Origin: Apostichopus japonicus
Lineage: Eukaryota; Echinodermata; Holothuroidea; Aspidochirotida; Stichopodidae
Assembly (NCBI RefSeq): GCF_037975245.1
Contig: NC_092578.1
Coordinates: 12,380,321-12,444,320, forward strand
Length of the DNA: 64,000 nucleotides
Direction: 5' to 3'
Part shown: positions 1 to 64,000 of the stretch, piece by piece
How the letters are laid out: the number at the start of each line of letters is the position of its first letter
Numbering within the stretch: the first letter of the stretch is position 1
Made by a program: the position numbers and the translations under genes
Notes under the pieces: model-generated
Databases searched by the model: none
Seen by the model: the letters and a program-made list of their open reading frames with translations, nothing else
Told to the model about the DNA's origin: nothing

Positions 1-510
1 AGGTGTATCAAATAATACCCCAACATGTCCAATAGTGATACCTTTTGGTTTACTTCGGTTAACTTCTGAATGTAAGTATTTAATTTCTGGTCAATCTGTA
101 GTAAACACTGTAGATTTTGAGAGGAACCCAGCACGATTGAGAGAAACCTATTATTCTCCCCCCCCCGCCCCCTCCCTCCAAACAGGGTACACACCATTGT
201 CTCAAAATGTATCAGAAAAACCTGGTCAGTCATATTTTCCCAGCTAATCTACATCAAATAATATTATGGATAAAAATAAACATGAAATGTTCATTACATA
301 AACTTTCTAAAATATTGCAATATCTGAGTACTGTTTACATTATTATCAGTGATGAACAACAGGTGTACTCAAATCTAACTTATTGCTTTACCAACAATTC
401 TTCACCTTGCCCCCTCCCCAATCAAAGTAACTATCTTCAGGTATTACTGTGCACACCCAACAATATTTTTGATGTTGTTAATAGTATTTTGCACTATGTT
501 TGGTTCTCAC

Positions 511-658
511 CTGTTGGTGTTCCATACAATAAACAATCCATGCATTCTGCTGGTATCATAAACAACAGTGAGTGTACCAAACTCTAATTCAACACTGCCA
601 AACCGCCCACCAGGTAAACTGTCAAGTTTCTTGATTATTTCTGCATACTTTAGTTTTT
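511..658 (-). CDS. Internal exon of an unrecognised gene
   Basis: On the minus strand an AG acceptor after a T-rich tract (positions 670-659) opens a 148-bp exon, and a good donor (CAG|GTGAG) closes it at 511. Only one frame is open. It encodes about 48 residues, reading EKLKYAEIIKKLDSLPGGRF and then GSVELEFGTLTVVYDTSRMH, before ending GLFIVWN. The clean boundaries and ordered hydrophobic strand pattern look like a real conserved globular domain exon, but I do not recognise the family. Incoming phase is 1 and outgoing phase is 2. The gene lies downstream of AVL9 in the same orientation, with its 3' part outside the window. A weaker candidate exon lies at 1084-1137. Confidence 0.55.
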
Positions 659-1083
659 CTTCAAAAAACAAAATATTCCTCTATGATAAAATGATAGGAA
701 ATGCTGCAACCCTCAGTGAGAAATTAATATAAAATTGAGGGTATGGGGTTGGTCAGCTCTTAAATACATTCTGCATATGAGGATCAGTCATATCCTGCAA
801 TTGCCACAAAATATTCAACAGAAAGCATAATTGAACGAGTTCACTCACAGTGAAGAGTTAGACTCCAAGTGGCTTGAATTATATTATATATCAACAAAGA
901 CTTATTAAGTCCCAAACACACAGAGCTGGGGTACATGACAAAGTGAAACCCAGCTTTGCATCAATGACTGTGGTAGTGGGGTAAAGGTCTTTTGCCAAGG
1001 GGAAAATGCAAAGTAAAAATTAAAAAAGACTGAGGAAAACTGGGTAAAAGCAACAATACAGCTAATTTAAATGACAATATTAC

Positions 1084-1137
1084 CTGATTTGTTAACTTAA
1101 TCTGCTCACTCATATAGCTCCCCCACGAAAATCGCTT
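1084..1137 (-). CDS. Possible small exon of the same unrecognised gene
   Basis: A minus-strand segment has an acceptor (gttag|AAG) and donor (CAG|GTAATA) with one open frame of 18 codons reading KRFSWGSYMSEQIKLTNQ. It is phase 0 to 0. It joins the 511-658 exon only if that exon starts at a later AG (before TATGCAG). Short length makes this weak. Confidence 0.25.
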
Positions 1138-3540
1138 CTAACAAAATTAAATTTGCCATCAGTACTATACATACTAAACATACTTTTTTTTTTACAAAAT
1201 AACACTTTAAGCTGAATTAGTGTTCACCACACACAAAGTAGAAACCACATTACCATAGACCAAAATCTGTTCAGAAATGGACGATGACAACACCACCATC
1301 TACAGATATATATATAAACCTTGAAGAACAACTCCACTCAAAGTTATGAAGCAGATTAACCTTTTCATAATAGATTTACAAACAGGTTTCAGAAGTGATC
1401 GGATACATAAACTTATCTATAACAGGTCAGTGATGTTGCTATGGGATCCAGCCTCCACTAGTATGGATTCAGTAATGATAAATGCACACAAATTTGTTAC
1501 TCTCTCAATTAAAAGTACAAATAAATTCTGATAGAATGAACATCTAACCAAAAAGATATTTCATAGGTTATCTGTTTATTCATTTACTGGTAGGGCCATT
1601 CACAGGGTCCACAGCTTATTTCCTTAAGGAAAACTGAGGACAATATTTGCTACAAGATGCAGAAAATGCATCGGTTTGTTGCTACCAAAAGAGAAAAAGA
1701 AAGCAAAAACAGAGGTAAATTTGCTATAAAAATCAGTAGAATTTTATCCTGACTACCCCCTCCTCTACCTGTTGGTTTGCCTGCAAATATGAATAATTAA
1801 TGATTAATATTAATATACAAAGATACAAATCCAACCATCATTATTCATCTATGTGGGACAGATAACTATCATCGACAACTTCCCCACACAGCAAAGAAGA
1901 ATTCTATTTCATTTGGCAGATATCACAGATTTGATGTTTCCTTCACACACAAGGCTGCAGACTTGGGCAAGTCTAAAATATGACATCATCAAGCCAAATG
2001 TGCTTCCATGTCTAATGTTTTTCTTTATTCAATTATGTGATGGAGATGCTAATCCTAACCTATTGAGCAGTTTACAAGAACTAATGACATCATATTAGTG
2101 TCAATGTCAACACTCTTAACATTTTACCTTGAATAAATGAAAAGAAAACGGACATAGAAGAGTGCAAGGCTGCAGATCCTAGTGGCAATATTACATCACA
2201 GAATTATGACAGCTCCCAGACAGAACATTATTATATACTACCATATCTCCCAAAGGGTGCAAGATCTTTCTTAGCTGTTTAAGGGTGTTGTTCTTCATAA
2301 AGATCTCTCTCATGTAAACTAAAGATGATGGTTTGATTTGGATACATTTAAAGTATGGAGCACAGTAAAGTACAGAATAGATAGAGATATGTTTATTTCT
2401 TACACAGAATTATGATTTTATCTTTTAATCATTTCTATATACTCATATTTGTAGGTAACATCGGTTGATAATGTCATATTATTGCATCATCTGGAAGTTG
2501 ATTCATATAATGCATTTAATAAATCTTTTTGGAATCCTGTTTTGACATTGCCACTGTCTTCCAACTATTTCGATTTTTTTTCTTTCCTTTTTTTTAAGGT
2601 AAATTTTACCTCAAATTATTATATTATTGTTTTTCTCAGTGAAGCAGTGTTTGAAAATCTCAGAAAATTTTGTTTGGAAACTCAATGAAGCTATTTATCA
2701 CCACAAAGGAACTTATGACCGAGCAATGCAATGTTTAGTAATAGAAGAAGAGTTAACATTACCTTATTTACTGTTACTATGATAATATTTTCTAAATATA
2801 TAAACTTTTTACATTTATTTCATAGAATTCTTGGAAGCTGCAAAGAGAGTACTACTTGCATAATGCTAGTATTAAACATGCAATAGGAAAATAATATGTA
2901 AAAGGTATTTAAAATACATCAATGTTTGAACACAGTTAACAAGGCCTACAACAATTCTTAGTGGTTACAAATAAACAGTGAGGGCAGTCTTTATGGTTGA
3001 TAGTAATCACATACAGCTAACTTTAAAATCTCCTGTTTACAGATGATATGTCACATGGCCTCCATTTTGGTGTCGACAAAGCTAATTACCTGATAATTAC
3101 CTTATCCAATCATGGTATGTTATTATCCTGATGCCTTTCCTTGTGCAGATGACTGGCTACAGCCTATCACAATGCTGTCATTAACAACTACCAAACCTAC
3201 ACCCATTTGTCTGTGATTTATAATGGATACACCACCAAACTTTACTCCCTCTCAAAGGAATCACATCCAGTTTGTGGGAATTATTCCTCACATTTACAAT
3301 GGTAATAACTGATAACCAAATTTAGTGATTGTCTGACTTGATATCCGAATCATAAACTAATATAAAGCAAACATTCAGCAGTAGACAAATCATTGCATTG
3401 TATGACGCACAGCCTCATTAGAAACAAACGAAAGCCAAATCCACGTTTTAATCAATGAGTAAGACAACAGCTATGATGTTAAAGTACATTTCATTTGAAG
3501 ACAACATGCAAAGATAGCACCCAACACATTTTGTAGGGTC
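1138..3540. other. Intergenic or intronic DNA, no firm gene
   Basis: I see no supported gene. A minus-strand stretch near 2250-2300 is open for about 20 codons (NNTLKQLRKILHPLGDM) and ends at a GT, but the acceptor is poor, so I do not call it. The rest is AT-rich with homopolymer runs (for example T-runs near 1187 and 2575). The AVL9 3' UTR should extend leftward from 3600 into this region. Confidence 0.4.
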
Positions 3541-3543
3541 TAC

Positions 3544-3640
3544 CAACGTCCTAACTCCTGTTCATAGCTCCAGAGGTCATCGTCGTTGTGCCAACGTCCT
3601 CACTCCTGTTCATAGCTCCAGAGATCATCGTCATCATCAC
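3544..3640. repeat. ~47-bp tandem duplication across the AVL9 stop codon
   Basis: Two near-identical direct copies of a segment from ccaacgtcct through ctccagag to tcatcgtc lie side by side. The right copy carries the last AVL9 codons and the stop; the left copy lies in the 3' UTR. Only a few bases differ. Confidence 0.85.
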
Positions 3641-3786
3641 CACCAAAACCAAACAACCAGCTGGATACCACCGACTTGGCATTATTCCAGACCTCTCCCA
3701 CAGCCTTTCCAGTGTTTGATACAGCGTCGCTGGTCTTGCTGATGACGTTGTTTAAATTCTTGCCTCGTTCAGAATTTTGAATTGCA
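3600..3786 (-). CDS. AVL9: AVL9 coding exon 13 (C-terminus)
   Basis: 187 bp, incoming phase 2, acceptor aacttcag|T. It encodes AIQNSERGKNLNNVISKTSD, then TGKAVGEVWNNAKSVVSSWL, and ends in an acidic DDDDDLWSYEQE followed by TGA (3602-3600). The amphipathic KTSD...TGKAVGE tail matches the family C-terminus. Confidence 0.92.
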
Positions 3787-6700
3787 CTGAAGTTTAAAAG
3801 AAAACAATTCTCAGATCAATCTAGAAGAAGATTGTTTTTTTTACAAAACTGTGACAGGTGAAAGGCTTTATTCCTGTCATCATTTGAACTCACTGGTAAT
3901 TAAGGAATTTAAAGCCTTTAACAATCTCCGAAGAATTTGGCATTATAATACAAATCGTCACCACCGCTTGAATCCCGCCTCATTCAAAAATTGCAAACTC
4001 TATATGGAACTACCATCTTGTGGTCATTTAATGTCCAATCTGTGATAAAAATTTAGTTTTAAAGCCTTGAAAACTTCACATCACTCCTCTCTTAGTCAAG
4101 TTTCCTGTCAGACCTACAACTTTTGAAGAGTTGGAATCACTGCTTATAAGCTGCTTATTACTAGGAATTACTTTTAATAGCAGGCCATAGAGACATCTCC
4201 CCCCCCACTCCCCCCTCCCAACTCTTAGGAAACAAACAGGGGGTCTACTCTAAGAAAGCTTTGAAAATGAGAACCTGAATAGTTGTAACCGATGGCAAAG
4301 CTATACTATGCCATATTTTCATAGTGATCACACAAGCTTCCACCTGCACAAAAGAAAATTGTTTTGTAACAGGAAGACATTACATGAATTATGACTATGC
4401 AGCAGTAATGCACAAATTTAACCAGAATGAACACATTTCATGGTTCCTTGCCGCTGCTCATTGATTTGATTAACAGGGAACATTTCAAGTATGTTATGAT
4501 GAAGTATTCCCTTAAATTATGTGTACAAACTGTTGTTACCATAATTTGACATGCATAACACCACTTGAGGTCAACACATGAGCACCAAAATAATTAGGTT
4601 CACCTACTCAATAAAAATGGTAATGATCAATAATTGCCTTGTGAAGTTATTAATCATACAAACTTGTAATCTAAATAATGCAAAGCCACACCTCCTCATA
4701 AATACACATGTTATCAATTGCAACACACATTGCCATGTGTAGTCTACCTACCAATAACCAACTCAAGTTTGAAGAAACTCAAACTTGTGGTTGCCAAGTT
4801 ATTGCAATTGCAGATTTTGACATTTGACCCTGTGACCTTATTAATATTCATGATATGAGCACCCAAATCAATAGGGTTCATTAACTCATTACGGACCACC
4901 CACCCACCAAGTATTGCACTGATCAATCATTCCTTTGTTGAGTTATTGTGCATACAAACTAAACTGTTACACACACACATAAACGCACACACGCCAACCT
5001 GACGTCTAACTGAATCATATATTACCTGTTCCACCTGATCTTCATATCGTTAATGCTGAGCTGTCCATGACAGATGTGCCTGTAGGTAAATCATAAGTGA
5101 AATAAAAATCAAAATGAAATCCAAGTGAAGCAGCTTGCATTGTTTCAACATAGCCATATTTCAGTGCAAACCAACAAGATGCAATCAGAAGATAAATACA
5201 TGTTACACCCATAGCTATGACCCTGGTACATCCATGACAGAATCAGGCTATGACCCTGGTACATGCATGACAGAAGCAGGCTATGTCCCTGGTACATCCA
5301 TGACAGAAGCAGGCTATGACCCTGGTACATCCATGACAGAAGCAGGCTATGACCTAGTACATCCATGACAAAAACAGGCTATGACCCTGGTACATCCATG
5401 ACAGAAGCAGGCTATGACCTAGTACATCCATGACAGAAACAGGCTATGAACCTAATACAGCCATGACAGAAGCAGGCTATGTCCCTGGTACATCCATGAC
5501 AGAAGCAGGCTATGACCTAGTACATCCATGACAAAAACAGGCTATGACCCTGGTACATCCATGACAGAAGCAGGCTATGTCCCTGGTACATCTGTGACAG
5601 AAGCAGGCTATGACCCTGGTACATCCATGACAGAAACAGGCTATGAACCTAATACAGCCATGACAGAAGCAGGCTATGTCCCTGGTACATCCATGACAGA
5701 AGCAGGCTATCACCCTGTCTGGAGGTACTAAACCCCAGCAAATACTTATATGTGTTTGCAATGTTGGACATGAAAGCTGCAAATCAATGCTACCTGATCT
5801 AGGGGACATATCTAGTTAAATTGAGAATACAAAACTTCCTCTGGTTCTGCTCACTTATGATGACTGAACAAATCAAGAAATAAATTAAGAGATTATTGCC
5901 TAGATTGGGATTTGGAACAGTTACTTCAGAGTGACAACTCTCATGTGATCCCTGGTTGTATATATGCAAGGGTACTCTGGCTTTTGAAATCCTGGGGTTA
6001 TTGCTTCCATTCCTGTCCTAGCCAATAATTGCTCTACTATTTCGACTATGTTTGAAATTTACCTATCGAAACATTGTTGTTATAAATTTGTTCAAACTAT
6101 TTTTTAATTTGAATAATACGATATTCATATCACATTTTGCACACAATTTTCAAAACATTGATCACCAAAGGTCTATTAAATCACAGCTCAAGCAACATTT
6201 TTTTACAATCTTTTATAATCAGAAGATAAATGTGCAAATGCACTCCATTTAACCAATGCTTTGCAATTACTCAATAAAACAGAGATAAATGATACTATCA
6301 GGTGAAAAGATTTGCTGTTGCCATAACAGGAAGTAAAATACACATTAAGCAAAACTGCAAGACATGTTTATTTCAACCTAATAAGTTAATAAGCATTCCT
6401 AGACTGAACTTTGTTTCTAAATCTTGATCCTTGCTTACACTGTGTTTTTCGGGGTATTGCACGTACCTAGTATGAACTTGATCAATCCCAGCATGCTCCT
6501 GGCTCTTCCAGATTCGATGATTGTGCGTTCCTCTCCAGGCTTCTATGAAGGTATCATTAAAATCACCCAAGCTATGATCTGCCTGTGGTCCTAGTTGGAA
6601 TAGAATGCAACTCCAAAACATTAACATAATAGAAGAATGTGCAGGTAGTTGTACCACACAACAGGGGACATTAGCAGGCACATTTGTAGAGAACCAAATC

Positions 6701-9700
6701 AAAAGTATTCTGCTGCCAATGATGAAAACCTGACCATCGGTTGAATGACACACAGACAAACACACCACTATACAATACACACATGGTGCTACAAACAGAT
6801 CTCAGGCTAACCATTAGCCAGAGATATACTGACATGCAAGCTGCATAGTAGACCTACTTAGAATCACCGTCCCACTCAGTATGCCCCTCACTCCCACCCC
6901 AGCCCTCCCCCATTCCCGACTCAACAATGACTCCATACAACAATTGAACAAGTCGATCATCTTATCATTACCAATACAAAGTACTCTGAATGAGTGATAT
7001 ATCGATGTCCCCCCCCCCACCTAACCCCTCTACACACAATAAAAAATACAAACAAAAATTGCAAACTTAAACTTAGAAAGTTATTATCAAATTTAACTTG
7101 TATCCACAGCATCTCCATGCTGAAAAGGTACACAAATCTCATTGGACTCAACATTAGTATTATGTGACTATCACACAAGGTTACATTATTCATGAGAGTT
7201 AACTCACTATTATCTGCACATGTTGCCAGTAATGAGAGTAAGTAAAGCTTGAATTGTGCCCGGATCCATTCTTCTCCTCCTTCCCATCCTGACAAAAACA
7301 AACAATGATATTAAAAAAACATTACTTTGAAACATTAAATCAGTCATAACAGCACTATTCTATTACCTGCCATCTAGGCACTCCTTCACAAGAGCAAATT
7401 TTCCTCACGGTCTCTAAGTCTTGCACTATCACTTTCATATTTGCAACCAGTAACCAGTATCTTATAGCAAACAACAAACTCGCATGGACACATACAATAT
7501 TGTGTTTATGCACAGGGTATTCATATACACATTCTACTATATATGCTGCATATTGATACTGATAAGCTCTACTAGATAATTTGCATATATCGTCACGGTT
7601 TCACAAAACTGTTTTTTTTGCACACTTCAATTGGTTACCAGCAACTCATGGCAATGGACCAGCACATGTGAACAAAAAGAGTGGTAAAACAGCAAAAGAC
7701 AATTTAAGATTGGTTTTTAATTCCCAGTAGCAGGTACTTCCAAACTGTAAGTTAATGTGATAGTATGACTTTGCATATGCAATCAGCAATATTTCAAACA
7801 TCAAAGCGCCATTAAAATCACACTTTTTAAAATCCTCCAGCAATCTTATGCTAAATATCGTAACAAACTGCTGGCAACTTTCTTTATAATTTGAGACACA
7901 TTAGTTCCTGTTTTTAACTTACAAGTTTTAACTCAAAAATTTGCTTTCATTCAAACAGTTTTCTATTCTCTTCAATCTTGACTACAAACATAAACTCATC
8001 TGGTCATACTGAATATCTAATGTGTCCGGAGTACATATGACATACCCCTACATCATAAATTACTTGTAAAAACAAGACATGGACAACCTTTCTTCAATCC
8101 AATGGTTGCATTAGAAAGTTCAGTATTTCAGGTTGAAAAGTAAATATTTAGCCTGATTCTTAAAACTGAATGACAAGTTAGGTTATTTTCTCAATATTTT
8201 CTTGTTACATACACTCTGTAATAGCAGCTAACTTGGATCAATTCCATAGATTTTGTGACGTCATAAACTATCCAGCTGTAACAACACACCTCTCCAGCAT
8301 CTAAACAAGAACATAATGCACCATGGTTCCATCCTCTAATCATTACACCATGTGTTCAGTGTCCTCCAATATAACATTCAAGTACTAAACATAGCTGATC
8401 ATCAATGTTATCCGTAGAGAATGTCCACATTTTAGATACAAATGTTGCACCAATGAGGGTGTAAATCAGCATTTGAGATTGGATCATAGGATTGGTGGTT
8501 TACTAGTAACTATCCAGGATTTCTGTTATCACCTGTGTTGCAGATATCTGTGTCATCACTGTGGTTCTCTAATACCGAGTTGACTACATAATCTGAAAAT
8601 CTCAAATCAGCTGTTGTTAACGTAAGCTGCTTCCTTAACTCCTGATCAAAGATATCCACAATCCCAGTTTCAGTCTGAAAGTAAAGTCAGAAAAACCAAA
8701 ACCATTATTTCTGTGATCATGAAAGAAAGCACTACATGAATTTATTATTACAGAAACAAACAAAAACAAACAAACAAAAACAATCAAAAACCAGTGGACG
8801 ACACTTTTCATACTTTTCATACTTGTCCTCCTTTGTCTTAAACTTTTAATATCTCATTAAAAACAAACAAACAAACAACATAAAGTCCCAGATTTCTCCC
8901 TGGTTCCTCTTGGAAGACTCACACTTCTTCTCAGTGGTAAGCTTTATATCATTTATATCATATCTTTTATTGCATAAGGCGCTTTATAGGTTTGGAATAT
9001 TATTATATTATTACATCCAATGTGACACACACACACATCGTGAGGTCACAAATGACACAATGCTGTACTCATTTCAGTAAGTGTGCCGTCACTATGACGA
9101 GACAGGTAAGTGTGATGTGAACCAGTTCACAAGTAACATAATGACCATAGAAATCAATGAAATGTGATACTCACTTCAACGATAACGTCCATCATCTGCC
9201 GTTTGTGCTTGAAGAGCACATTACTGGCACCGACCATGAAACTCCTCACATTTACATCTTGAAGAAGATCGTGTTGTTGTAGAGCCATGTAAGGATGACA
9301 CAGCGCACCCTATAAAATGGAATAAAAAGAAATTAATTAAAAACCACAATCCAGAGTGATGGGTAGTGAAACTCTTGCGTTGAAATCTTACGATCAGATA
9401 ATAAAACTTACCAATGTCTGTCTAAACTTTCTTCTGTCTTTTTGATGTATTTTATCTCTCCTATCATTGATGGTACATAACCCATTATTATAGTGAAAGC
9501 AACTACTACACCCAACCAACCCAATTTCCAACATCATGAACAGCATTTACAGATACCCACTGACCTATTTAGGGTTTGATAGATATATAGGTAGTCCTTT
9601 GTTAATGACCATTTCAAGATTAAAATGTTTACCTTTCCAAATAAAGAAAGAGGGAATCCAAAGTCATCAACCACAATATTAGGAGTTAAGGGAAGGTCTG

Positions 9701-12700
9701 GTAACACCACATAATCGGTTGATGAAGACAATCTCAAGATGCCATCTGATGGACGTTCTGTATTTTGAGGGGATTGCTCGCTAGTATCATCCCACCTCTG
9801 TCCTCCCATCAAACTGATTCCACTCTCAGACGTCGCCCTGCTATTGGTATCGTCTTCCAATAACAGATTACTTTCTGGTAGATTTACATCAGTGTCCCTG
9901 CTAATTTCATCTCCATATGATTTCACTTCCCCTACAGGTTGTTCAGCCTCCTGTTTCTCCTCAACTTTAACTTCATCGCTTTTCATGTCTTTGATTGAAT
10001 CAAAATGATGGTCGGTCCCTCTCCTTGCATCATCAGAGAGGTATGACTCCCTCAGTTTCATATTTCCATCTATCTTATCATCATCATCAGTTGATAGCTG
10101 ATCATGTGACAACAGAGAAGACATTTCATTGGCTGACTCCGAGGTGTCTTCCCCCTCAGTGTCTATCACATCCTCTTTCTCTATCTCCGATCTCCTGGCA
10201 TGAGAATCAGATAAACTTCGTTCCTTATTATCCTTCCTCTTCTTTTCAAAATATGTTCCAAACAGTTCTTCGTCGATCATGTTCAACAGTTCGTCCTCCT
10301 CATCCATACTCTCGGTCAACGATGTCCCTTTCTTCATCTTACCGGAGTGAACGGATGAAGAAGAATGATTATGAATTGATTTCACCCCGCTGTCGTGAGA
10401 AACACTTCTAGATAGTCTCTCACTCTGTGAATACCTTTTGTTTTCTAATTTAATTTCTCCACCATCTGTTGTCTTTGCTCGTTGGTCTTGGGGCAGTGTG
10501 CTCGATCTGTTTGTTACATTTGTCCTCTTTTGTCTGTAGTTTGGTATATGTGACATATCAATGTTAAAGTAATCATCCGTCTTGATCCCAAAATCCTCCA
10601 GAGCAAGAGTTGGCGTTTTCACTTGGTAGAAGCGAGGACAAGCCGCATCTGTTAATCCACTCTGAATCATTTCTGAGAAGAGAGATCAAGGATGAGACAA
10701 AAGTTCAAGGCAGAGAGGTGAGCCAACAAGCCATTGCATGAAATAAGCTCATGAGTGTACACAGCCAGCACAGACAAATGCAAAATCAAAGCCTTCCAAT
10801 CACAATCTTAACAAAAATTCAACCAATTTAATAAAAATCATTTTTGCATGTAAGTATTAATAACATGCCACACTTTTCTCTGGTATATGAAAAGGTTCAT
10901 CAGCAGAACTATTCCTATTAAAGTCTCCCTACCACTGTTACATCATTTATAGGCTAGCAAAGTTTGGAATATCTGAAAAACCATTTCACAAACTTAGAAT
11001 CTGAAGCACTTTATTTGGTGTGATTGCAGCTGAGGGTACATATTAACTTTGGGAAAGAGGCGGGGATGGGGAGGGGGGCTTTGGCAAGGAGAACAGGGAG
11101 AATGGAAGGAGGTAAAGGACTTAATAGAAGTGAAGTCTAAGGAAACAGATGGCTGGAGGGATTATCCGACTACTTACCAGGGTATAATGAAGCAACTGAC
11201 AACAAACAAGTACAAAGGTCATGAACAGGAGAACCAAAGAACAACACTCGCTTTTCTAGGAGCAGCAACTTGAAAAGGACCAGAACCTGCAGGGAGGAAA
11301 AGAGAAGAAAAACAAAATGAATATTCAATGGGAAAGGAATAGGAACAACAAATTGACTAAACACTTGTATCAGAGGAAGACTCAACATGTAAAAAGCAGA
11401 ATAAAGATGTGGGTTTGAAAGAAACTAGACTGGACTGAACTAGATTGGACTGGGCAAAGAAATACATTTACTGTCACAATCTTTATTCAGAGGAGATTGA
11501 ATTCAACATTAGACACTTCTAGAAAGACTCAAGCACATAATGACATTTTCCTGCTAATACAACCCTCTGAGAAAGAAATTGTTCAAAACATGCTTTCTCT
11601 TTTAATAGTAATTTTCTGATGTTTTGGGACGAGTGAGCACAAAAATTCTTGCCATTAGTATATAAAATATCAAAATAATATCAAAACCAACTTATGATTA
11701 CTGTGAAAGTTTACCTTATGCTTGAATTTCTTAACAAGTTCCACCAGAGAGAGTCCCACTAATATCTCAGAATCACCAGCATCTGGTAAACTCCTTGGCA
11801 GAGACGTATTGAGACTGTTAAAAAATTCCTTCAAAAAGAATAAAAAAGAAAGAAAGAAAGAAGAAATGAAACTTGCCTAGCAAATTATTTGATAATAAGA
11901 GGCACTGAGAAAGTCATCTTTCCAACAGATTACACACATGTTAGGGCCATTTTCTTGGTAAAGCAAAAACTTATATATTTTTTTTTTATTTATTCACATT
12001 TTTATCCAGGGTTGCTTATTCAGCAAAAGCTGGTTTCCAATAAGGCCCTGCTTTTAACATTAAACGTTATACATAAAAAGTAAAACATAGCAATACAAAA
12101 ACAAATTAAATGTACAGATACAAAACAATTAAAGCTATAAAGTGGAGACAACTACAAAATAGATAAAAATGGAAATAAAAGAATTACTCATAAGACACTT
12201 AATTCAATCCCCCTTCTTCCTTGAAATTGTTTGATAAATTCACAGCTGTGCTATTGTCTACTTACTATGAACTTGCACAAATAATGACATGTATTGTAAA
12301 GTATTACAAAGTTCTCAATATGCTTTCAGTTTGTATATCACAGAAGCCTGGATGATTGTTGTCTGGGACTAAGTTTTATCATTCTTCCTTTCTCATTAAA
12401 GCAACTGTAGTTGTATCTATATAGGCCTATACAGTCATACATTAAGTACACATGAAATTTGCAGAAATGCTGGCTATATACTAGAAATATTATGCCAACC
12501 TTTGACCCATGGTAACAGACGATATTTGAATTGATGGGAGTGTTTACAGGCATAGGTGAATATGATCTTGCCTATGACAAGAGAAGGAAAATTGTGATTT
12601 TTAGACCAGTATACGGACATAATTTTAATATTTTTAATTTCCATAATCAGAGGCAGTTTCTTGTGGCAGTCCTACCAGCAGGTCTGTGAGCAGGTTTGCT

Positions 12701-15700
12701 TACAGTAAACTTTGAAGAAAATTTTGTGGAAGGTTTTACTCAACACCCTTCCTCCTTTAAGTTCACAACAATATTGCACATGTATCACAAACCTTGAGAA
12801 TGCTTATTTTGGAGAAATCCCTCTCAGCAAAATAAGCATGAGTGACGAGCTGTAGTTTGACATGAATTAAACCAAACAGAGGCTGTAAAAACAAGAAGAG
12901 ACATAAAAATAACATCAATCATACAAGCAATAGTGCATACTGTAATGAAGAAGGTCTCAGAAATGATTTATTTTTCATGTCTGGTTCCTGCTATCTCTTC
13001 AGTTTTAGTACTAGTACAATACAATTAAGGTACCATCTGTAGTTCAAGGATGAATCTTAAAGAAGCCAGATGCATAAGGAGAAAAATTCTGATATGTTTT
13101 CTTGTAGCTGTTTCTTGAGTTCAGAACACTAATCTATGAAATGAAACTGATTGTAAGTCTTCTGACACTGAGGTGGTGAATCTTAATAATGTTCATACTA
13201 TTGATCTTAGCACACAGGGCAATTTAAACACTTGTGAAAATTATTAATTTCAACTCCCCTCACCCTCTCCAAATCTCTACCCTAAGTCAGAGTTCCTAGA
13301 TATCACAGATGGGAACACTCGAACCGAATAATATATTTACTGCGCTTCTTTCCTAGCTGATAATACAATAGTAGACTATTAAACACAGGTTCATGTTCAT
13401 CCTTTAATTTTCCCTCCTTCCTTTATTCTATTCTCAGTCATGTCATGATAAATTTTACCTTGCAGACAATGTCAGGTGTTCTATATCTGGATGCATACTA
13501 GAAGTAAACTTTCAACAACGTTTTACTTTGTACCATCCTTTCGGCTATTTCTTTAATGATTAACTTTATGTTCAACTTGAATAATTCCCAAAATGCATCA
13601 CTGTTACTGAACAATTCATTTTGATGATATCATCATGATAAGCAAGTGTCAGGAAGTGATTTATTTACTTTTACACGGACAGTACACAACCAGTAGCAGG
13701 ATATGAAACGGCTTCCATTTCCTAATTACATTTACCAGACATCATGGTCCTTGGCGAGTGTCACGGTGTGCCTAGTAACCAATATTGGCAGTGACTTTAG
13801 ATGGTATCTCTGTGCACGAAACAGCTCTGTAAACTGTCAAGTGGGAGTACACATTACCATACTCTAATAGCCAGGCTTCACCAAGCTCTTAGACTAGTAC
13901 ACTTTGCATCAAATACAGCTAGTCACTGACATGACATTGCAAAAATCAAAATTTGTAAACACATCATATATAAAATGCTAAACATCCTAATCAAGATCTG
14001 TACATTTGTATTGCTTAGCACTTACTGCACCTGTCTTGCACTACTACACTCTAACTCCACTATACCTACAGGACCCTGCTGTACGGAACCCCATAGCATC
14101 TTAAAAATGGACTTAAAACCCCTGCATATATCAGGTGTTGATGTTAAGGTGGTATAAACCTATTAGAGTCTACATTAATCCGTCCCAAGTGTTCTCATTC
14201 AGGAAAAGTGCAGCAGGAGAACCTCTTTATTGATATTTTATCAATCAGGATCTGTGGCTTGGATGTTGAAGTGCATGAATGGAAATAAATGTGGTGCAAA
14301 AAACTGGGTCAATTGAGGCAATTTTAGACCCTTTCAGGCCTCCCAGGAGCAGTGTGCGAAAATTGTTTGCTACTGAGTAAAGTGGTTTGTTCACAAGTGA
14401 TGAAAACTTCAGGCTCTCGTAGCGAAAAATCCTCATGTTCATGATACAGGAAATTGATGGTGTCATGAAAGGCCAACTTGTCAGCTATCCAGTGATGGGT
14501 AGTGTTTAGCTAGTGAGAACTTCTATCTAGACTTGGAGAAGACATTACTTTTATGATTTAGTGTGTTAATCAATGGGACATTTAATAGCCATATGCTACC
14601 TTGAGACTTGGCAAGGTGTCTACATCCATGTAACCATGGGAGTATTTACTGTTCATTGTGTCCATCAAGGACAGTGTTTGCTATTAATTTTCTATAGTTT
14701 TATGTTTCACAAAATTTCCCAGAAATTGTAAGTTTTACTTTCCTTTCTCTGGCTCTTTTGAATGACTTTGACCAAATGATACATGCAACTGCTTTTTTTT
14801 ATAATCGCCCTTTCTTAATGGCACTTAATGGGCTTTTGTGATATACAAGCACAAAACAAAAGATTGCATGCACCAAAGACTGTTAATATGCGTAGATTTA
14901 TAGTCACGGTCGTCAAATAGCGAGTACTTTCAAAAATATTTGTTGAGGCCTGAAAACCTTCACAACATGCATTCTCATGGTAGAATCATGGATACTTTTC
15001 ATACATGATATATGGATTTGCCATATTGGGTAAAAGAATCCTATTGCTTGTGAGGTCAAATCTCCTATAGGTCACCAGAGGTCAAATTCTGAAAAACCTT
15101 TTACATATGTAACGATGGAAATCGTGGATACCTCTAATACTTGGTGTGGATTCATAACATTGAGTACAAGACCCCTATTTTTTTTTAGATGGAGGTGTGT
15201 ATAGCCACGCACAGTAGACTGACCTGTGTTTAACATGCCATAGTGTTAATGTAACAGCTAGTTGTGGTTATACTAACAAGCAGAAGTCTAGTGCATTGAA
15301 GTCATCGAAACCTCAATGCATTTTGCATTCTGGTTTTAATAGCACTAATGGGCTTTTGTGATATACAAGCACAAAACAAAAGATTGCATGCACCAAAGAC
15401 TGTTAATATGCTTCACAGTAAAGTTCTGTGGTGCATGACAGTTCATTTAACAATCTTGTCACAACTATGCTGTGAATACAACTGAAATAGACAAGCCAGA
15501 ATAGAAAGCACACCAGACAATAGTATCTACCATAAATACACAACTCTTTCATCAAAATGAGCACTACCAACCACACATGTTGGCAAAGTGTGGCCCACAG
15601 GCAAATCCTATGTGGTCTGTGAGGATTTCAAGACCTACTAATGCAGCTTGGCAAACCTTATGGCAATAACAAAACATGAAAACATATATGAATACTTCAG

Positions 15701-18700
15701 GGTGTTTGTACACACGGACCTACAGGGTCATAACCTCCAGTGAAAAGCACTTGTGAGAAAGAAATGGAGGAAGTCAAGGAAGTCAACACAGCGAAACTCT
15801 AGAACTTAGATACACCAAAGGAAGCTAGAAGTATTTTGAATTTCAAAACAAAATGTTTTATCATGGTGGTCTTTGGCGGGGCCAGCACTACAACATAGTA
15901 ATCATTTAAACAAACAAGGATATCCTATCCTTGAAAATATCATTCCCACTTCAAGGAAATCAAACTAAGTAGCAGCCCAAGAAAGGATGACTCATAAAAG
16001 CAATGGTTGGAAAAGACTTACTATCGCCCGCAATTCATCCACATCAACTGAGCATTAGTTTATATACAGTTATAGGGTACAGCCCAGCAGTTGTTTTTTG
16101 TTTTGTTCTATTACTGTGCAGGATCACCACAGTTTCATTAACACAGTTTGAACTCTATTTCGATAAATCTTAATGAACAACAACTGTTTTACATGTAATG
16201 AGCAGGGCCAATTTTGAGCAGTTGTCTGACCTTCAAAGAGGACCAAATTTCAGTGGCTAAAGAGTTGTTTACATCAAATTCAGGTTGCATTATACTTAGA
16301 GACTCCCCAATAATATATTTGGCATCATCCTTCATCACTTTGGAGATACTGAAATTGAACAACCAGGAAGCCAAAAGGCTTATTGTTTCAAATTGACTCT
16401 TTTTCTTCCTGGTGAAGTCACTGTGTTTACACTGAGATATAGAATGTTTAAGATCCATGGGCATTGAACCATGGGCATTGAACCATGAATCACAGCATGA
16501 GTCATCTAAGTTTTATCTCTGGGATATCATGTTCACAAGGCTTCCACAGTTTGACATCTGATCTCCACCATTTTTCAAAAGGGTTTTTGTACCCTCCACA
16601 GGTCTTCATTAATAATTTAATAATAGTGGATCAAATGGATTGATGACATGTTAACATGGCCATAAATCAGCTTCTTGCATTCAAGTTTGGGCATTACATG
16701 CCATATATCTAGATCCTGACATGTTTTCCTGCTTGATTGTTCTAGTTTACAAGGTTTTCACTATTTGACCTCTGGTGACCTCAAATGACCTTTGACGTCC
16801 ACCAAACACAATATGGTTCTTCTACTCAATATGGGGCACTGACACACTAAGTATGATATTCAACAACGTTTCTCTTCTTAAGATATCGTGTTCACAAGCG
16901 GCGTAACACATATACACACACACGCATGCCATCACCATCTCATAAGATTCCTTTTGCCTTCGACAAGGAATTAAATATAGTGGTAGGCCTATATTACAAC
17001 TGAAGGGGAGTTTTACAGGTCCACAGTAGGTGTTCTATTAACCAAACCTACACATCACTCCTGCTTGTTGACATAGTGGTCGTTCTTTCTATATAATTAC
17101 ATATTTTCGAACCAATGGACAACAGAAACAAGAGCCCAACAGAACACTATGATTCCTTGCTTAGTGGAGTACTAAAGTATTGTATGTCATCACCCAATAT
17201 CATAATATTTATGCAAACATGTACCAGCTATTAACCAACACTGTATTCCAAGTTGGATAGAATCTGAATTAAGTTTGAGGAGTTATTCAAATTTAAAATT
17301 TCGGCCCTTCCCAAAAACATTTGGCCGATAAAAGTTTACGCCTAAATGGTCCCGAACATATTTGGCCTACACTAAGTGGATCAAAATATATTTGCCTCCC
17401 AAACATATTGGGCACTACAAATTTGGGGCCAAAGAATGTGTCCAAAAATGGTGGAAATAAAATTTATGCCCACCCAGCCCAAAAAAGGGCCTGGAATTTG
17501 AGGTTTTGACGGTCCCTACAAAAATCAGGCCTACATGCACCAGCTATTAACCACCAACTGCATACCAAGTTTGGCTACAATCTGACTTAAGGTTGCAGTT
17601 ATTGCAATGTAAAGATTTGACATTTGACCCCATAACCTCATTAATATTCATAATATCACTGCCCAAAATGATAGGGGCTCATCTTCTCGCTATAACATAT
17701 CTACATAGCAAGTATGACAAATATCCATTACACTCCATTGTTGAGTTAAATATTGTGGACCCAAGCAAGTGTTACAGATGCTCACACAAACACTCATCCA
17801 TATGCAAACATACACATGCCAACCTGTCTGCATAGGTTCCTCTTCTTCCAGCAAGACACCAAAACAAGCTCTGACAAGTGGCCCTGATGAGTGGCTTTAG
17901 TCATATGCAAGCACAAGCAACACTGATTAAAATTAAATACTGGTATTAATTATTAACTCAAATGTGTCTTTATGGGATACAGTCGGCTGATGAGTTTTTT
18001 TATTTATTTTATTCAGATAGAGGGTGAAGCTGCCTTTTAGTTTCAACACAGAAACCTGTCTTGAACACATAGTTGATCGATAAAAGACTTCTTGATTGAT
18101 AAACTGGTACCAATGATAGAGCATTTAACCTACAAATAACAGCCAGGCACACAGCCTGTCCAATAGATATGTATGATGCCATTTAGCAATGCCACCATGG
18201 AATGGTATATTATATATACCAGAAATGGGGAATGGGGAGAGGAGAAGACTTCCTTGTGTACAAAAGGTTAATTACTCTCAATATTAACTAGAAGGGCCCC
18301 ACATTGCCAGAAAAAAAAAAATCAAAACAGGATCCTTTCTTTATTCCAGATCAACACTATTGTTTATTCGCTGAATCACTCTGATGAATCCTGGCTGTTA
18401 AATATGTTCATTAAAGATGACATAGTGTAGGTCCAATAGCCTAGTTTAGCCTTAGAATATGTCGAGTGCTTTCTTCTATTTCTGCTGACACATTCTGAGG
18501 GACACGGAAGCCCCCCCCCGTGACATGTTGCAAGCCTTTCTTTTCCTAAAGAAAATAAATCTAAAAGCAAGGAACTGAACGACACAATAAATTAAGTTCC
18601 GTAACAAAACATGTGTGATCATTATCTTATAAGATAATTTCGGTTCAAATCATTTCGACCAACTGACTTTCAGTTTCGGAACCACTGTATCAAAGAAAAC

Positions 18701-21700
18701 TTGTGGGCGATTGCTGGGAATAGTTTGGTGAAAGAATCATTTTACTTTTAGTCTTACTTTCAATGTATTTTCACGCTTTTTGTGAGTTTAACTTGGGCAG
18801 TTAAAAAGGTTGCTATATTTCACAAAATGTCAATCTCATGATCCAGTGACTAGATTCATTCATAACTTGACAGAAAATGGCTTCTCACCAAAAGAAATGA
18901 CAATTTCCACTCAAAGGAAAGGACGCAGGGTGCTTTACTTTTGAGCCTCTCCCCTTTATAAGATCATCTCGACAAAGGACAAGGAAATGTTTACCTTTCC
19001 TCTGCTTTTCTATCTCAAAAACACAGTTGCATTTTAAAAGGGGACTTTGGGCCAACTCTTAGTCATACTGTAGATGTCATAGTTCAAGACGACTGGAAAT
19101 ATACTGCCTGTAATGCTAAAATGCTGGAATTCTCTGCTAAGACTTAATTGATGATGACCTTGGCATCTGGGCATTCCATTGCTTTACAAACATCTAGACA
19201 AAAACACATTATTTTACCTTCATATGTACAACAGGGTAAACTTGGATCACATTCAACACCAATTGCATTGTAGACATGTTATTTGAGGCTGTAAAGTCTC
19301 ATGTTTGCCTATAAAGTTTTATGGTACACCTGAGGAACGGACTAAACAATCTGTCTGTTAGAACTAGTCCAGACACCTTATTTTATGAACCTCACTTGTT
19401 TCAAAAAGCCTCATTTCTCAAAATTAAGAGTGATGTAGTAGTGTAACCTGGACTGATAGCAATAGTTTCAACAATTCTTCAACAGATCAAAATCTACAAA
19501 TCTACAGTCATTTGTACTGGCCCTGGGAGCTACATCTGGGGGAGCTGGTAGGGGGTTTGGCCACACCACATATATTTAATATTGATACAGTCCAGGAATG
19601 GTCGGTTTTCTGAGAGAGGCAGACCAGGTGAGATACCACTTTCAACATCAGCATGGAATCATGTTTCTTGTATATAACTCTTTCTTAAATGTTAACTCCT
19701 TCTTTGAGAGTTGACAAAATTCTTACCAATTTGCTAAGAACAACAACACTCTTCTGCACGGTACATCTGGTGACCTCTGAACTCTTCCGTATCAAGTCCT
19801 GGAAAAAAAGAAGAGTATGTGGAACCTTGAATAATCTAAAAAATGATCAGAACAGCTTAATCTCTTGACATATTAGATTTGTAGACTGGGAAATGGGGCT
19901 GGAGAAGGGGAATGGTGTCAGAGGGGATGAGGCAGTAGAAGGAGAATGGGGTAAGAGGGGAATGAGGTTGGAGAAGGGGCATGGGGATCAGAGGGATGCA
20001 GATGGAGAAGGGGCCTGAGGTCAGAGGGGGATGAGGCAGGAGAAGGGGACTGGGGTCAGAGGGGGATGAGACTGAGAGAGGGGGTCAGAGGGAGATGAGA
20101 CTGGGGAATGGGGTCAGAGGGGGATGAGGCTGTAGAATGGGCATGGGGTCAGAGGGGGATGGGGTCAGAGGGGAATGAGGCTGGAGAAGAGCTTAATTGA
20201 ATTGTATCTCTGATGCTCTCACCTATCTCTATATATATATCTCTATATATATATAGACACACCATATAACTGAAAGCCACTAGAGAGATCCAACTTTGTG
20301 TGTACATGCCTTTGCTGTAAATGATGGCTACTGTACTACTATGCAAATAAAATGTGTCTACTAAAGTTACTGATACAGTAACAAGCAATTGAGGGACAAG
20401 TTTGTTTGATTGTTCAATGTTGTGTTACTTCCCTTTTTATAGACAAAATTTAACCAGTTTTATAGGTATTACAAATTTCTTGGTTTTGTTAAAAGGGTTA
20501 GTTTCCCAGGGTTTCAAAGAGGAATTCTTTGATAATTTCAACTAGTAATTCCATAGAAAAATTTCAATTGCAATGTTCAAATCATGATTAATCAACAAAG
20601 TTATTTAGACAGGACAAAAGGTTAGAAAAGGTTCTAATTCAATTCTGCAAATTTGGTAATTTTAGTTCATCAGCAACATTTTCCTCCAATTGCAGTTAAA
20701 ACACCTCACGAATGAAAGGGAAATTTGACACAATTTAAAAAGTACTCTGGATGTTCATTCTTTTCTATGATGCCCTTGGTTTCCTTTTAAGAGAGCTGCC
20801 ATTTGGCAATGCTACCTCAATGTGATGGCTGTATAAATTACACTAATAGTCAAATACATAGCATCGATCTACAATATCATGAAACAAGGGAAATATCCAT
20901 ACCTGCATATGCTTACTGATATTACTAATACAGTAACCAGCAAGAAAGAGCTGATCTATATGCAATATGTAAAAAAAATTATATAGTGCAATTTAAACTT
21001 TCACGAGTGCGCAATCAGAATGCAGAGAGACAATATACTGTACTTGTCCAATCATAACAAAGATCTTCAACATTCATTAACTCCCTTTGGCCCATAGTAA
21101 TAATTCCAAAAGAACTACTTGAAATTGTCAGTTTTGAAATGTGGATTTAAAGATGGTTTTAGTGTAGTAACTAAAATTTTTGATGATTGACTGTACTTCA
21201 AGCATTTGGTAATAAGTGCTGAGTCATTCATAATCATGATATTATACAGTATTAATTGTACTGGTATCCCTAACCACTGTCATCAAGACTGCATGTATTT
21301 ATGATATACTGATATTGCATATAACAATATAATATAAATATTAAAATACTGAGCATACAAGGATAAAGATATTGGCTAAGTGAGAAAGTTTGACAATTTC
21401 AATTTTATCTCAAACTCTGAACCAATACACAATTTACACAATTGTTTCACACAATTTACCAATATATTTACTTTTCACAACTTACAAGTAAGTCAGATTT
21501 TGTGATATATGTATGAAGGTGCTATTGTTCACACCAGCAGCCTACATACAACAATGCCAATGTTTACAGTATGCACCAGGCTAACAGTTTTAAAGTTAAA
21601 GGACTTCCCCCACAGTACATCACTGTTCACTAACCAATTTACCATGCTGCTACTTTGAACTTTGTGGAAGCCTGTCATATTTCAAAAAGTATGCTGACAT

Positions 21701-24700
21701 CTGTTTATGTTAAGTACATATCCATTGGCTAATTATCTGTCACGCTTTTCCCCGCACCCCTTCATCATTCTGTATTTGACTGGTCACGCATAGCAGAGTT
21801 CATTGTCCCCCGCACCCCTTCGATACTCATCATTCTGTTTTTTCTTTTACAAAATTTTAAAATGCTAAACTTTGGTAGCAATAGAGATGAACTATACCCT
21901 CCATAAACAAAAGTCTCTCCTGAAACAATGAACAATGCACTAAATGCAAATACTACACAACGTAGCAGTGCTATAAATAGTAACAGGGAGAAATGAGAAA
22001 GTGACACTGTACGGTACCATTCACCATTTTAGTAAATGACTGGTAACTTTACCTACCTGTATATTATTACCAGTTATTATGTACGGCAAGCGAGCAAAGA
22101 GTTTCACATTAAACAGCAGGTATTCAGTAAGTCTCACTATTCCAAGAAAGCAGTCATCAGTCACACTAATAAAGTGATACTGCAATTAAAATATAATGTA
22201 TTCAACTTAAAAGTTTCCTATAGGGGGTCAAAAAATACAAAACCGTACAGATCTGATTTGAAGTTCCTAAAGTGAGCTACTGTACCATTTTCACAATTAA
22301 CATACAGTGGTGTGGCTTGTGTCTTTTCTATCCCGTACATGAGATGTTGAAGTTGTGTGTTGAGGCAGACTTGGGGTTACTGGGGCAGACTTAGGGTTAC
22401 TTAGGCAGACTTGGGGTTACTTAGACAGACTTGGGGCTACTTACACAGACCTGGGGTTACTTAGGAAGACTTGGAGTTACTGGGGCAGACTTGGGGTTAC
22501 TTAGGCCGACTTGGGGTTACTTAAGCAGACTTAGAGTTACTAGGGCATACTTGGGGGTACTTAGGCAGACTTGGGGCTACTTAGGCCAACTTGGGGCTAC
22601 TTACACAGACTTGGAGTTACTAGGGCAGACTTGGGGCTACGTACACAGACTTGGGGTTACTTAGGCAGACTTGGAGTTACTAGGGCAGACTTGGGGCTAC
22701 TTAGGCAGACTTGGGGTTACTTAGGCAGACTTGGAGTTACTAGGGCAGACTTGGAGTTACTAGGGCAGACTTGGGGCTACTTACACAGACTTGGGGTTAC
22801 TTACAGTAGGCAGACTTGGAGTTACTAGGGCAGACTTGGGGCTACTGAGGCAGACTTGGGGCTACTTAGGCAGACTTGGGGTTACTAGGGCAGACTTGGG
22901 GCTACTTACACAGACTTGGGGCTACTTACACAGACTTGGGTTTACTAGGGCAGACTTGGGGGTACTTAGGCAGACTTGGGGTCACTTAGGCAGACTTGGA
23001 GTTACTAGGGCAGACTTGGGGCTACTAAGGCAGACTTGGGGCTACTTAGGCAGACTTGGAGTTACTAGGGCAGACTGGGGGCTACTTACACAGTCTTGGG
23101 GTTACTAGGGCAGACTTGGGGGTACTTAGGCAGACTCGGGGTTACTTAGGCAGACTTGGAGTTACTAGGGCAGACTTGGGGGTACTTAGGCAGACTTGGG
23201 GTTACTTAGACAGACTTGGCATTACTAGGGCAGACTTGGGGGTACTTAGGCAGACTTGGGGTTACTTAGGCAGACTTGGAGTTACTTGGGCAGACTTGGG
23301 GCTACTTAGGCAGACTTGGGGCTACTTAGGCCGACTTGGGGCTACTTACACAGACTTGGGGTTACTTAGGCAGACACTTGGAGTTACTAGGGCAGACTTG
23401 GGGCTACTGAGGCAGACTTGGGGTTACTTAGGCAGACTTGGTGCTGCTTAGGCAGTCTTGGGATTACCTAGGCAGACTTGGGGCTGCTTAGGCATACTTT
23501 GGGCTACAGTACTTACGCAGACTTGGGGTTTCTGGGGCATACTTGGGGTTACTTAGACAGACTTGGGGCTACTTACACAGACTTGGGGTTACTTAGGCAG
23601 ACTTGGAGTTACTGGGGCTGACTTGGGGTTACTTACACAGACTTGGGGCTACTTAGACAGACTTGGGGCTACTTACACAGACTTGGGGTTACTTAGGCAG
23701 ACTTGGAGTTACTAGGGCAGACTTGGGGGTACTTAGGCATACTTGGGGCTACTTAGGCAGACTTGGGGTTACTGGGGCATACTTGGGGTTACTTAGGCAG
23801 ATTTGGGGTTACTTAGGCAGACATGGGGTTACTTACACAGACTTGGGGTTACTTACACAGACTTGGAGTTACTTAGGCAGACTTGGAGTTACTGGGGCAG
23901 ACTTGGGGCTACTTAGGCAGACTTGGGGCTACTTAGGCATACTTGGGGCTACTTAGGCCGACTTGGGGTTACTGGGGCAGACTTGGGTTTACTTGGGCAG
24001 ACTTTGGGTTGCCATACTGTACCTCCACTTTTCTTTGGTTTTTTATCTTACGAGAGTGAATTAACAAAGTGAAATGTTCAAGTTGTAAGTGTAACCCTGG
24101 TGTCATGAATGCCGTGGTGGGCTGATTATTTATTGATTTCACTTGCTAGTTGTAGCAATTTGTGTGATATGTGTAAATAAGTGTAAGAGTAAACAAGCAT
24201 TCTCTGTCCCAGCTGGGTACAGGTAGGAGATTAGTTATGGTTATTTAACTTTCACATTTTTTTTGTAGATATCCATTGTTATATTCTCATCTCTCAGGAT
24301 GTACCCAGAGCCTGCAAAGGTGATGAAGCTTGAGGTTCGCTCTAGCTTTGTAGTATTTAGAAGAACAGTATACCCTGGGAAAGGGTAACAAAATAGTTTA
24401 TCCATTATCTCAGAGCTGGGGAAGGGAAGACAAATTTGTGACACAAATATTAACAAGGACTCATCCATGACCTAATTACTGATTGTATCAGTGGACAGCA
24501 TCTTGCCAGAAATAACCAATCGGATGGGGGGGGGGGGGCATAGGGGTAGTCATGTGACCAGCAGTGCAATAGCAATGATGCGATTCTGCCAAAATTCTGT
24601 CACTTTTTCCCATTGTGCTTGATTGACGCCATTTTGTCATTTTTTTATTTCATTTGTCTGAAATTTTGTCAGTGGTTTGTGTGAGTTGAGTTTTCATACA

Positions 24701-27700
24701 TGCGACATATTCTATAAATTTGAAGGTCGTTTGAGGTCAATTTCTGAAAATGAAACAAACGCTACTACTCCTAGAGCATTAACATTTGAATCGTGGTGAA
24801 CCTAAGTTGTTCAGGAAAACTATATTTGTCGTCATGTGAGGTCAAAAGCAGGGCCTTGTCTAGAGTTTTCAGTTATGATGAAATATAGGCCACAGATCAT
24901 ATGCAATGATCATGACATTTGGGTTTCAACTTTAAAGTATTCACCACCAGTATGTATTTTGGTGTGAGTATTAAAATGTCTTCCATCTTAATTTTCCAGT
25001 CATTTTGGGAAATAATGCCACTAGCTGGAGACTTGATCAAGTCAAATATTGACTTGCTTATTCAGGCTTGCAATGTAGTTTTGATGTCATTCTCCATAAA
25101 AAGGACTACTTGGCAGGTTTACAATTTGAACTTTTCTACAGTTTGTGTGTGGAATACGAGATGTGAGTATAACCTATCTTGTTAGAGCTGATTCCTATTT
25201 CTGCTCTTTAACGTTTCTCTATGGTACGTCAATTGTAAACAAGTTGCATGTCGTTCTTTTATCGCATTAGTGTAACTTTCGTGAGCAATTTGTGTTAACA
25301 CAATTCAAACGCGATATCCACAACAACTTAGCAGACTTAGCAAGGGAATAGTTTAAGTTTTTTGTTCTATTATTGCATGAATGAAACTACAAAGTGCATA
25401 CACTGTTGGTTCATTGTTTTTGCAATTGGGCACAGTTTATCCCTACTGATAATTACAATTGGATCTATTGCATAAAATATCAGTCCATTTCAGGAAATAG
25501 TCACCAGATTTCAGGAAATGTAGCAACGCAACTCTGGGAAATTCATTTCTAAAATGTCGAAACACTGGTTAAACCACTGTTGGTTCTTTGTTTCTGCAAA
25601 AGGCACAGTTTATCCCTACTGATTGGATCTATTGCAGGAAATATCAGTCCATTTCAGGAAATAGTCACCAGATTTCAGGAAATGTAGCAGCGCAATTCTG
25701 GGAAATTCATTTCTGAAATGTCGAAACACTGGTTAAACCACTGTTGGTTCTTTGTTTTTGCAATAGGGCACAGTTTATCCCTACTGATTGGATCTATTGC
25801 ATGAAATATAAGTCCATTTCAGGAAATTCATTTCTGAAATGTCAAAACACTGGTTAAACCAGTGTTTCGACATTTCCGAAATGAAAAGAAGAATAAAAAA
25901 AAGGTTCTAAGTACACTGTACCTGGTTTGATGTACAGTATACTGCAGTCCACATTGCAGCCTTAATATTATCTATCTAGATTCACACCATCTGCAGAAAT
26001 GTTATTAGTGAAAAAAAGTTTGCGTCCCAGGAGACGTAAGCTCCCGAAAAAGTTTGCGTCCCTTAAAAAAAGCTTGCGTCCCGATCGAAAAATAATTACG
26101 TTTATCATATGCCCTTCTGTTACTAATACCAGTGTAGTATCACTGCCTATACTTTGTGAATGTTATACACAATATATAGGGCAGAAATGCTCAGTGCCTT
26201 AGCTTCGCTATTTTTCAGGGGCTGCCCGGCCTGCGATTCCAACAACCAACTCTTCAAAAATCCCAGTACCTACTGTACAGTGTGCATATCTCTCGCTAAA
26301 TTCCACACAGTTCACTGTACTACTGCATGTACATGCCTGTTCGAGTTTCATTTTCAACTACACATGCGCAAATCCTTAAAATCTGATCCAACATTTATCC
26401 TGGGATCTTTGCAAGCAATCATCTATACGAAAATTACAGAAGGTCTATGTGAATAGCTTTTTACACAAGGGACGAAATAACTGGGTTCGCATAGCAATTT
26501 GCTACCCAAGAATTGCCAGTTGCTAATCAATATTACTTTTGATTAGCAAAAGATGCAGTACCTGCTAATGCTAATTGTTATTTCCAAGAATTGTCGAGCA
26601 ATTATTGCTAATCAATTCTCTAAAACTATTTCGTCCCTTGTTACACAATGTAGATTTTAAAAAACCAGTTCAATGTTCTAAAGTACAATAGTTTACACAG
26701 GAATGTTGCGCCAAAATAACATTCACTGAAGCATGTGGTTTATTGGACCGCGAAAAATTTTTGCAACAGAAACTACTGATGGTAAGAATGCACATTTTAC
26801 ATTAGCAACTATTAATACAAAAAGAGGAAACAAACTGTAAGCTGAAATATCCTGTTCAGGATCAGAGATGTTAGCTTCCCACAAAATTCATAGATTGTCT
26901 CCACTCATTAACATTTTCTGATCAAAACAATGATTCAAATATTACGTGATAGTCTCAGAAACAATGCAAGTGCCTCTTCTTTGTCAAACGGTATAAGTAC
27001 TGTATGTGAGGCCTAACGTTATGATATTGGAGTGCACACACATGATAGCCTATACCGCAAAAAGCTTCACTATCTCTACACAGGGGAAATTACTTTCGAA
27101 GTAATTGTGGATAAACAAAATACTCCTTGAGCACTACAGATGCAAGAATTTTCACAGACAATGGATGGGGACTATTAACCAATCAAATCACAGGAATTTT
27201 TGAAAGCATCAAAGCATGAAAATCTCTGTAATGGGGTGTTGTTAACCCTGTACCTCGATCGTTATGATTATATGTTTATTTTCAAACCAATTTAATGATC
27301 TGTAGGAGTAGGCAGGGTTTTTGTTAAGAAATGAAGTAGGTGGGTCAAGTTGAAAAGTAGGCGGGACTGTCTGTATGCGGACATAGGGGAGGGGTCTAAG
27401 GGGAGGGGGCCCCCTCCCCTTTGACGGAAAATTGCAATTTAAAAAGTCTCTAGATGCAAAATGGTGCAATATACAGTTGTTTGGTCAATGATATTGCCCC
27501 CTCCCAATCACCCCTTTCTTCTGTCCTATTTTTCTTTTTTTCTCCTGAATTTTTTTATTAACACTCGGGTCATGGAGCCTAGGGAGGTAGCTATGCCACT
27601 GAACCGAACTTAGCAAGGGTGTGACGCACTTGCTGCATTAAATGAAGTGCGATCATAACAAAATGATAATAGGTCTACGGTACCTACAAAGTGAGTAGGA

Positions 27701-30700
27701 TTTTACTGCCAAAAAATACTCAACTAGGTCTGTGATAGAACCTTCTGTTTTTTATTCAGCTTTTATCTCTGTTGAGCAACAATTTGTATGTCAAGAGAAG
27801 CCCTTCGCCTACCTCTACTCTCACCCACCCCTCGGCCTCATCTCCTCGACCATACTACTAATGTTCAACTTCTTGTAGTTTTTACCAACAGTTAACTGCT
27901 GTGACAGTTTCAATCACACCTGACCTGGTTGTGGGTATTTATTTCTCTCGATTTTTTTCGTCATTTTTTTTTTTTTTTAATTTAATTTTTTTTGTTTTTG
28001 TTTTTGTTTTACTGATCGTCGCAAAGTAGCCGGGTCATGTACGTGCAGTAAGCGGGTCATTTGACCCGGGTCCCGGCTACTAACGAAAACCCTGGTAGGA
28101 GAACATTTGGTTCATGTAAGAAGAAGTTGTGGTTTTTTGAAAAGAAATAATGAAAGATGTTCATTCAAAAATGTGTTTTGTTATGTTTTCTGTTGACCTA
28201 GTTGTTAGTGTGCATACTTGGGGTTTGTTTCTCAAAAAAAGTTTGCGTCCCGGACGCAAGCAATTTGAAGAGTTTTGTGTCCCTGGCCAAGACATTGCGT
28301 CCCAGACGCAGAATCCTGCGTTCGTAACAATGCTGCATCTGTGCTAAGTCTTGTTACAATTTCACAGTAACCTGTTTTGAGAAGTAATTGTAAGAATGTA
28401 TCATACCGAGAGTGTGATCAAGTTGTATGAAGTTTTAATGTAACTTTTGTATTTTTATTGAAATACCTTATGCAATCTCCCTTTCCCAAATTGGAGGATT
28501 GAATATAAGTGATTCATGGTACTATTCTTTGTGTTTGTGTCTTGGTCGTGAATTTGTGTAAAAACTGACTCAGCAGTTGCTTTAAAATATCAGCTTTGAA
28601 GCACTTGGGACCTGTAGACAATCTTATCCTGTCTTTAGGCTTAGGCCCACCTGTTACAAATATTGCTGACCAATTATCTTAATTTCCCTGATGCAAGGAA
28701 AGGATGACTTACATTTTTGTTTATACAGGTTACCTAAATTCAAAACATTTTGTTCCATGAAAGAATGCCTTTAATTTAACAAACGTGACCTTCAATAGTT
28801 TACCACTCTCACACAAAACCTTGCAGCAGCTGTACTCAAAAATTGCTGTGGTACAATTAAAACTTCATAAAAGTACTTAAATGTTTCAAGAGCCACTTGA
28901 GCTTGATCAGGACATGGCAAAATATGGCCAGTGATCATGACAACAACAAGGAAGGCACCACTCAAAATGCAATAAAGTTTTTGAATTTCCAGAACTTGAA
29001 TATTATGAAGGGGAAAAGGCCATTATTAAAGGATAATGTAGTCTTCACTCAAGTGTGCAATTCATTTATGAAACAAGAACGTCAAGGCTTCAACTTTAAC
29101 TTGAACAGGATATGAAAAATGGCCTCTGAAAAGGAAAGTCGGGAAAATAGGCTTCTTGCATTCCAAATTTCTTGCAACTCCCTTGGAGAAAGTCAATTAA
29201 TTATTGAGTTTACAACATTTTCAGACTTTGACCTCCATTTTGGCCTCATATGACCTTTGATCTGCTTCTTATACTCAATACGGTGGATCCACATACCAAG
29301 TACACCCAACCTTAACTATCAGAGTTGTACTCAAAAGAGTTTACATCTTTGACCTCTCTTATCCTCACATAACCTTTGACCTTTGCTCTTACTGAGGTGG
29401 CTCTAGATGCAAAGTATGAAGTTTGGAGGTTTGATGTTTAAAAGGTTTCCAGATCTTTGAACTGTGTTGATCTCAAATGGCAATTGACAGGAAGACTTGG
29501 GTTCTTGTGTTCACTATTAAAGGTATTTTCACATACAAATGTAAAATCTATCCAACCTTAACTGTTAGCGTCTATCATGTTTACATAGTTGGACCTCTGC
29601 TTACCTCAAATAACCTTTGATCTCACCAGAATAAAAAAAAGGATTTGCACTCACTAAGGTGGATCCACTTATCAAGTATCAACTTCATTTCACCTTTCTC
29701 TTGGAGTTAGTGTTTACAAGGTTTTCAGACATGGTACGGCATGGCATGAATGGAATAAACTTGAATGGGGTTATATCAGTACTATTAACTTTATTACTTG
29801 AAGGACTGCTGTAGAGACCCCAACTAAAGCTATCATGGAAAGGTTTTTGAGTTACATAATCGACCTGCCTTGGTCATAAAATGACATCTTTTTACCAATT
29901 AGTCTGCAACGCCTGCCACATAATGTTTCTTGTATGAGGGTCTTTGTGCGAACGCTGTATGATTAACTACACTGTAGACATGAACACATTTCCACACAGT
30001 GTTTACACAAAGATCCTAATGGCGTTAAGAAGCCAAGCAGGCTAATTTTAGAGCCTGTGGTCGATTTACGACCGTGACAGGTCAATTACGTAAACACAAA
30101 ACTTTCCTAGCTATAGTGTGAAGTAATTGGAGCCAATCAAGCAGATCTTTAAAGATTCTCTTACATTTGTTCTCATCTGTTTGTAGCAAGAAATGCCATA
30201 AACTGTATTCTTGGTATCATCTATACCAGGCAGAAGGAAGTAAATAGTGTCTGTGAAGAAAAGAAACAAAACAAGTCTTTGTCATTATTTTTACTACTTT
30301 CAATTAAACTAATAACAGGGTCCAATGCACAAACAGGAGACTGGAGAGGAGGCAGATCAATTCATCAACTGGTCTAAAGTTGTCTCTTTCAATTCAACTA
30401 AAGCTTGGATTCGTGGGTTGATGGAGGTACATTATTTACAGGGAGTCATGTCAGGTAGAAATCAAGGTACAACTGGAAAACTAACATAAAAAATTATGAT
30501 ATCAAGATAGACTCCAGAATGCAACAACTGTATAGTAATGATAAATTCAGTGACAACTCCATTCAAATGAATCCCCTAGTATATTGTTGGAGTACACAGA
30601 CACAAATATATAAATCCCTTGGTATAGTGTTGGATACAGGTCTACACAAATATATGATTTGCCTAGAATAGTGTTGGATGCATACAGACAATATAAGAAT

Positions 30701-33700
30701 CCCCTAGTATGATGTTGGAAATATACAGACACAATATGAATCCCCTTGGAATACATATACAAATATACATAGTACATAGACAATACACATATAAACAATA
30801 GGTAGTGAGAGTTTGGTTCTCACAGACACTTTAAGTGCAAGCAATGTTTCTCTAAGGCCCTCAAAAACAATTAATTACTGAGAAGCCCTGGTTTACATAT
30901 GACTAGTGCTGTTCTTCTATTTCTGCCTCATGCTTCTGTATTTATTTACCTTCTTTTTAATTTAATATTAATTCATTTCAAGCTCAAGGGGTTCCTTTCA
31001 AATTCTACTCATTTACACAATATTGTAAACACTTTGAAAACAAATTCTATTGATTGTGGCCAATATTACTGTTTTCAAGTCCATTTTCTTATCCATGAGG
31101 CAAAAACATCAGAAGTTCTGCACGTCTAACATGTTCCACACAACAATCAAAGGCATTGTTTAACATTTCATTTGCACAGTAACATTACTTCATTTACTTC
31201 ATTCATATCATATGTATCAGTACATTGTTTACCTTTGTCAAAATTGTGAGCCCCATCAGGCAGAGCAAGACAAGGCAAGTGTTTCCACTGTGGAGGCAAA
31301 TCTCTGCTCTCACAGCCTTTATCTTCAAACAGCGGGGGAAAGCAGAAATCAATCTATTGAAGGAAAAGAAAAATGAGTGTGGTATGTAGTAAGTACTGGC
31401 TTATACTTGAAACATGTATTGATTCAACGTAACTCTCCCTTATTGCCAAGGATTGAGAAGAGAAAAGGACTAAAAAGTAAATTCAAATGAGGACTGCATT
31501 GTACTTGATGGCACTGAAAAAGGATAGGAGGATCACATGACAAACTGCATTACCATACTTCCCTTTGTATGCCTAAGTTTCAAATTTGGTTGTGTGTTTG
31601 TGTGTGTTTTTGTTTTTGTTTTCCTATTTTTTTCCTTTCTTTAAATATTTTGTGGTTACCCAACAAGACTTTCAACTAGTTTCAACTAGTTTATTGTTTG
31701 CAATCACTCAGCTTTACATCTTGCAAGCAAATATCATATCGTTCATTTGCTCAACTTTTCGACATCTGGACAGTATTTGTGTTTCACTAGCAAGAAAACA
31801 GAGATGGCATGCACACTTTGGACAGAAATATTGTAATCAAACTATATGTAATCATTTACATCAAAGATAACTCTGGTTTGCTTAAACATGTCTACATCAG
31901 AAAACTGTGCTTGTGAGACTACCTGTTTAACTTAAAGGACCAGATTTGACAAAGTACTTAAAACATTGTCAGCCAACATTGAGTTTTAAGGCCAAATCAT
32001 GAAGAATAGCTTTAAGCATACTGTGTTTTATGACAGAAATTTCTGATTTTAAATATCCTAGAGTATTGTTTGTTTGAAAACCAAATATGACAGGTTTTTT
32101 TTGTGGAGAGGGAGAGAGGATTTATGGATAGGAAAAGACAAAATTGAATTTAATAATTAAAAGAATAGTCCAGAATACTTTATGGCCGGGCCTAGATAAT
32201 TATAAAATTACAAAAGAACACTATAGACCAAACCATGTGCTTGTCTGATTTAGATGTTGCAACATGCAGCTTCGGAGAAGAATCCCAACCATAAATATTT
32301 AGATCATATCGTCATTCCACACAACCACATGTTTATTACTTGGGCAATGGCAATTAGGCAAGCTACAAAACATGATGAAGCTTTGGCAAATACAGTACTT
32401 GCTACTTTTTAAGAAAAGTCACACAAGAAAGAACCTACTAGGCAAGAAAACAAAAACCAAAGGAATGAACTGCCCTCAACCCTAGTCCCCTTACATCCAG
32501 CCTGTGACTGTGTGATCACTGTCAGGTGTGTATCACGATTCCTCTCAGCATTGTTACGAACATAGGTGTAGGAGCCCAACTTGATTTGAGGGGGCGCTGT
32601 AACGACTTGCCCGAAAAATATAACCAAAATTTTTCGCGCACTCCACACGCGGTCATGTTAATGTATATATAACATAGGCATATCATATAGGCATGAACCA
32701 GTTATAACATAGCATGCCAATAGCATACAATCATTTGCCGTTTCATTACTTTTCCATATCGGTTATAATTATTGGAGAAGTCGTTAAAATAATGATCATA
32801 ATAATATAAGTTTAACCATTGAAAAACACATTGCAAATTATTTTTCTTTTCAGTACAGTAGGTGCCCGAAAAATTCTAAGCATATTGCCCAAATTTTCAC
32901 ACAATTATTTGGTTGGGAGGCTGCAGCCCCCCAGCCCCCCCCCCCCCGCATCCTATGCATATGGTTACGAACGCAGGATTCCTTGTTTGGAACGCAATGT
33001 TTTGGCCAGGGACGCAAACTCTTCAAATTGCGTGCGTCCCGCGGACGCAAACTTTTTATGAGAAACAAACCCCAAGTACACACTCACAACTAGGTCAACA
33101 GAAAACATAACAAAACACATTTTGAATGAACATCTTTCATTATTTCTTTTCAAAAAACTACAACTGATAAGAACCAAAAGTTCTCCTACTGCTACAGATC
33201 AATGAATTTGTTTGAAAATAAATATATCATAACAATCAACCCCAAGGTACACCCCATTACGGAGATTTTCATGCTAAAAATAGACAATGATGCTTTTCAA
33301 AAATTCTTGTGATTTGATTGGTAAATAGTACCCATCCATTTTCTGTTAAAATTATTGCTTCTCTGTAGTGCTCAATGAACACGTAGTATGTTGTTTAACA
33401 ACAATTACTTGAACTTTACTTTCCCCTGTGTAGAGATAGTGAAGTTTGCGGTATAGGCTATCATGTGTGTGCACTCCAGTATCAAAACGTTAGGCCTTGT
33501 CACATACAGTACATATATACCTTTTGACACAGAAGATGCACTTGCATTGTTTCTGAGACTATCACGTAATATATCATTGTATCATCAGAAAATGTTAATG
33601 AGTGGAGACAATGTATGAATTTTGTGGGAAGCTAACATCTCTGATCCTGAACAGGATATTTCAGCTCACAGTATGATTCTTCTCTCAGCATTAAGAGTTG

Positions 33701-34568
33701 CTTATATAAAATGTGCATTCTTACCATCAGTAGTTTTGTTGCAAAAAACTTTTTGCGGTCCATTTAAGCGCGTGCCTCAGTAAATGTTATTTTGGCGCAA
33801 AATCGTGTGTAAACTTTTTTTTAAATCTACATTGCGTAAAAAGCTTTTCACACATACCTGTAATTTTCGTATAGATGATTGCTTGCAAAGAGCCCAGGAT
33901 AAATGTTGGATCAGATTTTAAGGATTTGCGCATGTGTAGTTGAAAACGAAGCTCAAACAGGCATGTACATGCAGTAGTAGTTCAGTGAACTGGAATTTAG
34001 CGAGAGATATGCACACTGTAGGTACTGGGATTTTTGAAGAGTTGGTTGTTGGAATCGCTGCAAGATCTTATTCTAAGCACTGAGCTCCTAGTTGGCGAGT
34101 ACGGAAGTACAAGTGCGGATGAAAAGAGGGGGGAATGGGGGTAAACATTGGTTGAAACGGCAGGGTGGTCGAAAGGAGGGGCGGGCCGGGCTGCCCCTGA
34201 AAAACAGCGAAGCTAAGGCACTGAGCATTTCTGCCCTATATATTGTGTATAACATTCACAAAGGCAGTGATACTACACTAGTATTAGTCATACCATAAAC
34301 GTAATTGATTTTCGATCGGGACGCAAGCTTTTCTTTACGGGACACAAACTTTATCGGGGGCTTGCGTCCCTGGGACACAAACTTTTTTTCTCTAATTACA
34401 TTACTGAAGGATACTGGGAACATGTTATAAACATGACCTTAGCCATAACCTAAGGAAAGAAGCATTTTATTTTTAGAATAGCCCAATACTTACTTGACAA
34501 CCTCTTTTGTGATGAAATCCCACAACAAGAATATTCAACACAGACCCTGACACAGGATCTTCATTCAT
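3600..34568 (-). CDS. AVL9: AVL9, late secretory pathway protein (13 coding exons)
   Basis: AVL9 proteins are DENN-related factors acting in exit from the Golgi, in the late secretory pathway and in cell migration. Thirteen exons join in phase to about 787 codons, longer than the usual ~650. The protein opens with a LNILVVGFHHKRGCQ segment (exon 1) and continues with FPPLF, LPPQWKHLPCLALPDGAHNF, YGISCY, a TVQKSVVVLSKLPLFGL segment, LFKLLLLEKRVLF, YMALQQHDLL and LRFSDYVV. The characteristic WEGGEEWIRAQF and EAWRGTHNHRIW motifs follow, and the C-terminal tail has QNSERGK and TGKAVGE. The extra length is in exon 8, a Ser/Asp/Glu-rich, probably disordered linker of about 330 residues. The start is the ATG at 34568. 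The gene spans 31 kb, mostly repeat-filled introns, and is head-to-head with EXOG. Exon joins are inferred from splice sites and homology. Confidence 0.95.
4740..5010. repeat. Dispersed repeat copy with CA-rich tail
   Basis: This copy shares an order of motifs with 17560-17830: catttgaccc, then acctNattaatattcat, then a gcccaaa / tcaataggg block, then ttgttgagttat, then an acac tract and gccaacctg. Similar fragments recur in the window. It looks like an old interspersed element; I see no coding capacity. Confidence 0.55.
5210..5712. repeat. 33-bp minisatellite, about 15 copies
   Basis: The unit is ctatgaccctggtacatcca plus tgacagaagcagg. Some units read gacctagtac and are one base shorter, which breaks the frame. 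Open frames of 67-99 codons on both strands here are products of the 33-bp (11-codon) period. Confidence 0.95.
6373..6466 (-). other. AVL9: AVL9 exon 12 read-through extension with stop and AATAAA
   Basis: Past the exon 12 donor the AVL9 frame stays open for about 30 codons. It reads HSVSKDQDLETKFS before ending TGA at 6375-6373, with AATAAA immediately after it (6372-6367). The SVS...KFS stretch resembles the segment that precedes QNSERG in vertebrate AVL9. It may be true coding sequence or an alternative terminal exon. Confidence 0.4.
6467..6578 (-). CDS. AVL9: AVL9 coding exon 12
   Basis: 112 bp, phase 1 to 2, acceptor aggcag|AT and donor CTAG|GTACGT. It encodes DTFIEAWRGTHNHRIWKSQE. The canonical donor joins in phase to exon 13, but the frame stays open past it (see the feature at 6373-6466), so the 3' boundary is uncertain. 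Confidence 0.85.
6579..8532. other. AVL9 introns 11 and 10
   Basis: Apart from exon 11 (7208-7288), I see no gene, tandem array or intact mobile element here. A C-run at 7010-7019 is notable only as low complexity. Confidence 0.5.
7208..7288 (-). CDS. AVL9: AVL9 coding exon 11
   Basis: 81 bp, phase 1 to 1, acceptor tgtcag|GAT and donor AATA|GTGAGT. It encodes the signature WEGGEEWIRAQFKLYLLSLL. Confidence 0.93.
8533..8674 (-). CDS. AVL9: AVL9 coding exon 10
   Basis: 142 bp, phase 0 to 1, acceptor ctttcag|ACT and donor ACAG|GTGATA. It encodes IFDQELRKQLTLTTADLRFS, then DYVVNSVLENHSDD. Confidence 0.92.
9175..9309 (-). CDS. AVL9: AVL9 coding exon 9
   Basis: 135 bp, 45 codons, phase 0 to 0, acceptor tttatag|GGT and donor GAA|GTGAGT. 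It encodes GALCHPYMALQQHDLLQDVN, then VRSFMVGASNVLFKHK. Confidence 0.93.
9633..10672 (-). CDS. AVL9: AVL9 coding exon 8, acidic low-complexity linker
   Basis: 1040 bp, phase 1 to 0, acceptor ttctcag|AA and donor AAAG|GTAAAC. It begins with the conserved MIQSGLTD segment and ends at VVDDFGFPLSLFGK. Between them lies a long Ser/Asp/Glu-rich stretch (for example EDVIDTEGEDTSE and LSTDDDDKID) with little hydrophobic content. It is probably disordered and phosphorylated, and it accounts for the extra length over vertebrate AVL9. Confidence 0.93.
11178..11286 (-). CDS. AVL9: AVL9 coding exon 7
   Basis: 109 bp, phase 0 to 1, acceptor ctgcag|GTT and donor CCTG|GTAAGT. It encodes VLVLFKLLLLEKRVLFFGSP and VHDLCTCLLSVASLYP, the hydrophobic DENN-core helix conserved in AVL9. 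Confidence 0.93.
11287..12792. other. AVL9 introns 6 and 5
   Basis: Apart from exon 6 (11715-11828), this is AT-rich intron with short A- and T-runs. I see no additional feature. Confidence 0.5.
11715..11828 (-). CDS. AVL9: AVL9 coding exon 6
   Basis: 114 bp, 38 codons, phase 0 to 0, acceptor ttgaag|GAA and donor AAG|GTAAAC. It encodes EFFNSLNTSLPRSL, then GLSLVELVKKFKHK. Confidence 0.92.
12793..12882 (-). CDS. AVL9: AVL9 coding exon 5
   Basis: 90 bp, 30 codons, phase 0 to 0, acceptor tttacag|CCT and donor AAG|GTTTGT. It encodes PLFGLIHVKLQLVTHAYFAE and RDFSKISILK. Confidence 0.93.
14827..14891. repeat. 65-bp direct repeat, copy 1
   Basis: This segment runs from aatgggcttttgtgatatac to gactgttaatatgc and is identical to 15347-15411, 520 bp away. 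Flanks differ on both sides apart from a similar gcactt/gcact lead-in. Confidence 0.85.
15347..15411. repeat. 65-bp direct repeat, copy 2
   Basis: Second copy of the 14827-14891 segment, same orientation, no mismatch seen by eye. Confidence 0.85.
16500..16975. repeat. Dispersed repeat with receptor half-site-like motifs and CA tail
   Basis: Carries tgacctcaaatgacctttga, then a caccaa...caatat block, gtgttcacaag, an acacacac run, gcatgccatcaccatc, and a terminal ttttgcc...gacaaggaatt. The same 3' end recurs at 42745-42835 (ttttgcctccagcaaggaat). This defines an interspersed family with a shared 3' end. Confidence 0.65.
17560..17830. repeat. Dispersed repeat copy related to 4740-5010
   Basis: Shares catttgaccc, acctcattaatattcat, gcccaaaatgatagggg, ttgttgagtta and a terminal gccaacctg with the copy at 4740-5010, in the same order and strand. 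Confidence 0.6.
19727..19798 (-). CDS. AVL9: AVL9 coding exon 4
   Basis: 72 bp, 24 codons, phase 0 to 0, acceptor ttccag|GAC and donor TTG|GTAAGA. It encodes the conserved TVQKSVVVLSKL segment. Confidence 0.93.
19889..20190. repeat. G-rich purine minisatellite
   Basis: Imperfect units of about 25-35 bp built from ggggtcagagggggatgagg and ctggagaagggg, strongly purine on the plus strand. Runs of three to five G at short spacing could form G-quadruplexes or a triplex. Confidence 0.85.
22362..24003. repeat. 20-bp G-rich satellite, about 80 copies
   Basis: The unit is cttggggttacttaggcaga. Variants include acttacacaga (lost gg), ttggagttact and tactagggcaga. A few insertions (for example near 22805 and 23512) shift the register. 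Five open frames of 77-131 codons inside it come from the 60-bp (3 x 20) coding period and are not genes. Confidence 0.97.
25401..25860. repeat. ~165-175-bp tandem repeat, 2.6 copies
   Basis: Copies start at about 25401, 25576 and 25740 with actgttggttctttg, followed by cacagtttatccctactgat, ggatctattgca, tccatttcaggaaatagtca and gaaatgtcgaaacactggtt. The third copy lacks an internal part. Confidence 0.85.
25829..25884. repeat. Near-perfect palindrome ending the 165-bp tandem
   Basis: Arms catttctgaaatgtc...acactggtt and aaccagtgtttcgacatttc...gaaatg are inverted copies with almost no loop. The right arm is the end of the tandem unit turned around. Confidence 0.85.
26466..26640. mobile_element. 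175-bp MITE nested in copy A
   Basis: Terminal inverted repeats CAAGGGACGAAATA / TATTTCGTCCCTTG are flanked by direct TTACA (or TTACACAA if the termini are taken three bases further in). The interior holds more ctaatcaa/ttgattag hairpin pairs. Copy B (around 33830-33845) has the uninterrupted site, which proves the insertion. Confidence 0.85.
27313..28094. mobile_element. 782-bp TIR element nested in copy A
   Basis: Ends CAGGGTTTTTGTTAA and TAACGAAAACCCTG are inverted repeats. The direct duplication GTAGG lies at 27308-27312 and 28095-28099. Copy B has the empty site (gtagcagtaggagaac on its strand). Subterminal tggGTCA/TGACcc blocks lie at both sides. The interior is a G-rich then T-rich tract without a gene. 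Confidence 0.82.
29200..29750. repeat. Dispersed repeat with repeated tgaccttt/aaccttt motifs
   Basis: Repeating blocks of about 110-125 bp carry cctttgacct or cctttgatct, then tcactaaggtggatccac, aagtatgaag and gtgttta motifs. Similar to 16.5-16.98 kb and 42.3-42.83 kb. Confidence 0.6.
30165..30250 (-). CDS. AVL9: AVL9 coding exon 3
   Basis: 86 bp, phase 1 to 0, acceptor cacag|ACACT and donor AAAT|GTAAGA. It encodes TIYFLLPGIDDTKNTVYGIS followed by CYKQM. Exons 2 and 3 together are 207 nt, a multiple of three. Confidence 0.93.
30251..31232. other. AVL9 intron 2
   Basis: Holds a roughly 43-bp minisatellite at 30566-30765. I see no gene. Confidence 0.55.
30566..30765. repeat. ~43-bp minisatellite, 4-5 diverged copies
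   Basis: Units follow gaatcccctagtatagtgtt, then ggatacagac, then acaaatata. Copies are clearly diverged from each other. Confidence 0.8.
31233..31353 (-). CDS. AVL9: AVL9 coding exon 2
   Basis: 121 bp from acceptor ttcaatag|ATT to donor AAAG|GTAAAC. It encodes IDFCFPPLF and LPPQWKHLPCLALPDGAHNF. Phase 0 to 1. Together with exon 3 it is bracketed by two inverted copies of one transposon. Confidence 0.93.
32546..34406 (-). mobile_element. Non-autonomous TIR transposon, copy B (inverted-repeat arm)
   Basis: Reverse-complement homologue of 25994-28335. Matching blocks pair 33840-34400 with 26000-26460, 33180-33830 with 26650-27320, and 32965-33190 with 28093-28330. Both ends keep the gcgtccc/gggacgc clusters. 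It lacks the two insertions of copy A but has its own at 32562-32963. I see no clear direct duplication around it. Confidence 0.72.
32562..32963. mobile_element. ~402-bp element nested in copy B
   Basis: It is flanked by GTTACGAAC at 32553-32561 and 32964-32972. Copy A has the uninterrupted gttcgtaacaatgctg. Ends are weak inverted repeats (CATAGGTGTAGGAG at left; CATATGCATAGGATG at right, read on the other strand). It contains gggggcgctgtaacgacttg and, near its right end, a C-run after ggctgcag. Internal gcccgaaaaat motifs occur twice. Confidence 0.75.
34494..34568 (-). CDS. AVL9: AVL9 coding exon 1
   Basis: 75 bp, 25 codons, from ATG at 34568 to donor CAA|GTAAG. It encodes MNEDPVSGSVLNILVVGFHH followed by KRGCQ, the conserved first beta-strand of the DENN-like longin region. 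It ends in phase 0. Confidence 0.93.
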
Positions 34569-35482
34569 GTTGACAATATCGATAATATGGTACACAAGTT
34601 ACTGCCGAGGCATCTGGAGTTTGGAAATGAAGTACTTTTAGTTCTTTTACTGTTTTCAAGTACTGAGAATGATAGTTTCGACGCTCACGTGTACAAAAGA
34701 CATTGTCTAATATCAAAATAGATAGCTTGTGTTAACGTTTGCCCTATTTGTAAGATTTTCTTGTGAAACTGAAAGAAATAGTTCTAGAATAGCACCTGTA
34801 CACATTGGTGTTTAGTCAAAGTTCTAACTTCTACTTCTAGTAGGTAGGCTGAGTTAGGCTAGGATAATACTAGTACTAGCGTCTGTACTACTATTGAGTC
34901 AAACGTATGCCGACACTAACAACGGAGCTCCTTGTATCGATGTCCCAGTGAATTTCTGCTTTCTCTCAACTGAAAGTGAGTGGAAATTACAAATAAATGT
35001 CATTGCCAAGAAAAATAGAGTACCGAAAATAGTTTCGATTGATCAATATGCTGTAAAGAACAGTCATCGAAAGTACACAACCGAAATTACAGTCCGACCG
35101 GTACCTTGTGCAATTACCCAGGTTCAGTCCAGTGTTTGCCTCTCATTTGAGGTCGCACTATTTATGCCAGGTTCAGTACGGTTATTTTTGTTCGGTCGAA
35201 TTCAAGCACCTGACCGTATGACGTCACTAATAGCGCTTCTCACGATAATATGTTCTTCTATTCTGCTCTTTGTGTACGGCTAGTTTCGTTTTGGTAAGTG
35301 TTCTTGCACTCATAAATGGCACAGCAACTTTGAGGTGACATTCTTAAATAAACATGCTGTCACATTTTCAGCAATTTGCCAATATTTTCTAGCATAGTAT
35401 GACAACTATTTTCTGGCAGTGGTGAAATCGTTTCACAGACATTTATCAATTTCTGTGCGCTAAATTAACAACGAATCACGTA
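34569..35482. promoter_or_regulatory. Divergent AVL9/EXOG promoter interval
   Basis: 914 bp separate the two start codons, with the genes pointing away from each other. No TATA box stands out. The interval also holds an open frame (34858-35283) that may be a gene of its own, so the shared-promoter reading is inferred from geometry only. Confidence 0.45.
34858..35283 (+). CDS. Possible small secreted or GPI-anchored protein, not recognised
   Basis: The frame is open from 34858 (stop at 34855) to TAG at 35283. It starts with a signal-peptide-like run (IILVLASVLLLSQTYA), followed by about 95 polar residues with four cysteines. It ends with a hydrophobic tail (MTSLIALLTIICSSILLFVY) right before the stop, as in GPI-anchor or tail-anchor signals. 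No ATG lies in the exon. A split start is possible: ATGAA at 34627-34631 before a GT, joining at 34863 after AG, would give MK plus the hydrophobic run in phase. A strong GTAAGT lies ten bases past the stop. No family recognised. It could be chance. Confidence 0.35.
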   Translation, partial: ARIILVLASVLLLSQTYADTNNGAPCIDVPVNFCFLSTESEWKLQINVIAKKNRVPKIVSIDQYAVKNSHRKYTTEITVRPVPCAITQVQSSVCLSFEVALFMPGSVRLFLFGRIQAPDRMTSLIALLTIICSSILLFVYG

Positions 35483-35639
35483 ATGGGGGTCTCAAGATTT
35501 CTAAATGGGTTTGTGTCCGGGACTGTTTGTTCAGCGTTTGCATTCATATTTTATAATCGTTTTACCATCGATATGACAGATGAAAAATACACATTCAGAA
35601 AACTGCACGCAAAAGAGGCACCTCGACTGAGAGCAGTAG
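35483..35639 (+). CDS. EXOG: EXOG coding exon 1
   Basis: 157 bp from ATG to donor GTAG|GTGGGT, ending in phase 1. It encodes MGVSRFLNGFVSGTVCSAFA and FIFYNRF, the membrane anchor. A nearer donor GCA|GTAGG would break the frame with exon 2, so the later one is chosen. Confidence 0.9.
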
Positions 35640-37522
35640 GTGGGTCATTAGACTTATAGTTATACTGTGTATTAGGATACTTAACCGCTCACCTAGGCTA
35701 GACTGGCCACCTTACAATATTGGAGGTAACAAGAAAGAAGTTTAGATATTGTGTATTATATTCAAAGTAATAGTATTTCCAGGTTGTAAGCACAGGCACT
35801 CCCAGCGTTTGTCACACTAATTATAATTATAAAGATAATATTAGCCATGACACTTCGAGTACATGTAAACTAGAATAGAATACATTATCTGCATGTTTGG
35901 TGACCACATATTTACCAAAAGTCATGGGGAATGCCGTACTATGTCACTGATCAGCCTGAGCGAACATGCAATGCATCAAGCATAGGACTAGCCGTTTATT
36001 AAAATTACTGGTTAAAGTTAGGATGGATCCAACAAGCAGAAAGTCATATCTCACTAACAGCAGTTTCAGGTCGAGTTGAAGTTATTGTAACATAGTTTAT
36101 AGGCCGTGGCTATTCTTACGACGAGTTGTAACAATTATTTATAAACTATTCTTACGACAAAGGCAAATTCAAGAGCAGTAAAGTAAATAAAGCAACTGCG
36201 CATGTAGTAGGGGTAACCCTAAACATAACCCTAAACCTCGATCCTAACCCTAACCTGAAATTATTGTTACTCCTCGTCGTAAATATAGTACTCCTGGTCA
36301 TGAAAATAGCAACTGCGCATGCGTAGTCGGAAATTATTCTTCCGACTAGTCGTAACAATAGCCACTTTGTAGTTTATAATTAGTATAATCACAACTTGAT
36401 CCTGGAATTGTTGGTGAAGTATTTGTAACATAAGATTATAATTATTAATCACAACTTGATAGTGGAATCATGATCAGTCCTTACATACAGCCAAACATAT
36501 CTGAGTGAGGAATGAACTCTGTGTGTTGCCCCATAATTAAATGCAGAGGCTTCAAAATGCTAAAAACATCATGCCTGGCCTTTGTGGACTCGTTTCCTAC
36601 TTTGGAATTTAATACTTCGTCCATAGTAATTCCAAATTAATTGTCAAACTGTTGTTTCTCAGATCCTTAACCATCTGTTTATGATGCTATTCTGGCATGA
36701 TAAACCCTGTCTCCAGACAATTGGTTAAATTAATAAGCATGCACTGATGCTTCTTTTCCCTGATGATTATGAAAATAAGCAAGTTTGCCATCCTTACTGA
36801 ATCAGTGGTTAGAACTGTAAATAAGCACAGCTAGCCTATATAGCTACCAACGCACAGGTACTTGTATACACTCTAGCTACTGTATCGCATAGACCATGGT
36901 TATGTAAATATATCAGCAGTAAGCATTACGCATACTGATGATCAGTCAAGTAAAGGTAGAAGCACTAGTACAATCCTTTATGTAATAGATGATCCGTTAA
37001 ATATGCATGAGGGATCAGCCCAATAGCTCCAATTTTAGTAAACAGAGCACCCTTCCCTAAGTTCCCTAACCTTTATTTCATACATGGTATATCTAACAAA
37101 CTTCAATGTGAACATAACCTACGGCTACAACATTTAGAATATTACTCCAAATGTTTCAGCAGTAGGTTAATATTGCAACCTGGTTTTCATGCACAAGTTA
37201 GAATTAGGGAAATCCTGTATCATTTTTGAAGTGGCTAGTAATAGTAGTATGCCATTGTCTATAGTTCCTTGTCTACAAATAAATTGAAATCAAAACTGGT
37301 ACATGAACTTGAATATATCTGATAGTGTGCATTATCATACAGTATCTTGAACATAAACCAGATCCCATTGGATGCTCTTCAAATTACTGACTTATATGAT
37401 GAAAGAAAGCATTAACTCTTAAGCAATGGAAAGTTAAATTAATCTGAGGAATGAATTTCTATTAAATACTGCTCCAGAGTAACAAGTCTACAGCCTATAA
37501 AATATTACAATCTTTCTATGCT

Positions 37523-37567
<45 letters not shown>

Positions 37568-40500
37568 CAGAAAATCATAATGTATTTGTTTTGCTTTTTG
37601 TTGACCTTATTTTTGCTTTGTGTTTTTTTTTTATCAAGAAACTGGCATTTTACTTTCTATTATGAAACCTCTTACTTAAAACCAATCATCTTACCATGTT
37701 AACTTTCTCCCATTAATGATAGATTCAGGAACAGCTCTGAAGCTGAGAGGAAGTGAAATCCTCAAGTATGGTATTCCAGACAGGGGTTTGGATGCAAGAC
37801 TTTACGAGAACCATGTCCTGTGCTATGACCAGGCCAAGAAAACACCAATTTGGGTGGCTGAACATATCACAAAGGCTGACCTCAAGGGTAACTATTCCAC
37901 ATTTCAATTTTATGAAATCAGCAATGTCTGCTTACATCAGGAAGCTCTTTAACTTCTTTAAATGTTCCAAGTTAACGGAAATATAAATATTGAAATGTAT
38001 GAGATTGAAATTTATGAGATTAATGAGATTAATTTATGAGATTAAATTTATGAGATGAAATTTATGAGATTAAATTTTTTTCATGATCTGGTAAGTGTCG
38101 AGTTTTAAAGTCCAAATTAGAATTGAATACCTCCAGTCAAAGAAAAGTAAAAGCACATTTGTAAAATTAGTTACTCATGATTTCAAATTTCTCTGCAAAT
38201 TATTTAATTTGAATAGAAGTTTCATGATCTTCATATCCTTGGGATTTTGTATGATACTTATGACAAGTTTGTTAATTCAATTTATTTTCACAACAACAAC
38301 CAATGCAATTTAATGTTAGTAATAATAGACTTAATGTAAGTAACACTAACTGTTGTAATTGAAGTCACAATGGACAGCATGTATTAGGAGATGCTAGAGC
38401 ACATGAGATGGAAGACAAGCGAGTTTCAGACTGTGAAAATGCCCTAACATTGGCTGCTGCCTATGTCCTGTCTGTGTGCATGAATGTACAGTAGCAAATA
38501 AATAATTCAATAAATAACTTCACAGATACTAGACTTCATTGCTTTATTCTTCATGAGACAACAACTCTTTAAAGTGGACCACACAATACAACGACAGTAC
38601 CATTCAGAATAACAATGACTTTTCTAAAGTTTGTATCTCCTGTGGAACTTTATAGCATATGTTTTCTATATTTATAAACCTATGAAGTCCTTCCAGTTTT
38701 AACGTTTAATATAGTTTCTGATTTGTTTTCTTCGCAGGTCCAGCAAACAGGAGGAATTGTAATTTTAACATTGATCCCACCTTAGATCCATTCTTTACCT
38801 CTCATGTCAGTGATTATAAAGGGAGTGGGTGGTCTAGAGGTCACATGGCCCCTGCTGGAGACAATAAATACAGTCAGGTTAGTATTCTTGAATTCTGCAA
38901 AATCCTCAAAGTTTTGTTTAAATATGAAAATTCATCTAGTGGATTTAGTGAGATGTAAACATTCTAGTCTTGGGCGCAGTTGGTTCCATCTTCATTAAGT
39001 GAAAAATAATAAACCTGGATACAGTTCTGTCTAGTTTTCATTTCATCTTTAGTAATTTTCTAAACTTCTCAGATGCAATGAACTGATAAATGGCTGGGTC
39101 ACTGTGATGACCAATTTGGTCGGATGGTTTCATTTACGCAAATTTATGGTAGGCTCTGAGGAAACTGCAATGGAATTGTGGCTGGCCTAGGCTAAGTCTT
39201 CATATTTGTCATATAAATAATAGAAAGTTTCCTGAGAAAGGTCTGTTGAGATCTCAATATACTGAATATTATAGAAGTAGTATAGTATAGTAGTAGTATA
39301 GTGTAGTATAGTAGTAGTATAGTGTAGTATAGTAGTAGTGTAACAGAGATCACTGGAAGCCATATTGTCATATTGTCATCGCCAGGATGCAATGGAAGAA
39401 ACGTTTTACTACACCAACATAGTTCCACAAGATGTAAACAACAACGGTGGATTTTGGAATCGTTTGGAGATGTACTGTCGAGATCTGACAGACAAGTTTT
39501 CCGAAGTGAGAGTTATCAGTGGTCCTTTGATGCTACCAGTTCAAGAAGAAGAAGGAGCAAAGAAATTTGTTAAGTACGAAGTAAGTGATGTCAAACCTAG
39601 AAACTCCTTGTGTTGAATCTAAGTTTCTGAGGTACATTTCTTTCATGAACTTCTTTATGGATATATGGAAGATTTAACATTAAAAGGATTGTTTGCATTC
39701 ATCCCACATGAAAAAATAATGGACAAATATGTGTATATTAGAAACAAAAATACATTGGGGAGGGTCAAACTAAATCTTGGTAAAATTTGCATACACGTGA
39801 CCATTCATTGCTATGTCACAAATATTTGTTGTTAATGTCTTCTGTGGCAAAGCTTAATATTGAAGTTGAATTCCTTCTTTGATGATTTATACACTAATAA
39901 ACAAAGATATGAATGTTTAATTTCTTATCAGAGTCAAAAGGAGGCTATAGTATATGCAATGGTGGTAGAGTGGGTGTGTGTGTATGTGTATATTTATGTT
40001 TGTGATGCCCTTTCCTTTAAAACAGCTCAAAATGTGAATGCCAGATTAATTCCATACTTGATACATGGATTCACTTATAGTGACTGCAAAAGCTCTTTTG
40101 AGTTTTGTAAGGGTTGAAGGTCATTCGAGGTCACCAGAGGTTCAAGTATGAAAAAAAGCTCACAGAGTAGCAAGTAGCTGAGTGGGACAAAATCTAGCAA
40201 ACAATTCTAGCTAACATATGCATTAATTAAGGTCAACTATTTAAAAACTAGAAACCTGCAGTCTGTTCTAGAGCTTAAATTCAGATTGTTTAATAATTGT
40301 ATCTTTTATTACTTAATGGTAACCTTTATTCATATTATTACAGCAAGTTATTCAGTTTATCAAATATTCACTCTCAATTTTCTCAAACAAAGAATGAGCT
40401 AATTATGCAGAACACATGCAAAGAGTCACCACCTTCTTGACATCTACTAAGTGTTATTCATTGATTCAATATGAATGTTGCTTTTAGTACTTAACATAGT

Positions 40501-40957
40501 TTCGTAATCTGACTTTCTCTATCTCCTTTAGGTTATTGGTAACAGCTCAGTCGCAGTTCCCACTCATCTCTTCAAAGTTATCGCAGCAGAAAGTCCACAG
40601 ACACCAGGATCACCTGTCGCTGTGGGAGCTTTTATCGTACCCAACAAGCCAATAGAAGGCAGTGCCCAACTGGTTGAATATGAGGTCAAGTTAGAGGAGC
40701 TGGAAAAATCTGCTGGGATTTACTTTTTACCTCAACTACCAGCCTCAAAGAGAGTCGATTTGTGCTCTGTGGATTCTTGTAAACTAATCCCACAAGAAAC
40801 ATTGGAATTATTCTTTATTACCAGAAAGTTAGAAAATGCCGAAACGTTACAAAGATTAGAATCAGCGTGGAAGGACTTGGACAGAAGAAGCTTGATACCT
40901 GATGATTATATGATTAGTATATACAAGAAGAAAAAAGAAAGTCTGATGAATAAATAG
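35483..40957 (+). CDS. EXOG: EXOG, mitochondrial inner-membrane endo/exonuclease
   Basis: EXOG is a metal-dependent DNA/RNA non-specific nuclease of the His-Me-finger (endonuclease G) family that acts in mitochondrial DNA repair. Five exons join in phase to about 360 residues, against 368 in human. An N-terminal hydrophobic anchor follows a short basic start (FLNGFVSGTVCSAFAFIFY, residues 7-25). The catalytic motif is SRGHMAPAGDNKY at residues 140-152 with His143 as general base. The metal site is Asn174 and Glu182 in NNNGGFWNRLE. The EXOG-specific C-terminal region (CSVDSCKLI, then a coiled RKLENAETLQRLE and DDYMISIYKKK) is complete. All key residues are intact. The start is the first ATG, at 35483, after a stop-rich leader. 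It is divergent from AVL9 and convergent with CATIP. Confidence 0.96.
36102..36369. mobile_element. 268-bp MITE with 9-bp duplication and telomere-like core
   Basis: Inverted ends GTGGCTATTcTTACGACgAGT and ACTaGTCGTAACAATAGCCAC are flanked by TAGTTTATA at 36093-36101 and 36370-36378. Nine-base duplications are typical of Mutator-like elements. The core has two gcaactgcgcatg blocks and a run of ccctaa-type repeats (36214-36258). Confidence 0.75.
37524..37566. repeat. (TA)n microsatellite
   Basis: About 20 uninterrupted TA units. Confidence 0.98.
37723..37887 (+). CDS. EXOG: EXOG coding exon 2
   Basis: 165 bp, phase 1 to 1, acceptor aatgatag|AT and donor AAGG|GTAACT. It encodes LKYGIPDRGLDARLYENHVL then CYDQAKKTPIWVAEHI. 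An alternative in-phase acceptor six bases on (attcag|GA) is possible. Confidence 0.92.
37995..38080. repeat. Short ATGAGATTAA-type minisatellite
   Basis: Imperfect units of 15-21 bp such as tatgagattaaattta. Confidence 0.8.
38738..38877 (+). CDS. EXOG: EXOG coding exon 3, catalytic His motif
   Basis: 140 bp, phase 1 to 0, acceptor ttcgcag|GT and donor CAG|GTTAGT. It encodes HVSDYKGSGWSRGHMAPAGD and NKYSQ, including the general-base histidine. Confidence 0.95.
39275..39345. repeat. TAGTATAG microsatellite
   Basis: Alternating gtagtatagt and gtagtagtat units upstream of EXOG exon 4. Confidence 0.85.
39386..39580 (+). CDS. EXOG: EXOG coding exon 4, metal-binding residues
   Basis: 195 bp, 65 codons, phase 0 to 0, acceptor cgccag|GAT and donor GAA|GTAAGT. 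It encodes DAMEETFYYTNIVPQDVNNN, then GGFWNRLEMYCRDL and VRVISGPLMLP. Confidence 0.95.
40532..40957 (+). CDS. EXOG: EXOG coding exon 5 (C-terminus)
   Basis: 426 bp from acceptor cctttag|GTT to TAG. It encodes VIGNSSVAVPTHLFKVIAAE, the end of the nuclease fold (VAVGAFIVPNKPI), and the EXOG-specific CSVDSCKL helix region. Confidence 0.95.
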   Translation, partial: VIGNSSVAVPTHLFKVIAAESPQTPGSPVAVGAFIVPNKPIEGSAQLVEYEVKLEELEKSAGIYFLPQLPASKRVDLCSVDSCKLIPQETLELFFITRKLENAETLQRLESAWKDLDRRSLIPDDYMISIYKKKKESLMNK

Positions 40958-41663
40958 TAATAATTCAGAAAATCAATCAAAACAATCCTTCATGTGATTT
41001 TGTTTAAATAAGTGTGAAAAATCTGTTCATAGTTCAATAGCCCCAATACATGTGTAAATGTGGAGCATATTTTGAAAACAGAATTTAATTCATACACTTT
41101 GTTTGGAGTCATCAACCGCATATTTGAAATTGTTTCCATGTTAGTTCTTATGTAAAGTAACCTCTTCATTTGACAAGAATTTCGATCAACTATGCAGATT
41201 AAGGAGTTTAATGAGTTTATGTTCTGCAGTAAAGATTGAGACCAGACATTCAGTCCTGGTTTCCTTGTAGAAACATTGTGAATGGACACACTCAGACACA
41301 GTGCAATGTTACTTCATCTGTGAGTGCTAGCGAGTAATGAGCAATAATTAATGATTGTACTTTGGTCCTGAAATATTAGCAGCCAACAGTTTTGTCAAGA
41401 CTGTTGTTTGGCACAAGTTATCATAAGGAAGCTTGCAATACTTGATGCATTTGTGAGGCCTTTTTGGTTTGTTATTTTGAAACGTTAAGTTGGTCTCTCT
41501 GGCTCAATTCCAGCAGAAAGAATTTAGTTTGATATGTATAACATGAAATAATGTTACCTGCTGAAATTGCTACTTGTGGTAACTCATTAAGTGCCTGCCT
41601 ATTATTTAAACTATGTATGATCATTTTGATATTGAAACATCGTTGCAATTTTGAGGGAGAATT

Positions 41664-41779
41664 GATGAATAAATTTGTGAAAAAAAGTTGAGTTTTATAA
41701 AAAAAAATCCAATGCTGCTTTGTTCTAAACTCGCATGACAATGTGGTTCATCTCATCAAGTAAAGTTTGAAAATAAATG
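41664..41779 (+). terminator. Candidate EXOG poly(A) signals
   Basis: AATAAA occurs at about 41668 and again at about 41773, some 710-820 nt past the EXOG stop. Either could end the transcript; no cleavage data can be seen. Confidence 0.35.
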
Positions 41780-44700
41780 GAAAACAAAAGAAAGCCAGGT
41801 AGCTTTGTGTGATTCCTTGCCATACAATTTGCTCAAATTCAAATTAACTATCCGACTAATGTAGAACAAGTGAGTTAAATTGCTCCAGGAATTAAGTGTG
41901 AACCAGAAAATATTTGCAGAAACCCCTTGTGGGCTTCAACCATGTCATTCACTCATAAGGATTTTACAGTATAGAATTTGAAACAAACATATTTCAATAT
42001 CCAGAAAGAACAGTCTTCCTATGTGAAATATAGACACATTTTACCAATTGTGCTAGCAAATCCCTTTAATAATTGTTGAGAGTTACATGACATTGTTTTT
42101 ACACTGAAATAGTTTTGAGAAAATATCCAATTTTCCCTCTATATGAGATAACCTGTTAACCCCTTGAAGCTCAGAGGGTGAAAACCGATAAGAGGTTTAA
42201 TTGCATGTTAAAAGCAAGAGTATCAACACTGAAACAGATATCATTGCCTGGATGCCAGGTATGTCTTGTTGAAGATCTATAGAACCACAGAACTGAACTG
42301 AATTTGGCCAATGTTTACCAAAAGAAAACCATTGCATTGGAGAATTCACAGATTAATTGTAACTTTAATGTCAGAGTTATCATATTTAAAAAGTTTTCAG
42401 ACTTTGATGCGTGTTGACCTCATGCGGCCTTTGACCTCTACCAATTACAATAGGATTTTTGCACTCACCAAGATGGATTTTCATAGTAAGTATGAAGTTC
42501 AAGAAAGATGTACTTTTTGTGTTATCGTCTTTACAAACTTTTCAGACTTTCACATAATGTTGCCCACAAATGATCTTTGACCTCCACTAATTTCAATAGG
42601 GTTATTGAATCTGCATACCTTGTATGAAGTTCAACAAAGATGTAAAATGACCATTGAACTGTAAACAATAGGCTTCTTGTACTCAATAAGACGGATCTAC
42701 ATTACAAGTATGAAGTTAATTCATCACTGTTTGAGTTACCGTGTTTACAAGCAAGTGTCACATACATATACACACACACACGCTATCACCATTGCATACA
42801 TTCGTTTTGCCTCCAGCAAGGAATCAAAATTAAACTGAAATTTTTCAATTAACTTTTTTTGCATATGGTCAATGACAATAAAAAAGCAGGGTGATAACTT
42901 TCCCACTTGTTGCTTCTTTCTAGCCAATTTCTATAAATGTGAAGCATTTTTCGGTAATGATGCAGAATGCTCAGTAACCTTTGCAATCGTGCTGATTTGT
43001 GGTGTGCGTATGTGACACTACCTTGTTAACACAATATGGGAAATTGATGGGAAAAAAACATGTAAACATGGTATCTCAACAACCACGAGTTGAATCAATG
43101 TCATACTCGATAGATAGGTGAACGAATACGCCCTATTGTTCTTGGTTCTCGTCTCATGAACATTAATTAGTGGGTGGGGCTTACCGTAAATTCTTAAAAT
43201 ATCAGTATCTCTGCAACTGTATGTCCAATTTAGTTCATTCTGTACTGGTATGGTGATTTTGGTACATAATAAGTCTCCAACTTTGTCATTAATACTCATC
43301 AAATGTTAGAAATGGCTTTAAACACAAGACAAGAAACCAATTGTTCCTTGGTTTTCATCCTTGGCATATTAGGTGTCACACTACATTCATACAATCAACC
43401 GTGTTGTTTTTTGTGTGCATATCATGAACATTAATCAGTGAACAGATATCTCTGAAATAGTATGTATAATTAGATTTATACATTTACTTGGATAATACAA
43501 TGTAAGTATATAGATACATGCTGATGAGATCAAATCTGACCTCATTAATATGCATGCATGTATCTGTTTTATATGTCACTAACTTGTCAACATGACAACT
43601 GATTTCTGGTACCTCCCTTTATATGTTGCTGCTCTAGTCCCTCTTCAGTTTGGTGTGCACAAGTTCATGAATATAAACATGTATGGCTTACCAGACTATG
43701 AATATGTTTGGGCATCGGAACCATTAAATGTTTCTGCTTTCTGGTTACCAAGTGGGTTAAAAATTGTTTTTCAATTCTTGGCTTTTGGATGGTTCCCTAG
43801 TTATAACTTTTTAGTTTTTTTTATTTGTAATGGCAGGCTGAAGTGAAAATATTTTGACCAAATTCGATGATGCTATCTTACTGATTACCTCACACTGGAT
43901 AAACAAGCACCTCATTCAGGATATAAAAAAAACACCATAATTAGGGTAAACTACAACTATATCTCATGCAGAATACTGACAAAAGTAGGGAGAAAAACGA
44001 TGGTAAAATATACATACATCTATGGGTGTTTTTTATTGCAAACTTGTACAATTCAGAGGTCAATTCAAGTTATGTACAAAACTGACCAAATTAGTCATAA
44101 AATTTGGCAATCAAAAATGAAAAAGAAAATCATAGTTTTTGCCAGTTTTCACATTTACAGAGTGAACAAACAATATACACAATGAACTGCAGTATATGGA
44201 AACAGAAGACATAGTAACTCTCTGAGAAATTTTTAAAGAAATCAAATATACAAACTCCTCATTTTAATTCATACATGTATAATGCTAGGAAGCCGATATA
44301 TGCACTCACTCTGCTATCATTTTTGCCCCTATAATTTTCAATTCTTATCTACCCAACCCTCCCTAATTATCTCAATATCACATTATATTCTATCTATTAA
44401 TAGTTTTGTGTCTTCTTTATTTCCTATTCACTGACCCTGCAGGATCTGGAATATTGGAAACTTGGCAGACCAGACCAGTTAACTAGGGAACAATGACTGA
44501 ATTACATCATAGTAGGACACACTTTCAACTAACAGCTTATCCTAATAACCTTGGCACCCGTAGTGGAGTATTAGCATCACATCCTCACACAATGCCCAAT
44601 AACCCATACAAGGTAACCCCTCCCACACCCCCCCACCCACCTTCAAGACTTCACATGAATCAATAACACCCTGAAGACTAGTGTTCTTGTTTATTGTTAT

Positions 44701-46742
44701 TATTGATTCTTGTTGTTTGATTGTTATACACTCACAGGGAAGCACCCACTCTGTAACTTTCTCTACGGTTGCTGTTTAACAATATATATCATTGTGTGCA
44801 ACAACAATAATTACTACTGCAGAGATTATGGGTAACAAAATACATACTTATTCATAGCCAAGCTAATGCACAAGTTAGAATCATAATAAGGTTGCCAAAC
44901 ATGCTGTATAAATCACATGAAAACAAAGACAAAATCAATGAGATTTATGACTGTTATGTAACAACCATAGACATTAATATATAAGTAAATTATATTTAAA
45001 CTGACAAGTGGAGTTTACCACAGAATAAATGTATTCCATCACATGCAATAGGTACATTTCTGGAAGCTTTATCACAAGCAAACAATCGTCAAATCAAAAT
45101 ACAAATTGCAAAATAACACAGCAGTTACATTTGTAATCAGAATACCAATCCTCTTTTTCTCACACATTGTAAAGATTTTAACCTATTAACAAGATATTCT
45201 GGTCTCTCTTAAATCCAGATGGCATGTCCTCTGCAATAAACCATCCATATCCTAGAAATTGAAGAAGATTCGGAGGCCATGAAAACTAACCTCGCTGACA
45301 AATGTTTCTTACCTACAGGACATTTGAAAGTCACTATTATATATACTAATGAGTCTATATTGATATATTTGTCAAGATCTACTACCAATGATATCTATGA
45401 AAGTACTTGTTTGTAAGTTTGCCTTGTCCAAAACTTACATTTCCTAACTCACATTCACATATCTGCTTGATTAACTTTTCTCACATATCAAGACAAGTTT
45501 TACTCTTAATATTAGAAGGAGAAATATCAGATCTTTATGCAAGTATATTTTTGAAACAAATCTTGGCTAACACAGCCAGCATCCAAGCCAAGGGTACTGA
45601 CCTTGTCCTGAAGCCAAATTATCTTAAATTTTCATTTTCATGAATGGTGCATATGATATAATCTTCAGACATGTAATTCCTAGCTTCTTGAGTGTAACTA
45701 AAGTGGGCGCAGTTACTCCATCTAAGCGTCCTAACCCCCACTCCCAATAATAAACATTTGGAATTTGGGTGGCAAAGGTAGTCTTGCCAACAAACTATGG
45801 CTATAATAAATATAAAGTTACAAACAACATCACTCCTTACCTTCATGGGACAAATTAAAAGGTAGTAACAATGGCCATCTGTAGCCAATAAAATGCCCAA
45901 AACTATATTCAACAAGAAATGAAGCATCAAGTTATAAATAAAGAGATATCTATGTTCAAGATGAAGATAATATTGTGCTGGATCTTTAAATTCATTCCTG
46001 TTTCTCTATGTAGTTTACCAGTCTCTCCAAGCTGTAAGTATAATCTTTACATCTTTAAATATTGCCAGAGAACCTGTAAAACATGATGTCCAGATTGCAA
46101 ATTAGAATTAACTTGACAAGTGTATTGGTAGTATTTTATTCTGTCGGCTATATGTTTCATATTCGTCTTTTCATTTCACTCTTTCAACATACCTTTGCTA
46201 GAGCATGACTACTCTACTTGATTACAACCGAACTTTGAAGCAAGAAACTGACTCATTTGAGGAATATGTCCAGTTGGGAGTACCACAATTTAATCTTCAA
46301 TGGAATAACAAGTAACATATCCCATGTTGACCTACAATATTTCAAAAACTTATAATGAAAACACCAGCAAGCAAAGCTTCTTTAGGCTTCATTGTAAAGT
46401 CACTCAAAGGAATAAATTAAGAAGTGATGGAGATACACACACTAGTATATTAAAATAATGGCAGAATTGCAGATATTTCAAAACATCTTAGATAATTATT
46501 AATTTCCTTCTTCAGATGCACTGAGAAAAACTAGAATTATGTTTTATTTCTTTGCAATACCATTCTTATTGTAAATACTGCCATTAAGATTTTATTACAA
46601 ATGAACAGCCAAAAAACCAAAAAAAAAAAAATGTGTAAACATAGTCAACAGATGTCATAGGTTCTTGGTTAAATTATGAGGAATATGAAAGGAACAAATT
46701 ATTGCAAATAAAGATTTCTGTCTGTGTCTGTGATTTCACAAA
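41780..46742. other. Intergenic, EXOG to CATIP (convergent)
   Basis: No gene supported. Includes a dispersed repeat at about 42.3-42.83 kb. Short open frames such as the one at 43592-43846 have no recognisable motif. The CATIP 3' UTR reads leftward from 46743; an AATAAA on the minus strand lies near 46594-46599. Confidence 0.5.
42340..42835. repeat. Dispersed repeat with cctttgacct motifs and shared 3' end
   Basis: Carries ggcctttgacctctacc, gatctttgacctccact, aagtatgaagttca, gtgtttacaagc, an acacac run, and ttttgcctccagcaaggaat at the end. Matches the end of the 16.5-16.98 kb copy. Confidence 0.65.
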
Positions 46743-46997
46743 TCAACTTGCATAGGAAGCTTGCATCTGACTTTTCTTGAAAGGCGATTCCGGTCGTGGG
46801 ACGAATCTTGCCTCATTGGACGTAGCATAGGCGCTACCAGATTTTGTCGTTGAAGAGAAGGAAGCGAAATAGTCTGCGGCAAATGCGACAACATCTTCTG
46901 GCTTTCTGAGCAGCAGAAACTGTAAAAAGTCTGCAAGCAGAGCTTTTAACTCTGGGTGCCTTTTCATGTAGGTTGCATGGTCTCCTTTAAGTTCCTC
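46743..46997 (-). CDS. CATIP: CATIP last exon, docking-like domain
   Basis: 255 bp, 84 codons plus TGA, acceptor atttag|GAG. It encodes EELKGDHATYMKRHPELKAL, LADFLQFLLLRKPEDVVAFA and ADYFASF, an RIIa/DPY-30-type helix pair, then a Ser/Lys-rich tail. Confidence 0.92.
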   Translation of the reverse strand, partial: EELKGDHATYMKRHPELKALLADFLQFLLLRKPEDVVAFAADYFASFSSTTKSGSAYATSNEARFVPRPESPFKKSQMQASYAS

Positions 46998-49900
46998 CTA
47001 AATAGTCAAAGAAGAAGAAGATTAAAATGATGCATTATCAGTTTATAGGAAAGCAATTTATCGAATCAACAAGCATTTTTATTTCTTGAAAAGAATTTTG
47101 TGATGATGTGGAAGTTGCCAGTTTGGGATTGTATCATATTCCACCATGAAGACAAGAAAATCATGTAATATCTAATGTTAGTTTTTCTTCTTTCATCAGT
47201 GTTACAACAGGTACAAATACCTCAATAAAATATGTTGCTTTTCAAGAGGAATATCAGCACTAGTTTTCAACATCTACATCAACAACACCATAATAACAGA
47301 TGCACAATACTAGCATATGCAACTAGGTCTACCCTAATTTGCAGTTTGAATGACCGTGGATTAAAAACGTTTCTGTCATCAATAAGTTGGCTCATGATCA
47401 GTGGATGCCACCATTTTGAGTGAGAAGGAATAGCTAATATGGAACACAACACATGTACAGTATCTCATGGTTAGAGCAATAGACTTGTATAATAAAGAAA
47501 CTCAACCAGCTGCTTTGAAAGGAAAATCCAGAGGATAGTTTACTTTTTCTTGGGAATTTTTGTTTTTGTTTTCATCCAAAAACATTTTTGTCCAAATTTA
47601 TAATTGTAATCCTCAGTGTCATTAGAAATTTGTTAAATTCAATGCATCTTTACCATTATGAGGTGAAAAATGTATTTTGTGATAACATTGTATTGCTGCT
47701 GGAAGCATACTTGAATGGTAATATCTTCAATCACAAAAGGACCCACTGAAGGACTGTTTTTATCACACAGGGTACCTTCTTTCTCTATATTCAAGTGATG
47801 TTGACTTTCTCATATTAAAACACCATAGAAACGGGGAGAAAGTTACAACCAAGATGAGCCTACAAAGATTTGGAAATTTTTTTACATACATGGCAGAAAT
47901 ATCAAACTTGAAAACAATCACTCTTCACTTTTTCTTTCTAGTTTTGTTTTTCACAACAAATGTATACATTTGCACATGATAAACCAGAAGGCCGGAAAGG
48001 AACAATGGAGGCAAACTTTGAAAGAGCAGAAACATAGTTTGCCTAGTATGGAATTGCAATAGATTTCCTCTGGAGTGACAAACCTTATACAAATAAATGC
48101 CACATGTCTCACGCCATTTTAAAATTTCTATCACACTCAAACAGATCAAGTTTATTATTACCGAAAATTCAAAGTTTATGTCATGATAAAATGTACTTGG
48201 AAAAAGCAATTATACTTTGCCTCTCTGTTGCCCCATGTCCGTTACCTTCACCCCCTTCCTTTCCTCCTTATCTACTTCAATATTCTTCATCTTACTTTTC
48301 TGTCCAGAAACTTTGAATACAGCTGCATGTCTTCCTCCCAGTTGATTGGTTTCTTGGGAATGCTGATGGCAGCTCTCTGTTCATCTTTGTGGATTGGTGG
48401 TGGAAGAGCGAGTAACCTCATCATGACTGGTGAACCGACCTGTACACGACTTGTCAGATGACTAATGTTATGAAAACCAAAAATATGTATTAATGTTGAA
48501 TAATGTATCCTAAATAAGTATATTTATTTATATTTATATCTATTTATTTGCTTAGGGCTTTTGGTTATTGGTTAAATCCAACATGGTAACTTTGGCCCAC
48601 CTATATCATTGACTAGAAAATTTTGTTTGCATGAACTTGTTTCAGAGTAGAACTGTTAAAGTTGTTTCCACAATAGAAGCGGTCTGCAAATAGCATGAGG
48701 TTGTATTTCTGGCTATATTAAATCACTGCTAGGCTAACTTCAATTCCTACTTTACAAATAAATGCTCTGATGTGATTACTAATAAACCCTTGTTTGCAGC
48801 CTACCATTGGGAGAAGTCTTGAAAAAGTCAATATTGACATGGCAACTGTTAAACTTATGACCATTAATATTGGTTTTTGACACTTTTTGTCACCTGATTG
48901 AAGAGCAGATTCATGAATGAGATGAATGAAGGTTAGATGTCTCTTCAAAAGCATTGTTTTCAGCACATGAAATTCAAAACAGATGCTATTTTATCTTTAT
49001 CTACCATTCAGCTTCCTACCCATCTGACAGGTAGCTTGTTTCCCCTATACACACCCATCTCACCATCTTTATCTACCATTCAGCTTCCTACCCATCTGAC
49101 AGGTAGCTTGTTTCCCCTATACACACCCATCTCACCATCTTTATCTATCATTCAGCTTCTTACCCATCTGACAGGTAGTATGTTCCCCCTATACACACCC
49201 ATCTCACCATCTTTATCTATCATTCAGCTTCCTACCCATCTGACAGGTAGTATGTTCCCCCTATACACACCCATCTCACCATCTTTATCTACCATTCAGC
49301 TTCCTACCCATCTGACAGGTAGTATGTTCCCCCTATACACACCCATCTCACCATCTTTATCTATCATTCAGCTTCTTACCCATCTGACAGGTAGTATGTT
49401 CCCCCCATACACACCCATCTCACTATCTTTATCTATCATTCAGCTTCTTACCCATCTGACAGGTAGCTTGTTTCCCCTATACACACCCATCTCACCATCT
49501 TTATCTATCATTCAGCTTCTTACCCATCTGACAGGTAGTATGTTCCCCCTATACACACCCATCTCACCATCTTTATCTATCATTCAGCTTCCTACCCATC
49601 TGACAGGTAGTATGTTCCCCCTATACACACCCATCTCACTATCTTTATCTATCATTCAGCTTCTTACCCATCTGACAGGTAGTATGTTCCCCCTATACAC
49701 ACCCATCTCACTATCTTTATCTATCATTCAGCTTCTTACCCATCTGACAGGTAGTATGTTCCCCCCATACACACCCATCTCACCATCTTTATCTATCATT
49801 CAGCTTCTTACCCATCTGACAGGTAGTATGTTCCCCCCATACACACCCATCTCACTATCTTTATCTATCATTCAGCTTCTTACCCATCTGACAGGTAGTA

Positions 49901-52900
49901 TGTTCCCCCTATACACACCCATCTCACTATCTTTATCTATCATTCAGCTTCTTACCCATCTGACAGGTAGTATGTTCCCCCCATACACACCCATCTCACT
50001 ATCTTTATCTATCATTCAGCTTCTTACCCATCTGACAGGTAGTATGTTTCCCCTATACACACCCATCTCACCATCTTTATCTATCATTCAGCTTCTTACC
50101 CATCTGACAGGTAGTATGTTCCCCCCATACACACCCATCTCACTATCTTTATCTATCATTCAGCTTCTTACCCATCTGACAGGTAGTATGTTCCCCCCAT
50201 ACACACCCATCTCACTATCTTTATCTATCATTCAGCTTCTTACCCATCTGACAGGTAGTATGTTTCCCCTATACACACCCATCTCACCATCTTTATCTAT
50301 CATTCAGCTTCTTACCCATCTGACAGGTAGTATGTTCCCCCCATACACACCCATCTCACTATCTTTATCTATCATTCAGCTTCTTACCCATCTGACAGGT
50401 AGTATGTTCCCCCTATACACACCCATCTCACTATCTTTATCTATCATTCAGCTTCTTACCCATCTGACAGGTAGTATGTTCCCCCCATACACACCCATCT
50501 CACTATCTTTATCTATCATTCAGCTTCTTACCCATCTGACAGGTAGTATGTTTCCCCTATACACACCCATCTCACTATCTTTATCTATCATTCAGCTTCT
50601 TACCCATCTGACAGGTAGTATGTTCCCCCTATACACACCCATCTCACTATCTTTATCTATCATTCAGCTTCTTACCCATCTGACAGGTAGTATGTTCCCC
50701 CCATACACACCCATCTCACTATCTTTATCTATCATTCAGCTTCTTACCCATCTGACAGGTAGTATGTTCCCCCTATACACACCCATCTCACTATCTTTAT
50801 CTATCATTCAGCTTCTTACCCATCTGACAGGTAGTATGTTTCCCCTATACACACCCATCTCACTATCTTTATCTATCATTCAGCTTCTTACCCATCTGAC
50901 AGGTAGTATGTTTCCCCTATACACACCCATCTCACTATCTTTATCTATCATTCAGCTTCTTACCCATCTGACAGGTAGTATGTTCCCCCTATACACACCC
51001 ATCTCACCATCTTTATCTATCATTCAGCTTCTTACCCATCTGACAGGTAGTATGTTCCCCCTATACACACCCATCTCACTATCTTTATCTATCATTCAGC
51101 TTCTTACCCATCTGACAGGTAGCTTGTTTCCCCTATACACACCCATCTCACTATCTTTATCTATCATTCAGCTTCTTACCCATCTGACAGGTAGTATGTT
51201 CCCCCTATACACACCCATCTCACCATCTTTATCTATCATTCAGCTTCTTACCCATCTGACAGGTAGTATGTTCCCCCTATACACACCCATCTCACTATCT
51301 TTATCTATCATTCAGCTTCTTACCCATCTGACAGGTAGCTTGTTTCCCCTATACACACCCATCTCACTATCTTTATCTATCATTCAGCTTCCTACCCATC
51401 TGACAGGTAGTATGTTCCCCCTATACACACCCATCTCACCATCTTTATCTATCATTCAGCTTCCTACCCATCTGACAGGTAGTATGTTCCCCCTATACAC
51501 ACCCATCTCACTATCTTTATCTATCATTCAGCTTCTTACCCATCTGACAGGTAGTATGATTGCCAAGATGTAGGAAGTCCTTTGAAAGAGTGAATGGTCC
51601 TCTCAATTCCTTGCACTGTAACGTCTGATTCCCCAACCTTCTGGTGTCTTTCTTCTAAATTTTTCTATGAAAGAAACAAAACTATGAATTAAGTTGCCCC
51701 ACTTCATGTTTTTTTCAGAGTTCTTTTAAAACAGGTACTAACTAAGACCTATTATAAGACCAAACTGCAGGAGTTATCAGCTAGAATTTGACAAAACAAC
51801 AAACAAACGAATATTTACTGCAACTCTGGCTGGGTTTCCATGGGATGTAACATTTTCAGCTAGTATGATTGACATCTATACAATATACAGTACTGCAATA
51901 GCATAGCACAAATATCAACACAAAATGATACATAATGGAACACCCAATATATTTCAAAAATATACTCTATCCATAACTCTAGAACAGGGTTGTCCAACCT
52001 TTTGCAGAGGAGGGCCGCATGGAATGATTATGATGAAGGAGGGGGCCGCATGAACCCTACGCTCAATTTTTCGATTTTTTGCCCGAAGCACAAGGCAACA
52101 AAATGTCAGCACTGTGCGCGGAGCGCACTGATTTATTTACCTTCCTGATAAAACAGATGAATAAAGTCCAGCCGCCACCTCCCCCCCCCCTCCGCTGAGA
52201 GTATCACACAAACTAACCTGTATGCAGTTTTTTCAACCCAGAAGGTTCGAATGATTGATTATATAGCTTCAAATTGTTATAAATAAATCTGCTCACTAAA
52301 ATTTCGCACCGTAGAGCATCTCTGGCGGGCCGGACGCAACCCTGCGGCGGGCCGGACTTTTGCCCGCGGGCCGTAGGTTGGACAACCCTGCTCTAGAATA
52401 TCATCATTTTGTACAGAAACTGTTACCGTACATATTTGGAATTTGTGTAGTATTTTGCCAATTATGTTTTTCTATGTATGAGCAGATGCATTATTCCCTG
52501 GTAGTTTGTTGAATCAACTAACAAAACGTCTACTATCACATTCCACTAATTTTGACAGTTATCTGAGATTTATCTCCGTCTCTCACAGATGTGAAACTAA
52601 TACAAACAGAATATAAGATGACATGAATGAATAATGAAACACAGAACCCACTAAGCAATCGCTCATAAATATTCATGTACCTCTTACACCATAAAAAATA
52701 CAGCAACTCATTTTACCCAATTGCAGGAAATTTTAGGAGTATAATATTCATTCTACGGTTGTCATATTTGTGGTAGATCAGCATTGATGTTCCCCTATAC
52801 TGAATATCAGGTGTAGAAACATCCTTCTATGTGGGTGATTATTAATTGATCTGCAGTCATTACAATACTGAAGCTGTTTCCATGTAAATCAACCAAACTT

Positions 52901-55900
52901 GTGTCTATACCTTCTTGTGTTAATTCTGAGCATTCATGTACTCATGCGGCTAGAAAGTCACTACTCATTTTCAAATACAGAATCATAATCTAACTGAGCA
53001 ATGCACGCATCTTTAAAGTTGCATTTTACATTGTGTTGTCATCCTCACCATGCAATCCATATCAACACATTATTGGATTCACTTCAACATAGGATATAGA
53101 TATGTGTGTGTGTGTAGTAGTTGGCTGATCCTAAGAAGCATGTTCATTAACCATTAAATCCAATTCAAACAATATTGAGCACAACAAAGTTTTAAGCGAT
53201 CCTTTTACTTTCTCAAAAAATGGTAAATTTTTGTGTGGCTTATTTTTTTCCATTCCTGTTATGATTTAGGGGAATGAAGAAACTGAGGTTTTTCCTGGAC
53301 TTACCGTTCCTTTACTAAGACCAGAAAGATATTATTATGTAATTATTACCTTGTCACATCATTATCTTGTAAATGAAATGAATACTTACATAGGATGCAG
53401 TACAGAGAGCAGCTTCCGAATCGAAAGATAAAAAGTTTAGGTTTGAATAATTTTCTCCTTTTTTAATCATCACCCTCTGAAGAAGTAAGTTTGAACCTGT
53501 TGGTAGAAATGAAAATATATTTTGCAAATTTGAAATATCACAATACCATGTCAAGAATTTCAACACCAAATCTTCAATAAATTTCCATGACGACAGCCAA
53601 CAAATATACATAAAATTAATTTATTAATAGAAAAACAAATGCTTGGGCCACCCTGCTGCTTTGATTCACACAATGTAATGATGTCCTGCACTACAGCAGT
53701 GTGTACTAAAAAACAATTTACAAGAAAACTGGATTATCCAGACCTCTTTTATCAGGATCCTGGATTATCCAGATATGTGGATTATCCAGACTCCAAATCC
53801 AGCATTCATAATTCAATACTGCACATGCCTGTTCAGTACAGTCAACAAATGAAACTTTTCTTGTCGTAAACAACAAAGCACCTTTTGTACAGTTTTTTCA
53901 ACACTCATGCAACAACTGTAGGCAAATTACTATATTCCACATTATAAAACACATTAATTATGCTGGACATATATCAGGACATAAAAATGAATAACAAAAA
54001 ATCTAAAATTAAAGCAGATTTACCATGGGGATTGATGATTATGGTGAAAATTTCAGCAATATGGCCATTACTGTACTTAAAGTTAAGTTAATCCATCTTA
54101 AAACTTAAAATGCAGGTCTTGAAATGATCACAATCTGTAGAACTACACACTGCAGATGACGATGACCGTTTACACTGTCATCGGAAGGTAACCTCAATGC
54201 CTCCTAAACTCACTAACAATGCCACGCAGCAATTGCTGTTCCATTCCTCAATCAGCCTGCAAGCATTAAATAATAATTACTTGTGAATGGAGACAGTTCT
54301 AAACTTGGAGGAATATTCACATAGGACACACTGTACATTAGATTTGTTTTTGATGCAAACTAGTTACATATTGCATATTACTTGAACCCAATAACAAAGA
54401 ATTAGTTATTAGAAATGGAGTCATGGTGAGATAAGACCCACAGTTCAGATTGTGTCACAATCACGGATGACCTTTGCAACGATTTAACCTCCAATGTTCC
54501 ATAAGAACTTACTGTGATTCCAAGTGGCCGATACCTGAAAGAATCATCTTTTGACACAACATTGCTTGGGCAAAATACACTACTGTTACTACTATATTTG
54601 CAATTGAGACAATAGCTGTATTTTTAACACAGCCAGCAAATGAGAGACAACTATGCCCCCAAAAGACATGCTCATTTTGCTAATGTCAATGCGACTAAAA
54701 TGGCTCATAGATAAATACTTACTAAAGGAAACTTATATTCTTTTATAAGACAGGCATTTCTTGGTTTGATATGTTGTACAGTGCAGTTTGTAGCCCTTCA
54801 TATGTATATAACTAAGTAAGAATTCTGAGCATTGTTAAAAAAAAAAAAAAAAAATTAAAATAAAAACTTGTGAAAGGCACAAATCCAGTATGTGTGTATT
54901 TAACCACTAACAATCCAAATCTGTATTCAAGCAAGTGAGGCTGATATATTCTGATATTTATCTTACCTTCTGAAATGAACCCATTCATGGCCTCCACACT
55001 AAAGGTCTGTTCTGTTCTCGTGGTATTCTGATGTAGACAACATGAAAAAAGAGAAATTACTTGCAATGTAACTAATGTACCTGCAGTTTCCATCTACACT
55101 GTAATGACTAACAATGTAAAATCTGAAAAAATGCATACATGTGTGGAGTTAAGAATTCTAAAGGAAACGGATATAAGGATCATTGAGAGACCCATTTTTA
55201 GAGAGATATTTCGCTGGGAAGAATGGGTTATATAATGATATGCAGCAGGGATATATATTTTGCTTGCACTGATGCAGGATGAGACCTTGGAAACATTTCA
55301 AAGAGGTTGATAAGTATCCTCATGTTTGAGGTTTAATGTAGTATGCAGCATTTATCTCCATGCTCTATGCCCTAGACTTTAAAACATGCATCAGCTTTCA
55401 TATTTCTCTTTTCATCATATAGCTCTTCTTCCTTTGAGAATCACGGAAAGAAGCTTAATATATTAATTGCTTGAGCGTCAACACCAAACAAATCGCTTGG
55501 TCAAATCTCACCTTGATGTGATTTATTGCGTATTTGAAGATTTTGACTTTTGGCTAATTGCTTTTGTATGCAGGTTCATTAGAATGCATTATGTGGTTCT
55601 TGTTTGTTATGTTCAATGCTGTGTATTGCCTCTAATTGTAATTCTTGGAGCTGAATGGAACTCATAAAATGCATTACAAATATCCATCCAACCAGAAACA
55701 GACTTTTTGCATAAAGTCGGCATGCAGTAAGCTGGATCCCATTGTTCCATAATGTGCAGTTTGATTATCATAATATACCTGCACAGCAAATCGATATTAT
55801 ACTTGACTTAATCGATGAAAAAAATAGGGAGCATCGACTCAAAGTCAGATGCAAACACTGCATAATCATCAGCTAACAGTCTTGACTAAGAGGGTATTTG

Positions 55901-58900
55901 GAACAATTAAGGGCATTAAAGTAGATTTCTTATGGAAATGTTAGCATATACCATGACTAAGAAAAACAGTACTACTAGTGTTATCCTCTATAGACTTGCA
56001 TTAAACATTATCCATTGACATGAAGATGAGAATCAAACTTCAAATGTCGTCTCATGTTGAAAGCCTCAAGATGAAATGGCATTTATTAATTCAATTACTA
56101 TAACTTCTTCTGAGCTGAATTAGAATCATGTCTAGCTTTACCTCTCAAATTAGTTCCCTGTATATCCCTACTCTAATAGTACAGAACATATCCAACACAG
56201 AAGAGCCCTACCTTAACCTAAGATATTCTCGTCTGTCACACAGTTATTGCATTGATAATCTGAAAACTGCCACTTCCACACACTGCATATGTACAGAATA
56301 AAGGTTTGCACACTCCCATGTCTAACGTCAAAACTCTCCGTATTTCACAAAGGACTGATTGAGCAAATATTTCTTAGAAATTTGGCCCCTTTTGTTTTAT
56401 AACACTTGAGAGAAGTTCTTGCTTTGGAAATATGAAAGGTGAGAAAAGTTGATGATGAACACGAAACTCAAGTGAATCTCCTTGACATTTAGTAGAAAGG
56501 CCTGTCAAAGGGGTCCGTTAGATTGTGTCCTTTGTCAAGGAAGGCTGGCCAATGAAAAATTGTTGAATGCTGACTAACTTCACACTTGCTGGGAACAGCT
56601 TGACACAATACATTGTGTAGAGATGAATTGCTTTGCATTAATCAACTTACAAATTACAAAAGTTTTACACTTCCAAAATAGAGTCCTCATAAAATGTTGG
56701 GCAAAATTAATTGTGGAGAATAATTCCCAAAAGTGACTGGTTTTGGGATTTACGAGCGACGATACTTACCTGTCTCCCACTCCACATCTGCACTTTCCCA
56801 TCTACCTAACTACACATTGGAACGTTTTAGCACTGTGCCTTTGCTCCCCGCAACCACCCACCTACACCTCCTTCTGAATATACCAACCAGGAAGAAAGCT
56901 GAACCCTTTAATAGCAAACTCAGCTTAGCGTTTTAGAATTTTTGGGAATCACATCTTGGATCTTTTCGGACACAGGAACACTTCCCCATCAAATTCAAGA
57001 AGCACTCCATAACTATCCTTTCATTTTTACCATATTTTTCACATTCTTTGCTCTCCCTGTCTGGCTGTTTTGTCCGTACACCCGTTATACATAGTTTTTT
57101 ACAGGTATCAGTTGCATTGTATATTGTAGGCGTTGCCTTCCCGACTGTTTGCCGGTTGAGGCTTGGTCTTTTTGGTAGTCTTTCTTGGACTAGGCCCCTT
57201 GGTGCTACCCCTGTAGCCCGTTCACAGGATTCCTCTGGTCTGTGGTGCGGAGGATTTGCTTTACTTAGCGCGGGCGTGTCCTACCAAGTTTGTGTTTGCC
57301 ATTTGCAAACTTTGTGTTTGGTTTCTAACCTCCTACTGGGGGGAATGCTTGCATGTACACATGGCTTACAATTACCAGGCCTCGAGACTAGCCATGAAGT
57401 TTGCCTCTAAATTTATGTTGGCGGCAGAACTGCTCATGAGGCACCACCAATAACTCCTGGAAGAGGTAGAGCAAATTCTGGACCGGGAAGCAATCCAGAT
57501 CATGTGGCTGTTGGGCTCATCTATGGGCTCATCTATGACCAATTTGCCAGAATGTCTATCAAGTTAATCGAATCTAGATGAGCTAACATACTAGCTGCAA
57601 TGAGATGGCCTGAAGGAGAGACCCAAGAGAGGCGACTCCACCTTCCGATGGGAGATGAGAACCTGTTTGCAGAGGCTGTCCAGAGGGAGTTCACCAGGAG
57701 ACTCACAGAAACGACCTCGAAAATGAGCACGTAGAGACCGAAAGACCCCAGACCAACATCAGCGGGACCGTCCACCAGACCCAGACCTACCAGGGTTAGC
57801 TGCCGTGGTCGCAGCAAAACTCTACCTCTGGCCGACAGATGCAACATGGGTCATAGAGCAACTCCGCCAAGGTTTAGACAAGGCCAATCCTCAAGCTGGG
57901 AGGCTCAAAGCTCCACCCAACCGTTGAGTACCTCCAGACCGACAATGAGACGCGGGCGGATTGGACTCGACACACCTGGCACTCAGCTGTCCAGATCCTC
58001 CTTTGATGCCCGGCCTTGGGTGTGCCCACCCTAACACTGTCAACCTGATGGCAGGGGGAAGATTAATACACTATGTCCATCAATGGAAAATCTTGGGTCT
58101 GGTTGCTTGGGTGCTGGACGTGGTATCAATGGGATATCGCATAGAGTTTATCACCACACCTCACTTACCTCCAGAGGGCGGAGGAAGGATAACCACCACA
58201 ACACCGATGACCCGGACCACCAGAAATCCAGGCATTGTTGGACAAGGGCGTAGTGAGGACAACAGGAAGGGAGGTACCACTCTTCCTTTCGTCTTTCTTC
58301 CTCACACACAATAAAGTACAGTTCTGGAGGCAAATCCTGAACTTGAGGCCCTTAAACAGAGCGTTTATCGAACCAAAATACTTCAGGATGGAGACACTCT
58401 CCATCACCATTCCATCCCTCAACAGGGTAATGTGGGCATCGAGGATAGATCTGAAGGACACCTACCTTCAGGTACACATCCACCCAACACACAAATGTTC
58501 CTCGCATTCAACTACAGAGGAACAGATTTCAAATTCATCGCACTCCCATTCGGCCTTTTCACCTCACCGAGGGTATTCACCCAGGTAGCCAGTATGGCAG
58601 TTAAAGAGCTCCGCCACAGAGGACTCCCTCTTTGTATATCTACACTACTGGTTGGAGCTAGGTGAGTTGCACCAAGATGTGTCAAACAACACCAAACTAA
58701 CAGTAGACCTCCTGAGGAACCTAGGATGGGTGATACACAAGGAGAAATCAAAGCTGACACCGAGTCAGCAAAGCAAGTACCTCAGGGCTCACCCTGAATT
58801 CACTGAGGGATCGATCAGTCCGTCATCAGAAAGGGTTACTCAGCTCACACAGCTGGCCCTGCATGTGCTCAACAAATGCTTGTCGAAGGCAAAAACCTAG

Positions 58901-61900
58901 CTACAGCTTCTAGGCCTGCTGGCCAGCCTTGTAAACATCATTCCATGCTGCAGGTTGTGGATGAGGCCAATCCAAGTACATCTATTAACCTTCTGTCCCA
59001 ACGGGTCCAACCTCGAGAGATGAGTCCGTATATATCTCCATTAGACCCACAACATCTGCTATGGTGGGCAACTCCAAAGAACTGGGCCAAGGGAAGACCT
59101 TTCCACCAAGACAGGCTCCTAACATCAATCACTTCGGACGTGTGGAGCATAATCAATCTAAACACGTTTTTCTTCATTCCATTTTGCAAAGGCTTCAAGA
59201 TTCGTAAATCAGCTCTGCAAAGATAGTATACATCCACCATTCCTCCTCGTTATCTCTCAATTTATAACACTATAAGAGAATTAGTAAATGTTTGTGGTCC
59301 CCTGATGAGTCTACACAGCACATTTTACACAGCCACTTTCATTGATTGTAAATATTTGACGTTACACAACCACTTTCACTGATTGTAAATATTTGACGCG
59401 AAACAACAAGTACGGTTTGATATGGGAATCTACAGAGCAGTGAAGTGTCCTTGATAAGAGCAGGTAATGATGCAATCAAAGTTAAGTGGAACTCTTGAGA
59501 GAGTAAAAAAAAGGGACTCTCTGAAGAAACTAATCAGTGATTGCACCAGCAGACTATATACATATATATAAAGCATTGTCACATGACTGTCTGTATACCA
59601 ATCAAGTAAGGTCTCTGATAAACTAAAGCACATTTGGCTGTAGCACTGAGAGCAATTTAGAAAATCATCATATATGTTTGACAGTAACTCCACGAGTGCT
59701 GTAGTTCCGGGTTGTGGTGTTTACTGATGCTATTCTTGCTCTTCGACTGACTCTTAATGTAAACATTCATGATATTGAATTGTACATAAGTACCATGAGG
59801 GATAGGCCATGTCATCAATTGTAAACAGGAAATGGTGTCCAACAGAAAGAAATTGCAAAGGGCTCCTTCTGTTAGACTGCAAAAACAATGAAGAAAAAGG
59901 CGAAAAGTCTTTGTTCTTACCTCTCCTTGTGAAACGATTCTGTTCATGATGTATTGCCCGTCTTGTATTGTTACAAACGTCTTTTTATCCAAGTGATTGT
60001 CTTCAAGCTGTTCAAAGGAGCGAAAACAAAATGATTTATGGCATGAGCTATATGAATACAATTAATGAAAACAGCTGATTGCATGTATAAATAAAGTCAC
60101 ACAACCCTAAAAGGCTAAAGCACATCCTATCGGACCCACCATTCTTTCTCTTTAAAAATAGTAGTGACTTTTTCAAATGCTATAAGCTTATCCCCTCGTC
60201 CAAAATGATGTGCTTACATTACAGTACCTCATCTAAATGTTACACTTGTTTTAAATGTGTTCTGAATACAACATGTAAGAGTTACATGTTGCAAAGAATT
60301 AATGACATTTGCATATATAGAGGTGTATAGATATGCAGAGAGTTCTGTAGATGTTACATCTCGGGTGTATAGATGTTACATAGGGTTTTATAGATGTTAC
60401 ATAGCAGTCTATGGATGTTACCTTGGGTTCTACAGATGTTACATAGCAGTGTGGATGTTACATTGCTTTCTATATGTTACATAGCAGTCTATGGATGTTA
60501 CCTTGCTTTCTATAGATGTTACATAGCAGTCTATGGATGTTACATTTGGTTCTATAGATGTTACATAGCAGTCTATGGATGTTACAATTGGTTCTATAGA
60601 TGTTACACAGAGGTCTATGGATTTTACTGTACATATGATTCTCTCCATGTTACATATTCTCTACAAGTCACATCATTACCTGTAAATTGTATGGAGTGTT
60701 GCTGCACAGAGTTTACTAAATGTCGCATACAGTTTACTAGAAATTTTTCTTACATATTGTAATGTCCACAACATTACGTCAGTCAATGCCAGCATGTTTA
60801 GTAAACCAACACTTACCTTAACATACTCATGGTGCTGTTGTTCCAAGGTTTTCAAATTATGTGTAACATATGCTAAGAAAACAAAAGAAGAGGAATTAGT
60901 CAATCAAAACCGTTCTGTCTAAGGTTGAAATACCTTACTTCCTTTGAAGACTCCAAAATGTAGGAAATGTACGTACAAAACCACATTTCTCTTTGACAAG
61001 CAAGGGAACCACTTTATCAAAGATTGTTGAATGTACTACTCTATATACTATATAATATGGTGAGACCAGAATTAACAACTTCACTATTTAACTATAAGGA
61101 ATACACAGGATGTCTTAGAAGGTCAATATGACAATTTATTCTATGTCATCTGTTTCAACTAGAGCAGGGTTTCCCTAACTTTATCCCCCTGCAAACCCCC
61201 TGTGGATGTCAGAGTTGTCCACAAACCCCCAACTTTTCGAGACATGATCTGAGTCATTATTATACTATAATACGCATAACAGTGCTTCGTAAAAGATCAA
61301 GTTCAAAGTGTAATATTGTAATGAAAAAAAACAAAAGATGAACAAATATTTATTTGGAAACTTGAAGATCAGTTCATGAATTGTACCACGCATCGATTAC
61401 ACATCACACACGATGAGACTATGGAACGCGAAAAGAGTTTGTCGACAGGTACTACTTTTGTTCATTACTAACTTATATGATATATCAGATTTTAGTTCAA
61501 CAAAAAGTACTCTAGTTTTGACTTTCAGAACGGTGTCACTGGGATGGATTCACGCACCCCCTGGGGGTTCGTGCACCCCAGAACTAGAGGGCACAGAATA
61601 CCACTTGTTCCATAGCTCAATGAACACCATCTAAAGATCATAATTAGATGCTATTGCCACACCGTCCATGTACCTGTGACAGATGTTCCCATGGGTACAC
61701 TATCAATGGTTCCATGGCTGTTTGCATGAACCAGTAGACAATCTTGGCCCTTGTGTCTGGTGGGTTCTACTGTGATGGAGAACTCTCCGAGTTCTTTACC
61801 AGTGTCAGAAATAGTAACCAAACCGTCACCAAATAACGATTCTTTAACTTCCTCAGCAGCTTCAAGAAAAGAAAAAAATAATTAACTAAAAGTGTAACAG

Positions 61901-63089
61901 GTTTAGCGACTCAATGCAATATACAATTGCACATAGGATATTCAAGGTTTGAACTGTTGTTAGACAGCAAGGTTCTAGCAATAATATGGACCTACAAGTC
62001 TGAGGTTTATCCAATTATACTTTTACGTTTACAGAGTTTATAAGGTTTCAGACTTGGATGATCATCTCTGTTGACATCAAATGACTTCCAATTAGTTGAA
62101 TTGAAACTTGACCAATGAACCTACAACAAACTGCAAATAGTGTTTATATGTACAATTTGTCGACTACTTTAAGGTTACTTCAATTAACTCGATCTGGATA
62201 ACATCCATATCTTATTGTATACTGGGAAGCTTGGTTCAATTGTCATAAAACTGCTCTTCATTGGTTATTTACATCCCTAATGTCTAATTTACATCGTCAT
62301 CGTATACTGTAGCTCTGTACCCTCATCCCCAAGCTTCAGTGTGCTGGATTGTGCATCATCATCATACTAAATACAGGACTAACACTGTATATTAATAACA
62401 ACAGCTGAGCCAGAGGTCACACAGCATGGACATCACCTAGCTACCACCTACTGTGTGTTAGTAAACAGGAGCTTGTGGCAGTTGTGTGGGCAGTAAATGA
62501 CCTCTACTGACAGGTAAGAGAGGAGAGAAGTAAATAGTAAACAACTGCTTAGTAAACACTTAACCGGCCAGAACTAGAGAGTTCAAAAATACAATAAACA
62601 TGTCTGTCATCAAGTACTTCAGGGCAGTTCTTAAGTTTTGGTAATGGGAACATTTAAACTATGTGCTCACACTAAGCTGTGTGGTTCACAGCATCAAATA
62701 AAACACCTGAAAATAAGCTTGAACGTTCACTTTATACCAGTTTACTTCCCTCCTAAAGGGACACTCTTACAATAGTTATTTTTATCCTCAACCCCATCCT
62801 TTTTCCCAAAAAACCTCCTCCATCCCCACACCCCTCCCCTTTACCCTACCATGTCAATGATTGGAATGAATAGTCTTGAGAGGAATTTGGTAGCATAAGC
62901 AGGCAAACATTTTGGTGGACATATGCAGTAGATTTGGATGCCTTATGTAGAATGGAGACAGGTAAGGATGAAATGAAGTAAATCATTCATAATTGTTAAC
63001 CTTATACAATAAAAAATAAGATGAACTTACAGATTGATCTAAGGAAATCCAATGCCTCTGATGATGCAGTGGGAGGAGTCTGTGGTCTG
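46743..63089 (-). CDS. CATIP: CATIP, ciliogenesis-associated TTC17-interacting protein (5' end not found)
   Basis: CATIP works with TTC17 in actin assembly and primary cilium formation. Nine exons join in phase to 366 codons plus stop, close to the ~387 of the human protein, so only about the first 20 residues are missing. Recognisable blocks are the VHANSHGTIDSVPMGTSVTA segment, NLKTLEQQHHEYVK, DGQYIMNRIVSQGE, GIERTIHSF, PTSWQSYYLSDGHL and SRVQVGSPVMMRLL. WEEDMQLYSKFLDRKEELKG follows, then a C-terminal docking-like domain (LKALLADFLQFLLLRKPEDV, VAFAADYFASF) of RIIa/DPY-30 type. The protein ends with a short basic tail. A 72-bp minisatellite sits at one exon edge and a DIRS-like element in another intron. 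Identification rests on homology recalled by eye. Confidence 0.86.
46998..48295. other. CATIP last intron
   Basis: No gene, tandem array or intact element seen. Confidence 0.5.
48296..48461 (-). CDS. CATIP: CATIP exon
   Basis: 166 bp, phase 2 to 0, acceptor acattag|T and donor AAAA|GTAAGA. It encodes HLTSRVQVGSPVMMRLLALP then INWEEDMQLYSKFLDRK. Confidence 0.9.
48992..51558. repeat. 72-bp minisatellite, ~35 units carrying a 5' splice site
   Basis: The plus-strand unit runs catctttatctatcattcag, cttcttacccatctgacagg, tagtatgttccccctataca, cacccatctcac. On the CATIP strand each unit begins with CATACTACCTGTCAGATGG, the last 19 nt of the adjoining exon, followed by GTAAG or GTAGG. Seven units (the 1st, 2nd, 4th, 5th, 9th, 34th and 35th from the left) have the weaker GTAGG. 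Since 72 is a multiple of three and the plus strand lacks stops, a spurious 878-codon frame appears. Confidence 0.97.
51540..51664 (-). CDS. CATIP: CATIP exon next to the 72-bp array
   Basis: 125 bp, phase 0 to 2, acceptor tttcatag|AAA and donor CAGATGG|GTAAGA. It encodes GIERTIHSFKGLPTSWQSYY followed by LSDG. The last 19 coding nucleotides and the donor are also the start of every unit of the adjacent minisatellite, so the true donor is the one nearest the unique exon sequence. Confidence 0.9.
51665..53389. other. CATIP intron with a hAT-like MITE
   Basis: Contains the element at 51985-52390. The rest is AT-rich with a short TG run near 53105. Confidence 0.55.
51985..52390. mobile_element. 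406-bp hAT-like MITE
   Basis: Ends CAGGGTTGTCCAACCTTTTG and GTAGGTTGGACAACCCTG are inverted repeats. The perfect 8-bp duplication CTCTAGAA flanks it (51977-51984 and 52391-52398). CAGGG termini and 8-bp duplications are typical of hAT elements. GC-rich gcgggccgga blocks lie near the right end. No transposase. Confidence 0.93.
53390..53496 (-). CDS. CATIP: CATIP exon
   Basis: 107 bp, phase 1 to 0, acceptor ccaacag|GT and donor TAT|GTAAGT. It encodes SNLLLQRVMIKKGENYSNLN then FLSFDSEAALCTASY. Confidence 0.9.
53497..54966. other. CATIP intron
   Basis: Contains three ggattatccaga motifs at 53729-53795 and an A-run at 54838-54854. No gene. Confidence 0.5.
54967..55027 (-). CDS. CATIP: CATIP exon
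   Basis: 61 bp, phase 0 to 1, acceptor acatcag|AAT and donor GAAG|GTAAGA. It encodes NTTRTEQTFSVEAMNGFISE. Confidence 0.88.
55028..57000. other. CATIP intron, part upstream of the DIRS-like element
   Basis: No gene is supported. The 5' boundary of the retroelement may lie in 56730-57050, but I cannot place it. Confidence 0.45.
57040..59230 (+). mobile_element. Decayed DIRS-like retrotransposon fragment
   Basis: A more GC-rich plus-strand block inserted in a CATIP intron, antisense to the gene. Order: a gag-like stretch (57230-57760, with YNYQASRLAMKFASKFMLAA), then GGRLIHYVHQW and WVLDVVSMGYRIEFITTP (58050-58155), reverse transcriptase (58230-58790), and the start of the RNase H region (58900-59150, HLLWWATPKNWAKGRPFH). 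This domain order is that of DIRS elements. I see no tyrosine recombinase or terminal repeats, so it is truncated at about 59.2 kb. Confidence 0.82.
58037..58890 (+). pseudogene. DIRS-like reverse transcriptase, broken
   Basis: The reading frame must be changed several times to follow the protein. LNLRPLNRAF, RIDLKDTYLQVHIHP, FIALPFGLFTSPRVFTQV and LLRNLGWVIHKEKSKLTPSQ are recognisable. At the active site (about 58627-58660) the family's paired aspartates are replaced by His-Tyr in the YL..WLE context, so it could not catalyse. Frameshifts near 58230, 58480 and 58660 and stops elsewhere confirm decay. Confidence 0.82.
59231..59920. other. CATIP intron, part downstream of the DIRS-like element
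   Basis: Holds a ~42-bp tandem duplication at about 59325-59400 (cactttcattgattgtaaat, then atttgacg, twice). No gene. Confidence 0.6.
59921..60007 (-). CDS. CATIP: CATIP exon
   Basis: 87 bp, 29 codons, phase 0 to 0, acceptor gaacag|CTT and donor GAG|GTAAGA. It encodes LEDNHLDKKTFVTIQDGQYI then MNRIVSQGE. Confidence 0.9.
60008..60816. other. CATIP intron with minisatellite
   Basis: Mostly occupied by the array at 60311-60640. Confidence 0.6.
60311..60640. repeat. ~21/42-bp minisatellite
   Basis: Half-units alternate: agatgttacatagcagtcta and tggatgttaccttgggttct. Diverges toward both ends. Open frames here (60-122 codons, both strands) are products of the period. Confidence 0.9.
60817..60872 (-). 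CDS. CATIP: CATIP exon
   Basis: 56 bp, phase 1 to 0, acceptor tcttag|CA and donor AAG|GTAAGT. It encodes YVTHNLKTLEQQHHEYVK. Confidence 0.9.
60873..61673. other. CATIP intron with MITE
   Basis: Contains the 417-bp element at 61165-61581. Nothing else seen. Confidence 0.55.
61165..61581. mobile_element. 417-bp hAT-like non-autonomous element
   Basis: Starts CAGGGTTTCCCTAAC and ends GTGCACCCCAG (short imperfect inverted ends). The perfect 8-bp duplication AACTAGAG lies at 61157-61164 and 61582-61589. Subterminal C-rich ccccctg blocks recur on both sides. No transposase. Confidence 0.85.
61674..61859 (-). CDS. CATIP: CATIP exon
   Basis: 186 bp, phase 1 to 1, acceptor tcttgaag|CT and donor ACAG|GTACAT. 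It encodes AEEVKESLFGDGLVTISDTG and QDCLLVHANSHGTIDSVPMG. Confidence 0.9.
61860..63030. other. CATIP intron
   Basis: No gene. A weak fragment of the tgacat/gacttcca repeat type lies near 62040-62110. Confidence 0.5.
63031..63089 (-). CDS. CATIP: CATIP exon, first one visible
   Basis: Ends TCAATCT|GTAAGT in phase 1 and encodes PPTASSEALDFLRSI. The acceptor may be at 63089, 63086 or the later acag, so the left edge is approximate. No initiating ATG is seen in it. Confidence 0.75.
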
Positions 63090-64000
63090 CTTGGAGGAAA
63101 GAAGAAAATAAACGTTGATAGGGACTTTAGAACCTCAATGACATTAAATTAGCTGTACGGTATCAAACTTGTACACCAACCTATCAACGTTGAAAGTACT
63201 AGGTCCCAAAGTGTAACATCTGCACAAGCTTAATGATGTGTGACCAAACTTATTCTTAAAAACGTTAGTTTTTGTCTTATACAGTACGAACATTATTAAA
63301 GCCTCATTATTCATATAATCTTGACGGTCTAAACAATCTTTTACTGATAGATATTACGATATTGCTATTGTCTGAAATATTAAATTCCCTCGAACTCTCA
63401 GAATGGGCCAAAATTATGGCAAAAAGTACTTCATCATGGTGTTGTGATTATCTTCTGTCAAAAATAGTACCAAGAAAAGAGAGTAGAGCTAAGGATCGGT
63501 TCATTTCTGTCATTATCATGGAATGCATTTAACAAGGCTTTAAAGCATCATAGATAATAGAAAAAACCTCGAACACTAAATTGTATTTCTTATATATATT
63601 TCTTATATTCAAAGAATACTATAAATATTTAGTTGGAAATTTGGTGTGATCTTTACATGAAAAGGATATAAGACAATATATATCCAACCGATCATTTTTA
63701 CAATCTCAGGCTAAGGCAGAACACTGCACTATCGTAATGCCAGTAACATTTATATGTTATATTACTGTAAACAGTGAGGGACAGTTGAGGGTGAGAATGC
63801 TGAACTATCTCAGCTGCAGTGCCAAGCTTATTCCCTTAACAGCATTCATTGAAATGAACTTGCTACACTGACTTTCAATTCAATTCATAAATCTTTATTA
63901 TCTAAACAATCTTGAAGATGGTTCCTACTACCCTGGGGCTTTACAACTTTGGAACACAACTGATTGGTGCATTTAAGACTTAAGTTGATTGCATTTGAAA
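63090..64000. other. CATIP upstream region
   Basis: The first CATIP exon should lie here or just beyond the window. I looked for an ATG followed by a phase-2 donor on the minus strand and found none convincing. The plus-strand frame at 63272-63532 has no recognisable motif. Confidence 0.4.

Follow-up and report, generated by a model that had tools for sequence, protein, structure and literature searches.

The last 19 nucleotides of a coding exon, together with the 5' splice site that follows them, are repeated about 36 times head to tail in what looks like the echinoderm copy of the cilia gene CATIP. By its sequence features the array is a member of a published kind, the 'mirages' of amphioxus, and we put the probability at roughly 0.78 that it is a tolerated by-product of tandem duplication in a gene that normally splices from the donor next to the exon. 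This reading draws on the anatomy of the array, an exon end placed by protein homology, the donor motifs, the position of an in-frame stop, and the rate of similar arrays in a sample of three gene families of the same genome.

The gene lies on the minus strand of the window, by which we mean the whole stretch of 64,000 nucleotides that was analysed, and its relevant features are as follows.

48992-51558, minus strand: 72-bp minisatellite, 35.7 copies, each whole unit containing duplicated exon-end sequence with its 5' splice site
51540-51664, minus strand: CATIP exon 5, 125 nt, its last 19 nt being the first part of the array (CATIP_N match, homology and assembly from DNA)
51534-51539, minus strand: authentic donor GTAAGA of intron 5 (exon assembly)
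48462-51539, minus strand: CATIP intron 5, 3,078 nt, 83% of it array (exon assembly)
48296-48461, minus strand: CATIP exon 6, 166 nt, whose acceptor joins exon 5 in frame (homology and exon assembly)
46743-46997, minus strand: CATIP exon 7, with the stop codon and an RIIa match at 46997-46746
53390-53496, minus strand: CATIP exon 4, 107 nt
61672-61875, minus strand: upstream CATIP exon, CATIP_N match about 6-73

Exon 5 matched positions 177-218 of the Pfam family CATIP_N (E 4.3e-13), and a genome search for CATIP_N returned five matches, all within the window, two of which missed the cut-off (E 0.02 and 0.36). The exon is entered in phase 0 and left in phase 2, and it joins in frame to the exon starting at 48461. 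Across this join, from YYLSDG to HLTSRVQVGSP, the protein aligned without gaps to the solved CATIP chains 9fqr_Xh and 9d2f_c. Because the homology runs across the junction of exons 5 and 6, the exon end at 51540 that the first-pass annotation had proposed stands, on homology rather than cDNA. Exons 4-7 assembled from the DNA form a single open frame through to the stop codon; upstream, the gene model is incomplete and lacks a short exon that should lie between exons 3 and 4. An upstream CATIP intron also carries a 406-bp insertion (51985-52390) in which hAT-like inverted ends and a flanking 8-bp direct repeat, TTCTAGAG, were recognised by eye. Elsewhere in the window, an opposite-strand neighbour gene (40532-40954, plus strand) is EXOG-like, with Endonuclease_NS and Exog_C matches; reverse transcriptase-like open frames seen by eye at 57200-59250 are a probable retroelement fragment; and another large minisatellite, of 20 bp x 81.8 copies, lies at 22363-24010.

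Tandem Repeats Finder (TRF) reported 48992-51558 as one tandem array of period 72, with 35.7 copies, 97% matches and 0% indels, the copy number being that of a single assembly and one assembled haplotype. The boundary motif, CAGATGG followed by GTA[A/G]G, occurs 36 times on the minus strand with all 35 spacings exactly 72, and the first of the 36 is the donor of the CATIP exon at 51540-51664. It had been claimed that a 72-bp minisatellite amplifies this exon-intron boundary about 35 times, each unit holding 19 exonic nucleotides and a 5' splice site. TRF and the regular spacing of the motifs confirmed the amplification, and a count of TACCTGTCAGATGGGTA[AG]G on the minus strand bore out the content of the unit, with 29 GTAAG and 7 GTAGG, the splice signal GTA[A/G]G being present in 36/36 copies. 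The 19-nt exonic part common to the units (CATACTACCTGTCAGATGG) is intact in 30 of the 35 array copies, the other five differing at two adjacent bases, and variation at 7 of the 72 positions divides the 35 whole units into 12 types. The head-to-tail minisatellite is situated within a CATIP intron, and its unit crosses the true exon-intron boundary, as placed by protein homology and not by cDNA. When a 144-nt query of two units was searched against the 671.6-Mb genome, with very common words skipped and the best candidates alone scored, all 21 matches fell in the CATIP array or its exon end, and a dispersed satellite was rejected in the absence of any match away from them. An internal repeat of the unit, AGATGGGT, considered as the trace of an older half-unit, was dropped since an exact repeat of at least 8 appeared in 90 of 1000 shuffles. 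The plus strand is open from stop to stop between 48937 and 51570, and the 878 open codons across the array might be taken for an antisense repeat protein. However, at least one of the six frames was open in tandem for 96% of 2000 shuffled 72-mers, so that such openness is expected by chance, and we rejected this candidate as extremely improbable.

The length of the array is 35 x 72 + 47 nucleotides. The 47 nt found at both of its ends consist of 19 exonic and 28 intronic nucleotides, and the remaining 25 nt of the unit are absent after the last copy. In the simplest history, a 47-nt segment across the 3' boundary of CATIP exon 5 was probably duplicated along with a 25-nt filler, which set the period at 72 nt, and the array then grew by whole units, through unequal exchange or slippage, to about 36 copies, of which all but the first 19 nt would be intron. 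The 47-nt remainder would also be explained by loss of sequence, at a later stage, from the far end of the array. Slippage starting at the exon edge, as suggested in the first-pass annotation, is possible; the length of 35 x 72 + 47 also fits a 47-nt duplication with a 25-nt filler. The exon is the likely source of the repeat, since it encodes a stretch that aligns with CATIP and the copies serve no frame beyond the stop.

The statement that no named system of this kind existed proved to be wrong. Minisatellite-like tandem duplications of exon-intron boundaries, under the name of mirages, have been published for the amphioxus Adh3 and globin genes (PMC3087553), and PGBD5 and troponin C have been added to the mirage genes (PMC3902484); the cases named in the accessible text are Adh3, the globins BflGb6 and BflGb9, troponin C and PGBD5. 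According to the same text, the Adh3 units are 10-72 bp long, mirages are found on either side of exons and show length instability, and RT-PCR suggests normal splicing with no interference (PMC3087553). Amphioxus mirages and the CATIP array are alike in that minisatellite-size tandem units span an exon-intron boundary, and the mirages have splice signals in many of their units, with donor and acceptor sides both represented (PMC3087553, PMC3902484). They differ in extent, as BflGb6 is described with 3 and 6 units in two haplotypes whereas the CATIP array has about 36 copies that are 97% uniform, and in host, the mirages being known from amphioxus and the CATIP array from an animal whose mitochondrial code and gene order are of the echinoderm type. 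Its COX1 gene, on contig C35, shows AAA at usual asparagine positions and ATA at usual isoleucine positions, and the frames behind it look by eye like nad4L, COX2 and ATP8; AAA for Asn together with ATA for Ile, and this gene order, are characteristic of echinoderms. Besides the C35 copy, COX1 matches in broken form were obtained on the minus strand of the 31-kb contig G000 C29 (14745-31219), which may represent a nuclear copy or a misassembly of mitochondrial DNA. Duplication of a splice-site segment to give extra sites, as in CATIP, is also part of intron gain by tandem duplication (the Rogers model and Zhuo 2007, cited in PMC3087553; BMC Evol Biol 10:156), but in CATIP an existing intron has been lengthened and no new intron has been made. 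A human minisatellite that provides multiple donors in an interferon-induced transcript is announced in the title of Turri et al. (1995), and it shares with the CATIP array a 5' splice site repeated at the exon end. Among titles and the starts of abstracts, with most subscription journals outside coverage, no report of echinoderm boundary arrays was found; the examined text of an earthworm metallothionein paper has intronic minisatellites and no boundary array.

Splicing in silico from array donors 1, 2, 3, 10 and 35 gave an identical stop directly after YYLSDG in 5/5 cases tried. As the stop precedes the first array copy, the truncation holds for the remaining array donors by construction, and the claim that use of any later donor brings in a TAA in frame was thus supported. 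The TAA is, however, no special switch: read-through from the phase-2 end of exon 5 gives GGG TAA, as any phase-2 intron starting GTAA reads NNG TAA. The human system is said to involve IFI6, with 12-bp units, several donors in use and proteins of slightly different length. Later donors in a system of that type would give translatable longer proteins, whereas each of the five CATIP array donors tried leads to the stop after YYLSDG. Recursive splicing was rejected, since CAG sits 4 nt upstream of the donor and splicing there leaves ATGG.

Predicted pairing with U1 was -9.2 kcal/mol for the GTAAG copies and -8.9 kcal/mol for the GTAGG copies, within the range of -4.5 to -12.5 predicted for the five other scored CATIP donors. 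The local sequence marks out no single donor, so that position must decide. Exons ending at array donors measure 197, 269, 341 ... nt against 125 nt for exon 5, and by the principle of exon definition the first one or two donors should therefore be favoured. Since definition of the 125-nt exon starts at its own acceptor, the spliceosome would most likely settle in general on the donor next to the exon, and the array would be spliced out along with the rest of the intron. If a later donor were now and then chosen, the transcript would carry the stop directly after YYLSDG and would be expected to decay. It is also conceivable, albeit unlikely, that the array acts as a splicing rheostat, in which the array donors compete with the real donor and copy number sets the share of CATIP transcripts with a premature stop and subsequent decay. 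The 36 donors have a common context from -15 to +5, except for position +4, and nearly equal predicted U1 pairing; the stop does result from the use of later donors; and the title of Turri et al. (1995) speaks of a human minisatellite that provides multiple donors. Against this, the stop is a consequence of intron phase, normal splicing is reported for the amphioxus mirages (PMC3087553), and, as described below, donor constraint is absent in the CATIP array and boundary arrays are no commoner than under random placement. The regulatory role that had been proposed for CATIP copy number is possible as far as the anatomy of the array goes.

The exon end ATACTACCTG and the donor together form a near-palindrome (CTACCTGTC A GATGGGTAG) at 51535-51558 and in the array units, and the same exon end resembles, with one base missing, what we take to be the 5' end of U1 snRNA. 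A hairpin over the donor may have promoted the duplication and may leave the array donors mostly masked, an explanation that we regard as very unlikely. The hairpin has a predicted energy of -4.6 kcal/mol with GTAAG and -7.8 kcal/mol with GTAGG, and a palindrome as long occurred in 86/2000 shuffles of the GTAAG unit and 32/2000 shuffles of the GTAGG unit, which is a modest P for a feature spotted after the fact. Moreover, the real donor sits in the same hairpin as the array donors would, and a fold of 235 nt proved unexceptional (z -1.29), on which ground strong RNA structure was rejected.

We surveyed the same genome for arrays spanning exon ends in three gene families. The best-scoring exon matches listed were 70 at 30 loci for myosin head, 57 at 30 loci for Cpn60/TCP1 and 126 at 24 loci for kinesin; 115 of these 253 (230 ends) were usable in a merged sample of 66 regions and 241,621 bp, and the other 138 either fell beyond the retrieved loci or lay too close to a region edge (within 100 bases). 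TRF rows with a period below 15, a length below 60 or a score below 100 were excluded. The sampled regions held 55 array clusters, amounting to 9.8% of bases, and arrays spanned 8 of the 230 exon ends (3 on 35 myosin, 3 on 39 CCT and 2 on 41 kinesin exons), a rough rate, as the sample is not random but drawn from conserved exons with high scores in three families. Random shifts of the arrays within their regions predict 8.45 spanned ends (sd 2.5; probability of at least 8, 0.63). All eight alignments were inspected and a duplicated boundary was seen in 8/8; two near misses, R19 and R27, lie past the exon end and are not among the eight. Six arrays are on the donor side, with units of 31, 46, 53, 113, 121 and 163 bp and 1.9 to 38.5 copies, and two on the acceptor side, with units of 124 and 168 bp and 3.0 and 1.9 copies; this ratio of 6:2 does not differ significantly from the 4.2:4.2 expected. 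One CCT subunit gene (L037, G000 C21) has donor-side arrays on two exons, at 396-1253 (121 bp x 7.1) and 1717-2257 (46 bp x 11.8), and another CCT gene (L041, G000 C17, minus strand) has one of 31 bp x 38.5 copies at 315-1531. No array in the sample engulfed an exon, where 5.5 were expected (P 0.001), and none lay inside one, where 0.7 were expected; the overlap of arrays with exons was 440 bp, the expectation being 2,071 bp. Taken together, arrays are kept out of exons, and at exon edges they are neither enriched nor depleted, which matches the prediction of tolerated duplication; with no excess at boundaries, nothing points to a mechanism that acts there. When the alignments of the six sampled donor arrays were read by eye, an in-frame stop lay ahead of the next donor in 5/6. 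L041 is the exception: its next donor would add 31 nt free of stops but change the frame, and the reading then runs straight into a TAG.

In the CATIP array, the donor window is no less variable than the rest of the unit (0.022 vs 0.020), and no special constraint on the donors of this array was found. Across five aligned donor arrays (CATIP and four of the six sampled, with L030 of 163 bp and L074 of 113 bp left out of the seven known), the GT columns were invariant with a nominal P of 0.023, and a test of the 6-column donor core gave P 0.46. In L041, GT was constant in 39 aligned units despite a mean mismatch of 9%. Outside the GT test, inspection by eye showed that GT is lost in the second copy of the L074 array and that the printed copies of the L030 array keep CAGGTGAG. 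The invariant GT columns could mean that donors are retained, which stays a lead, and homogenisation from a selected first copy, the one with the real donor, may equally keep GT in the other copies. A broader proposal would be that boundary arrays, present at a few percent of exon ends, retain donors that are sometimes used, copy number setting the loss of transcripts to premature stops for each gene and individual, with CATIP as the extreme; we find this quite unlikely. In the reading that we prefer, a mirage left by tandem duplication, the CATIP array would be tolerated and not maintained for function.

The more useful result is that further arrays of this kind occur in the same genome, at a rate accounted for by random placement. 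The CATIP case, together with eight more from a small sample, suggests that mirages are no peculiarity of lancelets. The 36 near-identical donors of CATIP offer a natural test of whether the 5' splice site is chosen as the one nearest the exon, as the one nearest the acceptor, or by chance; with a collection of such genes, cases differing in copy number, unit length or exon overlap could be compared. Boundary arrays would also provide raw material for models of intron growth or gain by tandem duplication.
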